DNA from: Hyphomicrobium sp.
GTDB taxonomy: Bacteria; Pseudomonadota; Alphaproteobacteria; Rhizobiales; Hyphomicrobiaceae
DNA: 64,000 bases
Direction of reading: 5' to 3'
NCBI GenBank assembly: GCA_002928515.1
Contig: PERI01000003.1
Location: 124,001-188,000, forward strand
Part shown: piece by piece, positions 1 through 64,000 of the stretch
Layout of the letters: the number at the start of each line of letters is the position of its first letter
Numbering within the stretch: position 1 is the first letter of the stretch
Translations under genes and position numbers: made by a program
Notes under the pieces: generated by a model
What the model was told of the DNA's origin: nothing
Seen by the model: the letters and a program-made list of their open reading frames with translations, nothing else
Databases searched by the model: none

Positions 1-249
1 ATCGAAGCCGCGATCCAGTCGAACCTGCGCGAGACGACCACACGAGTTCTTGCCTCGCTCACACCGCGCGAGGAACGCGTTCTTCGTATGCGTTTTGGCA
101 TCGGCATGAACACCGATCACACACTGGAAGAAGTCGGCCAGCAGTTCTCGGTCACACGCGAACGTATTCGTCAGATCGAAGCCAAAGCGTTGCGCAAACT
201 CAAGCATCCGAGCCGGTCGCGCAAGTTGCGCTCATTCTTGGATAACTGA
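1..249 (+). CDS. rpoD: RNA polymerase sigma factor RpoD, C-terminal end (partial)
   Basis: This is the last 82 residues of the primary sigma factor; the 5' part lies outside the window. It contains sigma-70 region 4: [16 protein letters not shown] followed by the helix-turn-helix region [20 protein letters not shown] that contacts the -35 element, and it ends in the usual family tail with [10 protein letters not shown] near the C-terminus. A strong intrinsic terminator follows directly, so rpoD is the last gene of its transcript. Identification is from region 4, which separates housekeeping sigma-70 from ECF factors by its long conserved end. Confidence 0.95.
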
Positions 250-253
250 TTTG

Positions 254-283
254 AAAAAGGGCCTCAAAAATGGCCCTTTTTTT
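254..283 (+). terminator. Intrinsic terminator of rpoD
   Basis: A stem with arms AAAAAGGGCC (254-263) and GGCCCTTTTT (272-281) closes an 8-nt loop and runs into a seven-T tract (277-283). It starts five bases after the rpoD stop codon. Confidence 0.92.
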
Positions 284-339
284 ATTGCCCCGAGCTTTGG
301 CGGTCGTTGTCGATGGACGTCCGACTTTGTCGAAGCGAT

Positions 340-807
340 TTAGTTGATCGCAACGATCTCGACATCAGCCGATCCTACATGCACCCCATCACCGACGCTT
401 TTTCCAAGCAGGGCTTGTGCAAGCGGCGCAACGTAAGACAGCGTGCCCTTGCTCGGATCGGCTTCGTCCTCACCGACGATGCGATATGTCATGCGGCGGC
501 CATCGTCGCGCACAATCGTGACTTTCGAGTCGAACTGTACAGTCTCCAAATCGCTAGGCTGTGGGGCGAGTTCGGCCGTCAGACGGCGTTGCGTCCAATA
601 CCGTAAATCTCGCGCTACGCGCGCGATCTCGCCGCGATCGTTAGCGGCTTGTGCGTTGGCGTGCGCTGCCTCTAGGCGTGCGACCTCGGTTTCGATGAGC
701 TGCAAGCCTTCACTCGTCACGAGGTTGCGATGCTGCGAAATCAGTTTGTCGGGGAGCTCTTCAAAAGCATCCGTGCCGTCAGGTTCTCGGACAAAGGCTC
801 GGCTCAT
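340..807 (-). CDS. GreA/GreB-family transcription elongation factor-like protein
   Basis: A 155-residue protein with the two-part Gre layout. An N-terminal helical hairpin lies at about residues 28-85 and a C-terminal FKBP-like domain at about 93-155, where TYRIVGEDEADP and PLAQALLGKSVGD match the Gre C-terminal signature. Gre factors insert the hairpin into the RNA polymerase secondary channel and stimulate RNA cleavage. The hairpin tip reads RGEIARVARDLRYW: the GreA Asp41 position is Glu, but the Glu44 position appears to be Arg, so cleavage activity is doubtful. It converges on rpoD across the terminator. It is a Gre paralogue or secondary-channel binder rather than canonical GreA. No clear Shine-Dalgarno sequence precedes the ATG. 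Confidence 0.75.
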   Translation of the reverse strand: MSRAFVREPDGTDAFEELPDKLISQHRNLVTSEGLQLIETEVARLEAAHANAQAANDRGEIARVARDLRYWTQRRLTAELAPQPSDLETVQFDSKVTIVRDDGRRMTYRIVGEDEADPSKGTLSYVAPLAQALLGKSVGDGVHVGSADVEIVAIN

Positions 808-856
808 GGATCACAATTAACGCGCTCAACTGCGCGCTCCAAATGAACAGATAAGT

Positions 857-1129
857 TCAGTCTTCAGGGGATTGCGCGAGTAGTGCAGCCGCAGTGAGCA
901 GCAGCCGCCGGTCATCGGCGTTTTCGATTGCTGCGAACGCCCGCATGAGTTGCACGCTTTCGCCGAACCGTCGCTCGTCCTGGCTGATCGAAGAAAATGG
1001 CGCTTGGGCTTCAGCAAAGCCGTCCGAGCGCGTATCCATTGCTGATCGCAGCGCCTCATGCGCGCCCGACAGCGCGCGCAACTGTAAACGCAATTGAGAA
1101 AGCTGGTCCTGATTTAGGTCGTTGGACAT
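857..1129 (-). CDS. Hypothetical protein, 90 aa
   Basis: I do not recognise this family. The protein is small, charged and mostly helical, with no signal peptide or membrane segment, and starts MSNDLNQDQLSQLRLQLRAL. I chose the ATG at 1129; an in-frame TTG at 1177 would add 16 residues of unlikely composition. It lies upstream of the Gre-like gene on the same strand, about 50 bases away, so the two may be co-transcribed. The leucine- and alanine-rich helices suggest a coiled coil or small helical bundle, but no function can be given. Confidence 0.55.
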   Translation of the reverse strand: MSNDLNQDQLSQLRLQLRALSGAHEALRSAMDTRSDGFAEAQAPFSSISQDERRFGESVQLMRAFAAIENADDRRLLLTAAALLAQSPED

Positions 1130-1227
1130 GATCGGTTCTGCTGATGGAACCGAATGATGATACCTCGCTTGGCTCAAACGCGAATGGAAAACTTGTTTGC
1201 TATCATAGCTTTATCGTTGCGACTTTC

Positions 1228-1244
1228 TGCAATCTATGATTGCA
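1228..1244. promoter_or_regulatory. 17-bp perfect palindrome, candidate operator
   Basis: TGCAATC-TAT-GATTGCA lies in the divergent gap between the 90-aa gene and the SnoaL-GNAT-amidase operon, 130 bp before the operon's first start codon. Dyads of this size in divergent gaps are typical binding sites for dimeric regulators. No regulator gene is adjacent, so the protein that binds is unknown. Confidence 0.4.
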
Positions 1245-1373
1245 TCGGTCTCTAAGCGCCGAGCCTCAAATGTCGCGTCATGGGCAGGCGCAACGCTCGT
1301 AGTAGGCCGCATCACAACCTGCTAGAGAACCGCATCCAAATTTATGACACCTGTTGCTGGGGACTTTCCAACA

Positions 1374-1808
1374 ATGACCGATACGACACCTGAGAGCCAA
1401 GCGCGCGCCGCTACGGCCGCATTGATCCGCGACTACTACACAGCCTTCAACACCGGCGACACGGATGCGATGCTCGAATTTCTGACCGACGACGTCATCC
1501 ACGACGTCAATCAGGGCGAGCGGCGGACAGGCAAGGATAAGTTCCGTGCGTTCAATGCTCGCATGACGCACAATTACAAAGAAGAGTTGAAAGACATCGT
1601 CGTGCTGGTTTCAAAGGACGCGACGCGTGCGGCGGCAGAATTCAATGTTCATGGCGTTTACAAGAATTCCGAAGAAGGTTTGCCGCCCGCAGCTGGACAA
1701 ACCTACGTCCTGCCGGCCGGTACGTTCTTTGCTATTCGCGATGGAAAAATTGCGCGCGTGACCACCTATTACAATCTTACCGATTGGATTACGCAGGTCG
1801 CGGGTTAA
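1374..1808 (+). CDS. SnoaL-like / ketosteroid-isomerase-fold protein
   Basis: A 144-residue single-domain protein of the NTF2-like superfamily. The pattern is clear: the helix IRDYYTAFNTGDTDAMLEFL, then LTDDVIHDVNQGERRTGKDKF, and a C-terminal sheet ending FFAIRDGKIARVTTYYN, which match the ketosteroid-isomerase-related family. These folds form a cone-shaped pocket for small hydrophobic ligands; the substrate here is unknown. It is the first gene of a three-gene operon with a GNAT acetyltransferase and a nitrilase-family amidase. The start at 1374 has a weak GGGGA upstream; an in-frame ATG at 1344 would add ten residues. Confidence 0.8.
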   Translation: MTDTTPESQARAATAALIRDYYTAFNTGDTDAMLEFLTDDVIHDVNQGERRTGKDKFRAFNARMTHNYKEELKDIVVLVSKDATRAAAEFNVHGVYKNSEEGLPPAAGQTYVLPAGTFFAIRDGKIARVTTYYNLTDWITQVAG

Positions 1809-1853
1809 ACTTCGCTCCCACTACGCCTCACATACGCGCTGGAGATATCGGCG

Positions 1854-2459
1854 ATGGCGAATGAGCGCAAATCGCTCGATGTGCAGTCGATCACCGGGCA
1901 AGACATCTATAAAGTTCTGCCCGATCTCGCGCGGCTGCGCATGATCGTGTTTCGCGATTGGCCTTATCTCTATGACGGCTCTCTGGAGTACGAAGAGCAA
2001 TATCTCAACACGTTCGCTGCCGCTCAAGGTGCCGTCGTCATCGCAGCCTACGATGGCGATGTCATGGTGGGTGCATCAACTGGCGCTCCTATGATCGAGC
2101 ATGCAGGAGAATTTGGCGATCCGTTTTTGAAAGCCGGCTACGATATCGAGAAAATTTTTTACTGCGGCGAAAGCGTGCTTTTGAAAAGCCATCGCGGCTA
2201 TGGACTCGGTCATGCGTTCTTTGATGGTCGCGAAGCCCAAGCCCACGCACTCGGCGGATTTACGTATTCAACGTTCTGCCGCGTCATCCGGCCGGACGAT
2301 CATCCTTTGAAACCGGCAGATTATGCACCACTTGATCCGTTCTGGGCCAAGCGCGGTTATCAGCCGGTGCCAGGCATTATCGCGACTTACGATTGGAAAG
2401 ATATCGATCAGAGCGCCGAGACGACGCACGAGATGCAGTTTTGGATGAAAGCATTGTGA
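1854..2459 (+). CDS. GNAT-family N-acetyltransferase
   Basis: A 201-residue cytoplasmic protein with a GNAT fold. VVIAAYDGDVMVGASTG (about 62-78) is the central strand pair, and LLKSHRGYGLGHAFFDGRE (about 109-127) carries the R/Q-x-x-G-x-G/A acetyl-CoA loop in the form HRGYGLG. The Tyr- and Trp-rich segment LARLRMIVFRDWPYLYDG near the N-terminus is distinctive of this subfamily. Its stop codon overlaps the start of the amidase gene by one base, so translation is probably coupled. The acyl acceptor is unknown; the operon suggests acetylation of an amine whose amide is handled by the next enzyme. Confidence 0.8.
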   Translation: MANERKSLDVQSITGQDIYKVLPDLARLRMIVFRDWPYLYDGSLEYEEQYLNTFAAAQGAVVIAAYDGDVMVGASTGAPMIEHAGEFGDPFLKAGYDIEKIFYCGESVLLKSHRGYGLGHAFFDGREAQAHALGGFTYSTFCRVIRPDDHPLKPADYAPLDPFWAKRGYQPVPGIIATYDWKDIDQSAETTHEMQFWMKAL

Positions 2460-3367
2460 TGTCCCAGCCAACGATGTTGAAAGTTGCCAGCGCACAATAC
2501 CCTATTGGACAGCCGAAGTCGCTCGCCGAGTGGGAAGACAAGATTGCGGTGTGGGTGAAAAGCGGCGCTGAAACCGGTGCCGAGCTGCTCGTATTCCCCG
2601 AATATGCCGCGATCGAACAAGCCGCCTGTTTTGGCCCTGAGGTTTATGGCGATCTCAAAATTACATTAGCCAAGGTTGCAGAGCTTGCTGCCGACCGCGT
2701 CCGTCTTCATGCCGATCTCGCTGAGGAATACGGCGTGCATATTCTCGTTGGCTCCGGCCCGGTGCAAAAATCCGACGGATCTTATGTCAACGCGGCGCAA
2801 CTCATTACGCCGGAAGGCCAGATCGGTGAGCAAGAGAAGCTCGTCATGACACCGTTCGAACGCGATTGGGGCATGACGGCTGGATCGCCCGTGCGCGTGT
2901 TCAAGACCAAACTCGCCACCTTCGGCATTGCGATCTGCTATGACAGTGAATTCCCGCTACTGGTGCGCGCGATGGCGGAAGCAGGCGCCGATGTCGTGCT
3001 CGTGCCGTCCTGCACCGAGCGCGTATCTGGGTATCATCGCGTGCGCACTGGTTGCCGCGCGCGGGCGTTAGAAAATTCCATCGCAACGGTGCAAAGCCCG
3101 ACTGTGGGGGATGCGCCATGGTCACCGGCAGTTGATTTCAACGCGGGCGCTGCTGGCGTTTATGTGCCGTCTGAACACGGCGTTTCAGATGACGGAACGC
3201 TTGCGGAAGGCGCGCTCAATGCGGCGCAATGGGTTACGGCGACCATTGATCTGGCGCGCCTGCGCCATGTGCGCGAAAGCGGCGAAATGCGCAACTATCG
3301 CGATTGGTCTTTGCAGCCTGGCGCACCGGCGACAACCGTTTCAGTTGAAACCGTGACGCTAATGTAG
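2459..3367 (+). CDS. Carbon-nitrogen hydrolase (nitrilase/amidase superfamily)
   Basis: A 302-residue enzyme with the full nitrilase-superfamily triad: Glu48 in LLVFPEYA, Lys127 in GEQEKLVMTPFERDW, and nucleophile Cys160 in IAICYDSEFP. Members hydrolyse nitriles or amides, or run amide condensation, through a covalent thioester; the substrate cannot be read from sequence. The ATG overlaps the preceding stop (TGATG), which marks an operon with the GNAT and SnoaL-like genes. I took the MSQPT start because of this coupling; a longer form would begin inside the GNAT gene. Confidence 0.88.
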   Translation: MSQPTMLKVASAQYPIGQPKSLAEWEDKIAVWVKSGAETGAELLVFPEYAAIEQAACFGPEVYGDLKITLAKVAELAADRVRLHADLAEEYGVHILVGSGPVQKSDGSYVNAAQLITPEGQIGEQEKLVMTPFERDWGMTAGSPVRVFKTKLATFGIAICYDSEFPLLVRAMAEAGADVVLVPSCTERVSGYHRVRTGCRARALENSIATVQSPTVGDAPWSPAVDFNAGAAGVYVPSEHGVSDDGTLAEGALNAAQWVTATIDLARLRHVRESGEMRNYRDWSLQPGAPATTVSVETVTLM

Positions 3368-3402
3368 GTGTCACGGCGTGATAACGATCATCATGCTACG
3401 CA

Positions 3403-4128
3403 TTATTTCAAAGCATAGGTGACTGTGACGCGCGCTTCGAGTGCACTTGTGCCGGCTTCGATGGGCACAGACTCTGCTTTTGCCATGCGAACATTGGCGA
3501 ACGGGCGCGGGCCTTGATAGGCAACGTCTTCTGAAATCTGCATCACGTCGCCGACTGTTGCGCCACCAGCTTCTGCCAAGAGTTTCGCGCGTCGCAAGGC
3601 ATTGGCCATCGCCTCTTTGCGTGCATCGTCTTTCAGTGTTTCTTCCTTGGAAACTTCAAACGACAGGCCGTTCAACTGATTGGCACCAACGGTGATGACC
3701 TGATCCAGCACGGCACCAAGTTTGCTAAAATCGCGGACGAGGATCGAGACTTGGTTGGCAACGCGATAACCCGTAATGCGTGGTGCCTGCCCTTCTTTGC
3801 CATACACAGTCACCGGCTCGACGTTGAATGATGACGTTTGAATATCCTTGGCTTCGATGCCGCTCGATTTTAGTTCGGCGATGACCTGCTTCATGGCTTC
3901 TGTATTTTTGGTGAGCGCGTCGCGTGCTGTCGGAGCTTCCGAAACAACGCCGGATGATAGGCGCGCTTGATCGGGCTCGGCATGGACGACGCCTGTGGCC
4001 GAAACCGTGATTGTCCGTTCCATGGCTTTATCCTCGGCTTGGGCATGAATCGCGCCTGCTGTTTGCAGACTTACCATTGCAATTAGCGCCATGACCGTAT
4101 TGCGGCCCCAGGCGTTCCACTGTGTCAT
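3403..4128 (-). CDS. SIMPL domain (DUF541) periplasmic protein
   Basis: A 241-residue exported protein. After a signal peptide (about residues 8-30, ending in AGAIHAQA) comes the DUF541/SIMPL domain: ITVSATGVVHAEPDQARLSSGV near the start of the mature protein and GYRVANQVSILVRDFSKLGAVLDQ in the middle. Relatives such as BP26/OMP28 of Brucella are periplasmic or outer-membrane-associated and form ring-like oligomers, with a suggested role in envelope stress. The start is set by a good Shine-Dalgarno sequence (GAGGAG) before the ATG at 4128. It converges on the amidase gene and is probably a single-gene unit. Confidence 0.85.
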   Translation of the reverse strand: MTQWNAWGRNTVMALIAMVSLQTAGAIHAQAEDKAMERTITVSATGVVHAEPDQARLSSGVVSEAPTARDALTKNTEAMKQVIAELKSSGIEAKDIQTSSFNVEPVTVYGKEGQAPRITGYRVANQVSILVRDFSKLGAVLDQVITVGANQLNGLSFEVSKEETLKDDARKEAMANALRRAKLLAEAGGATVGDVMQISEDVAYQGPRPFANVRMAKAESVPIEAGTSALEARVTVTYALK

Positions 4129-4234
4129 TTTGTACTCCTCGTAGATGTTGCGCCTGGCGATACGTTTTGTTCGCGGAAAAACGAAGGCGAAAGCGTGTTG
4201 CAATTGAAAATCTCTGATATGAAATGCCCCGCGT

Positions 4235-4310
4235 GGGCCCGTAGCTCAATGGTTAGAGCTGACGGCTCATAACCGTCTGGTTCCAGGTTCGAGCCCTGGC
4301 GGGCCCACCA
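4235..4310 (+). tRNA. tRNA with CAU anticodon (Ile2 more likely than elongator Met)
   Basis: A complete cloverleaf can be folded: acceptor GGGCCCG/CGGGCCC, D-stem GCTC/GAGC, anticodon stem GACGG/CCGTC with loop CTCATAA (anticodon 4268-4270), T-stem CCAGG/CCTGG, and an encoded CCA at 4308-4310. Annotation tools usually call CAT tRNAs Met. The short D-loop and the consecutive C-G pairs at acceptor positions 4-6 resemble bacterial tRNA-Ile2, whose anticodon C is modified by TilS. The start codon of initiator tRNA is excluded because the first acceptor pair is a normal G-C. Confidence 0.93.
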
Positions 4311-4410
4311 TTATTTCGACGCGACATGAGCACTTAATTGCGCAACAATTTCATTGTGAGTTGCAGATTATAGATTTTAATATCTTCCCTCGATCAAACT
4401 TGGATTGACC

Positions 4411-4716
4411 ATGAAGGCTGGGAATTTGAATCTATCTCTGAACAAGTCTGCGATGTTGGCGTTGGCGATCTCTTTTGTTGGGTCGCCTGCAGTCGGTGAT
4501 GACGCTCCAAGCGACACGTCAAACATTCCTCATGATCGTTCATCTTCCGATTACAGAGTTCCTAAATCTCCTGACAGCAATGCGTCTTCATTCGACGCAA
4601 CTTCGGCAGTCGACAAGCTAGAAGAACAGCGGGCAAAATTGGACAAAAAATCTGGGAATGTTAGTTTGAGCGTCAGCGGGTCTGTTTCGCAGCAATTTTT
4701 GGTGAAGCCCAAGTAG
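4411..4716 (+). CDS. Hypothetical exported protein, 101 aa
   Basis: I do not recognise the family. The sequence starts MKAGNLNLSLNKSAMLALAI and has a Sec-type signal peptide with probable cleavage around residues 24-30 (SPAVGDD). The mature part is Ser/Asp-rich and looks disordered, followed by a short charged helix (VDKLEEQRAKLDKK) and an amphipathic beta-like tail (VSLSVSGSVSQQFLV). It stands alone just downstream of the tRNA, with an AT-rich upstream region. No function can be assigned. Confidence 0.6.
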   Translation: MKAGNLNLSLNKSAMLALAISFVGSPAVGDDAPSDTSNIPHDRSSSDYRVPKSPDSNASSFDATSAVDKLEEQRAKLDKKSGNVSLSVSGSVSQQFLVKPK

Positions 4717-4767
4717 ATCGCGTTGCTCACTCCCTAGTAATTTTTAGAGTAATGAGCGCGCTGTTGT

Positions 4768-5148
4768 TCATTTGATTTCAGCAGATACCGATATTTCAGC
4801 ACCAGCATGCACCGATCTTAATTGGCGCACGTCGTCTGAAGTTTCTGCCCATATGTTGCATGGGCCCGTAAAACGAATTTCACGGCGCGTACGCGATAAG
4901 GGTGTGGGGCCAAAGCCGATCGCTATGGCTTCGCCTTCGGGCCAGAATGCGATTTCTCCTGCTTTTATGACTGAGCGAGCATCGGGTTCAACGTCGGATG
5001 ATACGGGGGCTTCGAAATACACTTCTTCGCCCCACGTGCGCGCTGATCCTTGAATGGGTAAGGCTGCCCAAATGCGCTCGGCGGTTGGCGTATTGAGAAG
5101 TCGCGCGCGGATTTCGACCGCTCCTGATCGGATTACGACAGCGCGCAT
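4768..5148 (-). CDS. Cyclophilin-like fold protein (TM1367-like family)
   Basis: A 126-residue single-domain protein. The family pattern is seen in the order: LLNTPTAERIWAALPIQG, then WGEEVYFEAPV, then AGEIAFWPEGEAIAIGFGPTP. This matches the small cyclophilin-like family typified by Thermotoga TM1367, which has the beta-barrel of cyclophilin but is not known to be a prolyl isomerase. No signal peptide, so cytoplasmic. It is monocistronic, separated from neighbours by short gaps. The biochemical role is unknown in the family. Confidence 0.75.
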   Translation of the reverse strand: MRAVVIRSGAVEIRARLLNTPTAERIWAALPIQGSARTWGEEVYFEAPVSSDVEPDARSVIKAGEIAFWPEGEAIAIGFGPTPLSRTRREIRFTGPCNIWAETSDDVRQLRSVHAGAEISVSAEIK

Positions 5149-5344
5149 AACGATCTCACCCTCGCTTCAGCGTCATCCACACCGTCACGGCGTGGCGATG
5201 ACGGGCCTTATCCTGTCACCAGCTAACGGCGGCCACAAGGGCAGCGCTGTCGAATTATCCTCGCAATTTTAAATAATGCTTCGCGTCTGCAAAAAGGCTT
5301 GCCTTCAGTGAATACTGTATCATTTGAACAGTTCAGGCGTCAGT

Positions 5345-6589
5345 TCAAGCCGGTGGAGGGCCGAACACCAAAACGGCATTCAAGCCGCCGAAGGCGAATG
5401 AATTTGACATCGTATAGGTGACCTGCTTCTCGCGACCGACATTAGGAATGTAGTCGAGATCGCAACCTTCGCCGGGCTCGTCGAGGCCAATTGTTGGCGG
5501 CACGAAATTGTCCTGCATCGCCTTGATACACGCGACGGCCTCGATGCCGCCACCTGCACCCAACGGATGGCCGTGCATCGACTTCGTCGACGAGATAGCC
5601 AACTTTTCGGCGTGTTCTTTGAACACGTTTTTAATTGCCCGCGTTTCGTTGATATCATTGTCGGCGGTCGCCGTGCCGTGCGCGTTGAGATAATCGATTT
5701 GACTCGTGCTTATCCCCGCATCATCCAACGCCTGTTGCATGGCAACGCTCGGGCCTTCAACGGTTGGCTTGACCATATCCTGACTGTCGGATGCCATGCC
5801 GAAACCGCACAATTCAGCCAAGATGGTCGCGCCGCGCGCCTTGGCATGCTCGTAGCTTTCCAGAACGAGAATGCCCGCACCTTCGCCCAGCACCGTGCCA
5901 TTGCGTTTCTTGGCAAACGGGAAGCAACCTTCAGGCGACAGCACGTGCAGTGCCTGCCAAGCTTTCATGGTGCCGTAATTGATAACCGACTCTGAAGCGC
6001 CGGCTATCGCGATATCGACTACGCCGTCACGTATGTAGTCTCGCGCCAAGCCAATGGCATGGCTTGCGGTCGAACATGCCGAGCAGGTCGCGAACGTTGG
6101 GCCTTTGATGCCAAATTCGATGCCCACGTGAGCGGCGGCCGATGACCCGATGATGCGTAGCAACGTGAGAGGATGGGTGGCTTTTTTCTTCTCGATGAAC
6201 AGATCGCGGTAGGCCGTTTCGAATGTGACCAAACCACCCGCGCCTGATCCGATAATACATGCCGAACGATATGGATCTGTCAGCGGCAGTTCGAGCCCAG
6301 ACATTTTCACGGCTTCGTCTGCTGCAACGGCTGCGAACCATGAATAGCGATCTGCCAGCGAAATGATGCGGTCGCGCTTGAAGTGCTTCAGACGCGCTTT
6401 GTGATCGAAATTCTTAATCTGGGCGGCAATCAAAATTTTCAAATCTTCGAGTGGGAAACCACCCAGTTCGGAGACGCCAGACTTGCCAGCTTTCATGCTG
6501 TCCCAGAATTCCGGCACGGTCGTTCCGACTGGCGTGACGACGCCAAGGCCGGTGACGACGACGCGGCGACCGGTTTTCTTCTGGGCCAT
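5345..6589 (-). CDS. Beta-ketoacyl-ACP synthase, FabF-type
   Basis: A 414-residue condensing enzyme of the KAS I/II class, which extends acyl chains on acyl carrier protein by decarboxylative condensation of malonyl-ACP. The catalytic set is complete: Cys172 in the SACSTASHAIG nucleophile elbow, His304 in LNAHGTATADND, Lys336 and His341 in STKSMHGHPLGAGG. The usual FabF motif has Thr where this protein has His339, so it is a divergent paralogue and not the housekeeping FabF. It lies 105 bases downstream of a dedicated ACP gene with a strong hairpin between them. Substrate chain length and final product cannot be read; an unusual long-chain or secondary lipid is plausible. Confidence 0.88.
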   Translation of the reverse strand: MAQKKTGRRVVVTGLGVVTPVGTTVPEFWDSMKAGKSGVSELGGFPLEDLKILIAAQIKNFDHKARLKHFKRDRIISLADRYSWFAAVAADEAVKMSGLELPLTDPYRSACIIGSGAGGLVTFETAYRDLFIEKKKATHPLTLLRIIGSSAAAHVGIEFGIKGPTFATCSACSTASHAIGLARDYIRDGVVDIAIAGASESVINYGTMKAWQALHVLSPEGCFPFAKKRNGTVLGEGAGILVLESYEHAKARGATILAELCGFGMASDSQDMVKPTVEGPSVAMQQALDDAGISTSQIDYLNAHGTATADNDINETRAIKNVFKEHAEKLAISSTKSMHGHPLGAGGGIEAVACIKAMQDNFVPPTIGLDEPGEGCDLDYIPNVGREKQVTYTMSNSFAFGGLNAVLVFGPPPA

Positions 6590-6623
6590 TCGAAGGTCTC
6601 TTTCTGTTATCTCATAGTTTTAA

Positions 6624-6648
6624 AACGCCGCCGTTGAACGGCGGCGTT
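6624..6648 (-). terminator. Hairpin between ACP and KAS genes, possible leaky terminator or processing site
   Basis: A perfect inverted repeat with 12-bp arms around one base (AACGCCGCCGTT, then its complement) lies between the ACP stop and the KAS start. On the minus strand it is followed by TTTTAAAA, a weak U-tract. It could give more ACP than KAS message by partial termination or by protecting the ACP mRNA end. Confidence 0.6.
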
Positions 6649-6694
6649 GAGGAAATCCCGAATTCAGCGGATGCAGGTGCTTCGTGCCCCGCAA

Positions 6695-6964
6695 TTAAGC
6701 GCTGGCGGCTGAAGTGCCCTTGGCAGCAATCAAAGACTTGACGCGCTCGACAACCGAGCCAACGGTCTTGAAATCTTCGACATCTTCATTCGCATTGTAG
6801 GGAATTTCAATTCCAAAGCCGTCTTCGATGTCGAACACGATCATCGCCAAGTCTAAAGACTCGATCTTCAGATCTGTCAGAGCGGTATCGAGCGCAATGT
6901 CGTCGCGCGGTTCTTTCATGTGCTTCTTGAGAATGTCGGTAATCTTTGTCGCGACTTCGTCCAT
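6695..6964 (-). CDS. Acyl carrier protein (specialised)
   Basis: An 89-residue acidic, four-helix ACP. Ser36, the phosphopantetheine attachment site, lies in LKIESLDLAMIVFDIED, at the canonical position; the usual DSL triplet is ESL here. This is not the housekeeping AcpP, which has a strict DSLD/DSLDTVE motif. A strong Shine-Dalgarno sequence (GGGAGAGG) precedes the ATG. Its partner is most likely the KAS encoded immediately downstream, and the acyl-CoA ligase divergent to it could supply or receive the acyl group. Assignment as an ACP is firm, its pathway is not. Confidence 0.88.
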   Translation of the reverse strand: MDEVATKITDILKKHMKEPRDDIALDTALTDLKIESLDLAMIVFDIEDGFGIEIPYNANEDVEDFKTVGSVVERVKSLIAAKGTSAASA

Positions 6965-7303
6965 ATGCCTCTCCCACCTTCGCGAAAACCGCGACAGGCC
7001 CGTTATGCTTGGCTTCTACCTAATTCATGACAGGGTCAACGGCAAGCAGCGGGGTCTGATATCCTTAAACACCATTCAAGTCCAGTTTGGGACCCTGCGG
7101 CGCTTATCCCACCTTTACTCGCCTTCTTGCCAATACAGATCGCGCATAGGCCTGAACAGTTGGTTACTTCATCGACCTAAGACTGGCTTTAGGCGATGAA
7201 AAGTTGTTCAATCTGCGACAAACAGGACAGCTCCTCCCGCGCTTTCGCGCCGCAGGCACTTTGCGGGGCCTAACCCGGGCCAGGGCTCTCATAACACTCG
7301 GAA
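6965..7303. other. Divergent intergenic region, ACP versus acyl-CoA ligase
   Basis: This 339-bp gap must hold the promoters for the leftward ACP-KAS unit and the rightward ligase-MerR unit. I see a small dyad TGAC-AGG-GTCA at 7028-7038 and a 5-bp inverted repeat CCTAA/TTAGG at 7176-7193, neither convincing as an operator. No credible small gene is seen. Confidence 0.5.
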
Positions 7304-9028
7304 ATGCCCATGACGACTCTGCAGCCCAGTCCAGACACGTCTCAATCTCATCCCTGGATAGCCGATTATCCACCTGGGGTCAGTTGGCACATGCCGATTA
7401 CGCCCCAGGCGCTGCCCCAATTGGTGACCCGCGCCGCCGAGAAATTTCCCAATCATGTCGCCATCAGCTTCCTTGGCAGTACGATCACGTACGCGGCTCT
7501 CGCCTCCGAAATCGATCAGGTGGCGGCTGGCCTGCAAGCTGTCGGCGTTAAGAAGGGCACAAAGGTCGGTTTGTTCCTGCCTAACACGCCGACTTTCATC
7601 GTTTATTTCTATGCCATCCTCAAAGCTGGCGGGGTCGTCGTCAATTTCAATCCGCTCTACGCCCTGGAAGAACTGACCTTTCAAGTGAACGACAGCGAAA
7701 CCGAGATCATGATCACGCATGATCTCACGGCCTTGTTCTCGAAAATCGAGGCCTTGGTCGAACGTGACGTCATCGCGCGTACCGTCGTCGTACCGTTTGC
7801 AGCGCTTTTGCCGAAGGCAAAGGCGACATTATTCAAACTCTTCAAGCGCAAAGAGATCGCCAACGTTGCGGGATCGCCGATCAAAGATCGCGTGATCGAC
7901 GGCATGGCGCTGTCCAAAACATCTGCGCCGCTCACAGCCGTTGCGATCAACCCGGTCGAGGACGTTGCTGTTCTCCAATACACCGGTGGCACGACGGGCA
8001 CACCCAAAGGCGCCATGCTCACGCATGCCAATCTTTATGCCAACACCGTGCAAATCGATTCCTGGGCGTCCGATCTCGTACCCGGCGCTGAGCGCGTGCT
8101 TGGAATTTTGCCGCTGTTCCACGTGTTCGCGATGACGGTCGTCATGAACCTTTCCGTGTCTAAAGCCGCGCGCATTATTCTGCTGCCGCGCTTTCAGCTC
8201 GTCGATGCGCTGAAACTCATTCACGCGGAAAAGCCAACCATGATGCCGGCTGTGCCGACGATTTTCACCGCCATGCTCAATTATCCGAAGTTGAAGAATT
8301 ATAATTTGTCGTCGCTGCGGTTTTGTATTTCGGGCGGCGCGCCGTTGCCGATGGAAATCAAACAGCGATTTGAAGCGCGATCTGGTTCGAATGTGGTCGA
8401 AGGCTACGGTTTATCCGAAGCCTCGCCTGTTCTGACCTGCAATCCGATCCAAGGCCTTGTCGTGCCGGGCTCTATTGGGCCGCCACTGCCGGGAACCGTT
8501 ATTTCCCTGCGCGATCTCGATGATCCGACGCGTGAGGTTGCTCAAGGCGAGCGCGGTGAACTTTGCGCCACCGGTCCGCAAGTCATGAAGGGCTACTGGA
8601 ATAAGCCTGCTGAGACGGCCAATCAGTTTGTCGGGCCATTCTTGCGCACCGGCGACGTCGCCATCATGGACCAGCACGGCTATTTCTCAATCGTCGACCG
8701 CATCAAAGATCTCATCATTTGCTCGGGCTTCAATGTTTATCCGCGCCGGGTCGAAGAAGCGATCTATACGCATCCGGCCGTCGAAGAAGTAACCGTCATT
8801 GGCATTAAAGATTCATATCGTGGCGAGGCCCCCAAAGCGTTCATTAAACTGAAGGCTGGGATGAGTGCGACGGCAAACGACATCTTGCGCCACTTGGAGC
8901 CCAAAATTTCCAAGATCGAAATGCCCTCGCAGATCGAATTCCGTGACTCTCTGCCAAAAACCATGATCGGCAAATTGTCGAAGAAAGAACTGGCCGCTGA
9001 AGAGGCCAAACGCAGTGCTGCATCATGA
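7304..9028 (+). CDS. Long-chain fatty acyl-CoA ligase (AMP-forming)
   Basis: A 574-residue ANL-superfamily enzyme that activates a fatty acid to acyl-AMP and then acyl-CoA. All core motifs are present: the P-loop LQYTGGTTGTPKGA (about residue 225), VEGYGLSEASPV (about 366), the hinge FLRTGDVA then VDRIKDLIICSGFNVYP (about 445-480), and LPKTMIGKLSKKEL near the end with the catalytic Lys. There is no membrane segment. It is the first gene of a two-gene unit with a MerR regulator whose start overlaps its stop by four bases. With the fad operon nearby it most likely feeds beta-oxidation. A second in-frame ATG lies two codons downstream. Confidence 0.9.
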   Translation: MPMTTLQPSPDTSQSHPWIADYPPGVSWHMPITPQALPQLVTRAAEKFPNHVAISFLGSTITYAALASEIDQVAAGLQAVGVKKGTKVGLFLPNTPTFIVYFYAILKAGGVVVNFNPLYALEELTFQVNDSETEIMITHDLTALFSKIEALVERDVIARTVVVPFAALLPKAKATLFKLFKRKEIANVAGSPIKDRVIDGMALSKTSAPLTAVAINPVEDVAVLQYTGGTTGTPKGAMLTHANLYANTVQIDSWASDLVPGAERVLGILPLFHVFAMTVVMNLSVSKAARIILLPRFQLVDALKLIHAEKPTMMPAVPTIFTAMLNYPKLKNYNLSSLRFCISGGAPLPMEIKQRFEARSGSNVVEGYGLSEASPVLTCNPIQGLVVPGSIGPPLPGTVISLRDLDDPTREVAQGERGELCATGPQVMKGYWNKPAETANQFVGPFLRTGDVAIMDQHGYFSIVDRIKDLIICSGFNVYPRRVEEAIYTHPAVEEVTVIGIKDSYRGEAPKAFIKLKAGMSATANDILRHLEPKISKIEMPSQIEFRDSLPKTMIGKLSKKELAAEEAKRSAAS

Positions 9029-9501
9029 GTGACAAACTTGGTCCAGATCACGAGCGACATCGTGCTGCTCGGCAAAAAGGAGCTTCTTCGTCGGATGATA
9101 ACGAGGGAGACAATGCCAACAGGCGCGAACGATTTACGATCTCGGACTTGGCGCAGGAGTTCTCGATCACAACGCGTACGATCCGGTTCTATGAGAGCCG
9201 TGGTTTGCTCTCGCCTCAGCGTATCGGCACGACACGCCTTTACTCGAAACGTGACCGCGCACGTTTGATGTTGATTTTGCGCGGGCGAAATCTTGGCTTC
9301 ACAGTCGAGGATGTCGGCGAATACTTAGCGCTTTACGACACCGATCCTGCGCAACTCGCACAGACGCAACTTTTGCTTGGCAAGGTGGAAACGGCCATCG
9401 CCGAGCTTGAAACGAAACGCGATGACCTGACACGCGCACTTGGCGATCTCAACGACATACGCGCCCGCTGCCAGTCGCATCTCAAAAAGACGACAGGGTA
9501 A
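9025..9501 (+). CDS. MerR-family transcriptional regulator (LiuR-like, candidate fatty-acid degradation regulator)
   Basis: A 158-residue regulator. After a 35-residue charged extension comes the winged HTH: FTISDLAQEFSITTRTIRFY (about 37-56), then ESRGLLSPQRIGTTRLYSKRD, followed by a long dimerisation helix (about 95-150). It lacks the C-terminal cysteines of metal-sensing MerR proteins. MerR proteins of the LiuR type control fatty-acid and branched-chain acyl-CoA breakdown in proteobacteria. Here it is translationally coupled (ATGA overlap) to the acyl-CoA ligase and converges on the fad operon with a one-base gap. The 22-bp palindrome before fadE is its most plausible target; that is inference. 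Confidence 0.85.
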   Translation: MSDKLGPDHERHRAARQKGASSSDDNEGDNANRRERFTISDLAQEFSITTRTIRFYESRGLLSPQRIGTTRLYSKRDRARLMLILRGRNLGFTVEDVGEYLALYDTDPAQLAQTQLLLGKVETAIAELETKRDDLTRALGDLNDIRARCQSHLKKTTG

Positions 9502-9502
9502 T

Positions 9503-10810
9503 TCAGCGATACAAATCGGCCCGGGTCGGCGGGAGTGGCGATGGTCGCTTGGGCGTTTTCGAGGCCAGTGTTTGAAACAACCTTGCCGTGCCGCGCTCGA
9601 ACGCTATCGAGCAGCCTGAAAGATAGGCAATGTAGATGCGGTATTTATCCTCGCCCACCAGCGCGATCGCTTCGTCTTTGCGCGCGGCCAATCGCTCCGA
9701 CCACAAGCGGCACGTGCGCGCGTAGTGCATGCGCCAGCCTTCCACATCGTGGACTTCAAAACCCGCAAGTTCCATTTCCGATACCGTGTGGCCAATATCG
9801 TCGAGAGCGCCGCCAGGAAAGATATACTTGGCGAGAGCGCGCTGCTCTGGCCGCACTTTTTCCGGCAAGAACGAGCGTCGCTTGGCCCGTCGCGAAATGG
9901 CGTGATTGAGAAACAAGCCATCTTCAGACAGAAGCGAACGGACTTTACGCATATAGGGCTGGATGTTTTCCAGACCGATGGCCTCATACATGCCAATGGA
10001 AGCAATCTTGTCGAAGGTTCCCGTCATATTGATGTAGTCGATGAATTCGAACGTGACTTGCCCTTCAAGCCCGAGCCGCTTCACCTTGTCTTGCGCGAAG
10101 GCCAACTGTTCTTTCGAGAGCGTCACGCCGTGGGCTTTGACGCCGTGATACTTGGCGGCATGACACAACAGTCCGCCCCAGCCGCAGCCGATATCGAGAA
10201 ATCTTTCACCTGGCCTTAAGCGTAGTTTGCGGCAGATCATTTCCAACTTGTCGTGTTGCGCCTGCGCAATGTCGTTCGACCAGTCGGTAAAATATGCGCA
10301 CGTATAGATCATCTCTGGATCAAGAAACAGTGCATAGAAATCGTTCGAGAGATCGTAGTGAAATGAGATATAGGCCGTGTTATCGCGCTTTGACTGTCGG
10401 CGTCCGATAATATCGCCTTCGTATCCATGGGCATCTTTTGCCGATTTTTCTTCGGCAAAGAAAAACGGCGTTAGGCGCGTTGCGATTTTCAGAATGTCGA
10501 GCGGTTTGAACTTGACCGAGCGATTGCGGGCGTTGATCTCCTTGCCGAACTCGATCAGCGTGCCGCCCGAATAGTCGATGCCCTTTTCTACGTACTGGCG
10601 AATGACGCTATCGAGCGTGGGCCTTCGCAAGATCGAACGCAGAACGCCAGGGCCTGCAATTTTGATCTCAAAATTACCTGTGGGAGCAGCGCCAAGCGGG
10701 AGGCGCGAGCCATCCCACAATCGCACCCATGCGTTGAGATCGAGCTTGCTAGCGACATCGCGCACCAAACCACGCACTGCTTCGAGTTGCTTCTCCTCCG
10801 CCGTCGCCAT
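9503..10810 (-). CDS. cfa: Cyclopropane-fatty-acyl-phospholipid synthase family methyltransferase
   Basis: A 435-residue SAM-dependent enzyme. The C-terminal two thirds is a class I methyltransferase: family motif HYDLSNDFYALFLD (about 151-164) with YTCAYF after it, then the SAM-binding glycine loop FLDIGCGWGGL (about 204-214). Such enzymes add a methylene bridge to, or methylate, unsaturated chains of membrane phospholipids at the cytoplasmic face. It is the last gene of the leftward fad unit, 125 bases after the thiolase gene. A GGAG sequence lies 12 bases before the ATG. CFA synthase is the simplest reading, though other lipid methyltransferases share the fold. Confidence 0.87.
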   Translation of the reverse strand: MATAEEKQLEAVRGLVRDVASKLDLNAWVRLWDGSRLPLGAAPTGNFEIKIAGPGVLRSILRRPTLDSVIRQYVEKGIDYSGGTLIEFGKEINARNRSVKFKPLDILKIATRLTPFFFAEEKSAKDAHGYEGDIIGRRQSKRDNTAYISFHYDLSNDFYALFLDPEMIYTCAYFTDWSNDIAQAQHDKLEMICRKLRLRPGERFLDIGCGWGGLLCHAAKYHGVKAHGVTLSKEQLAFAQDKVKRLGLEGQVTFEFIDYINMTGTFDKIASIGMYEAIGLENIQPYMRKVRSLLSEDGLFLNHAISRRAKRRSFLPEKVRPEQRALAKYIFPGGALDDIGHTVSEMELAGFEVHDVEGWRMHYARTCRLWSERLAARKDEAIALVGEDKYRIYIAYLSGCSIAFERGTARLFQTLASKTPKRPSPLPPTRADLYR

Positions 10811-10935
10811 GCGAGCCCGCTCCGTCCAATTTATTCAACCGAAAGGCCGCATAGCGGATTTTGCGGCTCGCGTCTCCCCCACACAGCTGCATCATCCCAA
10901 GCGCTTCGCGCGACCTGTTCGCGCATCGCTTTCAT

Positions 10936-12345
10936 TCAAGCATATTCGCGCACGCCGTCGCTAGGCACCTCGGTCGATGGCGTTTCCGTCGTGGGTGCCT
11001 CTGATGGCGGCACGGCAGTCGCTGGTGCTGCATCCGCGCGCTCAGGCTTCAAGGCCGCTTGCGCAGGGATCGCACTTTCCATGATCGCTGCGACGCCCAT
11101 TCCGCCTGCCGTGCACACCGAAATCAAACCACGACCGCCGCGCACCGACAGCAATTTGGCGAGGTTGGCGACGATACGCGCGCCGGTTGCCGCGAAGGGA
11201 TGTCCAAACGCCAACGATGACCCCATGACGTTCAATTTCGCAGGATCTATTGAGCCGAGAGGTTGATCTTTCCCCAAATGCTTTTTGCAATAGTCCGGGT
11301 CTTCCCAGGCTTTCAATGTTGCCAGAACCTGTGCTGCAAACGCTTCGTGAATTTCGTAGAAATCGAAATCCTGCAACGACAGGCCCGCTCGATCCAGCAT
11401 TTTTGAGACTGCGATGGTCGGAGCCATCAACAGCCCTTCTCCGGCCACGAAATTGTTCGCCGCCGACTGCCCGAAGGTCAGGTATGCCTGAACTGGGATA
11501 CCATTTTTCGTCGCCCAGTCTTCCGATGCCAGTAAAACGGCAGACGCTCCGTCCGTCAGCGGCGTCGAGTTCGCAGCAGTCAATGTTCCGCGCTCGGACT
11601 TTTCAAACGCCGGCTTTAAAGTTGAGAGTTTGTCGAGACTGATATCTTCACGCAAATTGTTGTCGCGATAGACGCCCGCACATTGCACGACGAGGTCGTC
11701 CATATAGCCTGATTGATAGGCCGCTGCCGCTTTTTTGTGGCTTTCAAAGGCCAGTTTGTCTTGTTCGGAGCGCGGGATTTTCCATTCTTGCGCCATCAGC
11801 TCGCAATGTTGGCCCATAGAGAGGCCCGTGCGCGGCTCGGCGACCGTCGGCGGTTGAGGTGCGAGTTCGGCTGGCGATAACCCCTTAAACACTTTCAGCT
11901 TGTCGAGGGCGGACTTCTGCTGGCCAAGCTCGACCAATCGTTTGGAGAATTTTTTCGAAAATACGATCGGCGCATCCGACGTCGTGTCCGATCCTACCGC
12001 AATGGCGCTGTCGATTTCGCCCGTGGCAATCTTTGCTGCCGATCCCAGCGCTGCTTGCAAACTGGTACCGCACGCTTGAATCAAGGTGATGCCGGGCGTC
12101 GATGGTGCCAATTTCGTCGATAGCACGGCTTCGCGCGCGAGGTTGAAATCTTTTGAATGCGTGACGACCGCACCGCCGACGACTTCGTCGATATGCTTGC
12201 CCTTCAAGCCGAACTTATCGACCAGCCCATTCAAAGCTGCCGCCATCATGTCGAGGTTCGATAGATCTGCGTAGAGCGTATTGGAGCGACAGAACGGAAT
12301 GCGCGTTCCACCCAGAACCGCGACGCGCTTGAGAGTTGCAGTCAT
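10936..12345 (-). CDS. fadI: Acetyl-CoA acyltransferase (FadI/FadA-type thiolase)
   Basis: A 469-residue thiolase, the last step of beta-oxidation: cleavage of 3-ketoacyl-CoA to acetyl-CoA and a shortened acyl-CoA. Nucleophile Cys92 lies in IQACGTSLQAAL; the second site residues are in FYEIHEAFAAQ, GHPFAATGAR and CTAGGMG. The LSMGQHCELMAQEW segment is typical of the FadI branch. The last 40 or so residues form a Pro/Thr/Ala-rich tail (PPSEAPTTETPS) beyond the usual thiolase end; this is odd and of unknown use. It is 14 bases downstream of fadJ and forms the FadJ-FadI complex partner. Confidence 0.92.
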   Translation of the reverse strand: MTATLKRVAVLGGTRIPFCRSNTLYADLSNLDMMAAALNGLVDKFGLKGKHIDEVVGGAVVTHSKDFNLAREAVLSTKLAPSTPGITLIQACGTSLQAALGSAAKIATGEIDSAIAVGSDTTSDAPIVFSKKFSKRLVELGQQKSALDKLKVFKGLSPAELAPQPPTVAEPRTGLSMGQHCELMAQEWKIPRSEQDKLAFESHKKAAAAYQSGYMDDLVVQCAGVYRDNNLREDISLDKLSTLKPAFEKSERGTLTAANSTPLTDGASAVLLASEDWATKNGIPVQAYLTFGQSAANNFVAGEGLLMAPTIAVSKMLDRAGLSLQDFDFYEIHEAFAAQVLATLKAWEDPDYCKKHLGKDQPLGSIDPAKLNVMGSSLAFGHPFAATGARIVANLAKLLSVRGGRGLISVCTAGGMGVAAIMESAIPAQAALKPERADAAPATAVPPSEAPTTETPSTEVPSDGVREYA

Positions 12346-12359
12346 TCACAGTCTCCAAA

Positions 12360-14357
12360 TTATTCTGCTGCTGCGCGGTGTGCGGGGTCGCCCGTAGGTG
12401 TGACGCTCGCCTTGTAGTGCAAAGGACCGCCACGGAACGGAGCAAAGCCCGTTCCAAAAATCATACCGGCATCGACCAAATCGGCGCTGGCAACGACGCC
12501 CTCGTCGAGCGTCTTGCGCGCTTCAGCAATCATGGGCTCAACGAGCTCGCGCCCGAGTTTGTCCAACTCGAATTTTGAGTATGTCGCCTCGGACTTCACC
12601 GGCTTGCCATCTTTCCAGACGTAGAAGCCCTCGCCGGTTTTTTTGCCAAGGCGCCCCGATGCCACCAAGCGCTCCAACTTCGAGCCTTCACTGGACTGGC
12701 CGAGAATTTTTGCGACATGCGCGCAGACATCGAGACCGACGTTATCGGCGAGTTCAATGGGTCCCATGGGCATGCCGAAGGCGCGCGCGGCCTCGTCGAT
12801 TTTCTCTTGCGGCTCACCCTTCTCCAGTCGCTCCATGGCCGAGAACATGTATGGCGTCAGAACTTTATTTACGAGGAAGCCCGGCACATCCTTGGTGATG
12901 AGCGGAAATTTGTCGATCGCTGTGACGAAGCTTGCACCTTTTTTGACTTCATCTTCGCGGGTATTGTCGCCACGTACGACTTCCACCAGCGGCATCTGCG
13001 CGACCGGTGAGAAGAAGTGCAGACCGATCAAGCGGCCTGGATCGCGCATCGGTTGCGAAATATCCGACAGTTTGAGTGATGACGTATTGGTTGCCAAAAC
13101 AGCGCCGGGTTTGATTTTGGTTTCAAGATCCGAAAACAGCTTCTGCTTGACGTCAAGCCGCTCAACGATGGCTTCTATAATCACGTCGGCGCGTGCGATC
13201 CCTCGCCCTTCTGGGTCGGCGATCAAGCGCGCCTTGGCAGCATCCTGCTGGGCTTTGGTTTTGAATTTGCGGGCAAACAACTTGCCCTGCGCGCGGATGC
13301 CCTTTTCCAACTGATCGGTCGAGATGTCCTGCAGGGTCACTTCCATACCGGCAGCAACGCATACGCCCGCGATATCGGCGCCCATCGTGCCAGCGCCGAT
13401 CACGTGGACCCGCGATGGCTTCCATTTGAAACCTTTGGGCGCTTGGCCTTTGAGAAGTTCGGTCAGACGAAAGACGCGGCGCAAATTGCGCGATGTGTCC
13501 GACACCATCAGCGGCGCAAATGCCGTGGTTTCGGCGGACTTCATCGCATTCAAATTCCCACCGTGACTTTCAAACAGGTCGATCAACTTAAACGGCGCGG
13601 GATAATGATCTTCGCGCGCTTTTTTGGCGGTCTCCTGGCGCAGCTTCTTGGCGAACAGTCCGCGCGCAGGCCACTGCGTCAGCAGCATCTTAAGTTTGCT
13701 TGCCGGTTGCGAACGGCGGTTTTGCAGAACCGCTTTTCTTGCCGCCCATTTCAATTCGCCGGGTGAGCCGACGAGCTGATCGAGAAAGCCCATCGCTTTG
13801 GCTGCATTCGCGCGGATCATGCTGCCGGTCAGCATGTTTTGCATGGCGGCCATCGGGCCGACCTGTTTGATCGAACGGGCGGTGCCGTTGAAGCCTGGGA
13901 AAATGCCGAGCTTCACTTCAGGGAACCCGACGCGCGTTGAGTCGTCTCGGGTCGCAATCCGATAGTGACAGGCGAGGATCAATTCCAATCCACCGCCCAC
14001 GCAAACACCGTGGATCGCGGCTACGACCGGAACTGGCATACGCTCAATGCGGTCGAGCATGGCGTTGACTGGCTTTAGGCTGTCGATCACCTGCTGCTCG
14101 GTCGTGAAATCTTCGAACTCACGAATGTCAGCGCCGACGATGTAGGTGCGTTCTTTGCCAGACATAATGACCAGACCGCGCACATTTTTCGCACGCGCCT
14201 CGGCTTCGACCCGCTCGACGATGGCCAGCAATTCCTCAATCGGGCGACGTCCCAGAGAGTTGGCGCTTTCACCTTCGCGATCGAAGATGGCCCAAGCGAT
14301 GCCTTCTCCGTCAATCGAGAAGCGCCAGTCTTTCAATTGAGCTGTATCCTGGGTCAT
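12360..14357 (-). CDS. fadJ: Multifunctional enoyl-CoA hydratase / 3-hydroxyacyl-CoA dehydrogenase (FadJ/FadB-type)
   Basis: A 665-residue two-enzyme protein for the middle steps of beta-oxidation. The N-terminal crotonase domain (about 1-190) shows the oxyanion-hole segment around HGVCVGGGLELILACHYRI; the dehydrogenase starts near residue 310 with the NAD-binding loop VIGAGTMGADIAGVCVAAG, followed by HFFSPVAQMPLVEVV and C-terminal 3HCDH domains (GFLVNKVLTPYM). The ATG at 14357 has AGAGGCAG upstream; an in-frame TTG at 14372 is less likely. It sits between fadE and fadI with gaps of 32 and 14 bases, clearly one operon. Confidence 0.93.
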   Translation of the reverse strand: MTQDTAQLKDWRFSIDGEGIAWAIFDREGESANSLGRRPIEELLAIVERVEAEARAKNVRGLVIMSGKERTYIVGADIREFEDFTTEQQVIDSLKPVNAMLDRIERMPVPVVAAIHGVCVGGGLELILACHYRIATRDDSTRVGFPEVKLGIFPGFNGTARSIKQVGPMAAMQNMLTGSMIRANAAKAMGFLDQLVGSPGELKWAARKAVLQNRRSQPASKLKMLLTQWPARGLFAKKLRQETAKKAREDHYPAPFKLIDLFESHGGNLNAMKSAETTAFAPLMVSDTSRNLRRVFRLTELLKGQAPKGFKWKPSRVHVIGAGTMGADIAGVCVAAGMEVTLQDISTDQLEKGIRAQGKLFARKFKTKAQQDAAKARLIADPEGRGIARADVIIEAIVERLDVKQKLFSDLETKIKPGAVLATNTSSLKLSDISQPMRDPGRLIGLHFFSPVAQMPLVEVVRGDNTREDEVKKGASFVTAIDKFPLITKDVPGFLVNKVLTPYMFSAMERLEKGEPQEKIDEAARAFGMPMGPIELADNVGLDVCAHVAKILGQSSEGSKLERLVASGRLGKKTGEGFYVWKDGKPVKSEATYSKFELDKLGRELVEPMIAEARKTLDEGVVASADLVDAGMIFGTGFAPFRGGPLHYKASVTPTGDPAHRAAAE

Positions 14358-14389
14358 CGTCTGCCTCTGCAAGAATTACGCACGGGTCT

Positions 14390-16879
14390 TCATTCCGCTG
14401 CCAGCGTCTCTAAGCTGGGTCGGTTATGGCCTAGATTGGCGTAGTTGGGTTTTAATTCTGCCGGATCGAAATGATCGACGGCAATGACGCGCGCGACCAG
14501 CGCTTCGGCTTCGCGCAGTTGCTCGCCTTCGGCGCTCGTGATGACGCCTTTGGAAACGGCGTCGGAGAACCAATCAACGCCATGATAGCGGCGCACAACG
14601 CCGTCGCGCACCGCCTTGTCGAGCTTCTTTTCTGCAGGCTCGGCGGCGATGACTTTTTCCAATGTCACTTCCAGCAATCCGGTTGGATCGTTGACATCCT
14701 TGGAAATGAAAATGTGTCGCGTCAGGCGATCGCGCGCATCACCTGGCTCCAACACATGACGCGCAACGGCGCGACCGAGTGCGTCGGATGCCGGTTTAAA
14801 ACGACGTCCCAGCGGGAATACCACCACACGCATCAGTGGCCGCACCCAAGTCACTGGGAAATTGTCGATGGTGCCAGTGATGGCTTCTTGGAATTTATAA
14901 AGCGCATTGCGCGCCGCCAACTCGACAATTTGCTCGTCACCCATGGGGCGCGCGTCGTCGTCGTAGCGTTTCAGAACGGCTGAGAGCATGTAGAGTTCCG
15001 ACAGTGCATCAGCGAGGCGGCCGGTAATCTTCTGCTTTGTTTTTAACCCGCCGCCGAGCATTGCAACCGTCAGGTCTGCGACGAAAGCAAATGAACGCGA
15101 GGCGCGGCCCAATTGCCGATACCATTGTGACATCATCTGTGCGCTGTCGGGTGCTGTTACGAACGCGCCGCCCGTCAGATTGTGGAAAAACCCGCCGGTG
15201 GCATTCGAAATCGAAAACGCGATGTGTCCGTTGAAAGCTTCTTCAAATTTATCGAGACCGCGACGTCGGTCGGTGTCTTGGGCCGACTGCACTTCGGTAT
15301 AGAGATAAGGATGCGAGCGCAGTGCACCTTGGGCAAATGTGATGAGGGTTCGGGTCAGGATGTTTGCACCTTCGACCGTAATGCCGACCGGCACCATTTG
15401 ATAAGCTGACTGCAAGTAGTTCGCTGGTCCATCGCAAATGGCACGGCCACCGTGAATGTCCATCGCATCGTTGACGGCGCGGCGCATACGCTCCGTCGTC
15501 TGGTATTTCATCAAGGCGGAGATGACCGACGGCTTTTCGCCACGGCTGACCATCGACGCGGTCATCGCGCGTGCGGCCTCGTTGACGTAGGCCGTCTCGA
15601 TGATGCGCACGAGGGGTTCTTCGACGCCTTCCATGCGCGATACGGGCAAGCCGAACTGCTTGCGCACACGCGCATAAGCGGACGTCACCCGCAGCATCAT
15701 CTTTGCGCCCGCTGTTGCCGACGACGGCAGCGATATCGCGCGTCCCGCCGATAGACATTCCATCAACATGCGCCAACCGTGACCGGCCATCTTGTCACCG
15801 CCGATGACCCAATCCATCGGGATAAAAACGTCCTTGCCCCAGTTGGGACCATTGGGGAACGCAGCACCCGACGGCAAATGGCGCCGCCCGATATTGATGC
15901 CGGGATGCGTCGCTGGAATGAGCGCCAGCGTAATGCCAACGTCTTCGCCTTTGCCCAGCAGATTTTCTGGATCGAACAAGCGAAACGCGAGGCCGACGAG
16001 CGTCGCTTCCGGCCCGAGCGTGATGTAGCGCTTGTCCCACGACAAACGAATGCCGAGCGTCTCGCGACCTTCGTGTGACCCTCGCGTTACGTATCCAATG
16101 TCGCGCATCGTGGCGGCATCAGACCCCGAGGTTGGGCCTGTCAATGAAAAGCACGGCACTTCGTCGCCCCGTGCCAAGCGCGGCAAGAAGTGGTGCTTTT
16201 GGTCGTCTGTGCCGTATTTCTCGATCAATTCTCCAGGGCCCAACGAATTCGGTACCATGACGATGGTCACGACATCGGGCGAGCGCGAGGCGATTTTGCC
16301 GAGAATGAGAGACTGCGCTTGCGCGGAAAATCCTAGACCTCCGTGCTCCTTGGAAATCAGCATGCCGAGGAAGCCGTGCTTCTTGACGAATGTCCAAATC
16401 TCTTCGGGGATTTCACGATTGGCATGGCGAATTTGCCAATCGTTGATCATGCGGCACAACTCGTCCGTCGGTCCGTCTAGGAATGCTTGCTCTTGGGCAG
16501 TCAATTGGATCGGCGGAATGGCGTGCAGCTTGTTCCAGTCGGGCGTGCCGGAAAACAATTCAGCATCGAAGCCAACCGTGCCCGCATCCAGCGCCTGGGC
16601 TTCGGTATCGGACACTTTCGGTAAAATTTTCTGGACCATGCCATAGACGCGCGCGACCACGAACTGACGCCGGATCGATGGCACGGATGCGAGCGCGAGC
16701 GCTGCAAACGGCAGCCAGGCGAGCAACCAAGGTAAAAACGGTCCGCCGCCCAGCTCAGTGCGCGACAGGAGCGTGAACACGCCGACCACCGCAGCCCACG
16801 CCCACAAGGGCGCCCGCATCATGCCGAGAGCCACCATGGCGCCAAGCAACACAATGAGAAGAACCGCGGTCGCCAACAT
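14390..16879 (-). CDS. fadE: Acyl-CoA dehydrogenase FadE
   Basis: An 829-residue protein of the FadE class, twice the size of ordinary acyl-CoA dehydrogenases, catalysing the first, FAD-dependent oxidation of acyl-CoA. Two to three hydrophobic segments at residues 1-70 would hold it to the inner membrane. Conserved FadE signatures are KHGFLGMLISKEHGGLGFSA, PCFSLTGPTSGSDAA and NDAMDIHGGRAICDGPANYL. The start is set by GGAGG six bases before the ATG at 16879; upstream in-frame starts would overlap that site. It heads the fadE-fadJ-fadI-cfa operon, with a palindrome 60 bases before its start codon. Confidence 0.93.
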   Translation of the reverse strand: MLATAVLLIVLLGAMVALGMMRAPLWAWAAVVGVFTLLSRTELGGGPFLPWLLAWLPFAALALASVPSIRRQFVVARVYGMVQKILPKVSDTEAQALDAGTVGFDAELFSGTPDWNKLHAIPPIQLTAQEQAFLDGPTDELCRMINDWQIRHANREIPEEIWTFVKKHGFLGMLISKEHGGLGFSAQAQSLILGKIASRSPDVVTIVMVPNSLGPGELIEKYGTDDQKHHFLPRLARGDEVPCFSLTGPTSGSDAATMRDIGYVTRGSHEGRETLGIRLSWDKRYITLGPEATLVGLAFRLFDPENLLGKGEDVGITLALIPATHPGINIGRRHLPSGAAFPNGPNWGKDVFIPMDWVIGGDKMAGHGWRMLMECLSAGRAISLPSSATAGAKMMLRVTSAYARVRKQFGLPVSRMEGVEEPLVRIIETAYVNEAARAMTASMVSRGEKPSVISALMKYQTTERMRRAVNDAMDIHGGRAICDGPANYLQSAYQMVPVGITVEGANILTRTLITFAQGALRSHPYLYTEVQSAQDTDRRRGLDKFEEAFNGHIAFSISNATGGFFHNLTGGAFVTAPDSAQMMSQWYRQLGRASRSFAFVADLTVAMLGGGLKTKQKITGRLADALSELYMLSAVLKRYDDDARPMGDEQIVELAARNALYKFQEAITGTIDNFPVTWVRPLMRVVVFPLGRRFKPASDALGRAVARHVLEPGDARDRLTRHIFISKDVNDPTGLLEVTLEKVIAAEPAEKKLDKAVRDGVVRRYHGVDWFSDAVSKGVITSAEGEQLREAEALVARVIAVDHFDPAELKPNYANLGHNRPSLETLAAE

Positions 16880-16939
16880 CGGAGCCTCCATCAATTGCCG
16901 ATCGGTCTGAAAAACCCGATCTAACACATTAAGTATATC

Positions 16940-16961
16940 AAGTTGACGTATAGGTCAACTT
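16940..16961 (-). promoter_or_regulatory. 22-bp palindrome in the fadE promoter region, candidate operator
   Basis: AAGTTGAC-6 nt-GTCAACTT is a perfect dyad 61 bp before the fadE start codon. On the minus strand it overlaps a possible -35 (TTGACC, 16958-16953), with TATACT (16937-16932) 15 bases further as a possible -10. It is the only strong dyad between fadE and the sulfide dehydrogenase gene. The MerR protein at 9025 is the likely ligand by context. Confidence 0.6.
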
Positions 16962-17153
16962 AGGCTGTATCTCGTTACTTCTGCACGATCGATACGCCTT
17001 GGACTTGGGTCTGGCATTGCCAAACAACAACACCAAAAATGCACTGTCATTGCGCATCAGGTAAAATACATCACATTTACGGCCATCCGATAACCGTCGC
17101 ACCGCTTAAACATTTGTCTTGCCCCAATTATCTTGGCGGGCTTGCGGGCCAAT

Positions 17154-18473
17154 TTATCGGCCACCATCACCGGGCAAAGGACTGCCATATAGTTCATTCA
17201 TGGTTGTGTCATACCAAGCCGCGCTTTCTAGGAACGTATCGCGACGGAGTTGTGCGCTTTCACCCGGCGCTGAAATGAATGGAGCGACTGGCTCTAGGTA
17301 AGGTGTCCCATCCTTCGATGCTGGTTTGTAATCGGCGCCAATCTTGGCACTGTTTTCGGGCGCAACCATCGACCAACATGTATTGCGATATGTGCCGGGA
17401 ACGCGCGGCTTACCTGAAATGTCAGCTAGAATATCGTCGGCCACGACCCCGGCTTGACTGATCGCGGTGAACGCCGACTTCGGCATGTCGGCAGACTTGG
17501 CGGCATCGCCCAACACATAGACATCCTTGATCAACGCCGATGTGAAATTGTGGGGATTAACGGGACACCAGTCGCCGTCCATGAGACCGGCCCTTCCCGC
17601 AATCGCACCAGCGCGCTGCGCGGGAATAATATTGGCGAGTGCGGCGCGTTCCTTGCGCCCCGTCTTGGTGACTACTTCGCCGGTTGATGCATCGACGCGA
17701 TCAACCGCGAAATCATCAATCTCGTTTGTCAAATTCAGCTCGACAATTCCTTTATAATATTCGGCGATGGCCTCCTCGAACACGGCTTGTTTCGAGAATG
17801 TTGATTTGGCGTCGAACACGATCAGCTTGGATTTCGGTTTCCGCGTTTTCAGAAAATGTCCAATCATGCACGCACGCTCGTAAGGTCCTGGCGGGCAGCG
17901 ATACGGATTATTAGGCACCGTCATCACGACCAATCCGCCATTGGATAGCGTCAGCAATTTCTTTTTAAGTAGCCACGTCTGCGGTCCGCTTAGCCATGCG
18001 TGCGGCATGATTTCAGCCGCTGCTTGAGAATATCCGATCACGCTATCGTATTTGATGTCGATGCCGGGCGCGACGACGAGACGGTCATAGGGAAGTGGGT
18101 TGGAAGCGTTGCCCAGCGTGACTGTTCTGGCTTTCGTATCAATGTCTTTTGCAATGTCCGATACGACTGTGATGCCGCGCGCCTTCACAGCAGCATAGCT
18201 ATGTGTCAGCGATTTAAATGAGCGGAACCCGCCGAGATACAAATTCGAATAAACGCACGTGGTGTAGGTTTGTTTGGGCTCGACGATGGTGACGTCAAGA
18301 GATGCATTCGCCGCCTTCAGCCGCGTTGCAACTGCCACACCCGCAAAACCGCCGCCAATGATCACGACTTTCGCTCGTCCCGCCGCTTGTGACGGCTTTG
18401 GTAGCATCGAAGCGGCTGTCAGTGCGCCAGCGCCCAACGCGAAACCATGAAACTGTCGACGTGTGACCGCCAC
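17154..18473 (-). CDS. fccB: Flavocytochrome c sulfide dehydrogenase flavoprotein subunit (FccB/SoxF-like)
   Basis: A 439-residue exported FAD enzyme that oxidises sulfide in the periplasm. It begins with a twin-arginine signal (TRRQFHGFALGAGALTAASM), then the FAD-binding loop VVIIGGGFAGVAVATRL. Redox cysteines expected for this family are seen in TYTTCVYSN and in NPYRCPPGPYERACM, and the C-terminal FCSD flavin-binding domain is present (VYVLGDAAKSADMPKSAF onward). I chose the GTG at 18473 because AGGGA precedes it at good spacing. It is divergent from soxYZ. No cytochrome subunit gene (fccA) is adjacent, so its electron acceptor is unknown. Confidence 0.9.
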   Translation of the reverse strand: MAVTRRQFHGFALGAGALTAASMLPKPSQAAGRAKVVIIGGGFAGVAVATRLKAANASLDVTIVEPKQTYTTCVYSNLYLGGFRSFKSLTHSYAAVKARGITVVSDIAKDIDTKARTVTLGNASNPLPYDRLVVAPGIDIKYDSVIGYSQAAAEIMPHAWLSGPQTWLLKKKLLTLSNGGLVVMTVPNNPYRCPPGPYERACMIGHFLKTRKPKSKLIVFDAKSTFSKQAVFEEAIAEYYKGIVELNLTNEIDDFAVDRVDASTGEVVTKTGRKERAALANIIPAQRAGAIAGRAGLMDGDWCPVNPHNFTSALIKDVYVLGDAAKSADMPKSAFTAISQAGVVADDILADISGKPRVPGTYRNTCWSMVAPENSAKIGADYKPASKDGTPYLEPVAPFISAPGESAQLRRDTFLESAAWYDTTMNELYGSPLPGDGGR

Positions 18474-18663
18474 GATTTTTTCCCTACACACTGCGCAACG
18501 CCCTAACGCTTTCGCGCTGCGCCATTTTTTCTTTAACTGACGATAGTCGCAATGTTAGACTTTTAAAGCGCGCTCTGTCAGGACATAAAACTATTGTAAC
18601 TGGAAGCGCTGCAAAGTCGTATCGTATAGTGCACTGCAAGAGAGGGCCAAACGGATATCTGCG

Positions 18664-19164
18664 ATGGCCGATAGTGTTCATATTTCCATACTCAACCGTC
18701 GAAGTTTCATTTTGGCGACATTGGGTGCTGCGTGCTCAGCACAGTTATTCGCTTCGAGCCGGGCTTTTGCCGATGCCGGTGCGGTACTCCCCTTTGAACG
18801 CACGGCTCATTTCGAAGAAGCTCTGCAAAAATTTCTCACCGGTGTCACGCCGGTCGAGGGTTTGATTGCCGTCGATCTCCCGGAAATCGCTGAGAACGGC
18901 AACTTTGTGCCGATCACGATTGTGGCCGAAAGTCCGATGACGGACGCCGACCATGTCCGCAAGATCCACATTCTCTCCAGCGGCAATCCTGTGGCGTCGG
19001 TTGCCACCTTTCGCTTATCTCCGCTGAACGGCACCGCGCGGGTACAAAGCCGCATGCGTTTGGCGCGCAGCCAGGACGTCATCGTGTTGGCTGAAATGTC
19101 CACCGGCGTGCTCGCCATCGCAACCATGACCGTCAAAGTCACCATCGGCGGTTGCCAGAGCTAG
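18664..19164 (+). CDS. soxY: Sulfur carrier protein SoxY
   Basis: A 166-residue protein exported by a twin-arginine signal (LNRRSFILATLGAAC). The mature domain ends in VKVTIGGCQS; Cys164 is the sulfur-carrying residue on the C-terminal swinging arm, to which thiosulfate or sulfide sulfur is attached. Most SoxY proteins end GGCGG; here the last two residues are Gln-Ser. SoxY works as a heterodimer with SoxZ, encoded ten bases downstream. It is divergent from the sulfide dehydrogenase gene across a 190-bp gap. No soxAX, soxB or soxCD is present in the window. Confidence 0.93.
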   Translation: MADSVHISILNRRSFILATLGAACSAQLFASSRAFADAGAVLPFERTAHFEEALQKFLTGVTPVEGLIAVDLPEIAENGNFVPITIVAESPMTDADHVRKIHILSSGNPVASVATFRLSPLNGTARVQSRMRLARSQDVIVLAEMSTGVLAIATMTVKVTIGGCQS

Positions 19165-19174
19165 AGGAACGGCC

Positions 19175-19498
19175 ATGGCCAACAATCCGCGCATCAAATT
19201 ACCCGACAGCGTAAAGGCCGGCGATATCATCGAGGTCAAAACGCTGATTACGCATGTCATGGAGACCGGCCATCGCAAGGATCGCGACGGCAATGCCATT
19301 GAGCGCAACATCATCAATACCTTTGTTGCAAAGTTTGGCGATGCGGAAGTGTTTCGCGCTGAACTGGGTCCAGGTATTTCGGCTAATCCCTATATTTCAT
19401 TTCAATTGCGCGTGCCGGGTCCAGGCACGTTCGAGTTTGCTTGGATCGACGACCAGGGCGTTAAAGTCGTCGAGACCACACCACTCAACGTTGCGTAA
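19175..19498 (+). CDS. soxZ: Sulfur carrier partner SoxZ
   Basis: A 107-residue protein with an immunoglobulin-like beta-sandwich. It has the classic SoxZ pattern: PRIKLPDSVKAGDIIEVKTLI, HVMETGHRKDRDG, then NPYISFQLRVPGPGTFEFAW. It has no signal peptide and is expected to be carried to the periplasm with SoxY through the Tat system. It follows soxY by ten bases and converges on cimA. The pair forms the sulfur-binding core of the Sox pathway. Confidence 0.94.
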   Translation: MANNPRIKLPDSVKAGDIIEVKTLITHVMETGHRKDRDGNAIERNIINTFVAKFGDAEVFRAELGPGISANPYISFQLRVPGPGTFEFAWIDDQGVKVVETTPLNVA

Positions 19499-19530
19499 GC
19501 CGACGATATTCTAGGCTTTGCCTCGCCGTC

Positions 19531-21150
19531 TCAGCCGACGCGCGCATCGTCCGTCAGCAATTTGTAGTTGATGCTGTCGAGAAGCGCTTCAAAGCTGGCA
19601 TCGATAATATTCGGAGACACGCCGACCGTCGTCCAGCGCGCCCCTGTCGCCGTGTCGTGGCTTTCCACCAAAACGCGGGTCACGGCTTGGGTACCGCCCG
19701 CGCCGGTGTTGGTCAGAATGCGGACTTTATAATCGACGAGTTCGACATTCTCGATGTGCTTCTGATATCGCCCCAAATCGCGACGCAAAGCTGTATCGAG
19801 CGCGTTCACAGGACCGTTGCCTTCGCCGGTTGACCACAGCGGCTCGCTCTCGCCCGCTATCGACACTTTCACGGTCGCTTCGGAGACCGTTACAAGGTTC
19901 TGCTCGGCATCGCGACGACGTTCGACGACGACGCGGAAACTATCAACTGCGAAGTAACGCGGGACGCTTGCTAGCGTACGCCGAGCCAGCAATTCAAATG
20001 ACGCTTCCGCCGCCTCATAAGAATAACCCGCGTCTTCTCGCGCCTTCACTTCATCGAACAAGGCTTGCACGTTCGCCTCGTCACCAGTCGGCAGTCCGAG
20101 GCGTTCGAGGGCTGCGACCAACGACGAGCGACCACCTTGCTTCGAGACCAGAATACGTCGCTCGTTGCCGACACTTTCGGGCGGCACATGTTCGTACGTC
20201 TCCGGCTCCTTCAACAATGCCGAGGCATGAATCCCGGCCTTGGTCGCAAATGCGCTTTCTCCCACATAAGGCGCGTGACAGTCCGGCGCTTCATTGAGAA
20301 TTTCATCCAAGACGCGGCTGGCGTGCGTCATCATCCTCAGACGATCCGGCGTCACGCCGGTTTCAAAATAATCGGCGAACTCGCTTTTCAACAGCAGAGT
20401 CGGAATAATGGAAGTCATATTGGCGTTGCCACAGCGTTCGCCCAAGCCATTGAGCGTGCCTTGAATTTGGCGACACCCAGCCCGCACGGCCATCAGCGTA
20501 TTAGCCACGGCATTTTCGGTATCGTTGTGGGTGTGAATGCCTAAGTTCGCGCCTGGCACATGTTTGACGACCTCCGACACGATGCGATCGACTTCGTGCG
20601 GCAGCGTTCCGCCATTGGTGTCGCATAATACGACCCAGCGCGCGCCTGCATCATACGCGGTCTTGACGACGCTCAAGGCATATTCGCGATTGCCTTTGTA
20701 TCCGTCGAAAAAATGTTCGCAGTCGATCATCGCTTCGCGTTGCGTATCGCGTACCGCGCGCACAGATTGATCGACCGCTTCGAGATTTTCGTCGTTCGTA
20801 ATGCCGAGCGCGACCCGCACGTGATAATCCCACGACTTAGCAACGAGACAAATGCTGTCGGCCGATGATTGCAGCACCGCTTGCAAGCCCGGATCGTTGG
20901 ACACAGAACGGCCTGCACGCTTAGTCATGCCGAACGCCGTAAATCGCGCCGACTTGAAGGCGGGACGCGTGGCAAACAATTCGGTATCGGTCGTGTTCGC
21001 GCCGGGATATCCACCTTCGATGTAATCGATGCCGAGATCGTCGAGCACCGTCATCAAGCGTCGTTTGTCGGCCAGCGAAAAATCGACGCCCGTCGTCTGC
21101 GCCCCGTCTCGCAGTGTCGTATCAAATAAATAGAGGCGTTCTTTGCTCAT
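19531..21150 (-). CDS. cimA: (R)-citramalate synthase
   Basis: A 539-residue enzyme of the isopropylmalate/homocitrate synthase family, of the CimA type. It condenses acetyl-CoA with pyruvate to citramalate, starting a threonine-independent route to isoleucine. The N-terminal TIM barrel shows LFDTTLRDGAQTTGVDFS, GIHTHNDTENAVANT (metal His) and the glycine motif IQGTLNGLGERCGNANM. The C-terminal regulatory LeuA dimer domain spans about 400-539. Its start overlaps the stop of the upstream GNAT gene (ATGA), so the two are translationally coupled. 2-isopropylmalate synthase is unlikely given the GGYPGANTTD segment of the CimA branch. Confidence 0.9.
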   Translation of the reverse strand: MSKERLYLFDTTLRDGAQTTGVDFSLADKRRLMTVLDDLGIDYIEGGYPGANTTDTELFATRPAFKSARFTAFGMTKRAGRSVSNDPGLQAVLQSSADSICLVAKSWDYHVRVALGITNDENLEAVDQSVRAVRDTQREAMIDCEHFFDGYKGNREYALSVVKTAYDAGARWVVLCDTNGGTLPHEVDRIVSEVVKHVPGANLGIHTHNDTENAVANTLMAVRAGCRQIQGTLNGLGERCGNANMTSIIPTLLLKSEFADYFETGVTPDRLRMMTHASRVLDEILNEAPDCHAPYVGESAFATKAGIHASALLKEPETYEHVPPESVGNERRILVSKQGGRSSLVAALERLGLPTGDEANVQALFDEVKAREDAGYSYEAAEASFELLARRTLASVPRYFAVDSFRVVVERRRDAEQNLVTVSEATVKVSIAGESEPLWSTGEGNGPVNALDTALRRDLGRYQKHIENVELVDYKVRILTNTGAGGTQAVTRVLVESHDTATGARWTTVGVSPNIIDASFEALLDSINYKLLTDDARVG

Positions 21151-21659
21151 GATGGTCTCGATTGCGCGGGCGTCTCAGTCGATGGTTTTAGCGTCTTCAT
21201 CATCGTTGTGTTCGTCAGCCATTGATCGTCGATCGGAATGGAATTGCGTTGCACAGGGCCATATCCGCGCGCTTCAAAAAACAACACTGCCGTCTCGCTT
21301 GCATCGACGCTGAGCGATGCCGCGCCGCGCGCTTGCGCAATCCGTTCGATGGCATCGACGAGTGCTGTGCCGACACCTTCGCCTGCGTAATTCGGATTGA
21401 CGTAGAGCATATCGATCTGCGTGTTCGCTTTCAGCGAGGCAAAACCTAAATACTCACCATCGACGTGCACGACGAGCGTCGTCGCTTCGCTCAGTCGCTT
21501 TGCGAAAGCATCTGCGTCTTCTGCTGTCGTGGCCCACGCGATGCGTTGATCGTCGTTGTAATCGTCCGCCGTCAGTTCATCGATGCTGGCAGCGAAGAGG
21601 TCGCGCAATGGCATCGTGTCACCCGGCAGAAAAGGGCGGAGGGGATAATCGTCGCTCAT
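21147..21659 (-). CDS. GNAT-family N-acetyltransferase
   Basis: A 170-residue protein with the GNAT core: LVVHVDGEYLGFASLKANTQ, then IDMLYVNPNYAGEGVGTALV, where the acetyl-CoA loop reads YAGEGVG, and LFFEARGYGPVQR near the C-terminus, the usual end of single-domain GNATs. I use the ATG at 21659; a TTG immediately before it is possible. It is coupled by a 4-base overlap to cimA, but a link to isoleucine synthesis is not evident. The acceptor substrate is unknown. Confidence 0.82.
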   Translation of the reverse strand: MSDDYPLRPFLPGDTMPLRDLFAASIDELTADDYNDDQRIAWATTAEDADAFAKRLSEATTLVVHVDGEYLGFASLKANTQIDMLYVNPNYAGEGVGTALVDAIERIAQARGAASLSVDASETAVLFFEARGYGPVQRNSIPIDDQWLTNTTMMKTLKPSTETPAQSRPS

Positions 21660-21854
21660 CAAGTCGTCCAGACACCGTTGCGTTAGGTTCGTTGCCCTAT
21701 CGCCATCGGATGTGGCGACGAGGGTTCTTCACGGCGAGCGCACGCCCTAACGCTCGCATCATCACGACGCAAGGGCTCGTGCACCTCACGCGACGCCACA
21801 CCGCGTCTCAATAGCAGATTGACGCTGACATCTCGTTAACGCTTCGGATTTCGC

Positions 21855-22307
21855 CTACGATCGCTGGCGCAACTGAACCGTGCGTTGATCTTCGATTTCC
21901 AGCGTCTCGTCAGCGGCAGCAATCAACGTGGGCTTCGTGGCCTCAGGGGTAATTTCCAACATCGGCACCGGATGCGATGTCATCTCGGCCGTGGTGTCGA
22001 CTATCATCATGTCTTTGGCGAGCGCGTACATGAGAAGGCCAAACGCCAAGCCGAGCAGCATGAACACCGCTGACTTATGCAGCACGGCTGAGTTCGACGC
22101 CGTGCCGGTGGCCTGAAGGAACAATCCTGCTGTCAGCAATCCTGCCCCAAAGCGTGCATCGAGACGCTGCGAGGCTGCCTCTGCTGCTTTGAGCGCCGAG
22201 CCCATCAACGGCGTTGCAAAAGAAGCCGCCCACATCAGCGCGGCACCCGCCAGCGCATAGACGGTGCCCGTCAGCGCCCAAAGGTTCGACCCAGTTGCTA
22301 CATCCAT
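21855..22307 (-). CDS. Hypothetical membrane protein, 150 aa
   Basis: I do not recognise the family. Three hydrophobic segments can be seen, at about residues 10-32, 54-71 and 78-97, followed by a 50-residue hydrophilic, acidic tail that is probably cytoplasmic or periplasmic. A strong AAGGAG sequence ten bases before the ATG supports expression. It is monocistronic, preceded by a repeat-bearing gap and followed by 195 bases without a gene. Confidence 0.65.
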   Translation of the reverse strand: MDVATGSNLWALTGTVYALAGAALMWAASFATPLMGSALKAAEAASQRLDARFGAGLLTAGLFLQATGTASNSAVLHKSAVFMLLGLAFGLLMYALAKDMMIVDTTAEMTSHPVPMLEITPEATKPTLIAAADETLEIEDQRTVQLRQRS

Positions 22308-22651
22308 GCCTTGTCACTCCTTGTTTTGCTGCCGCTGTGTTTCGTCCCATCGGAAACGAACAGCGGCGCGCCCCACCCAAGTGGTATGCACAATAACCGG
22401 GATGACGGTTGCCCGCTACCTATGCGGCAGCCCTATCCGGCGGGAGTTTTGCGGTGGTGGGCGCGATGTTTTGGAAAGTTGGAGCATGGGAAGGACCCGT
22501 ATGCAGCATGGCGTTTAGTATCCTGGAATTCTGAGCCAGCCTTGAGGGATAACTCCCTCCACACCGTCATCCCGGCGCGACCACTTGGAAGTCCCCTTGC
22601 AGGGCAGACCACACCTTCGATGGTCCAGGTCATCATCTCCATTTCGACACC
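22308..22651. other. Intergenic stretch without a recognisable gene
   Basis: First part of the 448-bp gap between the membrane protein and cysS. An 18-bp segment at 22561-22578 (ACACCGTCATCCCGGCGC) is repeated exactly at 22647-22664 and is probably a decayed copy of the neighbouring repeat. I see nothing else of note. Confidence 0.5.
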
Positions 22652-22740
22652 GTCATCCCGGCGCAGGCCGGGATCCGTGCAGGCCCGCCGACTTATTCCA
22701 GCCATGAGCTTGCGCAGATCCCCGCCTTCGCGGGGATGAC
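22652..22740. repeat. REP/BIME-like composite palindromic element
   Basis: Two short perfect hairpins lie back to back: ATCCCGGC-GCAG-GCCGGGAT (22655-22674) and ATCCCCGC-CTTC-GCGGGGAT (22718-22737). The element is bounded by inverted GTCATCCC (22652) and GGGATGAC (22740). Such GTCATCCCGG palindromes are scattered in many proteobacterial genomes. It ends 15 bases before the cysS stop codon and could stabilise or terminate that message. Confidence 0.75.
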
Positions 22741-22755
22741 CGAGCATGGGCAACA

Positions 22756-24381
22756 TCAGCGCATCACTTCCCACGTCGTTTCGATCTCGCCGGTGTCTTT
22801 GTTTTTGGTATCTTTCAGCGCGATGCCCATAGCGGCCAGTTCATCGCGGATGCGGTCGCTCTCTTTGAAGTCCTTGGCTTTGCGAGCAGCGGAGCGCCTA
22901 GCAATTCTTGAATTTATTTCGCGATTAGTTTCGATCTGTAGATCGCTAAATTCCGCGCTGGTTAAGTTGCCAACAAAAACGACACCTTCCTCGTTGATTT
23001 TTAATCGGAACCCCCTCAATCGAGTGGCCTGCAATGACGTTTCGGCCAACGAAACGTCTCCGTTTGCAATAGCTGAGCGATACTGCAAAAAAAGGCGTTG
23101 ATCTTGTAGATTAGGTTGAGGGCCACTTTCAAAAACATTGCCCATGATGTGAGGATGAAAAAAACCAGGCCTGTGAAGGTTTTTGAAACCCAGAAATCTT
23201 GCGTTTGCTAGGAAGTCCTGCCAGCTCAATTTTCCAGCTTTAGCTAACCCAAAGAGCTCGCGTAGTCTTGTCAAAGCCGCTGGAGAGTTAAGATCATCTT
23301 GTAGGACAGAGATGAGGTCAGCGTCGCAGGCGCCGCCAGCAATTGCTGGCTCGGCGACTTCACCACAACGCTCACTTATAAATTCCGACCACGACAGTAA
23401 TTCCAATTGTGAACTGGCTAGGCCATTTTGCGTCCAGTCGATTGGTTGACGATAATGCGTTTGAATCATGAGGTGCCTGATAACATCGCCAACACACTGA
23501 GTGAGCAACTCGTTGATCGTCACGAAATTGCCGAGGCTCTTGCTCATCTTCTCGCCTTCGACTTGCAAGAAGCCGTTGTGCATCCAGACGTTCGCCATCA
23601 CTGGCGTGCCGTGTGCGCAGCGCGACTGGGCGATTTCGTTTTCATGATGCGGAAACGTCAGGTCGATGCCGCCGCCATGAATGTCGAACACGTTGCCTAA
23701 ATGCTTGCCCGCCATCGCCGAGCACTCGATATGCCAGCCCGGTCGCCCAGGCACTGTAATCCCAGCCGGTGATGGCCATCCCGGTTCGCCCGGCTTCGAT
23801 GGCTTCCACAGCACGAAATCCATCGGACCTTTTTTATAGGGTGCCACCTCGACCCTCGCGCCCGCTTCCATCTCATCGAGCGAGCGGTTCGACAGACGTC
23901 CATAGTCCGGCATCGCCGCGACATCGAACAGCACATGATCGGCCGCGACATAGGCATGACCGTTGGCGACAAGGGCTTCGCACAACTGCACCATCTCGAC
24001 GATGTGCTCGGTCGCGCGCGGTTCGACATTCGGCGGCAGCACGCCAAGCGCTGCTATGTCTTTGTGGAATTGCGCTGTCGTGTCGTCGGTCAGCTTGCGG
24101 ATGCCAATCTCAGGCGCCAGTTCAGGATAGCGCTCGGCGGCGCGGGCGTTGATCTTGTCGTCCACGTCCGTAATGTTGCGGACATACGTGACATGCTCAG
24201 GCCCATAGATATGCCGTAGAAGCCGATACAGCACATCGAATACGATGACCGGCCGCGCATTGCCGATATGTGCGAAGTCGTAAACCGTCGGGCCGCACAC
24301 ATACATGCGGACATTTTTCGGGTCTATCGGCTGGAACTCGGCCTTCTGCCGCGTCAGGGTATTGTAGAGCTTCAGCGCCAA
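22756..24381 (-). CDS. cysS: Cysteinyl-tRNA synthetase
   Basis: A 541-residue class I synthetase that charges tRNA-Cys. The HIGH-type motif is [13 protein letters not shown] near residue 38, with zinc ligands in [20 protein letters not shown] and [11 protein letters not shown], and the KMSKS loop in [12 protein letters not shown]. Typical bacterial CysS has about 460 residues; the extra 80 or so lie at about 403-488, between the catalytic part and the usual C-terminal helix ([10 protein letters not shown]). That stretch is clearly more AT-rich than the 5' part. The start is probably the TTG at 24381, preceded by GGGGA, because no in-frame ATG fits the conserved N-terminus. It is likely functional but mosaic. 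Confidence 0.9.
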
Positions 24382-24475
24382 AGTTATCCCCGTTCATTCA
24401 GCATCGCGACCCAGCAACGCCCATTTCCAGCCATACCGTCAGTATGCCATGGCAGCGCCACGCGGGGATAACTTT
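24380..24475. repeat. Inverted repeat spanning the cysS start region
   Basis: AAAGTTATCCCCG (24380-24392) and CGGGGATAACTTT (24463-24475) are perfect 13-bp inverted arms 70 bp apart. The proximal arm covers the cysS Shine-Dalgarno sequence and start codon, so pairing in the mRNA leader would block initiation. It could also be the ends of a small decayed element. Confidence 0.55.
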
Positions 24476-24680
24476 GCCGCAAAAAATTCTTGCAGCCACG
24501 CCTTGCACCGCGCCAGATGTGGCGTCAAGACGCTGACAATCTTTGAGAATCACCCAGCGTCGCAATTGCTCCGCATTGACCCCCTAACCAAACGCAGATT
24601 AGGCTGATGTCTTAACCTTCGCGGAGAGCACATTTGGTGGCTGCGTCGTCCCACACTCCAACCACGCACAAGGATACCGC

Positions 24681-25835
24681 GTGACGAACACGGCACCAAA
24701 ATCGGACCGCACGAAACGGCGTCGCGCTAGGACCGTCTTTGCGCTGTGTGCTGCCGCCGTGCTTGCGGGTGCGCTTCCGGCAGTCGCGCAGAACTGGTGG
24801 CCGTTCGGGGGCAATGAAGAGCCGCGTCGCCCGCCGGTGCCGCGTGAACCCGTTTATCGTCCCGATTCCGGTTACGGCCAGCCGCCTCCGGCCCAACCAG
24901 CCCCTGCGCCCGGCAATGGCGGCAGCGCAACGAACTGGTCCACGAAAAATCCGATCTGCTTGCAACTCGAACAGCGCCTCGTTGTCGAATCGCAGAAGGG
25001 CAGCCAGTGGCGCGATCAGTTGCCAAAAATAGAATCTGAAATGCGCGAAGCAGACCGCACGTTCAATGTCGGCCAGTCGCAACTCGACAAACGCTGCTAC
25101 GAATATTTTCTATTCACGAAATCCTTCCGCGGCACGCCGCAATGTCGCGATCTTCAGCGTCAAGTAGAAGGAGCGCGGCAACGGTTGGCTGATCTTGAAG
25201 CGAAACGCCAAGAGCTGACCAATTCAGGCGGCCGATCTTATCAGGACGATATTGTCCGCGAATTGGCACGCAACAATTGCGGGGCTAACTACGTCGATCA
25301 AGCACGTCGCCGCGACGGCGGTATTTGGCAAGACGAAGAAAGCATCGGCAATAACACTTGGACGCCGCTCGGGTCTTCGGGCGTTGCGACGTACCGCACG
25401 CTGTGTGTGCGTCTGTGCGATGGATATTATTTCCCAGTGAGCTTCTCGACACTGCCGAGCCACTTCCCGCAAGACGCCAACGCCTGCTCGTCCAAATGTG
25501 CGGCGCCTACAGAGCTGTATTATTATCCCAATCCTGGCGGATCGGTCGATCAGTCCGTCGCGCTGACGAGCCAAACGCCTTACACAACACTCAAGACGGC
25601 GTTTCGTTATCGCAAGGAATACGTGAACGGCTGTTCGTGCAAAGAAGCTGAGTACGATTCCGCTTTGGCCGATGGGCAAAAGAAAGCGGATTCCAGTGGC
25701 GCCGTCAGCAAAGCTCCACAAACCTCGGCATCGGCGCAGCAAGGGGTCGAAACAGCTCCGCTCGATCCGCCTCTCGCATCCGATTCAGCCAGCGATGCTA
25801 CCGCGCCAGCCGACAGCGGTTGGCAACCGCAGTAA
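24681..25835 (+). CDS. DUF2865 domain exported protein
   Basis: A 384-residue exported protein. A signal peptide (about 18-36, ending in LPAVAQ) is followed by a Pro-rich linker (40-80), a coiled-coil region (about 95-185, READRTFNVGQSQLDKR and QRQVEGARQRLADLEAKRQEL) and the DUF2865 core: TYRTLCVRLCDGYYFPVSFST, CSSKCAAPTELYYYPNPGG, and FRYRKEYVNGCSCK. The many paired cysteines suggest disulfides in the periplasm. The family is largely limited to Hyphomicrobiales and has no assigned function. It starts at a GTG with AAGGAT upstream and converges on gltX. A 299-bp gap before it holds the inverted repeat described above. Confidence 0.88.
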   Translation: MTNTAPKSDRTKRRRARTVFALCAAAVLAGALPAVAQNWWPFGGNEEPRRPPVPREPVYRPDSGYGQPPPAQPAPAPGNGGSATNWSTKNPICLQLEQRLVVESQKGSQWRDQLPKIESEMREADRTFNVGQSQLDKRCYEYFLFTKSFRGTPQCRDLQRQVEGARQRLADLEAKRQELTNSGGRSYQDDIVRELARNNCGANYVDQARRRDGGIWQDEESIGNNTWTPLGSSGVATYRTLCVRLCDGYYFPVSFSTLPSHFPQDANACSSKCAAPTELYYYPNPGGSVDQSVALTSQTPYTTLKTAFRYRKEYVNGCSCKEAEYDSALADGQKKADSSGAVSKAPQTSASAQQGVETAPLDPPLASDSASDATAPADSGWQPQ

Positions 25836-25850
25836 TCACCTGTGAGAAAA

Positions 25851-27221
25851 TTACAAAGGCTTGCCGCGCAACCGCGCATCCGTTCGCGCGCGGCCAATCA
25901 GCGGCAGCAATGCCTTTAATTCCGGGCCGGTCACAGCACCCGTCAGCGCCAGACGCAACGGATGAAACAGCGCTTTGCCCTTCGCGCCGGTTGCGGCCTT
26001 CACCGCGTTCGTCCACTGCGCCCAGGTTTCACTATCCCAAGGTTCAGCTGGCAAGAGTTCGGCGGCCGCACGGGTAAAGTTTTCGTCCTCGATCACTGGC
26101 GTCATGTCTCCTGACACGACGTCCCACCAGCGCCGCGCGTCGCTCAGTATTGTGAGATTGCCGCGTACGGCCTCCCAGAACTCTTTGCCGCCTTCGATGC
26201 CGAGCGCACGCAATCTCTCGGCCACGTCGGCGTATTCCAATTTCAAAAGCAATTTTGCGTTGAGCGCTTTCAAGTCGTCCACGTCGAAACGACCCGGCGC
26301 CATGGAAATTTTGTCAAAGCTCATGAGTGCCGCCAGCTCGTCGAGTTTGACGTGCGGTTCGATGGCGTCTGACGTACCGACAAGTGCTGCGTGGCTCAAA
26401 ACCGCCATCGGCTCTAAACCATCGTCGCGGAAACTTTGCACCGAGAGCGCACCAAGACGCTTCGACAGCGCGTGCCCGTCTGCGCCGATCAGCAAGCTGT
26501 GGTGACCGAACGCAGGCGGCTTCGCGCCCATCGCCTGGAAAATCGCCATTTGTACGCCGGTGTTCGTCACGTGATCTTCGCCACGCACGATGTGCGAAAT
26601 TTTGAAATCGACGTCATCGACGACGCTGGTGAACGTGTAGAGGAACGTGCCATCGGCGCGGATCAGAACTGGATCGGACAGCGAACCGAGATCGACATTT
26701 TGCTCGCCGCGAATGAGGTCGGGCCAAGAAATGATCGACGTCTGCGGTACAAGGGTTTTGCTGTCGCCTGTGTTGGGCAGACGAAAGCGCCAATGCGGCG
26801 TGCGCCCGCCCGCGATAAGAGCGTCGATTTCCTGTTTCGATAATTTCAAACTTGCGCGGTCGTAGATGGGTGGACGCTGCATCGCGAGCTGACGTTTGCG
26901 GCGACGGTCGAGTTCATCTTCGGTTTCGAAACACGGATAGAGCGCGCCTGATGCTTTGAGTTCATCGGCGGCCGCATTGTAGCGCTGCGTGCGCAATGAC
27001 TGCCGCTCTTCATCGTGCCAAGTCAGACCGAGCCATGTCAGATCATCGCGAATAGCCTGGGCAAATTCTTCCGTAGAGCGCACGAGATCGGTATCGTCCA
27101 AGCGCAGAAGAAAATGTCCGCCGTTCTTTTTGGCATAGAGCCAGTTGAGCACCGCGGTTCGGATATTGCCGATGTGGATGCGGCCGGTGGGACTGGGTGC
27201 GAAGCGGACGCGCGGGGTCAT
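25851..27221 (-). CDS. gltX: Glutamyl-tRNA synthetase
   Basis: A 456-residue class I synthetase. The N-terminal motif is FAPSPTGRIHIGNIRTAVLNW, with HIGN in place of HIGH, and the second motif is ALSKRLGALSV. The catalytic core is complete (FLLRLDDTD, HIVRGEDHVTNT) and the all-helical anticodon-binding domain occupies about 300-456. Many alphaproteobacteria carry two gltX genes, one of which may charge tRNA-Gln for later amidation; sequence alone does not tell which this is. It is followed by no gene on its strand for a short distance and converges on DUF2865. Confidence 0.92.
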   Translation of the reverse strand: MTPRVRFAPSPTGRIHIGNIRTAVLNWLYAKKNGGHFLLRLDDTDLVRSTEEFAQAIRDDLTWLGLTWHDEERQSLRTQRYNAAADELKASGALYPCFETEDELDRRRKRQLAMQRPPIYDRASLKLSKQEIDALIAGGRTPHWRFRLPNTGDSKTLVPQTSIISWPDLIRGEQNVDLGSLSDPVLIRADGTFLYTFTSVVDDVDFKISHIVRGEDHVTNTGVQMAIFQAMGAKPPAFGHHSLLIGADGHALSKRLGALSVQSFRDDGLEPMAVLSHAALVGTSDAIEPHVKLDELAALMSFDKISMAPGRFDVDDLKALNAKLLLKLEYADVAERLRALGIEGGKEFWEAVRGNLTILSDARRWWDVVSGDMTPVIEDENFTRAAAELLPAEPWDSETWAQWTNAVKAATGAKGKALFHPLRLALTGAVTGPELKALLPLIGRARTDARLRGKPL

Positions 27222-27304
27222 GGATCACTCGTGTTTGTAGGATCGTTTGAATGTGGAGTTCGCGCACCCTAACCAGGGCTGCGTCGAACGCAAGCGTCGC
27301 GGCG

Positions 27305-29071
27305 CTACATGCCATCGCTTTCAACGCGCGGTTTGACGACGCGCTTGTCGTGCAGCAAGGGGTCGGATTGCCGTTTATCGGTCGGCGCATGATTCATCGA
27401 CGTCATAGAGCTACCTTCACGAAATTTATTCGTGACGGGATAGCGCCGGTCGCGGCCGAAATTCTTCGCTGAAATTTTCACGCCCGGTGCGGCCTGACGT
27501 CGTTTGTATTCCGCCAGATACAGCAGCCGCTCGATCTTCTTGACTGTTTCCGGGTTGTGCCCGCGCGCCACGACGTCCGACAAAGCCATCTCGTGCTCGA
27601 CAAGACAGCGAAGGATATCGTCAAGTTGTTCATAGGGCGGCAGACTGTCCTGATCGGTTTGATCGGGACGCAATTCTGCGGATGGCGCTTTGGTCAAAAT
27701 GCGTTCCGGGATGACAACCCCGCTGGCACCAAGCCCTCCATCTGGCACGTTGGCATTGCGCCAGCGCGCCAAGCGATAGACCTCCATCTTGTAAAGATCT
27801 TTGATCGGATTGTAGCCGCCGTTCATGTCGCCATACAGCGTCGCGTATCCGACCGACATCTCGCTCTTGTTGCCGGTTGTCACGACCATGCCGCCAAACT
27901 TATTCGAGATCGCCATCAGGATCGTGCCGCGCACGCGGCTTTGAAGATTTTCTTCTGTGATGTCCGCTTCTTTTCCTGCGAACATATCTTTGAGGCCCCA
28001 GGTTAAACCGGCAACCGGTGGATCGATGGAGATCTTATCGTAGCGCAAGCCGAGCGCCTTGGCGCAGTCGGCAGCATCATGCAAACTATCGTCGGATGTA
28101 AATCGCGACGGCAGCATGATGGTGTGAACTTTGTCCGGCCCCAGCGCATCGGCGGCCATCGCGGCTACGAGGGCCGAGTCAATTCCACCCGATAGACCAA
28201 GCACGACACCTGGAAAGCCATTTTTTTGAACGTAATCGCGCAAGCCCAACACGCACGCCTGATAGGCAGCTGCGTCGCCCTCCGGGATGCGCGCCACTTC
28301 TGCTGCCGCGCACTGCCATCCGTCATTGCCGCGTGCCCACGTCGTCACGACCAGCGCTTCGCGCCACGCCGGCAACTGGGCCGCCAGACTGCGATCCGCA
28401 TTCAGCACAAACGACGCGCCATCGAATACGAGTTCGTCTTGTCCGCCGATCTGATTGACATAGACGAGAGGCAAGCCACTTTCCGTCACGCGGGCAACGG
28501 CGACATTCATACGGAGATCGGGCTTGGGCCAATCGAACGGCGAACCATTGGGCGAGATGAGTATTTCTGCGCCGGTTTCCGCCAGCGTCTCGACCACGTC
28601 CTGTCCCCAAATGTCCTCGCAGATCGGCACGCCGATGCGCACACCGCGCACACTCATCGGACCTGGCATGGGGCCTGGCGCGAACACACGTTTTTCATCG
28701 AACACGCCGTAGTTCGGCAGATCGACTTTAAATCGCACGGCCTCGATTTGTCCGCCGTCCAGCAATATAGCCGCGTTGTAGAGGAGGCCATTGTCCTGCC
28801 AGATGCTGCCGATCAGCATCGCTGGACCGTCCGCGCAATCGCGCGCGAGTTTTTCTAGCGTCGCGAGCGTTGCCTTCTGAAACGCCGGTTTTAAAACCAG
28901 ATCTTCCGGCGGATATCCTGTCAAAAACAATTCGGACAAGACGATGAGATCGGCGCCTTCGGCCCGCGATTGTGCGTGTGCGCGTTTTGCCATTGCCGCA
29001 TTGCCTGCAAGATCGCCAACGATGGGGTTCAACTGCGCCAAGGCAATGCGAAACTGTGCAGGAGTGTTCAT
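27305..29071 (-). CDS. nadE: NAD+ synthase, glutamine-hydrolysing
   Basis: A 588-residue two-domain enzyme for the last step of NAD synthesis. The N-terminal nitrilase-like glutaminase has its triad at Glu47 (IVLSELFLTGY), Lys115 (EAVRFKVDLPNYG) and Cys151 (GVPICEDIWG). The C-terminal ATP-pyrophosphatase domain starts near 290 with LGLSGGIDSALVAAMAADAL and has TTGNKSEMSVGYATLYGDM. Ammonia passes from the first to the second domain. About 40 residues at the C-terminus (from the REGSSMTSM segment on) exceed the usual family end. It is 83 bases upstream of gltX on the same strand. Confidence 0.94.
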   Translation of the reverse strand: MNTPAQFRIALAQLNPIVGDLAGNAAMAKRAHAQSRAEGADLIVLSELFLTGYPPEDLVLKPAFQKATLATLEKLARDCADGPAMLIGSIWQDNGLLYNAAILLDGGQIEAVRFKVDLPNYGVFDEKRVFAPGPMPGPMSVRGVRIGVPICEDIWGQDVVETLAETGAEILISPNGSPFDWPKPDLRMNVAVARVTESGLPLVYVNQIGGQDELVFDGASFVLNADRSLAAQLPAWREALVVTTWARGNDGWQCAAAEVARIPEGDAAAYQACVLGLRDYVQKNGFPGVVLGLSGGIDSALVAAMAADALGPDKVHTIMLPSRFTSDDSLHDAADCAKALGLRYDKISIDPPVAGLTWGLKDMFAGKEADITEENLQSRVRGTILMAISNKFGGMVVTTGNKSEMSVGYATLYGDMNGGYNPIKDLYKMEVYRLARWRNANVPDGGLGASGVVIPERILTKAPSAELRPDQTDQDSLPPYEQLDDILRCLVEHEMALSDVVARGHNPETVKKIERLLYLAEYKRRQAAPGVKISAKNFGRDRRYPVTNKFREGSSMTSMNHAPTDKRQSDPLLHDKRVVKPRVESDGM

Positions 29072-29176
29072 CGCCGATATCTACGATGCTGGCCGCGAGC
29101 GGTCCAGCGGTTGGTCGCAACGCGATGCGTTAAGCACTTCGCACGACAACAGCCGCAGATTTCAGGCATAAGAGCG

Positions 29177-29338
29177 TTAGTCCTCTTCTTCATCACATGG
29201 CACAGGAAACTCTATGTCGGGCTCCCAGCACAGGTCGTCATCTTGAACGCGGGCTGAACCCTGCGAGGTCATCAACGCGTAGCCCAGCATTGCCACTAAA
29301 ATGGCGAATGTTGCGCGGCGGATGGCTTCCTTGCGCAT
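29177..29338 (-). CDS. Small exported protein, 53 aa
   Basis: A short reading frame with a strong AAGGA sequence nine bases before its ATG. Residues 9-24 form a hydrophobic signal or anchor (TFAILVAMLGYALM), followed by an acidic tail with two cysteines that ends CDEEED. The start, signal and tail composition look like a real small periplasmic or lipid-anchored protein, and the frame fits exactly in the gap between aroF and nadE on the same strand. No function is known to me. Confidence 0.6.
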   Translation of the reverse strand: MRKEAIRRATFAILVAMLGYALMTSQGSARVQDDDLCWEPDIEFPVPCDEEED

Positions 29339-29361
29339 GGGTCATCCTTGCTGCGTTGTCG

Positions 29362-30765
29362 TTACGCAATCAGGGTCTTGGGCTCCGGTTTGGCGTCGGC
29401 GTCGCGCTCTTTCTTCAACTGCTCGGCAACGAGAAACGCCAGTTCCAATGCCTGATCGGCATTGAGACGCGGGTCGCAATGCGTATGGTAGCGATCCGAC
29501 AAATCCTGATCGGAGATCGCCGTCGCGCCACCGGTGCATTCGGTGACATTCTGGCCGGTCATTTCGATATGGATGCCGCCCGCATGTGTTCCCTCAGCGC
29601 GATGCACCTCGAAGAACGATAGCGATTCTTTCAAGATCCTGTCGAATGGACGCGTTTTGTAACCGGTCGCGGCCGAAATTGTATTTCCGTGCATCGGGTC
29701 GCAGGACCACAGCACGTTGCGCCCGGCTTTTTTCACAGCGCGGATCAACTTCGGCAGATGCGCTTCGACCTTGTCGAACCCGAAACGGCAGATCAGCGTC
29801 AAACGACCCGGCTCATCTTTGGGATTGATGAGATCAATCAGGCGCAACAGCCCATCGGCGTCCAGCGTCGGGCCGCACTTCAGACCAATCGGATTTTTGA
29901 TGCCACGGCAGTATTCGATATGCGCATGGTCCGGCTGGCGCGTCCTGTCGCCGATCCAGATCATATGCCCGCTCGTGGCGTACCAATCGCCGCTCGTGGA
30001 ATCGCGCCGCGTCAGTGCTTCTTCATAACCGAGCAACAATGCTTCGTGGCTGGTGTAGAAATTCGTTGCACGCAATTGCGGGGTATTTTCCGACGTAATT
30101 CCACACGCACGCATGAAACTCATCGTCTCGGCGATGCGGTCGGCGAGCTCCTGATAGCGATGGCCTTGCGGGCTGTCTTGAACGAAGCCCATGTTCCACT
30201 GATGCACGCGCTCAAGATCGGCATATCCGCCGGTTGCAAATGCGCGGATCAAGTTCAGTGTCGCGGCCGATTGACGGTAGGCTTCAATCTGACGGTTCGG
30301 ATCGGGAATGCGCGCCAGCGACGTGAACTCCGGCCCATTGATGATATCGCCGCGATAGCTCGGCAGTTCCTGGCCGTCTTTCTTTTCGGTGGGCGATGAG
30401 CGCGGCTTGGCAAACTGCCCAGCGATGCGACCAACCTTCACGACCGGCTGACCACCAGCGTAGGTCAGCACAACCGCCATTTGCAGAAACACGCGGAAGA
30501 AATCGCGGATATTGTCGGCGCGATGTTCCAAGAAGCTTTCGGCACAGTCGCCGCCTTGCAGCAGAAAACCATGCCCGCTCGCAATCGTCGCCAGCGATTT
30601 TTTCAAATCGCGCGCTTCACCGGCAAACACCAGCGGCGGATACGTGGCAAGTTTGCTTTCAACGTCAGCAAGCGCTGCGGCATCGGGATAATCCGGCACC
30701 TGCAAAATGGGTTTTTTGCGCCAGCTGTCCGGGCTCCATTTATCTGGTGTCTGGTGGGCCGCCAT
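29362..30765 (-). CDS. aroF: 3-deoxy-7-phosphoheptulonate synthase, class II
   Basis: A 467-residue plant-like (class II) DAHP synthase, the first enzyme of the shikimate pathway, condensing phosphoenolpyruvate with erythrose 4-phosphate. It shows [15 protein letters not shown] near residue 70 (metal Cys), [11 protein letters not shown], and [16 protein letters not shown] with [20 protein letters not shown] near the C-terminus (metal His and Glu). The ATG at 30765 has GAGGAG upstream; the in-frame GTG at 30774 is less likely. It stands alone with a 174-bp upstream gap in which I see no attenuator. Confidence 0.94.
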
Positions 30766-30939
30766 TGTTCTCACTCCTCGAACGCGGCAGGGCGGGCTTC
30801 GCTCACTGCGTGCGACCCGCCATCCCGCTCAGTATATCCTGTTTCTGGCCGCGGCTTATAGGTGATATGGGCACTCGGCGCCAGCTTTTCGCTGCACCCA
30901 CTTAAGCCCCTAATTTTTGGCCATTAATATTTGGCGGTT

Positions 30940-31695
30940 TTATAGCCCGGCCGACATGCCGCCATCGACCGCGAGGTCTGAGCCTGTGCAGTATAAGCTA
31001 TCATCGGAGGCAAAAAACATGGCAGCTCCCGTGATGTCGTCGGGAAGGCCTAGCCGCCCCATTGGTGTCTTATCGACGAGTGCCTTGCGCACCGGCGGTA
31101 GCTTCAGCAACCGATCTGTGATCGCCGTCTCAATATATCCCGGAGAAATGGCGTTCACGCGGATGTTGAACGGCGCGTATTCGACGGCTAGGCCCTTGGT
31201 TAAAGCCGTCACGGCGCCTTTCGTGGCTGTGTAGGCTGCTAACGGACGCAAACCACGGTTCGCCATGATCGACGAGATATTGATGATCGAGGCGCTTGAG
31301 GATTTCTTGAGGAGCGATAGAGCATCGCGCGACAGGCGTAGCACACCGTCGATGTTCACTTCACGCAGCTTGGTCCAATCGGCATCGCTCAGCGAGCGAA
31401 CTTCGCCGCGAATAAGAATGCCTGCGTTATTGACCAAAATATCTGCTTTGCCATGCGCGGTCTCGATCGCGCGGATCAAAGCCGTTACGTCCTGGCCTTT
31501 CGACACATCGACTAACATAGGCGTTGCCGCACCACCTGCCGCCGTAATGGCGCGTGCGGTATCGGCCGCCGTCTCACCGTTGATGTCGGTGACATAAACA
31601 TGCGCGCCTTCAACGGCGAAGCGTTTGGCAATCGCCTGCCCGATGCCAATACCTGCGCCTGTGATAACGGCGATTTTGCCTGCGAGACGTGCCAT
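30940..31695 (-). CDS. Short-chain dehydrogenase/reductase
   Basis: A 251-residue classical SDR. The cofactor loop is VITGAGIGIGQAIAKRF, with VDVSKGQDV and LVNNAGILIRGEV, and the active site is IINISSIMANRG plus YTATKGAVTALTKG (Tyr-x-x-x-Lys). VYVTDINGE after the second strand has an acidic residue, which favours NAD over NADP. The C-terminus (GSDLAVDGGMSAGL) is the usual SDR end. The ATG at 31695 is preferred over the upstream GTG. It lies 55 bases downstream of gor on the same strand. The substrate is unknown. Confidence 0.88.
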   Translation of the reverse strand: MARLAGKIAVITGAGIGIGQAIAKRFAVEGAHVYVTDINGETAADTARAITAAGGAATPMLVDVSKGQDVTALIRAIETAHGKADILVNNAGILIRGEVRSLSDADWTKLREVNIDGVLRLSRDALSLLKKSSSASIINISSIMANRGLRPLAAYTATKGAVTALTKGLAVEYAPFNIRVNAISPGYIETAITDRLLKLPPVRKALVDKTPMGRLGLPDDITGAAMFFASDDSLYCTGSDLAVDGGMSAGL

Positions 31696-31750
31696 GAAAT
31701 TTTCTGCCCTCACCGTGAGCCGACACCCTTAAGCTGCGCGACGCAGCCTA

Positions 31751-33133
31751 TCAACCCGCTGCTTCGCCGGGTGCCACCCATTTCTCGCGCAATGTCACAA
31801 GTTCTTCTGCGGCACTGGGATGCAGGGCCATCGTTGCGTCGAAATCGGCCTTGGTTGCGCCAAGTCTGAGCGCGATGGCCGCCATCTGAACAATTTCGGC
31901 TGCGTCGGGGCCGACAATGTGCACGCCGACGACGCGCTGACTTGCGTGGTCAACGATAAGCTTCATGAACATGCGCTCGTCGCGGCCTGCGAGGATGGCC
32001 TTCATAGGCCGGAAGCTGGTTTTGTAAACATCGATTGTGCCGTGCGCACGCAGGGCTTCGTGCTCCGGCAGACCTACCGTGCCGATTTCCGGCGTCGAAA
32101 AAACGGCCGTTGGAATGGTGTTGTAGTCAACGCTCCAAGATTTTTTGCCAAACACGCTGTCGGCAAAAGCATGTCCCTCGCGAATAGCGACAGGGGTGAG
32201 CGCGACACGATCCGTCACATCGCCAACGGCATAGATGCTCGGCGTGCTCGACTGACTTTGATCGTTGACCAAAATCGCGCCTGACATGTGTGTGGCGACC
32301 CCTGCATTGGCGAGGCCTAGACTGCCGGTGTTGGGCGTGCGTCCTATGGCAAACATGATTTGATCGGCTTGCAGTACTTCGCCAGATTTCAGCGTGCCCG
32401 TTATCCGATCGGACGTTTTCTCGATGTTTGTAAATATGTCATTGGTGATGATGCGGATGCCGCGCGCCTGCAGCGCCGATGTCAGAGCGTCACGTAAATC
32501 CTCATCAAACCCACGCAGAATTTTTTCGCCGCGGTAGAGGAGCGTCACGTCCGATCCAAGACCGTTGAAGATCGAGGCAAACTCGACAGCGATATATCCG
32601 CCGCCAGCGATCACGATGCGTTGGGGTTGCTCGGACAGATGAAAAACTTCGTTCGAGGTGATGACGTGTTCGATGCCCGGCAGACCAGCATCGAGATTGG
32701 GCTTGGCACCGGTTGCAACCAGAATTTTTGCTGCTGTGATCGTGCGGCCTGAGTTCGCCAAGCGTATCGCGTTCGGCCCTTCGATGGTTGCGCGCTCTTG
32801 GAATACGTCCACGCCTGCGCGTGCCAAGACATTTTGATAGATTGCTTCTAAGCGAGCGATTTCGGCGTCTTTGGCCGCAATCAACTTGGGCCAGTCGAAT
32901 GTTGGCTCTCCCACCGACCAGCCAAACCCCGCTGCATCGGCAAATTCTTCTTCAAAGCGGCTGGCATAGACCAACAGCTTTTTGGGAACACATCCGCGAA
33001 TGACACAGGTTCCGCCGAAGCGAAATTCTTCGGCAATCGCGACCTTCGCTCCATATCCGGCAGCTATGCGCGCTGCGCGCACGCCACCCGATCCTGCGCC
33101 GATGACGAATAGATCGACATCAAACGCTGTCAT
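31751..33133 (-). CDS. gor: Glutathione-disulfide reductase
   Basis: A 460-residue FAD-dependent pyridine nucleotide disulfide reductase. The FAD loop DLFVIGAGSGGVRAARIA is followed by the redox disulfide GGTCVIRGCVPKK, the NAD(P) loop IVIAGGGYIAVEFASIF and the C-terminal catalytic segment MALHPSAAEELVTLR with its His-Glu pair. The CVIRGC form of the disulfide motif (rather than CVNVGC) is typical of bacterial glutathione reductases. It keeps cytoplasmic glutathione reduced. The ATG at 33133 was chosen over an upstream GTG. It is 34 bases downstream of rpiA and probably co-transcribed. Confidence 0.9.
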   Translation of the reverse strand: MTAFDVDLFVIGAGSGGVRAARIAAGYGAKVAIAEEFRFGGTCVIRGCVPKKLLVYASRFEEEFADAAGFGWSVGEPTFDWPKLIAAKDAEIARLEAIYQNVLARAGVDVFQERATIEGPNAIRLANSGRTITAAKILVATGAKPNLDAGLPGIEHVITSNEVFHLSEQPQRIVIAGGGYIAVEFASIFNGLGSDVTLLYRGEKILRGFDEDLRDALTSALQARGIRIITNDIFTNIEKTSDRITGTLKSGEVLQADQIMFAIGRTPNTGSLGLANAGVATHMSGAILVNDQSQSSTPSIYAVGDVTDRVALTPVAIREGHAFADSVFGKKSWSVDYNTIPTAVFSTPEIGTVGLPEHEALRAHGTIDVYKTSFRPMKAILAGRDERMFMKLIVDHASQRVVGVHIVGPDAAEIVQMAAIALRLGATKADFDATMALHPSAAEELVTLREKWVAPGEAAG

Positions 33134-33167
33134 CCGTGGCACAACTCCAACTGGTTAAGCATGGCGC

Positions 33168-33890
33168 TCACACATCAAGTTCAAATTCGGAATCTTCGCT
33201 TGATAATACTTCAATCCCCATTGGGCCAGCGATGATGGCGAGATCGGCGATGCCGATGAAAAGTCCGCTTTCGACGACGCCTGGAATGAGCTTCAGAGCA
33301 TCTTCAAGCGATTCCGGATCGTCAATATTGCCGAATGCGCAATCGAGAATGTAGTTGCCGTTGTCTGAGATAAAGGGTTGCGTGCCTGCACCTTTGCGTA
33401 ATGTCATCGATCCCGTGCATCCGGCGTCTGCCGCCATGTCGGAGATCAGTCCGAGTGTCGATTTCAATCCGAATGGTACGACTTCGATCGGCAGCGCAAA
33501 CGCGCCGAGCGTGTCAACGCGTTTGGAATGGTCGGCAATGATGATAACGCGGTTGGATGCTACTGCGACGATTTTTTCGCGCAACAATGCGCCGCCTCCG
33601 CCTTTGATCAGGCGCAACTCTTCGTCGATCTCGTCAGCGCCATCGACCGTCAAATCAAGGAGCGGATGGTCGTCGAGCGTCGCGAGCTTGATGCCCAGTG
33701 ATGCGGCCTGCGCGCGCGTTGCCTCAGACGTTGGAACGCACACCACGTCAAGACCGTCACGGACCTTCTCGCCCAGGAGTTGGACGAACTTCGCAGCCGT
33801 CGAGCCCGTGCCCAGCCCGAGCTTCATACCGCTTCGCACATGGATCAGCGCTTGTTCAGCCGCCTGCCGCTTCCAGTCATCTGCGCTCAT
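33168..33890 (-). CDS. rpiA: Ribose-5-phosphate isomerase A
   Basis: A 240-residue enzyme interconverting ribose 5-phosphate and ribulose 5-phosphate in the pentose phosphate pathway. Conserved blocks are [18 protein letters not shown] (phosphate loop), [30 protein letters not shown] (catalytic Asp and Glu), and [12 protein letters not shown]. The ATG at 33890 is set by an AGAGGGATGG Shine-Dalgarno region; the 22 codons upstream of it are not conserved in the family. It is first of an rpiA-gor-SDR series and divergent from gph, which shares sugar-phosphate metabolism. Confidence 0.94.
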
Positions 33891-34014
33891 GGTCCATCCC
33901 TCTTGCCGATCATCAGGCCGCGCCCACTGTCTAAGGTGCTCGGCCACCCCTTTCAAGGCAGACCGTGACAGGAAAACCCGCGACGCGCGCCGCGGTGTCA
34001 GTTACTGAGGGCAG

Positions 34015-34692
34015 ATGAAAAATTGGACATTCGTTTTCGACCTCGACGGCACCCTGGTTGATACCGCGCCCGATCTCGCGGCGGCGACGAACCATGTCTT
34101 AGGCACCATCGGTCTTCATGCGATCAGCGAAGCCGATATTCGGCCACATGTCGGTCATGGCGCGCTGGCCATGATCACTCAGGCTGCCTCCGCGCATGGA
34201 CGCACGTTATCGGAGCGCGATACCTACGATCTTTTCGAAGTGTTTCTCGCGCACTACAGCGCACACTTGGCAGATCATAGCCGCCCTTATGAGAATGTCA
34301 TCGAGACGTTGGAATTGCTGCGCTGTGAAGGTGCACGTTTGGCCGTTTGCACCAACAAGATCGAAGCGCATGCTAAAGCGTTGCTCGACGCACTTGAGAT
34401 GACGGATTTGTTTGTTGCGATTACCGGCCGAGATAGCTTGGGTGTCTGGAAGCCGGACCCAGGTCATTTTAATGGAACGGTGGCATTAGCGAACGGCAAC
34501 AGCAAGCAAAGCATCATGATCGGCGACAGCGAAACCGATATCAAAACTGCAAAAGCAGCAGGCGTTCCCGTCATCGCCGTCGATTTTGGATACAGTGTGG
34601 AGCCGGTCGCATCGTTTGCCCCTGACGTCATCATCTCGCACTATCGCGAGCTACCCGCAGCGTTGCGACAGCTCTCTTCTTGCGACGCATAG
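34015..34692 (+). CDS. gph: Phosphoglycolate phosphatase-like HAD hydrolase
   Basis: A 225-residue haloacid dehalogenase-type phosphatase. The nucleophile pair Asp9 and Asp11 is in FVFDLDGTLVDT, motif II in LAVCTNKIEAHAK, and motifs III/IV in GRDSLGVWKPDPGHF and IMIGDSETDIKTAKAAG. A helical cap (about 20-85) is typical of the Gph group, which removes 2-phosphoglycolate. Related HAD phosphatases of other specificity cannot be excluded. It is divergent from rpiA and converges on the DsrE-like gene. Confidence 0.85.
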   Translation: MKNWTFVFDLDGTLVDTAPDLAAATNHVLGTIGLHAISEADIRPHVGHGALAMITQAASAHGRTLSERDTYDLFEVFLAHYSAHLADHSRPYENVIETLELLRCEGARLAVCTNKIEAHAKALLDALEMTDLFVAITGRDSLGVWKPDPGHFNGTVALANGNSKQSIMIGDSETDIKTAKAAGVPVIAVDFGYSVEPVASFAPDVIISHYRELPAALRQLSSCDA

Positions 34693-34709
34693 TAAATCGC
34701 ATCTCAGTT

Positions 34710-35087
34710 TCAGTACGACAACACTTTGCTTTCGCCTGACATCACTTGCTCGATGAAATGGGCCGCGCCGACGACGCCTGAACATTCCGGGATCACATCA
34801 TCGACGCACATGCCGAACAGATCGAGACCCGGGCTACAGCAGTGGAATTTCACACCGGCCGCGCGCGCATCTTTGATCAAATCATAGACCGTTCGGATGT
34901 CACCTTCTTTAATCACCAGTTGCTCGGCAACGCCTTTGCGTAGCAGCTTTGCTGCCGTGCCTGTGCAGATCACGTCGACTTCATACGACATCGATGCAGC
35001 CACCATCGCTTGGAACAAGGGCGCACCTAACTCTTCGCTGTTGCGCGGGTCGGTATTGGCCATGATGATAATGAGTTTTTTGGTCAT
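34710..35087 (-). CDS. DsrE-family sulfur-relay-like protein
   Basis: A 125-residue single-domain protein of the DsrE/F-like fold. The opening KKLIIIMANTDPRNSEELGAPLF and the long helix LFQAMVAASMSYEVDVIC match the family, and there is a cysteine-rich end: FHCCSPGLDLFGMCVDDVIPEC. In characterised members conserved cysteines carry persulfide sulfur between carriers such as TusA. A tusA gene lies 2.7 kb away but is not in the same operon. The start is the ATG at 35087. It is 65 bases downstream of the MMPL exporter gene on the same strand. Confidence 0.8.
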   Translation of the reverse strand: MTKKLIIIMANTDPRNSEELGAPLFQAMVAASMSYEVDVICTGTAAKLLRKGVAEQLVIKEGDIRTVYDLIKDARAAGVKFHCCSPGLDLFGMCVDDVIPECSGVVGAAHFIEQVMSGESKVLSY

Positions 35088-35152
35088 GAAGCGCACTTAA
35101 TCCCAGGCGTATCGAGACGACACATCGGTTCTACAGCGATCTTGATACGCGC

Positions 35153-37486
35153 TCAACCTCGGCGCGGAAAGTGTCGTCGATACAGCGCTATAGATGCCGG
35201 TAAGATAATGAGCTGCGCCAAGAGTGACGCCAAGAGACAGACAGCCGAGAGTTCACCGAACCGACGCAGCGACGGCAAATGCGAGAGCATCGTCACACCC
35301 AGACCCAGCGCCAAAACGATGGTCGTTAAGACGACAGCGGGGCCAATATGTTCAACGGTGCGCAGCAACGCGTCGGTCGCCGTGCCGCCATCCGGACGCC
35401 CTTCCTCGATGCGAAAACGATTTTGAAAATGTATGGTTGAATCGATTGCCAACGCGAATGCCACCGTGATGGCAATGATGGATGCAAATTGCAGCCCCTC
35501 GCCCGCCAACCATAGCAATGCGCCCGTCGCAAAAATTGGAAAGACGGACGGCAGAATACTCGTGACGCCTGCCAGCACCGAGCGCAGCATGATGGCAAGG
35601 AATATGAAGATGACGAACATGTCGCCGACTAGGCCCCAATTCAATTCGCCGATCAATTTCGCAGAGTTGCGCGCCGCGATGGCTGGTAGCCCTGTCACGG
35701 CGATTTCGTAGCCTGGATGCGCCTCGCGAACCGTTTGCAATTCGCGATCCAACCGATCGACGACGGGTAAAATTTCGCTGGCATCAACATCGGGCACGCG
35801 GGCCGTTACTAGAACGGCTGTTTCCTCTTTGGCAATGAAACGGCGGACGAGATGTTCTGGCAGAATACCGACGTATTTTTTGACGGTTTCAATGCTGTCG
35901 TCACCGGCTTCTTTCAACCAGCGACGCAGGCTATCGATGGACCACACGTTGCCGAGGCCAACCTTATTCTCGACCACGCGATGCACGTCGGCGATGGTGT
36001 CCAGAGTTTTTGAGTCATAAAGCGAGACCGGCTGCGCACCACCTTCGCCTTTCCAACTGATCATCACATGAACCGGATTAGCCCCGGTCAGCTTTTGATC
36101 GAGCTTTCCAGTTGCTTCCAGCGCTTGCTCTTTGTCTGGCACTTGATCTGCCAAACGATACATCGGCTGCAACTGAACGTATGCGTAACCGGTCGCGATG
36201 ACGGCAAGAATGCCCGCAATCGTATAGCTCGCTGGAAACTGAATGACATGGCGCATTACACCAGTTGTTAAACGGTGCAAAAATCCGATACCGCCATCAT
36301 GCGCCTGGTCAACGGGTTTCTTCGGCACTTCCTCTTTTTGAATGAGGAAGACCGCCAGCGTCGGCACAACAATCGCGACGGCTAGGTAGGAAATTCCAAC
36401 GGCCATCAGCGCTGCTTGGCCAAAGGTTCGAATGAGCGCGCTTTCAGCAAATGAAAATGAAATCAATGCCAGCGCGGCGTTCATGGCCGTTAACAAGCAG
36501 GCTGGCGCCACGTCGCGAACAGCATTGCGTGCGGCCGTCAAACGATCGACGCCTGCCACAACATCGCGACGGATCGCGAATACGAGATGCATCGAATCTG
36601 AAAAGCCCGACACAAGAATAAGTGGCGTGATGACATTGATGAAGAGATTAAGCCGATAGTCGAGGCTGCCCAGCACGCCAAGGGTCCAAAGAATGGCGAT
36701 GCTTGGACCGAGCACAGCAATTAACGTCAGCGACAGGCGCCGGAAAAATAAATAGGCAATCACGAAGCCGGCAAGAAAGCCGAGCCCATTATAAACCAGC
36801 CGATCACGCTCAACAGCATTGCGGATTTCAAGTTGCATGACAGGCGCGCCCGTCAGCCGTGCCGATAACCCGCTGCCCTGCAATTGCTCGTCTGCGGCTT
36901 GCTTGATCTCGCCGATTGCAACTTTGGGCGTTTTCTCGGTCACGACTGCTCGATCGAGCGCGATCACGATCAATGCCAACGTGCCGTCATCGGACAAGAA
37001 TTTGCCTTTGACGATATCGTTCGACTTGAGCGACGCCATCAGTGCTTCGAATGCCGCGCCTTCTGGAAGTTCGTCTGGTACGATGGGGGCAGCGTAGCCC
37101 GATGCGTCAGGCTTACCTCGTGCCGACAGCATCGAAACAAGTCCCGATACGCCATCGACCAATTGGAGTTCTTGTGCGGTGCGCGAAAATGCTTCGAGAC
37201 CGGCTTTCGTCAGCAGGCCCTGGCCTTCAACGACAACCAGCACGTCGTATTCGCTGGATGGAAAACGCCGATCAATTTCTTCGTATTGGCGAAACTCAGG
37301 CGTATTGGTGCGAAATAATTCCGATAAGCTATCGTCAACCGTGAGCCGCGAAACACCAACTGCGGCCAGCGCCGTCACAATCGCTATTAGGATGGCTGAA
37401 ACATAAGGGGCCTTGAGCGCAATCAGCCCGAGTTTATCGAGACCGAAAAAAAACAGCTGCGAACGACGCGGTTCTGGCGACTGCAA
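35153..37486 (-). CDS. MMPL/RND-family membrane exporter
   Basis: A 777-residue inner-membrane protein with the RND half-repeat twice. Each half has one helix (about 24-46 and 415-435), a large periplasmic loop and a five-helix bundle (about 235-375 and 620-770). FINVITPLILVSGFSDSMHLVFAIRRD and IAITVAFALAIDSTIHFQNRFR are the paired helix-4 signatures of the hydrophobe exporter (MMPL) group, relatives of which move hopanoids or other lipids. The start is a TTG with a strong GGAGGG ten bases before it. It precedes the DsrE-like gene. The cargo is unknown. Confidence 0.88.
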   Translation of the reverse strand: MQSPEPRRSQLFFFGLDKLGLIALKAPYVSAILIAIVTALAAVGVSRLTVDDSLSELFRTNTPEFRQYEEIDRRFPSSEYDVLVVVEGQGLLTKAGLEAFSRTAQELQLVDGVSGLVSMLSARGKPDASGYAAPIVPDELPEGAAFEALMASLKSNDIVKGKFLSDDGTLALIVIALDRAVVTEKTPKVAIGEIKQAADEQLQGSGLSARLTGAPVMQLEIRNAVERDRLVYNGLGFLAGFVIAYLFFRRLSLTLIAVLGPSIAILWTLGVLGSLDYRLNLFINVITPLILVSGFSDSMHLVFAIRRDVVAGVDRLTAARNAVRDVAPACLLTAMNAALALISFSFAESALIRTFGQAALMAVGISYLAVAIVVPTLAVFLIQKEEVPKKPVDQAHDGGIGFLHRLTTGVMRHVIQFPASYTIAGILAVIATGYAYVQLQPMYRLADQVPDKEQALEATGKLDQKLTGANPVHVMISWKGEGGAQPVSLYDSKTLDTIADVHRVVENKVGLGNVWSIDSLRRWLKEAGDDSIETVKKYVGILPEHLVRRFIAKEETAVLVTARVPDVDASEILPVVDRLDRELQTVREAHPGYEIAVTGLPAIAARNSAKLIGELNWGLVGDMFVIFIFLAIMLRSVLAGVTSILPSVFPIFATGALLWLAGEGLQFASIIAITVAFALAIDSTIHFQNRFRIEEGRPDGGTATDALLRTVEHIGPAVVLTTIVLALGLGVTMLSHLPSLRRFGELSAVCLLASLLAQLIILPASIALYRRHFPRRG

Positions 37487-37777
37487 CGTTTACTCCCTCC
37501 GCCCGGTCTGCACGTCTGATCCATGGGGATTGACGAACTGTGGGCCGTCACAGGACCACGCGATGATGTGTGCCATCATCATCCGTAGTCAGTTACGTTT
37601 CGCCCATTCGCCCGGAATCGGCGCTTAACGCGGCGGACCGTCGCATTACATGTGAGCGCTTGCAAGTGCTCGCGTGAGCCATGCTGGTAAGCCGTGCTCT
37701 TGCAGTCTGCGACACCTTTGCATTACACGTACAAAGGTGCGGCTGCGAACCGTCATTCGTTTGATAAAATCAGGATC

Positions 37778-38011
37778 ATGGCCGACCGTACGCTCGACAC
37801 ATCGGGGCTTTCCTGCCCCATCCCCATTCTAAAGGCCAAAAAGGCTTTGGGTGAAATGGCCGTTGGATCGGTGCTGGAAGTGATTGCGACAGACCCAGCC
37901 GCGCCGAATGATTTTATCGCGTTCTGTAAGGCGACAGGGCACGCACTGCTCGATAACGGCACGCGCGAAGGCTGTTACTGGTTTCATATTCAGCGCGCAC
38001 AGACCTCCTGA
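37778..38011 (+). CDS. tusA: TusA-family sulfur carrier protein
   Basis: A 77-residue protein with the TusA/SirA signature LDTSGLSCPIPILKAKKAL; Cys13 in the CPxP motif accepts persulfide sulfur. TusA delivers sulfur for tRNA thiolation and, in sulfur oxidisers, to Dsr or Hdr-like systems. The ATG at 37778 has AGGA at good spacing, and the extra 28 codons before it are not conserved. It sits upstream of tRNA-Val, with a 291-bp gap behind it in which I see no gene. A link to the DsrE-like gene is suggested by context only. Confidence 0.92.
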   Translation: MADRTLDTSGLSCPIPILKAKKALGEMAVGSVLEVIATDPAAPNDFIAFCKATGHALLDNGTREGCYWFHIQRAQTS

Positions 38012-38133
38012 AATGGAGCGCCTAGACGCACTGCATTTTTCAAAAGTCTCTCATGATCCTCGCAAAGACTTCGTGACATTCGGCTGCTTGACAGACCCTG
38101 CACCCCGCTCGCATAACCGCCGCTTGTAAAGGC

Positions 38134-38208
38134 GGGCGGTTAGCTCAGCGGTAGAGCACACCCTTCACACGGGTGGGGTCACAGGTTCAATCCCTGTACC
38201 GCCCACCA
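38134..38208 (+). tRNA. tRNA-Val (CAC)
   Basis: A complete cloverleaf: acceptor GGGCGGT/ACCGCCC, D-stem GCTC/GAGC, anticodon stem CACCC/GGGTG with loop TTCACAC (anticodon CAC at 38166-38168), T-stem ACAGG/CCTGT, encoded CCA at 38206-38208. It reads GUG codons. No integrase or duplicated 3' end is near. Confidence 0.96.
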
Positions 38209-38248
38209 CCTTTTCAGTTCCAGGTTTTAGTCAGAATTCCAAGTGGCT

Positions 38249-38437
38249 CTAGCCTTGCGTCATGGACGCATGTGCACCGGTTGCACGCGTGTCGATGGCG
38301 ATCATCGCCACGTCGCTTGCGATCGTTCTCAATTCAGATTCAACCGTCAGCAATCGCTCTTCGATACTCTGACCGCTGACATCGCGACTGCCCCACACAC
38401 TCGTTACAACGCGTTTGATTTCGGAAAAAACAAACAT
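38249..38437 (-). CDS. Hypothetical small protein, 62 aa
   Basis: A short frame starting MFVFSEIKRVV, with GAGG eight bases before the ATG. The centre (EERLLTVESELRTIASDVAMIA) has heptad-like hydrophobic spacing and may form a coiled coil. There is no signal peptide. I do not recognise the family. It occupies an otherwise empty gap between tRNA-Val and the ureohydrolase gene, which favours a real gene, but composition alone cannot settle it. Confidence 0.45.
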   Translation of the reverse strand: MFVFSEIKRVVTSVWGSRDVSGQSIEERLLTVESELRTIASDVAMIAIDTRATGAHASMTQG

Positions 38438-38548
38438 CGCGCACCTCACTCGTATCCATCGAGATGTGAGCCTAGCGCAAAACGTTGTGGCTTAGGGCGC
38501 GTCTCCACAATCTTGTGAGACCTGTGGATATGCTTGCATCACTGGCGT

Positions 38549-39445
38549 TCAATTACGCTTTGCGAGCGCATAGCTGAGCATTTTATAGGCAAGTGACGCT
38601 GCCATATAATCGTAGGCGTGCAAGCCTTTTATTGGCGCGAACTCAACCAGATCAGCGCCGACGACAGTTCCGGCTTGCGACGCACGCTGCAAAATTTCTA
38701 AAGTTTTGAGATACGATAATCCGCCTGGAACGGGCGTGCCTGTTGCAGGCATCACCGCGCTATCGAGGCCGTCGATATCGACCGTGATGTAAATCGGCCG
38801 ACCCTTGAGCGGCGCTATGATTTTCTCAATGTCCCACCTGTCTTGATGAATGCCCAGGTACATGTGAATGCGGTCACGATTCTGATCGGCAAAGTCGGCT
38901 TCCTCCTGGCATAGGCCACGAATTCCAACCTGCACGAGAGAGACATTTGCGTGGTCAAGCACACGGCGCATGGCGGACGCATGTGAGTAGTGCTCACCCA
39001 GGTAACCGTCGCGCAAATCGGCATGCGCATCGATTTGCAATACGACTAAATCATCATAGCGGGCTGCAAACGGTCTGATGGCACCGGCTGTCAGCGAATG
39101 TTCGCCGCCCAATACGAATGGGAATTTCCCGTCATCGAGCACGGCTGTGACGATGCCTTCGAGTTGCGCCAATGCCGCGGTCACACTAGGCTTGATCTTG
39201 ACCGGCTTCAGCGCCGCTATGCCGTAGTCGAGATACGGTTCGCGCCAAAATTCTTCATCGAACAGTTCAAGCTGATGGCTGGCTTCTAAAATGGCTTTTG
39301 GGCCAGCACCGGTTCCGCTGCCATAACTCACCGATGCTTCGAGGCCAAAAGGAATGATAACCGCGCGCGCATCCTTCGGCCGCTTAATGTCTTGGCGCAG
39401 CGGATCGAGGAATGTTTTTTTCGGTGGGAGATAATCAAATTTCAA
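38549..39445 (-). CDS. speB: Agmatinase-family ureohydrolase
   Basis: A 298-residue binuclear manganese hydrolase that removes urea from a guanidino substrate. Metal ligands are in LGGEHSLTAG, QIDAHADLRDGYLGEHYSHAS and VDIDGLDSAVMPATGTPVPGG. The last motif deviates from the usual DIDxxDPxxAPGTGTP, so agmatine is only one possible substrate. The start is uncertain: a TTG at 39445 fits between the genes; an ATG at 39526 would overlap the decarboxylase by 59 bases. With the upstream ornithine decarboxylase it would supply putrescine by a second route, but no arginine decarboxylase is nearby. Confidence 0.85.
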   Translation of the reverse strand: MKFDYLPPKKTFLDPLRQDIKRPKDARAVIIPFGLEASVSYGSGTGAGPKAILEASHQLELFDEEFWREPYLDYGIAALKPVKIKPSVTAALAQLEGIVTAVLDDGKFPFVLGGEHSLTAGAIRPFAARYDDLVVLQIDAHADLRDGYLGEHYSHASAMRRVLDHANVSLVQVGIRGLCQEEADFADQNRDRIHMYLGIHQDRWDIEKIIAPLKGRPIYITVDIDGLDSAVMPATGTPVPGGLSYLKTLEILQRASQAGTVVGADLVEFAPIKGLHAYDYMAASLAYKMLSYALAKRN

Positions 39446-39467
39446 AGCGGCACCATTTAAAAAGGAA

Positions 39468-40643
39468 CTAGGCGTTGCGCACGAGTGGAGCGACGTCTTC
39501 GGTATAGATCGAATACATTGGCTCATCCTGCAGGATCACTTCTTTGTATTCGCCGTAGCCATTGAAGCGTGTCGATAGGGCACGACCGTAGGCACCGATG
39601 TTACCGATCTCGATATAATCACCTTCGCGCACGGAGCCTGGCAGCATGAACGGACCCTTCATGCGATCGATCGAGTCGCAGGTCGGCCCCCACATTTCGA
39701 ATGGGACAAGCGGTTCGTTGGGATCAAGCCCGGCTCTGATGAGGCGCACTGGGAAAACAAATCCCAAATGCGCGCTGTCGAACAAAGCTCCGTAGCCTCC
39801 GTCATTGACGTAGAGACTGTTGCCTTTGCGCAGATCGACTTTCACGATCAAGCTTTCGGCTTCAGCAACGAGCGCACGTCCTGGTTCGCAAATCAGTCGG
39901 CAATGCTCCGTCACCGGCAACTTGTCCATGGATGTTTTGATGACTTCGATGAAATCAGACAGGCGCGCGGGCACGCTATCGGTGTAGCGGGACGGGAAGC
40001 CGCCACCCACATCGATGGCATCGACGACGACGCCCGCTTTCACGATCAACTTTTTCACTTCTTCAAAGGCCATTGCGTAAGCATCCGGCGTCGTCGTTTG
40101 CGACCCGACATGGAATGTGATGCCAAGTTCGTCGGCGACCTGCCGCGTCTTGACGAGCAGACGTTGCGCCTTCTGTCCGGAAATTCCGAATTTATGCTCA
40201 AGCGGAATTCGACTGTTTTTAGCCGGCACCGAAATGCGCACAAACAATTCGAGGTCTTTGGCGCCCTCGGTTTCTTCGACAATTTTTTGCAATTCGTCTT
40301 CGGTATCGAGCGCAAAGCATTTGATGTCGTAATCGAAGTACGCCTTGCGGATGGCGTGACGCGCTTTGACCGGGTGCATAAAGTGCAGACGCACGCCCGG
40401 AATGGTCGCTGCATCTTCCAATTCGACGACGGAGGCTACGTCAAATTGCGTAATACCGGCGCCGTATAGTGCGCCGAGCAAAAACACCGAACTGTTTGCT
40501 TTGTAAGCGTAAGCGACTTCGCCGGGAAAATTCTGCGTAAACCAACGCGCCGCACGACCGGCCGCATGGGGACGGGCGGCAAACACGGGAATATCCGGCT
40601 CAAGTGCCGTCACCATATCGAGTGCGGTGCGAAACTTTTCCAA
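39468..40643 (-). CDS. Ornithine decarboxylase (fold III, PLP-dependent)
   Basis: A 391-residue alanine-racemase-fold decarboxylase. PLP-binding Lys is in VAYAYKANSSVF, phosphate-binding glycines in DVGGGFPSRYTD, and the catalytic Cys in MWGPTCDSIDRM, placing it with ornithine (and lysine) decarboxylases of the eukaryotic-like type. It makes putrescine from ornithine. I set the start at TTG 40643, nine bases after GGAGG; longer frames would translate through the structured leader. Ornithine is the usual substrate, but diaminopimelate-type relatives act on lysine and cannot be excluded. It forms an operon with the ureohydrolase. Confidence 0.88.
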   Translation of the reverse strand: MEKFRTALDMVTALEPDIPVFAARPHAAGRAARWFTQNFPGEVAYAYKANSSVFLLGALYGAGITQFDVASVVELEDAATIPGVRLHFMHPVKARHAIRKAYFDYDIKCFALDTEDELQKIVEETEGAKDLELFVRISVPAKNSRIPLEHKFGISGQKAQRLLVKTRQVADELGITFHVGSQTTTPDAYAMAFEEVKKLIVKAGVVVDAIDVGGGFPSRYTDSVPARLSDFIEVIKTSMDKLPVTEHCRLICEPGRALVAEAESLIVKVDLRKGNSLYVNDGGYGALFDSAHLGFVFPVRLIRAGLDPNEPLVPFEMWGPTCDSIDRMKGPFMLPGSVREGDYIEIGNIGAYGRALSTRFNGYGEYKEVILQDEPMYSIYTEDVAPLVRNA

Positions 40644-40652
40644 CGTCTTCAA

Positions 40653-40760
40653 CCTCCACTGGGATGCTGGCTCATGGGAGCTTAAGACATCTTTCGAACC
40701 GGCACGCAGTCCGTGCCAAAGAGCGCTGCATTTAGGGGGCACCCCCCCTGCTGTAAAGAC
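40653..40760 (-). ncRNA. Structured 5' leader of the ornithine decarboxylase gene (candidate speF-type motif)
   Basis: Between the TTG start and about 40760 the minus-strand transcript folds into two strong hairpins in a row: one around a G6/C6 stem (40734-40749) and one with the perfect stem GGCACG/CGTGCC (40701-40717). A conserved-looking segment AGCGCTCTTT joins them. The position, directly upstream of an alphaproteobacterial ornithine decarboxylase, is where the speF leader RNA family occurs. I cannot run a covariance search, so the family name is inference. Confidence 0.5.
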
Positions 40761-40883
40761 CTTTTGCGATCATTCGTTCGATAGCGTCAACATAACCCTA
40801 CATATGACAAAACCCAACTCCGCCACGAGACATCGACATAACCGGTAAAGTAGGATGTCTTTGATATATGACATTAGAATTTC

Positions 40884-42023
40884 ATGGCGTATTTTGCCTC
40901 GCGCATCTGCTGCCGCGAAAGGTTTAATCTCGTGCGCGATCTCATGAGCCAATCTCCCGCAGTTTCGCTGGCACTTGGCGGTTTCGTTTTGGGTTTGGCT
41001 TTTGGCTGGCTCGCCCGCGCGAGCAATTTTTGCGTCATGGGAGCTGTCAGCGATTGGCGCATATCAGGCGATTGCGGTCGCTTGGGCGCTGCAGCTCTCG
41101 CGGCTGCAACTGCTATGATTGGCGCGCAGAGTTTGGATGCAGCAGGCATCGTCGATCTGTCGCGATCTATGTATGTCGCGCCTCACATCAATTGGGCGGC
41201 AAGTATTTTTGGCGGTTTGATTTTTGGCTTCGGCATGGTGTTTGCGGGCGGGTGCCCAAGCCGATCGTTGGTGCGCGCCGGCGGTGGTGATTTTCGTGCG
41301 TTGGTCACGGCTTTGGTGATGGCTGTCGCGGCGCTCGCGACTGTCAGTGGCATTCTGGGACCGGCACGCAGCTCTTTCGAAGCTGCCACGGCCATCGACC
41401 TGACGACCTATCATTTACCGTCGCAGGCGCTTCCTGCCGTCCTCGCATCGTTTAATTTTGATCCTTCGATTATGCGTTGGATGGCTTTGGCCATCATCGC
41501 TGGTCCGCTACTGATGTTTGCGATTTATCGTGGACGTATCCTGCGACAACCCATGCTTCTGATTGCTGGCCTCGGTGTCGGCGTGATCGTGACGGCAGGG
41601 TGGGCTATGACTGGCCTAGTCAGCGATGATATGGCGGTGCGTGTCATTGCCCCATCGTCTTTGAGTTTCGTGCGCCCTGTCGCCGACGCCATCGATTGGC
41701 TCGAACGCTCGACTGCATTAGGATTGCCGGGGTTCGGCGCGGCTTCCGTTTTTGGCGTTCTGGTTGGAAGTGCACTCGCGTCGGTCGCGTCACAGTCTCT
41801 AAGGTTCACCGGATTTAGCGATGGCGCGGATTTCCGGCGGCATCTGTTTGGTGCTGTCGCTATGGGCGTTGGCGGCATTCTCGGATTAGGCTGCACCATC
41901 GGCCAAGGTGTAACGGGCCTCTCAACCCTAGCTGTGCAATCTTTTCTGACTGCGGCTGCGATTATTCTGGGGGCAGTGTTCGGGCTTGCCCGCTTACAAC
42001 GGTCGCTCGATCTCGACGACTGA
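40884..42023 (+). CDS. YeeE/YedE-family (thiosulfate transporter TsuA-like) membrane protein
   Basis: A 379-residue inner-membrane protein with about nine or ten helices. It has the conserved cysteines of the family: RASNFCVMGAVSDW (first), FAGGCPSRSLVRAGGG (second) and GLGCTIGQGVTGLS (third), which line the sulfur path in TsuA, a thiosulfate importer. Here the C-terminal signature GQGVTG matches well. The start could be the ATG at 40884 or 40944; neither has a strong ribosome site. It converges on the di-heme gene. It fits the sulfur theme of the region, but no co-transcribed TusA-like gene follows it. Confidence 0.86.
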   Translation: MAYFASRICCRERFNLVRDLMSQSPAVSLALGGFVLGLAFGWLARASNFCVMGAVSDWRISGDCGRLGAAALAAATAMIGAQSLDAAGIVDLSRSMYVAPHINWAASIFGGLIFGFGMVFAGGCPSRSLVRAGGGDFRALVTALVMAVAALATVSGILGPARSSFEAATAIDLTTYHLPSQALPAVLASFNFDPSIMRWMALAIIAGPLLMFAIYRGRILRQPMLLIAGLGVGVIVTAGWAMTGLVSDDMAVRVIAPSSLSFVRPVADAIDWLERSTALGLPGFGAASVFGVLVGSALASVASQSLRFTGFSDGADFRRHLFGAVAMGVGGILGLGCTIGQGVTGLSTLAVQSFLTAAAIILGAVFGLARLQRSLDLDD

Positions 42024-42041
42024 CACTGCTGCGCGCCGTCG

Positions 42042-44450
42042 TCAGCCCCCGCTAATGACAAGCACGGCACGGCCGTCGCGTAGCGCTCGCCCTGGTACGG
42101 TTCGCGTACGCTGCTCGACGCGCTCGCCTGCGGCGCGACGGCGGCGCACAGCGTCGGAGCGTGCAGCGCGTGCACGATCGGCTTTGAGTGGATCGGCACG
42201 CAATTCAGCATCCGTTGCCAGCGTGTCGCGAATAAAAACTTCCCAGTTGCCGAGCAACGTAAATCGCTGACGCTCGAAATCATGTTCTATGCCCATGGGT
42301 GGCTCGGGCGACGTCGAGCAGCGCGCCAGTAGCGTTTCTGCGACGCCGCTTTTGAAGCGCAACTGATACGGCGCGGTTGGAGCTGGAATGCTGACAGCTT
42401 TACCCGCGACCAACAGGTTGTCGGGCTCGAAATCGTTTGGAAACAATACAGTGGCTTTGCGATCCTCATCGACGCTGATGATCGTCAGATAGCAATCCGT
42501 GTCGGCTTCGGCTTTGATGCCAACAATGTCACCTGCTGCCGGTCGTGCAGCATCAAGCCAAACACTCAAACCAATTTCAGTTTGGACATCGCGCAAGAAA
42601 CCGCCGGATTGGGGCCCTGAGAGCGTATTTGGGGCATCCATACTTTTGATGAAGGTGAACAAGCGCTCCAGATCGCTGCGTGGGAGCACACCATGTTGCA
42701 ATCTTCGAGCAAGCGGCGCTGCAGGCCCGGATGCTGCCGATAACCATGCGAGAAAGGCATCTCTCGGCAGACCGATTTCTGCCAGTGCTGCGTCGAAGCC
42801 TGAAGCCCGTTGATAGCGCCGCGCGAGTGCTGTGACTAATTCGTCTCCACCAATGCGTAAGTTTGGATCGACGCCTGCTGCGCGCTGCGCATTTTGATAG
42901 CGCTCGTTATCTCCACTGATCAGGAGCGCCATTTCGCTGTCACTTGGAAAGTAAGGCAACGCTGATGTGCGCAAATCATTCGCCATCACCGAAGGCTCCA
43001 AGATCGCATACGTTCTGAATTGATCCTTCAAGCCTTGGATGGCATCGACATGACATGCAAAGCATTGGACGCCAACCGTGGTACCTGGCTCGTTCACCCC
43101 CGTTTGATCTCCGGTAAATGGCTTTTCGATCCCGGCCAACACGCGATCCAAACGATTTCCAGAAGCGTCGAAGACTGCAAACGCTTGAAAGCCATTCGGT
43201 AGCGTAAAAATCGTGCGCACTTGGTCTGGCTTGAACGGCGTCTTTGAAGTCGGCGTAGCTTTTGGACCATGAGGCCGCGCAAAAATATCTTGCTCATCCT
43301 TGCTGGTGGCAAAATCGTAGATCAACCAAAACCCACCCACGGACCCGGCATGTCGTTCGGCCAAGCGATTTCCGCGCGTCACGGCGCTGTTGCGAATTGC
43401 TGCGCGACGGACGGTGGCGTTGCGGACATTTTGTGCGATATCGACGCCGTTCAATTTGGCGAGAGCGGTGAGCGTCGTCGGCAAGCGCAAAAGATCATAA
43501 TACATCGGCGCTTGTGACGCTGCAGCCGTCAACCAGTCGCCATTCATGACCGGTCGCGTCGTGCCCGCGCGCACTTGAACATCTTCTGGCACAGGATTGG
43601 GCAGCACATCGGGATACTTCCGCTGTAATTGCTCCCAATGCTCAGCGACCCAACCGAGTTCGGCCAATCTGAACGCATAGAGTGTGCCGTCGGTATCGAG
43701 CGCAGTCAGTGCGGCATGTTCGGGTGCCCACGACAGACTATTCAATAGTTTTGTCAAAGCTTGCCGGTACCCTGACAATTCTTCGCCACTGGCACACCCA
43801 TTGTGCAGATGCGCGAGCGAAATAAATCGCAAATCTTTCACGCCGTCGCGCTCTAGTCTCTGAGCTTCGCGAACCAACGCTTCGATCATTTCGTTGGTCA
43901 CTGATTTACGCGAGGGGCACGCCTGAACTGTTGGGCCGAGATCGGTGATCCATTCACGCACCGCTTGAATTTCTTCGGGTTGTGGTTCGCTGCGCTCAGT
44001 TCCAGCCTCATAGACATCGAGTGGCGCGTGGCGCGTCACCATCACATCATAGAGGCGCGAAGCATCCGGCAGTCCTGGGGTCACCAGAACCGGATTGCGT
44101 GCCAACTCATTGAGCGCAAGAATATTTGAAACTTGCCCAGAGGCTAGAGGGCGAACGGTCTTGCCTGTTTGATGGCAGCGCGCGCAATGATTCTCTAATG
44201 CGAAATAGGCTTTAGCCGCGCGTGGATCATCGGGACGCGGCGGAACGCTGATTTGGGTTGTCGGCAGCAGTTGAGAACTCGGACTGGCCGCAGGTGCAGT
44301 CGCGGGTTGATTGGCGGATTGTGTGGGCGAAAATTGCGGGGTTGCGGCTGGCGTCTGCGCCAATCCTGGCGTGCCAACGGCCACTAACAAAACAGCCATT
44401 GCAACTTTTAGTCGCCAAGCCCCTGTTTCCCACGACCCCTTAACGTGCAT
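42042..44450 (-). CDS. Exported di-heme cytochrome c-like protein with DUF4384
   Basis: An 802-residue exported protein. After a signal peptide (about 13-32, ending in VGTPGLAQ) and a Pro/Ala/Ser-rich linker come a heme-binding CARCH motif (89-93), a long unfamiliar middle region and a second CFACH motif (463-467). About residues 635-730 form a DUF4384 domain (VGIKAEADTDCYLTIISVDED, then a hydrophobic strand pair), followed by an Arg-rich tail. The start at 44450 is set by GAGGA. It is divergent from the TPP-enzyme gene by 252 bp. Two c-hemes suggest periplasmic electron transfer; the partner and substrate are not evident. Confidence 0.72.
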   Translation of the reverse strand: MHVKGSWETGAWRLKVAMAVLLVAVGTPGLAQTPAATPQFSPTQSANQPATAPAASPSSQLLPTTQISVPPRPDDPRAAKAYFALENHCARCHQTGKTVRPLASGQVSNILALNELARNPVLVTPGLPDASRLYDVMVTRHAPLDVYEAGTERSEPQPEEIQAVREWITDLGPTVQACPSRKSVTNEMIEALVREAQRLERDGVKDLRFISLAHLHNGCASGEELSGYRQALTKLLNSLSWAPEHAALTALDTDGTLYAFRLAELGWVAEHWEQLQRKYPDVLPNPVPEDVQVRAGTTRPVMNGDWLTAAASQAPMYYDLLRLPTTLTALAKLNGVDIAQNVRNATVRRAAIRNSAVTRGNRLAERHAGSVGGFWLIYDFATSKDEQDIFARPHGPKATPTSKTPFKPDQVRTIFTLPNGFQAFAVFDASGNRLDRVLAGIEKPFTGDQTGVNEPGTTVGVQCFACHVDAIQGLKDQFRTYAILEPSVMANDLRTSALPYFPSDSEMALLISGDNERYQNAQRAAGVDPNLRIGGDELVTALARRYQRASGFDAALAEIGLPRDAFLAWLSAASGPAAPLARRLQHGVLPRSDLERLFTFIKSMDAPNTLSGPQSGGFLRDVQTEIGLSVWLDAARPAAGDIVGIKAEADTDCYLTIISVDEDRKATVLFPNDFEPDNLLVAGKAVSIPAPTAPYQLRFKSGVAETLLARCSTSPEPPMGIEHDFERQRFTLLGNWEVFIRDTLATDAELRADPLKADRARAARSDAVRRRRAAGERVEQRTRTVPGRALRDGRAVLVISGG

Positions 44451-44702
44451 TCCAATCCTCGTGACGAGCCCCAAAGCGCAATTCAAAGTCTGCGCGTTGC
44501 GGACCATAATGGGCGAAGGTGTCTAAGCCTAGACGGCTATGCTTGGTCGGACATCTTGGTTGTAAAGACTGATGTCGGGTGGATACGGTGTGTCGATCGT
44601 GAGAACTAACCCAATTCAAGTATTCTGCTTTCGCCATCGTGCGAAAGGCTTTTAGTGTGTGGCTCGAGCCGATGTCCTCTCCAAAGTCAAGAACCTCAAG
44701 CC

Positions 44703-46376
44703 ATGCCAACCGGCGGCGAAATTCTGGTCCATCAACTTGCCAGCGAAGGCGTGAAGCATCTGTTCACGGTCCCGGGCGAGAGCTTCATTAGCGTTTTGGA
44801 CGCCATTCATAGCGATCACAGAATTCGACCCATCACGTGCCGCAACGAATCTGGTGCGGCTATGATGGCAGAGGCGACCGGAAAGCTTACAGGCATTCCT
44901 GGTGTCGCCATCGTCACGCGCGGGCCGGGCGCTGCCAATGCATTTGCGGGCGTCTATGTGGCGGCGCAAGACGCAAGCCCCATGGTGTTGTTGGTCGGAT
45001 TACCGTCTCGCGCGATGGCCGAGCGGCCATCTTTTCAAGCCATCGAATTGCAATCTGTTTTCGCATCGCTGGCGAAGTGGATCGCTATTATTCCCAATGC
45101 TGCCTCTATTCCCGAATTTGTGTCACGGGCTTTTCGCACGGCTCGCTTCGGCCGTCCCGGACCAGTTGTGCTTGGTGTTCCTGAGGACATGCTCTCAGAG
45201 ACGACTGACGTTGTGACACGCGCGCCAGCCCAATTGATCGATGTCGCGCCATCGGCTGCGCAACTTTTAAGTGTTCGAGATGCATTGGCTCAAGCCGAAC
45301 GACCTCTTCTGATCGTTGGCGGATTGCCATGGTCGCCGTCTGCACGTGCTGATTTGGTGCGATTTGCAGAAAAATTCGATCTGCCCGTCGCGTGCGCATT
45401 CCGGCGTCAGGACCATTTTGACAATCGGCATCGTTGCTACGTTGGTCATGCGGGCCTCAGCATGGACGCACAGCTCGTTGCGGGTATTCGCGCCGCCGAT
45501 TGCGTGATCGCGATCGGCACTCGTCTAGGAGATATCACGACGCTGGGGTTCACTTTGCTTCATGCGCAAAGCCAGGGGCAGAGACTTATTCATGTCGCGT
45601 CAGATGCCGGCGATCCTGATAGCGCCTACACGCATGCGCTGCAAATCTCTGCGTCGTCGATTGCAGCTGTCGAAGCCTTTGCCGATCTTGAGACACAAGG
45701 CATGACACCCAAATGGGGCATCTGGCGTCGCGACTTGCGTGCGGCTTATGTAGCGTCCACCAAACCGCAGCCAACCCCTGGTCGTGTTCAGCTTGAAGAC
45801 GTTGTTACAGAATTATCCGAACGATTACCTGAGACAGCTATTATTTCGAATGGCGCGGGAAATTACGCCGCGTTTCTGCATCGTTATTTCACTTACAAGT
45901 CATATCCCACCCAACTTGCCCCGATTTCCGGTTCCATGGGTTATGGGTTGCCTGCTGCCGTTGCTGCAAAATTGGCATATCCCGACACTTGCGTTGTTGC
46001 GCTCGCCGGTGACGGCTGTTTCCAAATGACTGGCCAGGAATTGGCAACGGCTGTCCAATATGGCTTACCGATTGTTCTTATCATTGCGAATAACCGTGCA
46101 TTGGGAACCATTCGCATGCACCAGGAGCGACAGTTTCCTGGCCGCGTTGTAGCCACCAGCCTCATCAACCCTGACTTCGTCGCACTAGCCAAAAGCTATG
46201 GAGCCGCTGCCAAGCGCATTACGGCAACCGAGCAATTTCCAGAGGCTTTCAGGAGCGCTCTAAATATTGCCGAGACCACGCAGCGGCCTGTCGTTATCGA
46301 ATTGGATCTCGATATTGAAGCCATCTCGCCGCGAGAAACAATTACAGACATCAGATCGGCCATAAGAAACAACTGA
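44703..46376 (+). CDS. Thiamine pyrophosphate-dependent enzyme (acetolactate synthase-like)
   Basis: A 557-residue homologue of the acetolactate synthase large subunit family. The catalytic Glu26 is in FTVPGESF; the TPP-binding motif is GDGCFQMTGQELATAVQYGLPIVLIIANNRALG (shown in part here as GDGCFQMT and IANNRALG). An acetolactate synthase small subunit gene (ilvH) is not adjacent, so it is probably one of the many catabolic or uncharacterised TPP enzymes. The central domain (about 190-330) has a nucleotide-binding look. The gene is divergent from the di-heme gene and followed by a small membrane-protein frame. Its substrate is unknown. Confidence 0.85.
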   Translation: MPTGGEILVHQLASEGVKHLFTVPGESFISVLDAIHSDHRIRPITCRNESGAAMMAEATGKLTGIPGVAIVTRGPGAANAFAGVYVAAQDASPMVLLVGLPSRAMAERPSFQAIELQSVFASLAKWIAIIPNAASIPEFVSRAFRTARFGRPGPVVLGVPEDMLSETTDVVTRAPAQLIDVAPSAAQLLSVRDALAQAERPLLIVGGLPWSPSARADLVRFAEKFDLPVACAFRRQDHFDNRHRCYVGHAGLSMDAQLVAGIRAADCVIAIGTRLGDITTLGFTLLHAQSQGQRLIHVASDAGDPDSAYTHALQISASSIAAVEAFADLETQGMTPKWGIWRRDLRAAYVASTKPQPTPGRVQLEDVVTELSERLPETAIISNGAGNYAAFLHRYFTYKSYPTQLAPISGSMGYGLPAAVAAKLAYPDTCVVALAGDGCFQMTGQELATAVQYGLPIVLIIANNRALGTIRMHQERQFPGRVVATSLINPDFVALAKSYGAAAKRITATEQFPEAFRSALNIAETTQRPVVIELDLDIEAISPRETITDIRSAIRNN

Positions 46377-46517
46377 CATTAGCTGAAATTAATACGTCCT
46401 AATTATTTGTTAAATTCATATATTGGCTATTAGCCACGTTGAACTGCAAAACTCGACTAATAAGTCGTTATCGGTTACACAAAACTTACCTGAATTGATT
46501 GAACGCCGGATATCGTT

Positions 46518-46691
46518 ATGGATCTTGAAGCTGCCAAATTAGCGAATGCACGCGCCGGTCGTTGGACGACGGCCGGAATGGCCGCCTGTTTTGTGCTCGC
46601 AGGTGGCTTGCTACTTGCGTCGCTGGCTATCGCTGATGGATCGTCGCCAACGCCTAGTCTCTCCGAAACGCTTCACCTCACGCTTCAATAG
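46518..46691 (+). CDS. Small single-span membrane protein, 57 aa
   Basis: A short frame beginning MDLEAAKLANARAGRW, then a single hydrophobic helix (about 17-39, AGMAACFVLAGGLLLASLAI) and a short polar tail. It lies between the TPP enzyme and a strong rightward terminator, so the frame is probably transcribed. The ribosome-binding site is weak (GCCGGA). The upstream 140 bp is AT-rich and carries two small hairpins (46424-46436 and 46454-46467). I do not recognise the family. Confidence 0.45.
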   Translation: MDLEAAKLANARAGRWTTAGMAACFVLAGGLLLASLAIADGSSPTPSLSETLHLTLQ

Positions 46692-46771
46692 CCTTAATTA
46701 TTTACAGCACGCATAAATCGCGAAACTGAATCTCTCCCGCCGTCGTCTATCCCCTGCCTGACTGATCGATA

Positions 46772-46812
46772 GGGCCTCGTACCAAACTGGTGCGGGGCCC
46801 GCTCCCTTTTTT
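46772..46812 (+). terminator. Intrinsic terminator downstream of the TPP enzyme/small protein
   Basis: Thirteen-base arms (46772-46784 and 46788-46800) pair fully with two G-U pairs around an AAC loop, and CTCCC then six T follow. It is oriented for rightward transcripts. Confidence 0.88.
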
Positions 46813-46834
46813 GGCAACCTTGTCAGATGCGCAA

Positions 46835-48091
46835 CTATCGGCCTGAGGCCGATCCTTTGACAAAGACAACGTAGCCAGCGCTCCGCAAATCACCGACGAC
46901 TTTTTCTAAGTGGTCGCGGTCGCGTGTCTCGATTACGAGATTCAATTCGGTGCCTTTTGCGGGAACATCGGTAAACACACGCTGATGGTACACTTCGACA
47001 ACGTTCGATCCCGCGTCGCCGATCACGCCTGAGACGCGGGCCAATTGTCCGGGTCGATCTGGAATATCGATGGCAAGGCGCGATAATCGTCCATCACGAG
47101 CGAGTTCACGCGTCAGCACACTCGCAAGCAGTCGGGTATCGATGTTACCGCCACACAATACGAGGCCAACCTTGTGGCCGCTGTAGCGTTTGGGATCAGC
47201 AATCATGGCCGCGAGACCTGCCGCGCCCGCACCCTCCACGACCGTCTTTTCGATCGTCAGCAAGAGTGTGATCGCACGTTCCAGATCGGACTCGCGAACC
47301 AAGACAATGTCATCGACCAAACGCTCGATGATCGCACGCGTTGTTTTCCCTGGCGTCACAACCGCGATGCCTTCAGCCAGCGTATCCCCGCCTATTGGGA
47401 GTGACGACTTTTTGATGGCATTCAACATCGATGGATAAAGCTGCGCTTCGACACCAATGATGCGAATGTCCGGTTTGATCGCTTTGGCAGCAACGGCCAT
47501 GCCGGCAATCAAGCCACCGCCGCCGATGGGAACTACGAGCGTGTCGAGGCCAGGTTGGCTCGCCAGCATTTCAAGTGCAATTGTGCCTTGTCCGGCAATG
47601 ACGGCTGGATCGTCGAAGGGGTGAATGAATGACAGGCCATGCTCCGCCCCATAGGTCAGCGCGAACGCCGACGCTTCTTCGAAGCTATGACCTTCAAGAA
47701 TTACCGTCGCGCAATGGCTACGCGTGTTTTCCACTTTTACGGTCGGCGTCCAGGACGGCATGACAATCGTCGCTGGAATTCCTAAACGGCGTGCATGATA
47801 AGCGACACCTTGCGCGTGATTGCCAGCCGACATCGCGATAACGCCAGCACTTCTCTCGAGCGGCGTTAGCTGCGCCAGCTTATTCAGAGCGCCACGTTCT
47901 TTGAATGCTGCTGTGAATTGTTGATTTTCGAATTTCAACCACAACTCGGCAGAAAAAATCGCGCCCAACGTCCGGCTCGGCGCGAAGGGTGTATTGAGAA
48001 TGGAGCCGGATAAGCGCTCTGCGGCCGCTGTGACGTCTGCAATCGTCACTGACAACTCGGTAGCCGTTGGCGTGATCCCGGCGATGGTCAT
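46835..48091 (-). CDS. ilvA: Threonine ammonia-lyase with ACT domain
   Basis: A 418-residue PLP enzyme that deaminates threonine to 2-oxobutyrate, the entry to isoleucine synthesis or threonine breakdown. PLP Lys64 lies in FTAAFKERGALNKL, with MSAGNHAQGVAYHA and the phosphate-binding VVPIGGGGLIAGMAVAAK. A C-terminal ACT domain (about 335-418, LAIDIPDRPGQLARVSGVIG) suggests feedback control by an amino acid. The window also has cimA, which makes the same product by another route. It converges on the terminator at 46772. Whether it is biosynthetic or catabolic is not settled. Confidence 0.9.
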   Translation of the reverse strand: MTIAGITPTATELSVTIADVTAAAERLSGSILNTPFAPSRTLGAIFSAELWLKFENQQFTAAFKERGALNKLAQLTPLERSAGVIAMSAGNHAQGVAYHARRLGIPATIVMPSWTPTVKVENTRSHCATVILEGHSFEEASAFALTYGAEHGLSFIHPFDDPAVIAGQGTIALEMLASQPGLDTLVVPIGGGGLIAGMAVAAKAIKPDIRIIGVEAQLYPSMLNAIKKSSLPIGGDTLAEGIAVVTPGKTTRAIIERLVDDIVLVRESDLERAITLLLTIEKTVVEGAGAAGLAAMIADPKRYSGHKVGLVLCGGNIDTRLLASVLTRELARDGRLSRLAIDIPDRPGQLARVSGVIGDAGSNVVEVYHQRVFTDVPAKGTELNLVIETRDRDHLEKVVGDLRSAGYVVFVKGSASGR

Positions 48092-48218
48092 GGGTTGGGT
48101 CGGTCCTTCAGCGGTTACGGCAAAACTCGTGAGTCATTTTAGGCGTTTGCACGCGTGTCCTGGCGTTATATGCCATGGCTCTATAAATGATCGCGCGGAA
48201 TTGTAAGGAACAAGCGAC

Positions 48219-49112
48219 ATGGCTAAGGCTGCGTGGATCGGATTAGGCGTCATGGGCGCTCCGATGGCTGGCTTTCTCGAATCACGTGGCGGTCACGATG
48301 TCACCGTCTATAATCGCACGCTGCATAAGGCGGAAGCTTGGGCAGCAGCGCGACGCAACGGAGATTGGAAATCCACACCGGCCGAAGCGGCCCGCGATGC
48401 CGATTTTGTCTTCGCTTGTGTGGGCAATGACGATGATGTTCGCGCCGTCACCGTAGGATCGAACGGTGCTTTTCATGCCATGAAGCCGGGCGCTATTTTT
48501 ATCGATCACACCACATCCTCCGCCGATCTTGCGCGTGAGCTTTCATCGGCTGCTCAAGAGCGTGGCTTGTCGTTTCTTGATTGTCCTGTGTCAGGCGGGC
48601 AGGCCGGAGCGGAGGCTGGGACGTTGACGGTTATGGCGGGTGGCGATCGCACAGCATTCGAAATGGCAAAGCCTTTGATCGAAACCTACGCGCGCTCGAT
48701 CCGTTTGATAGGCGCATCGGGTGCTGGCCAGCTGACGAAAATGGTCAACCAAATCGCGGTCGCTGGCGTTGTGCAAGGCTTGTCCGAGGCGATCCATTTT
48801 GCTGAGCGTGCAGGACTAGATATCGAAGCTGTCATAGCAACGATTTCGAAGGGTGCTGCGCAATCTTGGCAGATGGAGAACCGTTGGCAAACCATGCATG
48901 CGCGTCAGTTTGATTTCGGTTTCGCCGTCGATTGGATGCGCAAAGATTTGGCGATTTGCATGGCTGAGGCTGCTCGCAACGGCGCCCAATTGCCGATCAC
49001 TGAAATCGTCGATCGTTACTATGCAGAGGTTCAAAGACATGGCGGAGCACGTTGGGACACGTCAAGTTTGATCACGCGCCTCGATCGTCATGACAAGACC
49101 ACTGAGAGTTAG
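48219..49112 (+). CDS. 3-hydroxyisobutyrate dehydrogenase-family NAD(P)-dependent oxidoreductase
   Basis: A 297-residue beta-hydroxyacid dehydrogenase. The cofactor loop is WIGLGVMGAPMAGFLE, the substrate motif DCPVSGGQAGAEAGTLTVM, and the catalytic Lys is in GASGAGQLTKMVNQ. Members of this family use 3-hydroxyisobutyrate, tartronate semialdehyde or 6-phosphogluconate-like substrates. The divergent ilvA and convergent Lrp gene hint at amino acid breakdown. An AAGGAA Shine-Dalgarno site precedes the ATG. Confidence 0.88.
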   Translation: MAKAAWIGLGVMGAPMAGFLESRGGHDVTVYNRTLHKAEAWAAARRNGDWKSTPAEAARDADFVFACVGNDDDVRAVTVGSNGAFHAMKPGAIFIDHTTSSADLARELSSAAQERGLSFLDCPVSGGQAGAEAGTLTVMAGGDRTAFEMAKPLIETYARSIRLIGASGAGQLTKMVNQIAVAGVVQGLSEAIHFAERAGLDIEAVIATISKGAAQSWQMENRWQTMHARQFDFGFAVDWMRKDLAICMAEAARNGAQLPITEIVDRYYAEVQRHGGARWDTSSLITRLDRHDKTTES

Positions 49113-49129
49113 CTGTCGCTGTCACTCAA

Positions 49130-49609
49130 TCAACCTTCCGGATGGATCATCGCGAATTGAAGCGGTAGCGCCGTGGTGTATTTGATCTGCTCCATAGCGA
49201 ATGCAGAGGATACTTTGGCGATCTCGATGCGGGCAATCAGCCTTTTGTAAAAGGCATCGTAGGCGGCAATATCAGGAACAGCGACCCGCAACAAATAATC
49301 GACCTCACCTGACATCCGATAAAACTCGATGACCTCAGGAAACTCTGCAACCGCGGTATGAAATTTTTCCAGCCACGCATGCGAATGCTTGTCGGTTTTG
49401 ATCGACACGAAGACGGTGACACCAGCATTGACTTTGTTCGCATCGAGAATAGCCACCCGGCGTTGGATGACGCCTGCCTCTTCCAATTTTTGGACGCGCC
49501 GCCAGCAGGGAGTAGTCGAGAGCCCGACCTCTTTGCCAATGTCGGCAACCGGGCGTGTGCAATCGGCTTGCAAAATCCTGAGAATTTTAACATCCATCTC
49601 GTCGAGCAT
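49130..49609 (-). CDS. Lrp/AsnC-family transcriptional regulator
   Basis: A 159-residue regulator. The N-terminal HTH covers DVKILRILQADCTRPVADIGKEVGLSTTPCWRRVQKLEEAGVI (listed here only by its ends, residues 6-48), followed by a RAM ligand domain (about 66-145, VTVFVSIKTDKH and RMSGEVDYLLRVAVPDI). Lrp proteins bind amino acids. It is divergent from the DUF442 gene across an AT-rich 181-bp gap, and close to ilvA and the HIBADH-like gene, so amino acid metabolism is the likely target. The binding site is not visible to me. Confidence 0.9.
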   Translation of the reverse strand: MLDEMDVKILRILQADCTRPVADIGKEVGLSTTPCWRRVQKLEEAGVIQRRVAILDANKVNAGVTVFVSIKTDKHSHAWLEKFHTAVAEFPEVIEFYRMSGEVDYLLRVAVPDIAAYDAFYKRLIARIEIAKVSSAFAMEQIKYTTALPLQFAMIHPEG

Positions 49610-49790
49610 GAGAGGCGCTCCGTAGAACTTTGTTTCTAATTGCAGAGGAATTTAGAATACGCTTTTTCATCAAACTCGTAAAATATGGATTTATAGTATT
49701 TTTTTCTATGCTACGCCTCTGAATAGATTGCGGCCCGCCCGATGAGATGGCATGTATTCCGATAAGGTTTTGAAATTTGAGGCTCGCTGA

Positions 49791-50297
49791 ATGACGGATA
49801 TTCGTAGGTTAGCACCAGGCGTTTCCGTCACTGGGGCCGTAACTGTTGAAGATATCTCTACGATCGCCCAGCAAGGCTTTCGCACCATTATCAACTTCCG
49901 TACTGACGGAGAAAGCCTTCATCAAGTGTCGAGCCGTGACGCGCGGCAGGTCGCCGAACGTCTAGGGTTGGAATACATCCACATCCCGACTTCAAAACAT
50001 GAACTCTTTACCGATGCCGTTGTCGATGCTGCCAGTGAAGCTTTCGCTAACAGTCCTGGTCCGATCCTCGCGCATTGCGCGGGCGGGCAACGTGCTGCCA
50101 TCGTGTGGGCTGCAACGGCTGCGCGTCAGCAGCCGGTCTCTCAAGTTCTCGACCAGTTAAAAGACGCAGGCTTCGACTTAGCATTTTTAAGAGACGATCT
50201 CGATGCGCAAGCCGATCGCGCACGTTGGCAGACGGGTGTTGAGCCGGATGTAAAGCACCCATGTCATGTTTCGGATCGGACGAAAGCAGCCGCCTAA
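49791..50297 (+). CDS. DUF442 / TIGR01244-type phosphatase-fold protein
   Basis: A 168-residue protein related to the beta-lactamase hydrolase-like (Blh) phosphatase domain. Family segments are APGVSVTGAVTVEDISTIAQ at the start, FRTIINFRTDGES, and the active-site loop AHCAGGQRAAIVWAA, the position of the cysteine phosphatase loop (CxGGxR in this form). It is named a sulfur transferase in some annotations because relatives are fused to sulfur dioxygenases and rhodaneses. It faces Lrp across an AT-rich gap and converges on the GST gene. The actual substrate is unknown. Confidence 0.8.
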   Translation: MTDIRRLAPGVSVTGAVTVEDISTIAQQGFRTIINFRTDGESLHQVSSRDARQVAERLGLEYIHIPTSKHELFTDAVVDAASEAFANSPGPILAHCAGGQRAAIVWAATAARQQPVSQVLDQLKDAGFDLAFLRDDLDAQADRARWQTGVEPDVKHPCHVSDRTKAAA

Positions 50298-50320
50298 TCA
50301 TGTCTATGCTGCACCGAAAT

Positions 50321-50932
50321 TTATGCGTTCGCTGATGGCCGTGCTGAAACGTCGGCATGCCACCGCACAATATTTTTGAATTCATCCGGCACTGTCAGCT
50401 TTGCTGGTTTCATAAAGTCTATGGCAACAAGAGCTGTGATGTCGGCTATCGAAAATGCATCGCCCGCTATAAATTTCGAGGATTGCAATCGCGCATTCAG
50501 GCGCGAGAGTTCATCGATAACTTTAGATTTGTTGGCTTCGCCCCAAAGCGCTATTTGAGGCTTTTCAAGATGAGCCATGCGCGGATGCAAATGGCGAAAA
50601 ACCTGCGTAATGCGATCAAAAAGTCCTAACTCTACACGACGATGCCACATCTCGACATCTGCCCGACCACGCGCTCCGCTGCCAAATAATGGTGGCTCGG
50701 GGTTCAACTCTTCAAAATAGCGACAGATCGCAACGCTTTCCGAGATGGCGTGTCCATCATCCAGAACAAGACAAGGCACGCGCTGCCATGGGTTCTTTGT
50801 TTGAAAGTCGGTCGATGACAAGTCACCGCTCATCAAGTCCCGTTCTTCAAACGTAATGTCGATACCTTTTTCTGCGAGAAAGATGCGCACGCGGCGAGGG
50901 TTGGGTGCGCGTCGCGTTTCGATGATGCGCAT
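50321..50932 (-). CDS. Glutathione S-transferase
   Basis: A 203-residue cytosolic GST. The N-terminal thioredoxin-like domain has RRAPNPRRVRIFLAEKGID and NPWQRVPCLVLDDGHAISESVAICRYFEE, including the cis-Pro and glutathione-binding Glu-Ser pair. The C-terminal helical domain ends near PDEFKNIVRWHADVSARPS. The Asn in APNPRR sits at the catalytic position and may replace Ser or Cys. Its stop lies close to the DUF442 stop (convergent). Substrate unknown. Confidence 0.88.
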   Translation of the reverse strand: MRIIETRRAPNPRRVRIFLAEKGIDITFEERDLMSGDLSSTDFQTKNPWQRVPCLVLDDGHAISESVAICRYFEELNPEPPLFGSGARGRADVEMWHRRVELGLFDRITQVFRHLHPRMAHLEKPQIALWGEANKSKVIDELSRLNARLQSSKFIAGDAFSIADITALVAIDFMKPAKLTVPDEFKNIVRWHADVSARPSANA

Positions 50933-50944
50933 TACGGCAATCTC

Positions 50945-51490
50945 CTATTGACCGATGCCATTGTCGCGCCGCCAATCGCGCGGCTTTTGAAATTCGCCAC
51001 TCCACAACCCGCGCTTGCGCATTTTGGCATCGCCCTCCTCGCGCACGTAACTGCCATAGGCGACGGCGAATCCAGATGCGACCATCCCGGCATTGAGATC
51101 GCGGCCGCCTGCTGTGCAATTCGACAAAAGCCGACCGTGCCGGTCACGTTCAGCGACGCGACACATGACAACATCCTTGCCGATCAATCGGCGCAATTCA
51201 TTGCGTGACGCTTCCCCACACGGCCAAGAATTCCCGCCACGTGTGCATGTCTGGCGTCCCTCTGGCGCATCTAGTCCCTTCAAGCGCACTTCATGCTGGC
51301 CAACAAACAAACTGTCTCCATCGACGGTCCTGCCCGCGCCAGAAACGGTATCGGGCAAAGGACCGCGCTGCGGCGCCGTTGAGCGGCCTGGAAGTTGGTC
51401 TTGGCCGAAAAATGCCGCCACAATCAGCAAAATGACAGTGACTAGCCACCTCGCTAGACTTTGCCGACTTCGACGCGATGTGTGTTGCAT
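50945..51490 (-). CDS. Thermonuclease (SNase)-family protein
   Basis: A 181-residue protein with an N-terminal hydrophobic anchor or signal (about 15-30, LVTVILLIVAAFFG) and an SNase-like OB-fold. Catalytic segments are DGDSLFVGQHEVRLKGLDAPEGRQ (metal and Arg site) and VAERDRHGRLLSN. Members cut single-stranded DNA or RNA outside the cytoplasm. I use the ATG at 51490 because an earlier start would add 62 residues of non-conserved sequence. It follows 12 bases upstream of the GST gene on the same strand. Confidence 0.82.
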   Translation of the reverse strand: MQHTSRRSRQSLARWLVTVILLIVAAFFGQDQLPGRSTAPQRGPLPDTVSGAGRTVDGDSLFVGQHEVRLKGLDAPEGRQTCTRGGNSWPCGEASRNELRRLIGKDVVMCRVAERDRHGRLLSNCTAGGRDLNAGMVASGFAVAYGSYVREEGDAKMRKRGLWSGEFQKPRDWRRDNGIGQ

Positions 51491-51578
51491 GTCGCACTCA
51501 TTCGATTTTGGCAAAGCCGTTAATCGATAATTCAGTTCATTCACGGCACTTTGGCAATCACTGACCAGACCAGTTCGG

Positions 51579-53228
51579 ATGGTCGATCCAGAGAAGACCA
51601 TTGTCACGATGGACGACGCAACTGACATCATCGAGAAGACACTACCGCGTGGCCCGCGCCCAACGCGAACGCACAAGCGCGACGATGATCTGAAGGCTTA
51701 TCGCGACCGACTGACTCACGGCACCGATCACAAACCGGAGTTCGAGTACGAACTTCTCGTCATGTATGCGCGTAACGAAACCAGCGCTCCCTTCGCCATG
51801 CCAGCGCTGTGCTTTATTTTCTACATCGCATCGATGTTTTGGGCTTCGTTCTTGGAAGCTACCATGTGGATCGCCATCGTTTCGATGTCGAAGGTTTACA
51901 TGTTGGAGCAGTGCCGCCGTCTTCTGTCTTTGCCGCGTGCTGAAGTCAACGTCGGTGAGTGGCGCAATCATTTTGTTCGTGTCGAGTTGTGCAATGGTCT
52001 GTCGCTGGCGGCCTTCGCGCTCATCGGGATTAGCGTCAATACAGACACCGCTACAACTGCAACGTTCTCATCGCACGTCTTTATCTTTGCGACCTTGATG
52101 GTCGTACTTGCTATTCGCATGACATTTGCCGCGACGCTGACACGCGTGTTTCTTGCAGGCACGGTTCCCATGACGGTTGCCGTTGCCGGACGGCTGATGC
52201 TCATTGGCGATCCATTTTATTTCGCACTCGCCTCTATGGCGGTGGGTATCCACGTGTTCTTCGTGTATTTGGCGCGCGGGTTGCAATCGACAGCGCTCGC
52301 GATGGTCGAGTTTCGCGCGGAAAAAGACAGCCTGATTTCCGAACTGGAAGAAGCGACAGCCATTTCTGATGAAGCGCGGCGCCGTGCGGAAGCGGCCAAC
52401 ATGGCTAAGTCGCGATTTTTAGCAACCATGAGCCATGAATTGCGCACACCACTGAATGCGATCATGGGCTTTTCGGAAGTCATGGAGAAAGAGCTTCTCG
52501 GGCCGATCGGTAGCGAAACATATCGCGATTACTCACACAACATCTACAAAAGCGGAAATCACCTGCTTCAAATTATCAATGAAATTCTCGATCTATCGCG
52601 CATTGAAGCAGGTCGTTACGATCTTCACGAGGAGGCGGTCTTTCTGAGCGATATCGCCGAAGACTGTCAGCGTCTGGTCAAGATACGTGCCGATGCAAAA
52701 GGCTTGCTGCTGGTTGAAGATTTCTCGCCCGACTTACGTCAAGTGTGGGCGGATCCGCGTGCCATGCGTCAAATTTTTTTGAACCTTCTATCGAACGCTT
52801 TGAAATTCACACCGAAAGGCGGACGTATCACCATCACGGTCGGGCATACGGAGGACGGAGGGCAATACCTTGCCGTGCGCGATACTGGACCTGGAATTCC
52901 CAAGGATGAAATCCCCCGTGTTCTGCAAGCCTTCGGTCAAGGTTCACTGGCCCATGAGGCTGCTGAGGGCGGCACCGGTCTTGGCCTTCCGATCGTTCAA
53001 AACTTGATCCGCTTGCACTGCGGTACGTTCGATTTGAAATCAGAATTGCGTAAAGGAACCGAGGTCATCGTCGCGCTGCCGCGCCAAAGGGTTTTGCACG
53101 CTATGGAGCCTTTGCAACCCCTCGGTCAGGAGCGTCATCGTGACCCAGCGCCACTACCCAAATCAACACGCAGACCACGCTTGAAAGCTGTGTCGCCTTA
53201 CAGTCACGATCTGCCTTATGGCGCTTAG
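51579..53228 (+). CDS. Membrane-bound sensor histidine kinase (PdhS/PleC/DivJ-like)
   Basis: A 549-residue kinase. Four to six hydrophobic helices occupy about residues 70-230; then a coiled coil (about 245-275) leads to the phosphoacceptor His286 in FLATMSHELRTPLNAIMGFSEVM. The ATP domain follows: FLNLLSNALKFTPKGG (N box), VRDTGPGIPKDEIPRVLQAF (G1/F box) and GGTGLGLPIVQNL. The lack of a PAS domain or HAMP and the MGFSEVM sequence resemble the alphaproteobacterial cell-cycle kinases PleC, DivJ and PdhS. No response regulator is adjacent. It is divergent from the nuclease gene; an ATG at 51609 is an alternative start. Confidence 0.86.
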   Translation: MVDPEKTIVTMDDATDIIEKTLPRGPRPTRTHKRDDDLKAYRDRLTHGTDHKPEFEYELLVMYARNETSAPFAMPALCFIFYIASMFWASFLEATMWIAIVSMSKVYMLEQCRRLLSLPRAEVNVGEWRNHFVRVELCNGLSLAAFALIGISVNTDTATTATFSSHVFIFATLMVVLAIRMTFAATLTRVFLAGTVPMTVAVAGRLMLIGDPFYFALASMAVGIHVFFVYLARGLQSTALAMVEFRAEKDSLISELEEATAISDEARRRAEAANMAKSRFLATMSHELRTPLNAIMGFSEVMEKELLGPIGSETYRDYSHNIYKSGNHLLQIINEILDLSRIEAGRYDLHEEAVFLSDIAEDCQRLVKIRADAKGLLLVEDFSPDLRQVWADPRAMRQIFLNLLSNALKFTPKGGRITITVGHTEDGGQYLAVRDTGPGIPKDEIPRVLQAFGQGSLAHEAAEGGTGLGLPIVQNLIRLHCGTFDLKSELRKGTEVIVALPRQRVLHAMEPLQPLGQERHRDPAPLPKSTRRPRLKAVSPYSHDLPYGA

Positions 53229-53319
53229 TGGCTCGGGACACTTGCGTTGTCGCGAGGCATCATGATCTGTATCTATCGTGCGTGTTTGCTGACCTAAATA
53301 TATGGATGTCTATTGTCTT

Positions 53320-53481
53320 ATGGAATCGCCTTGTATCAATATCTGTAGCATCGATGAAGCTCGTGGCCTTTGCACGGGCTGTGGGCGAACGCGTGCTGAA
53401 ATTGCACGCTGGACTTCTTTCACCGACGCTGAACGACGCCGCATCATGATGGAATTGCCGCGTCGTCTCCAGCCGAATTGA
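53320..53481 (+). CDS. DUF1289 small cysteine-rich protein
   Basis: A 53-residue protein with the DUF1289 signature MESPCINICSIDEARGLC followed by TGCGRTRAEIARW. The four cysteines (CxxxC and CxxC) look like a zinc or iron-sulfur ligand set; the family is annotated only as a predicted Fe-S protein. An earlier in-frame ATG at 53302 would add six residues. It is ten bases upstream of a retropepsin gene, an association that recurs in this bacterial order. No function is established. Confidence 0.8.
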   Translation: MESPCINICSIDEARGLCTGCGRTRAEIARWTSFTDAERRRIMMELPRRLQPN

Positions 53482-53490
53482 GATATCACC

Positions 53491-54189
53491 ATGCTGGCCT
53501 GGATCGTTTTGGTGATCGTCGCTTTAGCGGGTGTCCTGCTCGCTATTCAGACGAACTCTGAAATTGTCGATTCATTGCCCGGTGTTGCCGTTGCTTTGGC
53601 TGTCATCGGCACGTTGTGTGCGCTGTATCTTTTGACCTTCAAGACGCGCAGCGATGAACCGAAGCGTATCAAATCTTGGTCATTAGCTGCTGTGTTGGCT
53701 GTGATCGCTGCGATTGCAGCGAGCATACCGCTGATCCGTTCTCCGACAATTTTGACAAAGCTATTGCCCGTTGCGGGGGACGTTGAGCCAGTTTCGCAGG
53801 CCGCACTGCAAGGGATGCCCGTTGCCGTTCGCATCCGTCGTTCTGAGGATGGACGGTTCTTGGCGCGCGCGCTCGTCAACGATGCGCCGATGAGTTTGGT
53901 GATCGATAGTGGGGCTTCATCGGTGATTTTGCGGGCTACAGACGCCGAAGCTGCTGGACTAGATATGAAGGGGTTAGCGTTCGATACCGCAATCGAAACC
54001 GCTAATGGCGTGACTTACGTAGCTCCCATCCGACTACGGCTCATTCGGATTGGCGCCATCGCGGCAGCCGATATCGAAGGTTTTGTCGCTAAACCGGGAA
54101 GTCTTAACGAAAACTTGCTGGGCAAGAGTTTTTTAAGACGTTTGGGTTCCTATGAGATCACTGGAGATTTTCTAACGCTCCGAAACTAG
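53491..54189 (+). CDS. TIGR02281-type membrane-anchored retropepsin-like protein (first copy)
   Basis: A 232-residue protein with three hydrophobic segments at about 2-20, 28-50 and 62-84, followed by a clan AA aspartic protease domain. The active site reads LVIDSGASSVIL, where Asp-Ser-Gly replaces Asp-Thr-Gly, a variant that occurs in retropepsins. Such proteins dimerise; the single domain supplies one Asp per subunit. The active domain would face the periplasm. It lies between the DUF1289 gene and a second copy, probably in one operon. Its substrate is unknown. Confidence 0.84.
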   Translation: MLAWIVLVIVALAGVLLAIQTNSEIVDSLPGVAVALAVIGTLCALYLLTFKTRSDEPKRIKSWSLAAVLAVIAAIAASIPLIRSPTILTKLLPVAGDVEPVSQAALQGMPVAVRIRRSEDGRFLARALVNDAPMSLVIDSGASSVILRATDAEAAGLDMKGLAFDTAIETANGVTYVAPIRLRLIRIGAIAAADIEGFVAKPGSLNENLLGKSFLRRLGSYEITGDFLTLRN

Positions 54190-54232
54190 ACGGCAAGTTG
54201 GGGCTGTCCACATTCGCTCAGGATGTTTCGCC

Positions 54233-54820
54233 ATGCGCATTTCATCGGCTACCATCAATTTGTTTTCCATAGTGGCAATCGCCATCGTTGGCGCATGGGT
54301 TGCCTCTTATGCTCTCCAGAATCCGAGCCAGATGGATGCGCTTGTTCGCAATGTTGCAGAACGCACGCAAATTGGAACGCCAGTCAGCAGTGAACCTTTA
54401 GTCGATGCACAGCCTGAAGATACCCAGGCTGAAATGGTATCAACCGCATCGGGCGATGTGACTCTCAAAGCGGATGACAATGGGCATTTTGCCGTCGAAG
54501 CCGAAATCAACGGTCGAAGCGTCGATGTTATGGTCGATACCGGAGCAACGCTCGTGGCATTGACATACGAAGATGCTGAGCGATCTGGCATCTTTCTGAG
54601 GCCCTCCGATTTCACGCACTTCGTTTCGACAGCGAATGGTCGTGCCAAGGTTGCGCCGATCATGATCGAGCGTTTGAGCATCGGTCCGATCACAGTGCGA
54701 AACATCCAAGGTGCTGTCAGCGAGCGCGGGAAGATGCGGCAAACCCTTCTGGGTATGTCATTCCTTGGGCGCCTCTCCCGCGTCGATATGCGCGCCGGAA
54801 CTCTGGTTTTGCATGAATAA
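54233..54820 (+). CDS. TIGR02281-type membrane-anchored retropepsin-like protein (second copy)
   Basis: A 195-residue paralogue of the preceding protein. A single N-terminal anchor (about 7-26) is followed by an acidic linker and the protease domain with VMVDTGATLVALTYEDAE, the standard Asp-Thr-Gly form, and FLGRLSRVDMRAGTLVLHE at the end, matching the family C-terminus. Tandem copies with DTG and DSG differences may give a heterodimer, but that is inference. It starts 43 bases after the first copy. Confidence 0.84.
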   Translation: MRISSATINLFSIVAIAIVGAWVASYALQNPSQMDALVRNVAERTQIGTPVSSEPLVDAQPEDTQAEMVSTASGDVTLKADDNGHFAVEAEINGRSVDVMVDTGATLVALTYEDAERSGIFLRPSDFTHFVSTANGRAKVAPIMIERLSIGPITVRNIQGAVSERGKMRQTLLGMSFLGRLSRVDMRAGTLVLHE

Positions 54821-54876
54821 TTTCATGCGCGCGCCATCTTCCCCCTGTTGAGAGATCGACGAACAATCTGCGTTCA

Positions 54877-54928
54877 TTCGGACGATACCGTTGGCCCTTG
54901 CTAGCAAGTGCACTAGGGTCCGTCCGAA
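54877..54928. repeat. Nested inverted repeat before the phosphohexomutase gene
   Basis: Arms TTCGGACG (54877-54884) and CGTCCGAA (54921-54928) flank a perfect 12-bp palindrome CTTGCTAGCAAG (54897-54908). The structure sits 33 bp before the start codon of the next gene and after the last retropepsin gene. It may be a terminator without a T-tract, an mRNA leader fold or an operator. Confidence 0.5.
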
Positions 54929-54961
54929 ACCTGCATAGAAACGAGTTGATGAGGGCCTCTC

Positions 54962-56467
54962 ATGCTTCCCAAGCCACGCGCCGACTTGAAGCCGAATACT
55001 GCCGATTTCGAGCGCATTCCTCTCGTCAAACCGACAGGCTTTCGTGAGTACGATGCTCGGTGGCTGTTTCCCGAAGAAATCAACCTCATGGGTCTCAACG
55101 CGGTGGGCATGGGGATTGCGACCTTGATGGCGCAGCGTGGGGTTCCCAAGCGCATCGTCGTCGGCCACGACTTTCGCTGGTATTCAGGCAGTGTCAAGCA
55201 AGCCTTAATTACAGGGCTGTTGGCTGGTGGATGCGAAGTGCATGATATCGGCCTCGCATTATCGCCAATGGCATATTATGCGCAATTCGCACTCGATGTC
55301 GAAGGCGTTGCCATGGTCACGGCAAGCCATAACGACAACGGCTGGACGGGCATCAAGATGGGCATCTCGCGACCGCTGACCTTTGGTCCAGATGACATGT
55401 TGCAATTGAAGGATATCGTTCTCAACGCCAGCTTTGAAGCGAAGGATGGCGGGCGCTACATTTTCGTTCCCGACATGGCCGAGCGCTATATTGCATCACT
55501 CAGTGATCGCCCGAAACTCAAACGCAAACTGAAAGTCGTCTGCGCGTGCGGTAACGGGACCGCTGGCGCATTTGCGCCGCAAGCCCTGGCCGCTGTCGGT
55601 TGCGAGGTTGTGCCACTCAATGTCGATCTCGATCATTCCTTTCCCAACCACAATCCAAACCCTGAAGATATGGCGATGCTGAACGCCGTCTCAGCGAAGG
55701 TTTTGGAAGTCGGTGCCGATGTTGGTCTGGCCTTCGATGGCGACGGAGATCGTTGCGGGGTCGTAGCTAACGACGGTCATGAAATATTCGCCGACAAGGT
55801 CGGCGTGATGCTCGCGCGCGATCTGTCGGCCATCTATAAAAATGCGACGTTCGTCGTTGATGTGAAGTCAACGGGTCTGTTCATCACCGATCCCGTTTTA
55901 ATCGCCAACGGTGCCAAAACGACGTACTGGAAAACCGGTCATAGCTATATAAAACGCTATAATCATGAGCACAAAACGCTCGTTGGATTTGAAAAATCCG
56001 GACACTTTTTTTTCAATACCCCGCTCGGGCGCGGTTACGACGACGGCATCGTCGCGGCATTAGCCGTATGTGATATGCTCGATCGAGCACCAGATAAAAC
56101 CATGGTGGATTTGCGCGATGCCCTGCCTAAGACGTGGGGTTCTCCGACGATGTCGCCGCACTGTGGTGACGAAGTTAAATATGGCGTCGTTGACCGCGTC
56201 ATCGAACATTACAAACGCCAGCATGAAAGCGGTAATCCTATCGCCGGTCAAAAGATTCGCGAACTCATCACCGTCAACGGCGTGCGCGTCGTTCTCGAAG
56301 ACGGGACCTGGGGGCTGATCCGCGCCTCATCGAACAAGCCAGAACTCGTTGTCGTCGTCGAAAGTCCAACATCGGAAGATAATATGAAGGCAATCTTCAA
56401 AGATCTCGATCAGCAATTGTCGCGCTTCCCTGAAGTCGGCGCATACAATCAGAAAATCGCGGTTTAA
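54962..56467 (+). CDS. manB: Phosphoglucomutase/phosphomannomutase
   Basis: A 501-residue alpha-D-phosphohexomutase. Phosphoserine Ser122 is in MVTASHNDNGWTG, the metal site in AFDGDGDRCGVV (about residue 260), the sugar-binding segment in GFEKSGHFFF, and the C-terminal phosphate-binding domain in GLIRASSNKPELVVVVE. It interconverts hexose 1- and 6-phosphates for exopolysaccharide, LPS or GDP-mannose synthesis; mannose or glucose specificity cannot be set by eye. A GAGG sequence precedes the ATG. It converges on the TauE/SafE gene. Confidence 0.88.
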   Translation: MLPKPRADLKPNTADFERIPLVKPTGFREYDARWLFPEEINLMGLNAVGMGIATLMAQRGVPKRIVVGHDFRWYSGSVKQALITGLLAGGCEVHDIGLALSPMAYYAQFALDVEGVAMVTASHNDNGWTGIKMGISRPLTFGPDDMLQLKDIVLNASFEAKDGGRYIFVPDMAERYIASLSDRPKLKRKLKVVCACGNGTAGAFAPQALAAVGCEVVPLNVDLDHSFPNHNPNPEDMAMLNAVSAKVLEVGADVGLAFDGDGDRCGVVANDGHEIFADKVGVMLARDLSAIYKNATFVVDVKSTGLFITDPVLIANGAKTTYWKTGHSYIKRYNHEHKTLVGFEKSGHFFFNTPLGRGYDDGIVAALAVCDMLDRAPDKTMVDLRDALPKTWGSPTMSPHCGDEVKYGVVDRVIEHYKRQHESGNPIAGQKIRELITVNGVRVVLEDGTWGLIRASSNKPELVVVVESPTSEDNMKAIFKDLDQQLSRFPEVGAYNQKIAV

Positions 56468-56476
56468 GGTGTTACT

Positions 56477-56505
56477 GCTGCGGGCTTCACGCTGAAGCCA
56501 GCAGC
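56477..56505. terminator. Hairpin between convergent phosphohexomutase and TauE/SafE genes
   Basis: GCTGC-G-GGCTTCA, loop CGC, TGAAGCC-A-GCAGC: a 12-bp stem with one mismatch. It overlaps the last codons of the TauE/SafE gene. No T-tract follows on either strand, so it may only be a transcript end or a chance structure. Confidence 0.35.
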
Positions 56506-57326
56506 GTCCACAGAAACCTTGCGACCACGCAAGCGATAAATATCGCGAATGCGATTTCAAGCCGCCGCTTCGAAATTCGGTGTGCCATCCGCACACCGAA
56601 GGGCGCGGCCAGGATGCTCAGTGGCATAATCAAAAGCGCGCCAGCGTGGACATAGCCCAGTGTGTAAGACGGCAAGTTAGCGACATTCCAACCCGATACC
56701 ATGTAGCCGATCAGACCCGGGATCGCGATGATAGCGCCGACGCCGGTTGCCGTTCCAACGGCTTGCAATAATGGTCTGCCGTAAAGGGTTAGGAGTGGCA
56801 CAGTAAACGTCGCGCCGCCGATTCCCATCAAAGTCGAAACGATCCCAATTCCAAATGCGCTGACTTCCAGTTGCGGTGGCTTGGGTAGTTCATCGGCAAT
56901 TCTCCAGTCGTCACGTCCAATCGCCATTTTGATTGCGAGAGCGGTGCCGAACACCACCCAAATCCAGCGCAAAAATTCGCTACTCGCGTCTTTTGCAATC
57001 AATATCCCGATGATGACCCCGAGACATATCCACGGACCCATGCGTTGTATCACGTTGGTATCAACCGACCCCCGCGCATGATGGCCAGCAAGCGACCGCA
57101 AGACTGTTGGAGCGATGACGGCAAGCGTGGTGCCGAGCGTGATGTGCATACGAACGTCCTCAGACACCCCAACAGCGCCGAACGCTTCGTAAAGGACCGG
57201 AACAAGTACGCCGCCGCCGCCGATCCCGAGCAGACCAGATAAAAATCCTGCCAGCGTTCCCGCAAGCGCCAAGAGAACGATGATCGTGAGCCAAGTGTCC
57301 GTGGAGAGGAACGTTGCAAGGTCCAT
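56487..57326 (-). CDS. TauE/SafE-family membrane transporter (sulfite exporter-like)
   Basis: A 279-residue inner-membrane protein of about eight helices in two repeats. Signatures are the glycine-rich start GFLSGLLGIGGGGVLVPVLY and the second repeat FGIGIVSTLMGIGGATFTVPLL. The family includes sulfite, sulfoacetate and other anion exporters; the actual cargo is unknown. The start at 57326 lies eight bases after the dusA stop, so the two are probably co-transcribed. It may link to the sulfur genes elsewhere in the window, but that is guesswork. Confidence 0.85.
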   Translation of the reverse strand: MDLATFLSTDTWLTIIVLLALAGTLAGFLSGLLGIGGGGVLVPVLYEAFGAVGVSEDVRMHITLGTTLAVIAPTVLRSLAGHHARGSVDTNVIQRMGPWICLGVIIGILIAKDASSEFLRWIWVVFGTALAIKMAIGRDDWRIADELPKPPQLEVSAFGIGIVSTLMGIGGATFTVPLLTLYGRPLLQAVGTATGVGAIIAIPGLIGYMVSGWNVANLPSYTLGYVHAGALLIMPLSILAAPFGVRMAHRISKRRLEIAFAIFIACVVARFLWTLLASA

Positions 57327-57333
57327 GGGTGGC

Positions 57334-58395
57334 TCAGGCAGCACCTTGGAGTTCAGTGCATTGTTCCGTTGGGCTTTCGACCACATTCAATGAAGCGGTC
57401 ATGACATCTGCCGCAGCATCCGCCCGAGTTGCGTTTTCGCTGAGGTGGCGACGGAACAGGCGCCCGCGCTTTTGGCCGTGATAGAGCCCGAGAATATGGC
57501 GCGTAACGTTTGACAAGCGGCCGCCCTTAGAGATGTGTTTATCCGCATACGGCACAAGGGCTGCCAAAGCTTCAGCCCGCGATACGACTTGAGCTTTTGC
57601 ATCAAAAAACATGCGATCGACATACGCTAAAATGTAGGGATTTTGGTAGGCTGCGCGGCCGAGCATCACGCCATCTACATGTTTAAGATGCTCATCAGAC
57701 GCTGCCAGCGTTTCGATACCGCCATTGATGACGATTGTCAGACCCGGCCGCGTAGCCTTTAAGCGATAGACGCGCGCGTAATCGAGCGGTGGGATCTCGC
57801 GATTTTCTTTCGGCGATAACCCTTGCAGCCATGCCTTGCGGGCATGAACGATAAATGTCGTGCACCCGGCATCGCTGACGATGTCGATGAAGTTTTGAAA
57901 ATCGCCTTCGCTGTCTTGGTCGTCGATGCCGATACGGCATTTGACGGTGACAGGAATGGCAACAGCGGCGCGCATGGCCGATACACAGTCGGCGACGAGG
58001 CTCGGCTCCGCCATCAGACAGGCGCCAAATCGACCTTCCTGCACGCGGTCCGATGGACAACCGACATTGAGATTGATTTCATCATAGCCGTAGTCGGCAC
58101 CGATGCGTGCCGCCTGAGCGAGTTTCGTCGGATTAGACCCGCCGAGTTGGAGAGCCAATGGCCGTTCGCAGTTCGAAAAGCCAATCAATCGCTCGCGATC
58201 GCCGTGGATGACGGCGTCGGCTGTTACCATTTCCGTATAGAGCCGCGCGTGTTGCGTGAGCTGACGGTGGAACACACGGCAATGCCTGTCCGTCCAATCC
58301 ATCATCGGCGCGATGCAGAATTTGTGGGAGTTCGATGTCACATCGATCCTGTTGAAAATGGTCAGCAACGTGAAGGCATCCTGCGAATTCAACAC
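57334..58395 (-). CDS. dusA: tRNA-dihydrouridine synthase A
   Basis: A 353-residue flavoenzyme that reduces uridine 20/20a in the tRNA D-loop. The FMN-barrel start is CIAPMMDWTDRHCRVFHRQ, the catalytic Cys113 is in EINLNVGCPSDRVQEGRFG, and GGIETL with GVMLGRAAYQNPYIL closes the barrel; the DusA-specific C-terminal RNA-binding helices follow. The start is uncertain (GTG at 58395). It is followed by the TauE/SafE gene. Confidence 0.92.
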   Translation of the reverse strand: MLNSQDAFTLLTIFNRIDVTSNSHKFCIAPMMDWTDRHCRVFHRQLTQHARLYTEMVTADAVIHGDRERLIGFSNCERPLALQLGGSNPTKLAQAARIGADYGYDEINLNVGCPSDRVQEGRFGACLMAEPSLVADCVSAMRAAVAIPVTVKCRIGIDDQDSEGDFQNFIDIVSDAGCTTFIVHARKAWLQGLSPKENREIPPLDYARVYRLKATRPGLTIVINGGIETLAASDEHLKHVDGVMLGRAAYQNPYILAYVDRMFFDAKAQVVSRAEALAALVPYADKHISKGGRLSNVTRHILGLYHGQKRGRLFRRHLSENATRADAAADVMTASLNVVESPTEQCTELQGAA

Positions 58396-58516
58396 TCGCA
58401 GATCTGCGCACCGGTTATGCCACCTGAATTATACAGGTCAACAGCAAGCGCTAAGACGTCACGATAGGCGACCGAAGCCCGAATTACCGCACTTATTTGG
58501 CGATTTGTTCATGCTC

Positions 58517-59623
58517 TTATCGACTGGCGTTAACGTCCTGCGAGCTATCCATCACAAGATAATAGCGGTTAACCCAGCCTTTCATGCTGCGATGCTGGAT
58601 CGGACACCACTCATCCAGACAGCCTCCGATGATCGCAATACCGCGCCCTTTCGGTGAAATGCTGCCGATTGCGGCATGATATTCCGAAGGACCAATTCGC
58701 ACATTCAAAACGTCATCGTGCCGAACGCCGACGATCCGAAACAAAATCTTCTCCTCGGAAGACTTTGGCTTGGGAGGGGTCGCAGTCTGCGGTGCGACCG
58801 TTGTGGCATTCAATGCTGCCGTTCTTGAGAGTTGCTGTGATTTTTTGAGGACTTCAGTCGTCTCTGGTTTCAATACCGTCGGCTTCGGAGCAGAAATTTT
58901 TGGTGGTTTGATTTCTGCTCTATCGGTCGCTTTATTTGTTTCCTGAAGCGGCGTCGGTTCAGTTGCGATCACAGGTAGCTTATCGCTGTCTGGATTGAGA
59001 ATGCGCGGACGACCGGCCAAAGTTGGCTGTGCGCTCTCAATGACTTTCGGAACGTTGGTCGGTGCCGCGCTGGCCGTTACAAATTTCGTGTCTTTGGTTG
59101 CGTCATCTTTCGATAGGACTTCGGTTGTCCCGCGAGCTGGTGCCTGAACTGGCCGCTGTGATGCCGTTTTGACTTCGCTGGGTGCCACGGCGACGACGGA
59201 TTTTTGCGGCAAGGTTTGTGTTTGGCCAGGCTCGACAATGGTGCCGGTGCCATTTTCACCGTCATCCCGCGCCCAGAAGATGCGCAATCCCGCCTGTCGC
59301 ACGACAAGGCACCGCGGTTCTGATTCAAACCATCGGAACCATTTGTAACACAGTTGGTCTTGGGCGACCCACCAGCGGCCCCTATCTTTCGGTGCGCCAA
59401 GTAGGGCTGCCAATTCCTTGGCCTCACCTGACATCAAACCGTCTGCCGTAAAGCGGATGGAGACCGTCGTGCCGAGCGGTGTGTCTAAGGCGAGCGTTGC
59501 GCCCGTTACGGTCTGCTTGATCGCATCTCCAGCCAAAACAAGCGGTTCTGCGGCTGCTGCAGGGTGGGCAGTCACCAGCGGCGCGCACAGAACGCATAAG
59601 AAATGTAATGGCAGTCGGCGCAA
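58517..59623 (-). CDS. Exported SH3-domain protein
   Basis: A 368-residue exported protein. The signal peptide (about 1-24, LPLHFLCVLCAPLV, then AAAAEP) precedes an N-terminal domain of unknown fold with RWWVAQDQLCYKWFRWFESEPRC. A long Pro/Thr/Lys-rich, low-complexity linker follows (about 145-290), then a bacterial SH3 (SH3b) domain with VLNVRIGPSEYHAAIGSI and a disulfide-like pair in IIGGCLDEWCPIQH. I set the start at TTG 59623 after GGGGA; the frame could extend to 59695. SH3b domains bind peptidoglycan or wall peptides, so a periplasmic role is likely. Confidence 0.72.
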   Translation of the reverse strand: MRRLPLHFLCVLCAPLVTAHPAAAAEPLVLAGDAIKQTVTGATLALDTPLGTTVSIRFTADGLMSGEAKELAALLGAPKDRGRWWVAQDQLCYKWFRWFESEPRCLVVRQAGLRIFWARDDGENGTGTIVEPGQTQTLPQKSVVAVAPSEVKTASQRPVQAPARGTTEVLSKDDATKDTKFVTASAAPTNVPKVIESAQPTLAGRPRILNPDSDKLPVIATEPTPLQETNKATDRAEIKPPKISAPKPTVLKPETTEVLKKSQQLSRTAALNATTVAPQTATPPKPKSSEEKILFRIVGVRHDDVLNVRIGPSEYHAAIGSISPKGRGIAIIGGCLDEWCPIQHRSMKGWVNRYYLVMDSSQDVNASR

Positions 59624-59831
59624 AGCAGGTCCCCGTGCATATCTCTCTGAAGCAAAGAGGTTTTCTGCGACATCAATGTGGCAGAGCCTCGGCAATGACT
59701 TGAGAGGCTCGGCCTAATGGTATCGCTAGCCCTGATTTTAGGTCGAAATGTATGAAGGAAAACTAACCAAGCGTGCCAGTCTCGCCTCGAAATGCCAGCC
59801 CTGGCAGCATTTGATAGCTTTGAGGTGAGAG

Positions 59832-60695
59832 TTATTCGGCAGGTTGTGCCGTTTGATCGTCCGTGCCAGTGCGATTACTGGCCATCTGATTATAGACAAA
59901 CGTGGCGATGAAAATCGTACTTTGTATGAGCACGATGCACGGCCCTGTTGCGCCGTCGATGTGAAAACTCACCAGCGTGCCAACAATGCTGGACCCTATG
60001 GCGACTGAGCTTGCGATCAGCAGCATCCGATCAAATCGATCGGTCAGCAGAAATGCGATTGCACCGGGGGCGACCAACATCGCCACCACAAGAATAATGC
60101 CAACGGCTTTCAAAGACGCGACGATTGTGAGGGAAAGCAGGATGAGCAGCCCATAATGAATTGTGCGGACGGGCAGCCCAATGGCACGCGCATGCTGAGG
60201 ATCGAAGCAATATAAGAGAATATCACGTCGCTTGGCGAGAACGACCGCCAACGTGCTGCCAGCGACAAGAGCGGTTTCCAGAACGTCGCTCCACGTCACC
60301 CCCAACATGTTACCGAACAAAATGTGGTTGAGGTGCTGATCGGTCTCGACCTTCGTGAACATGACGAGGCCCAACCCAAACATCCCTGAAAACACGATCC
60401 CCATCACCGTGTCTTCCTTGATCCGGCTATTCTCTTTCAGATATCCCGTCAGCAGCGCGCACGACAGCCCCGCCCCGAAGGCTCCTATGGCGAGCGGAAT
60501 ACCGGCCATAAAGGCCAAAACGATGCCCGGCAGAACTGCGTGCGAAATTGCGTCACCCATCAGCGACCAACCGCGCAGCACAAGATAGCAAGAGAGGACG
60601 GCACACACAGCTCCGACTAGTATTGCCACCACGATTGCGCGCTGCATGAAAGGATAACTGAGTGGCGTGATCAGGTAGTCAATCAAAATACTCAT
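59832..60695 (-). CDS. sitD: Metal ABC transporter permease SitD
   Basis: A 287-residue integral membrane protein of the ABC-3 permease family with about eight helices. Characteristic segments are [27 protein letters not shown] and LVAPGAIAFLLTDRFDRMLLIAS. It starts inside the last codons of sitC (4-base overlap) and ends the four-gene sit operon. Together with SitC it forms the channel for manganese or ferrous iron uptake. Confidence 0.92.
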   Translation of the reverse strand: MSILIDYLITPLSYPFMQRAIVVAILVGAVCAVLSCYLVLRGWSLMGDAISHAVLPGIVLAFMAGIPLAIGAFGAGLSCALLTGYLKENSRIKEDTVMGIVFSGMFGLGLVMFTKVETDQHLNHILFGNMLGVTWSDVLETALVAGSTLAVVLAKRRDILLYCFDPQHARAIGLPVRTIHYGLLILLSLTIVASLKAVGIILVVAMLVAPGAIAFLLTDRFDRMLLIASSVAIGSSIVGTLVSFHIDGATGPCIVLIQSTIFIATFVYNQMASNRTGTDDQTAQPAE

Positions 60696-61552
60696 GGTGC
60701 CGACACTTCAGCTTTGACGCGCAGGCGACGTTGCGCCAGCATGCCGTGCTTGGGAGCCAATAAAAACGCTGCGAGAAAGATAAGAGTTTGCAATGTGACG
60801 ATGACACCGCCCGTCGCACCGTCAAGAAAGAAACTGATGTAGGCGCCGATGATGCTTGTTGCCGCGCCAATGCCGACGCTCAATGCCAGTAATTTTTCAA
60901 ACCGATCCGTAAGCAAGTATGCTGTGGCGCCCGGTGTCACGACCATGGCAATGACGAGGCAAGCACCGACTGTTTGTAAGGCCGCGACGGTGCACGCACT
61001 GAGCAACGTAAAGAACAAAATTTTAAGTGCTGTAGGATTGAGCCCTATGGTGCGGGCGTGTGCTTCATCGAAGAATGTGACCATCAAGTCTTTTCGTTTC
61101 AGTGTGAGGATGGCGAGCGACACAGCCGCAATGATGACGACTTGCATGGCATCCTCGTCAGAAATGCCGAGAATGTTGCCTAGCACGATCGACTGCACGT
61201 TGACCGCGGTCGGATAGATCGACACCATCAATAAGCCGAGCGCAAAAAACGACGTGAAGACGATGCCGATGACGGCGTCCTCGCGTAACTTGGTTTGTTG
61301 GCGCACAAACCACATTCCAAGGGCTGCAAGCAAACCCGCAAAAAACGCGCCGGCCGCAAATGGAATACCGATGATGTAGGCCCCTGCAACGCCCGGCACG
61401 ATGGCATGCGCGAGCGCGTCGCCCATCAGCGACCAGCCTTTGAGCATCAGATACGCAGACAGAAATGCGCAGGTGCCGCCCACGAGGCCGCTCACCCACA
61501 TCGCTTTGACCATATAGTTGTATTCAAAAGGCGCGAGCAATTCGATCATCAA
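60692..61552 (-). CDS. sitC: Metal ABC transporter permease SitC
   Basis: A 286-residue ABC-3 family permease, paralogous to SitD. It has [26 protein letters not shown] and [24 protein letters not shown] at the same places. It overlaps sitB and sitD by four bases each, so translation is coupled. The pair is typical of SitABCD/MntABC importers. Confidence 0.92.
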
Positions 61553-62496
61553 TGGTCCTTGGTCTCCGCCTCGTCTGCGTCCTGCACATCGACTTTTACC
61601 TCGCCATAGAACACAAGCGCGCGCTCATCGTCGGTCAAGACCGTCACTGAGCGGCTATCATCATCGTTGTGAAGGGCGCGGCCTTCCAATTTGAAATGCC
61701 GCAAGACGCCACCGAAGGCGCGTTCGAGATTGCTTTGCGTGAACACATCTGCGGTCGCGCCTGCCGCTAAGACCGTTCGATTGACCAAGACAACCTGATC
61801 GCAGAAATCGGGGACGCTGCCCAGGTTGTGAGTGGCGACCAACATCAAATGGCCAGCGCTGCGTAAGTCGCGCAGCAGTTCGATGATTGTCGCTTCGGTT
61901 TTGACATCGACACCCGTGAACGGTTCGTCGAGTAGAATGATTGGGCTTTCCTGGGCCAGTGCGCGTGCAAGAAAGACGCGCTTTTTTTGTCCGCCGCTCA
62001 ACTCTCCGATTTGGCGCTGGCGATAGTCCGTCATCCCGACGCGATCCAAAGCGACCGCAACCTTGTTGCGATCTTCTTGTGATGCCCGTCGTAAAAAACC
62101 CATATGACCATAGCGGCCCATCATCACGACATCTTCGACCAGGACTGGAAAATTCCAATCGACGTCTTCGCTTTGCGGCACATAGGCAACGAGGTTTTGC
62201 TTCAACGCGCTATCGACAGTTAAGCCGCTAATCTGCACGTCGCCCTTGATCGGCTTTACAAAGCCCATGATGGCTTTGAACAACGTTGACTTGCCGCTGC
62301 CGTTGATGCCCACGAGCGCGCAAATCGTGCCTGCGTGGAGATTGAAAGTTGCGTCCTTTAAAGCGGTGTGACCATTGGGATAGGTCACGGTGACATCGCG
62401 AACCGCAATGGACGGTGAGTTGTTCACTTCATCGCTCGCGCTTTTCTGTAGATTTTCCTGAGTTATCGACTTGTGACTGCCGTCATGTGCATTCAC
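61549..62496 (-). CDS. sitB: Metal ABC transporter ATP-binding protein SitB
   Basis: A 315-residue ATPase. Walker A is [16 protein letters not shown], the Q-loop region [12 protein letters not shown], the signature [15 protein letters not shown], Walker [13 protein letters not shown], and the H-loop LVATHNLGS. The C-terminal 60 residues past the core are longer than usual. It sits between sitA and sitC with 4-base overlaps on both sides. Confidence 0.94.
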
Positions 62497-63431
62497 GATG
62501 AGAAGCCCTCGACGACCGTTTCAACCGTTACTTTCAAAAGATCCATATACGTGGGAACAGCACCTCCAGCAGCGCTTAAGCTGTCGACATAAAGTACGCC
62601 GCCATATCGCGCGCCGGTTTCCTTTGCGATTTGCTTGGCGGGTTTGTCGGAAATGGTGCTTTCACTAAATAAGACTGGTATTTTATTCGCGCGCACCAAG
62701 TCGATCAATTTGCGGACTTGTTGGGGCGTGCCCTGCTGATCGGCGTTGATCGGCCAGATATAGGCCTCACGCAAATTGTAATCGCGCGCGAGATAACTAA
62801 ACGCGCCTTCGCTCGTTACCAGCCAGCGTTGATCTTGAGGAATTGTTTCAAAGCGTTTACGCAGCGGTCCGTCGAGAGCTTTGATTTTGGCAGCGTAAGC
62901 GGCAGCGTTCGCAGCATAAGCGTCGGCGTTCTGTGGATCGTATTTTGCAAAAGCTTTGCGAATATTTTCGATATAGATGAGCGCATTCGATGGCGACATC
63001 CACGCATGCGGATTAGGTTTGCCGTTATAGGGACCTTCTGTGATCCCCATCGGCTCGATGCCTTCGGTCACGACAGCGCTCGGTACGTCTCTGACGTTTT
63101 CGAAGAATTTCTCGAACCATAATTCCAAGTTCATACCGTTCCAAAGAACGAGGTCGGCCGATTGCGCTTTGACGATATCGCCTGGTGTCGGCTGGTAATC
63201 GTGGATCTCGGCGCCTGGCTTTGTGATCGATTCAACTACGGCAGTGGTGCCAGCGACGTTCTGAGCAATGTCTTGAATGATCGTGAATGTGGTGACGACG
63301 CGAAACGACTTACTTGGCGCAACCTGATCATCCGCATTTGCAGCGAACGAGAGCGTTGCTGCGAGCAAACTGTATATCGCCGCTGTGAGAGCCAAAAAGC
63401 TCCAACGCGATGTCGAAATGATCTTAATCAT
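62493..63431 (-). CDS. sitA: Manganese/iron-binding periplasmic protein SitA
   Basis: A 312-residue solute-binding protein of the cluster A-I metal family. After a signal peptide (about 10-32), metal ligands are in [13 protein letters not shown] (His), [12 protein letters not shown] (His), [13 protein letters not shown] (Glu) and [14 protein letters not shown] (Asp/Glu), the pattern of Mn/Fe-type rather than zinc-type proteins, which carry a His-rich loop that is absent here. The ATG at 63431 has AGG at -6. It heads the sit operon and is preceded by a strong promoter. Confidence 0.93.
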
Positions 63432-63459
63432 GGACCTGCCTGCCAATAGCTTCGCATGT

Positions 63460-63488
63460 TTTATAATGCTTCTTATGTGCAAAGTCAA
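63460..63488 (-). promoter_or_regulatory. Sigma-70 promoter of the sit operon
   Basis: Read leftward, TTGACT (63488-63483) and TATAAA (63465-63460) are separated by exactly 17 bases and lie 29 bases before the sitA ATG. Upstream of it a heptamer, GCAAATC, is repeated with a 13-base period, a possible site for a Mur, Irr or MntR-type regulator. Confidence 0.7.
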
Positions 63489-63545
63489 TCTAGTTAGGAA
63501 TGATTTGCATCTAGGATTTGCTTTAGTCTGGTGGGGATTCTTATC

Positions 63546-64000
63546 TCAGCGCTTTGTGAGCCGCATTATAGCTTGCCTCATCGCGTCCATCACGCCGGCT
63601 TCCGTCATCGCATGCCCTACGCCCTCGACGATCTGCAAATCGCAGTTGCCCCACCGTTGCGACAGATCGTATGCGGCTTTTGGAGGACACAATAAATCGT
63701 AGCGACCTTGAATGATCGCGCCAGAAATGCCGCGCAATCGCTGTGCGCCGTCGAGAAGTTGGTTCGGTCTTAGAAAAAAATCATGAGCGATGTAGTGCGC
63801 TTCGACGATGGGTGTCGGCGGCATCGGGTTGTCTTGAGAATAGTCTGCGCTGATCTCGACCTTACTCGGAACAAGTTCCGATAACGCCCGCTCGTAGGCG
63901 TGCCAGATTTGAGCGGCGGGTCGATGGATGGCTGGATCCGCATGCGTGAGGCGTCGCACATAAGCACCGAGAACATCTCCCCGTTCTGCCTCATCGATAT
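63546..64000 (-). CDS. pip: Prolyl aminopeptidase, C-terminal part (partial)
   Basis: The final 150 residues of an alpha/beta hydrolase; the 5' end lies beyond the window. It shows the S33-family pattern near the edge (DEAERGDVLGAYVRRLTHAD) and the last two catalytic residues: Asp in IQGRYDLLCPP and His in EGVGHAMTEAG. Upstream sequence should hold the GxSxGG nucleophile. It cleaves N-terminal proline from peptides in the cytoplasm. It lies upstream of sitA on the same strand, but the sit promoter between them suggests a separate unit. Confidence 0.85.
   Translation of the reverse strand, partial: IDEAERGDVLGAYVRRLTHADPAIHRPAAQIWHAYERALSELVPSKVEISADYSQDNPMPPTPIVEAHYIAHDFFLRPNQLLDGAQRLRGISGAIIQGRYDLLCPPKAAYDLSQRWGNCDLQIVEGVGHAMTEAGVMDAMRQAIMRLTKR

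Follow-up and report, generated by a model that had tools for sequence, protein, structure and literature searches.

A conserved divergent FCSD-SoxYZ gene pair in Hyphomicrobium, found independently of SoxB

The genes for SoxY and SoxZ are often taken as a sign of thiosulfate oxidation. What, then, do they do next to a sulfide dehydrogenase flavoprotein (FCSD) when SoxB and SoxA are missing? The question arose in a window of 64,000 nucleotides (contig C3, bases 124001-188000), which is the whole stretch of DNA analyzed here. Its genome belongs to a Hyphomicrobium relative and comprises 2.92 Mb in 20 contigs, with 99.99% completeness. A sequence-only reading had described an isolated island of FCSD and soxYZ and suggested a minimal sulfide-capture module that passes sulfane sulfur on without releasing sulfate. 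The features discussed are:

14390..16927, minus strand: acyl-CoA dehydrogenase, which flanks the island syntenically in Hyphomicrobium
17154..18491, minus strand: FCSD flavoprotein (FccB/SoxF type), from Pfam domains and solved structures
18492..18663: divergent intergenic region, 172 bp, with a conserved element inside
18664..19164, plus strand: SoxY (PF13501, 108.6 bits)
19175..19498, plus strand: SoxZ (PF08770, 97 bits; TIGR04490, 98.7 bits)
37694..38011, plus strand: TusA sulfur transferase (PF01206, 77.9 bits)
40884..42023, plus strand: YeeE/SoxT1A-like sulfur transporter (PF04143, 185.8 bits)

The island and the sulfur genes of its genome

The flavoprotein presented both Pfam domains over the cut-off (FCSD_central, 136.5 bits; FCSD-flav_bind, 53.9 bits), and its best solved-structure matches were FCSD flavin subunits (5n1t with 341 bits, 3vrd, and 1fcd). 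Residues C199 and C372 align with cysteines of these three chains, in columns that we take to be the FCSD active-site cysteine pair, and both were conserved in all the non-outgroup rows with a filled column (84/84 and 82/82). By eye, the N-termini of FCSD and SoxY look twin-arginine-like, and no signal peptide was seen in SoxZ. Among named relatives, the nearest FCSD genes were 54-71% identical and came from MAGs and from one strain, all titled Hyphomicrobium. We also considered selenocysteine in FCSD, given an in-frame TGA in several matches, and rejected it: 13 loci (L121-L133) lacked an internal stop, with one C-terminal exception, so the TGAs are ordinary stop codons.

The carrier cysteine of SoxY, C164, sits in the C-terminal tail TIGGCQS, and the protein ends in GGCQS, not GGCGG. 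Against TIGR04488 (SoxY_true_GGCGG), SoxY scored 124.8 bits, 0.2 below the cut-off of 125, and SoxZ passed TIGR04490 (98.7 bits vs. a cut-off of 76). SoxY fell short of the AACIE arm protein model, TIGR04487 (110.3 bits, cut-off 172), and the two island genes fell short of TIGR04557, which describes a single fused SoxYZ chain (68.1 and 37.3 bits, cut-off 140). The genome holds five SoxY-domain genes, and the four others are fused SoxYZ that pass TIGR04557.

FCSD and SoxY are divergent, with 172 bp between their start codons. This distance and the domain matches bear out the arrangement first read from the sequence: FCSD, which has both active-site cysteines, shares a divergent promoter region with SoxYZ, which has the arm cysteine. 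The flanks are lipid and amino acid genes, as had been described: one side encodes an acyl-CoA dehydrogenase plus a FadB-type protein, and the other a LeuA/HMGL-like synthase plus an acetyltransferase. The acyl-CoA dehydrogenase probably plays no part in the island's function. An alignment of genus loci displayed a conserved intergenic element at 18575-18610 (GTCAGGA...TTGTAAC). Its strict pattern matched 18/21 genus loci, and its matrix scored 24.5 at the island, with a runner-up of 15.1 in the own-genome DNA scanned. A sigma-70 scan gave one minus-strand match.

The other sox genes and fccA had been read as absent from the window, and this stood for some of them and not for others when we searched the whole genome. 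For SoxB, the best match was 28.8 bits against a cut-off of 550, using a model that was over cut-off in 48/103 family genomes. The SoxA profile had no match in the genome, and this search works, since the same model was over cut-off in 49/103 family genomes. An FccA-type profile, built from 20 of the 30 listed FCSD-adjacent cytochromes, had no match in the genome at E 0.001, a search that a divergent cytochrome could escape, and the window ORFs adjoining the island include no CxxCH neighbor. SoxC, on the other hand, is present at G000:C3:194269-195501 (597 bits, cut-off 420), some 6.3 kb past the window edge and 51 kb away from the island. It is adjoined by a fused SoxYZ and by a SoxD-like heme protein, assigned from position and heme motif only. 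We looked in the genome for a full sox operon that includes a soxYZ of its own and did not find one, as neither SoxB nor SoxA was detected. The idea of a minimal system did not survive: with SoxCD just outside the window and four further fused SoxYZ-like carriers, the sulfur economy of this bacterium is not minimal.

The genome also encodes a persulfide dioxygenase and a sulfurtransferase-SQR fusion. A SorA/SorT-like protein was seen below the cut-off. Within the window, 18-23 kb separate the island from TusA and the SoxT-like transporter, neither of which is linked to it. The transporter is 49% identical to the one beside the shdr cluster of the genus genome G041, and its C50, C124, and C337 align with cysteines of that protein.

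Conservation and neighborhood of the pair

FCSD was found in 22/22 genus genomes (in G061 as a 105-residue fragment only), and SoxY was divergent from it in 21/21 readable ones, with a gap of 155-305 bp. The acyl-CoA dehydrogenase follows FCSD in 19/20 genus loci compared, the exception being L107. For FCSD, SoxY, and SoxZ alike, dN was lower than dS in 8/8 genus pairs of related genomes; in the G043-G056 pair, dN and dS were 0.02 and 0.157 for FCSD, 0.033 and 0.16 for SoxY, and 0.036 and 0.252 for SoxZ. At the family level, at least 66/103 genomes carry the divergent pair, a lower bound counted in the stretches read for part of the FCSD matches, and 45 of these 66 lack SoxB over cut-off. The SoxY cysteine is retained in 44 of the 45 SoxB-less carrier genomes. 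Thus, the predicted linkage in the absence of other sox genes was recovered in both genus and family, and the FCSD-SoxYZ pair is real, conserved, under purifying selection, and independent of SoxB. Since SoxB over cut-off is missing from no fewer than 45 of the 66 family genomes with a conserved FCSD-linked SoxYZ, soxYZ alone would mislead.

The remaining sulfur genes are more unevenly distributed in the genus. SoxB and SoxA were over cut-off in the same 3/22 genomes (G041, G044, and G052), with weak SoxA matches below cut-off in ten others, and SoxC in 19/22 (all except G050, G058, and G059). The sHdrB1 subunit was detected in 2/22 genomes, SBP56 over cut-off in 10/22, with none in 12/22, and a SoxT-like protein above 160 bits in 10/22.

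As for the electron acceptor, the FccA-type profile matched in 19/22 genus genomes, and most of these matches resemble generic cytochromes. In G042 and G050, the match adjoins a second FCSD. In G046, G047, and G054, coordinates place a diheme cytochrome c matching the profile just past the island SoxZ, which may be a linked electron acceptor in these relatives.

Of 77 FCSD loci in a named set, 62 contain SoxY, at no more than 1.5 kb in 45 of them. SoxB was present in 0/45 loci with SoxY at this distance vs. 14/17 with a more distant SoxY. Three types of neighborhood could be told apart. Type A, to which ten loci titled Hyphomicrobium belong (L013-L022), pairs FCSD with divergent SoxYZ, has a GGC-type tail, and lacks a cytochrome gene among the ORFs drawn; its exceptions are the diheme cytochrome past SoxZ in the three genomes above and a heme ORF after FCSD in some other genera. 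Type B, seen in rhizobia and rhodobacters, comprises FCSD-SoxX-SoxY-SoxZ-SoxA cassettes that often include an FccA-type gene and have an [A/P]AC tail. Type C comprises full soxYZ-B-C-D-FccA-FCSD clusters with a GGCGG tail. In a quick 100-row FCSD tree (rows under 150 aa excluded, one island row per genome), the family island FCSDs split from those of full clusters and AACIE cassettes with an SH-aLRT of 100. One family row, G016, without SoxY nearby, groups on the side of types B and C.

The carrier tail and what the pair may do

Hyphomicrobium genomes differ in the residues that follow the SoxY cysteine, and we compared these residues with the presence of SoxB across the family. In 15 family genomes, the SoxB locus had no SoxYZ of its own in the stretch read, two of these stretches being short contigs (L206, 6.5 kb; L208, 3.2 kb). 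The island SoxY of all 15 ends in GGCGG. The other 51 island genomes display this tail in only three cases (G002, G007, and G097) and a different one in 48. In 14 of the 15 loci, SoxA adjoins SoxB or, for G009/G008, had no match in the stretch. Five genomes combine SoxB with an altered island tail (G041, G044, G052, G063, and G069), and their SoxB has its own GGCGG SoxYZ. A second SoxB accompanied by SoxYZ was observed in G001 and G005. Fisher tests that ignore relatedness gave 3.0e-9 for the tail against any SoxB and 3.0e-12 against a SoxYZ-less SoxB. Few independent changes lie behind the pattern: the tree implies at least four for the tail and five for the SoxYZ-less-SoxB state. A tree-aware pair test over well-supported branches was not significant (three pairs, none opposite; one pair when three incomplete genomes were left out), so the tail association is a lead and not proof. 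It fits the idea, with a strong caveat, that SoxB/SoxXA account for the retention of the residues following the cysteine, which FCSD may not need. In some relatives, a separate SoxA-SoxB locus probably draws on the island SoxYZ as well, so the pair would not always be self-sufficient.

With slightly better than even confidence, we propose that the island forms a stand-alone module for handling sulfide in the periplasm, in which FCSD would load sulfur onto SoxY Cys164. In known systems, according to the parts consulted of a review (PMC9774590), FCSD makes polysulfide from sulfide, and the SoxY arm cysteine carries sulfane sulfur (PMC5336275, in part). Here, FCSD would oxidize H2S, whether external or made by the cell, to zero-valent sulfur, and this sulfur would end as a persulfide on Cys164 rather than being released as free polysulfide. 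The electrons would pass to a general cytochrome c, the default acceptor since a dedicated FccA was not found. From SoxYZ, the sulfur would then pass into the cytoplasm, which in this genome may happen via the SoxT1A-like transporter as candidate importer and TusA as candidate cytoplasmic acceptor, and from there it may reach the persulfide dioxygenase encoded elsewhere in the genome. This has a parallel in Hyphomicrobium denitrificans, where SoxT1A imports SoxY-bound sulfane sulfur, according to the parts consulted of PMC11582611 and PMC12423496. As SoxT-like proteins above 160 bits occur in just 10/22 genus genomes, the SoxT route would not be general, and other sinks, perhaps SoxCD, would be needed. 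Passing sulfur on without sulfate release, as the sequence-only reading had put it, would be compatible with the missing SoxB. As SoxB and SoxXA would no longer need to bind the carrier tail, its residues after the cysteine would be free to change. The wider version of this proposal, that SoxYZ has a further role beyond thiosulfate oxidation, as a dedicated periplasmic FCSD sulfur acceptor throughout a family of methylotroph relatives, with a tail freed from GGCGG wherever SoxB has ceased to rely on it, is more tentative, and we place it a little under even.

Two further sulfur routes were considered as candidates and rejected for this genome. The sHdr pathway as sulfur sink has no sHdrB1 match here, in a genus where only 2/22 genomes have one. 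The link to methanethiol likewise failed, because the SBP56/MtoX search had no match in the genome. The broader explanation behind the latter, that the module clears H2S made by a periplasmic methanethiol oxidase (MtoX) in dimethylsulfide or methanethiol metabolism, draws on the SBP56 family being over cut-off in 10/22 genus genomes and on the discussion of the H. denitrificans MtoX in the parts consulted of PMC12423496. With SBP56 unmatched in this genome and in 12/22 of the genus, we regard it as very improbable.

Among the other explanations, the most serious is that the island SoxYZ carries sulfur for SoxCD, whose genes lie 51 kb away, with FCSD acting like SoxF to keep SoxYZ active, and oxidation taking place by periplasmic SoxCD with no import. 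SoxCD could be the true partner of the island: SoxC is over cut-off in this genome and in 19/22 of the genus, with the SoxD-like heme protein adjoining, and in Chlorobaculum tepidum a soxF-encoded monomeric flavoprotein stimulates thiosulfate oxidation (a paper cited in PMC5336275, known to us through that citation). However, the island is kept without SoxC over cut-off in 6/8 g10 and 6/6 g14 genomes, and SoxB for sulfate release is absent. Moreover, of three SoxB-less SoxC loci read, two (this genome and G042) have a fused SoxYZ adjoining, and G044 has none. We consider this scattered arrangement unlikely, at about half the weight of the stand-alone module. Alternatively, the pair could be retained as the source of SoxYZ for SoxA-SoxB encoded elsewhere and be functionless where SoxB was lost. 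The 15 family genomes with a SoxYZ-less SoxB locus and a GGCGG island tail speak for it, but dN is below dS in Hyphomicrobium pairs that are nearly all SoxB-less, retention in the genus is near-universal, and the cysteine persists in all but one of the SoxB-less carriers, making this explanation improbable. Chance survival of a decaying relic of a full Sox cluster would agree with the variable residues after the SoxY cysteine in Hyphomicrobium, yet the same dN and dS values and the conserved synteny, intergenic element, and catalytic cysteines leave it very little probability.

If FCSD does pass its sulfur to SoxY, this would show where the enzyme puts it and how Sox-less methylotrophs capture periplasmic sulfide, and it would tie the SoxY tail to its enzyme partners in a way that can be tested. 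If SoxYZ is a dedicated FCSD acceptor across the family, the C-terminal motif alone would tell whether a SoxYZ serves SoxB.

Comparison with known sulfur-oxidizing systems

The island FCSD is like FccAB in its flavoprotein families, both active-site cysteines, and full-length similarity to solved FccB chains. Unlike FccAB, the island has no adjacent cytochrome gene and its genome no FccA-profile match, and SoxYZ takes the place of neighbor. It also resembles the SoxF of complete sox clusters, being of the same family and sox-associated. The full-cluster SoxF differs in having SoxY 1.8-6.9 kb away, SoxB in the locus (the 14/17 loci with distant SoxY), and FCSDs outside the island clade.

SoxY and SoxZ belong to the Pfam families of thiosulfate-oxidizing SoxYZ, with SoxZ over the NCBIfam cut-off, whereas SoxY stays at 124.8 vs. 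125 for TIGR04488, has the GGCQS tail, and is encoded in a genome with no SoxB or SoxA match. The AACIE (TIGR04487) cassettes of rhizobia and rhodobacters share FCSD beside SoxYZ in a SoxB-less locus, but they carry FccA-type, SoxX, and SoxA cytochromes and the [A/P]AC tail.

The truncated Sox plus sHdr pathway of H. denitrificans, with SoxYZ-bound sulfane sulfur and SoxT1A import, is approached by the SoxT1A-like transporter in the window (PMC11582611, PMC12423496, and PMC10451225, each consulted in part), whereas this genome has no match for SoxA, SoxB, or sHdrB1. The word "flavocytochrome" is absent from the main text of these three papers. In the literature searched, which was covered at abstract level and included few subscription papers, no account of a SoxB-less FCSD-SoxYZ pair from this family turned up. 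The island is a variant assembled from known parts and not a new kind of system.

Diheme cytochrome and CxxCH protein

Three Hyphomicrobium genomes encode, close behind the island SoxZ, a diheme cytochrome c that the FccA-type profile, built from FCSD-adjacent cytochromes, matches twice. We consider it a candidate electron acceptor. The window itself encodes a DUF4384 protein of 821 aa with two CxxCH motifs.

G046:C3:2229381-2229947, diheme cytochrome c
G047:C5:155960-156478, diheme cytochrome c
G054:C4:339176-339742, diheme cytochrome c
window 42042-44507, DUF4384 protein, gene convergent with that of the SoxT-like transporter

Island SoxY tail and intergenic element

In the family genome G004, a MAG (83% complete), the island SoxY (stretch L181) ends in GGFSG and, judging from this sequence, its arm cysteine looks lost; the ending could be a sequence error. 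Within the island, a TATA-like stretch lies 24 bp after a conserved intergenic element, in our locus and in several loci of the genus.

window 18575-18610, conserved element GTCAGGA...TTGTAAC

Other sulfur loci

A short way beyond the window end, a SoxCD locus without SoxB adjoins copper genes. A persulfide dioxygenase gene and its neighbours follow two half-size YeeE-like pieces; the match to the second of these contains one stop codon.

L006:6257-13037 (G000:C3), a run of genes: TonB-type receptor, DUF1775/PCuAC copper chaperone, fused SoxYZ, SoxC, SoxD-like heme protein
L012:178-3548 and G000:C2:1960-2845, the YeeE-like pieces, then persulfide dioxygenase, sulfurtransferase-SQR fusion and TauE-like protein
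L008:8328-11505 and L009:5725-10647, fused SoxYZ-like carriers, with quinoprotein relay metallohydrolase and PQQ alcohol dehydrogenase nearby

In rhizobia and rhodobacters, loci lacking SoxB (L040, L049, L061, L080, L089 and others) hold FCSD-SoxX-SoxY-SoxZ-SoxA cassettes, in which SoxY has an [A/P]AC tail, together with a xanthine-dehydrogenase-like gene.
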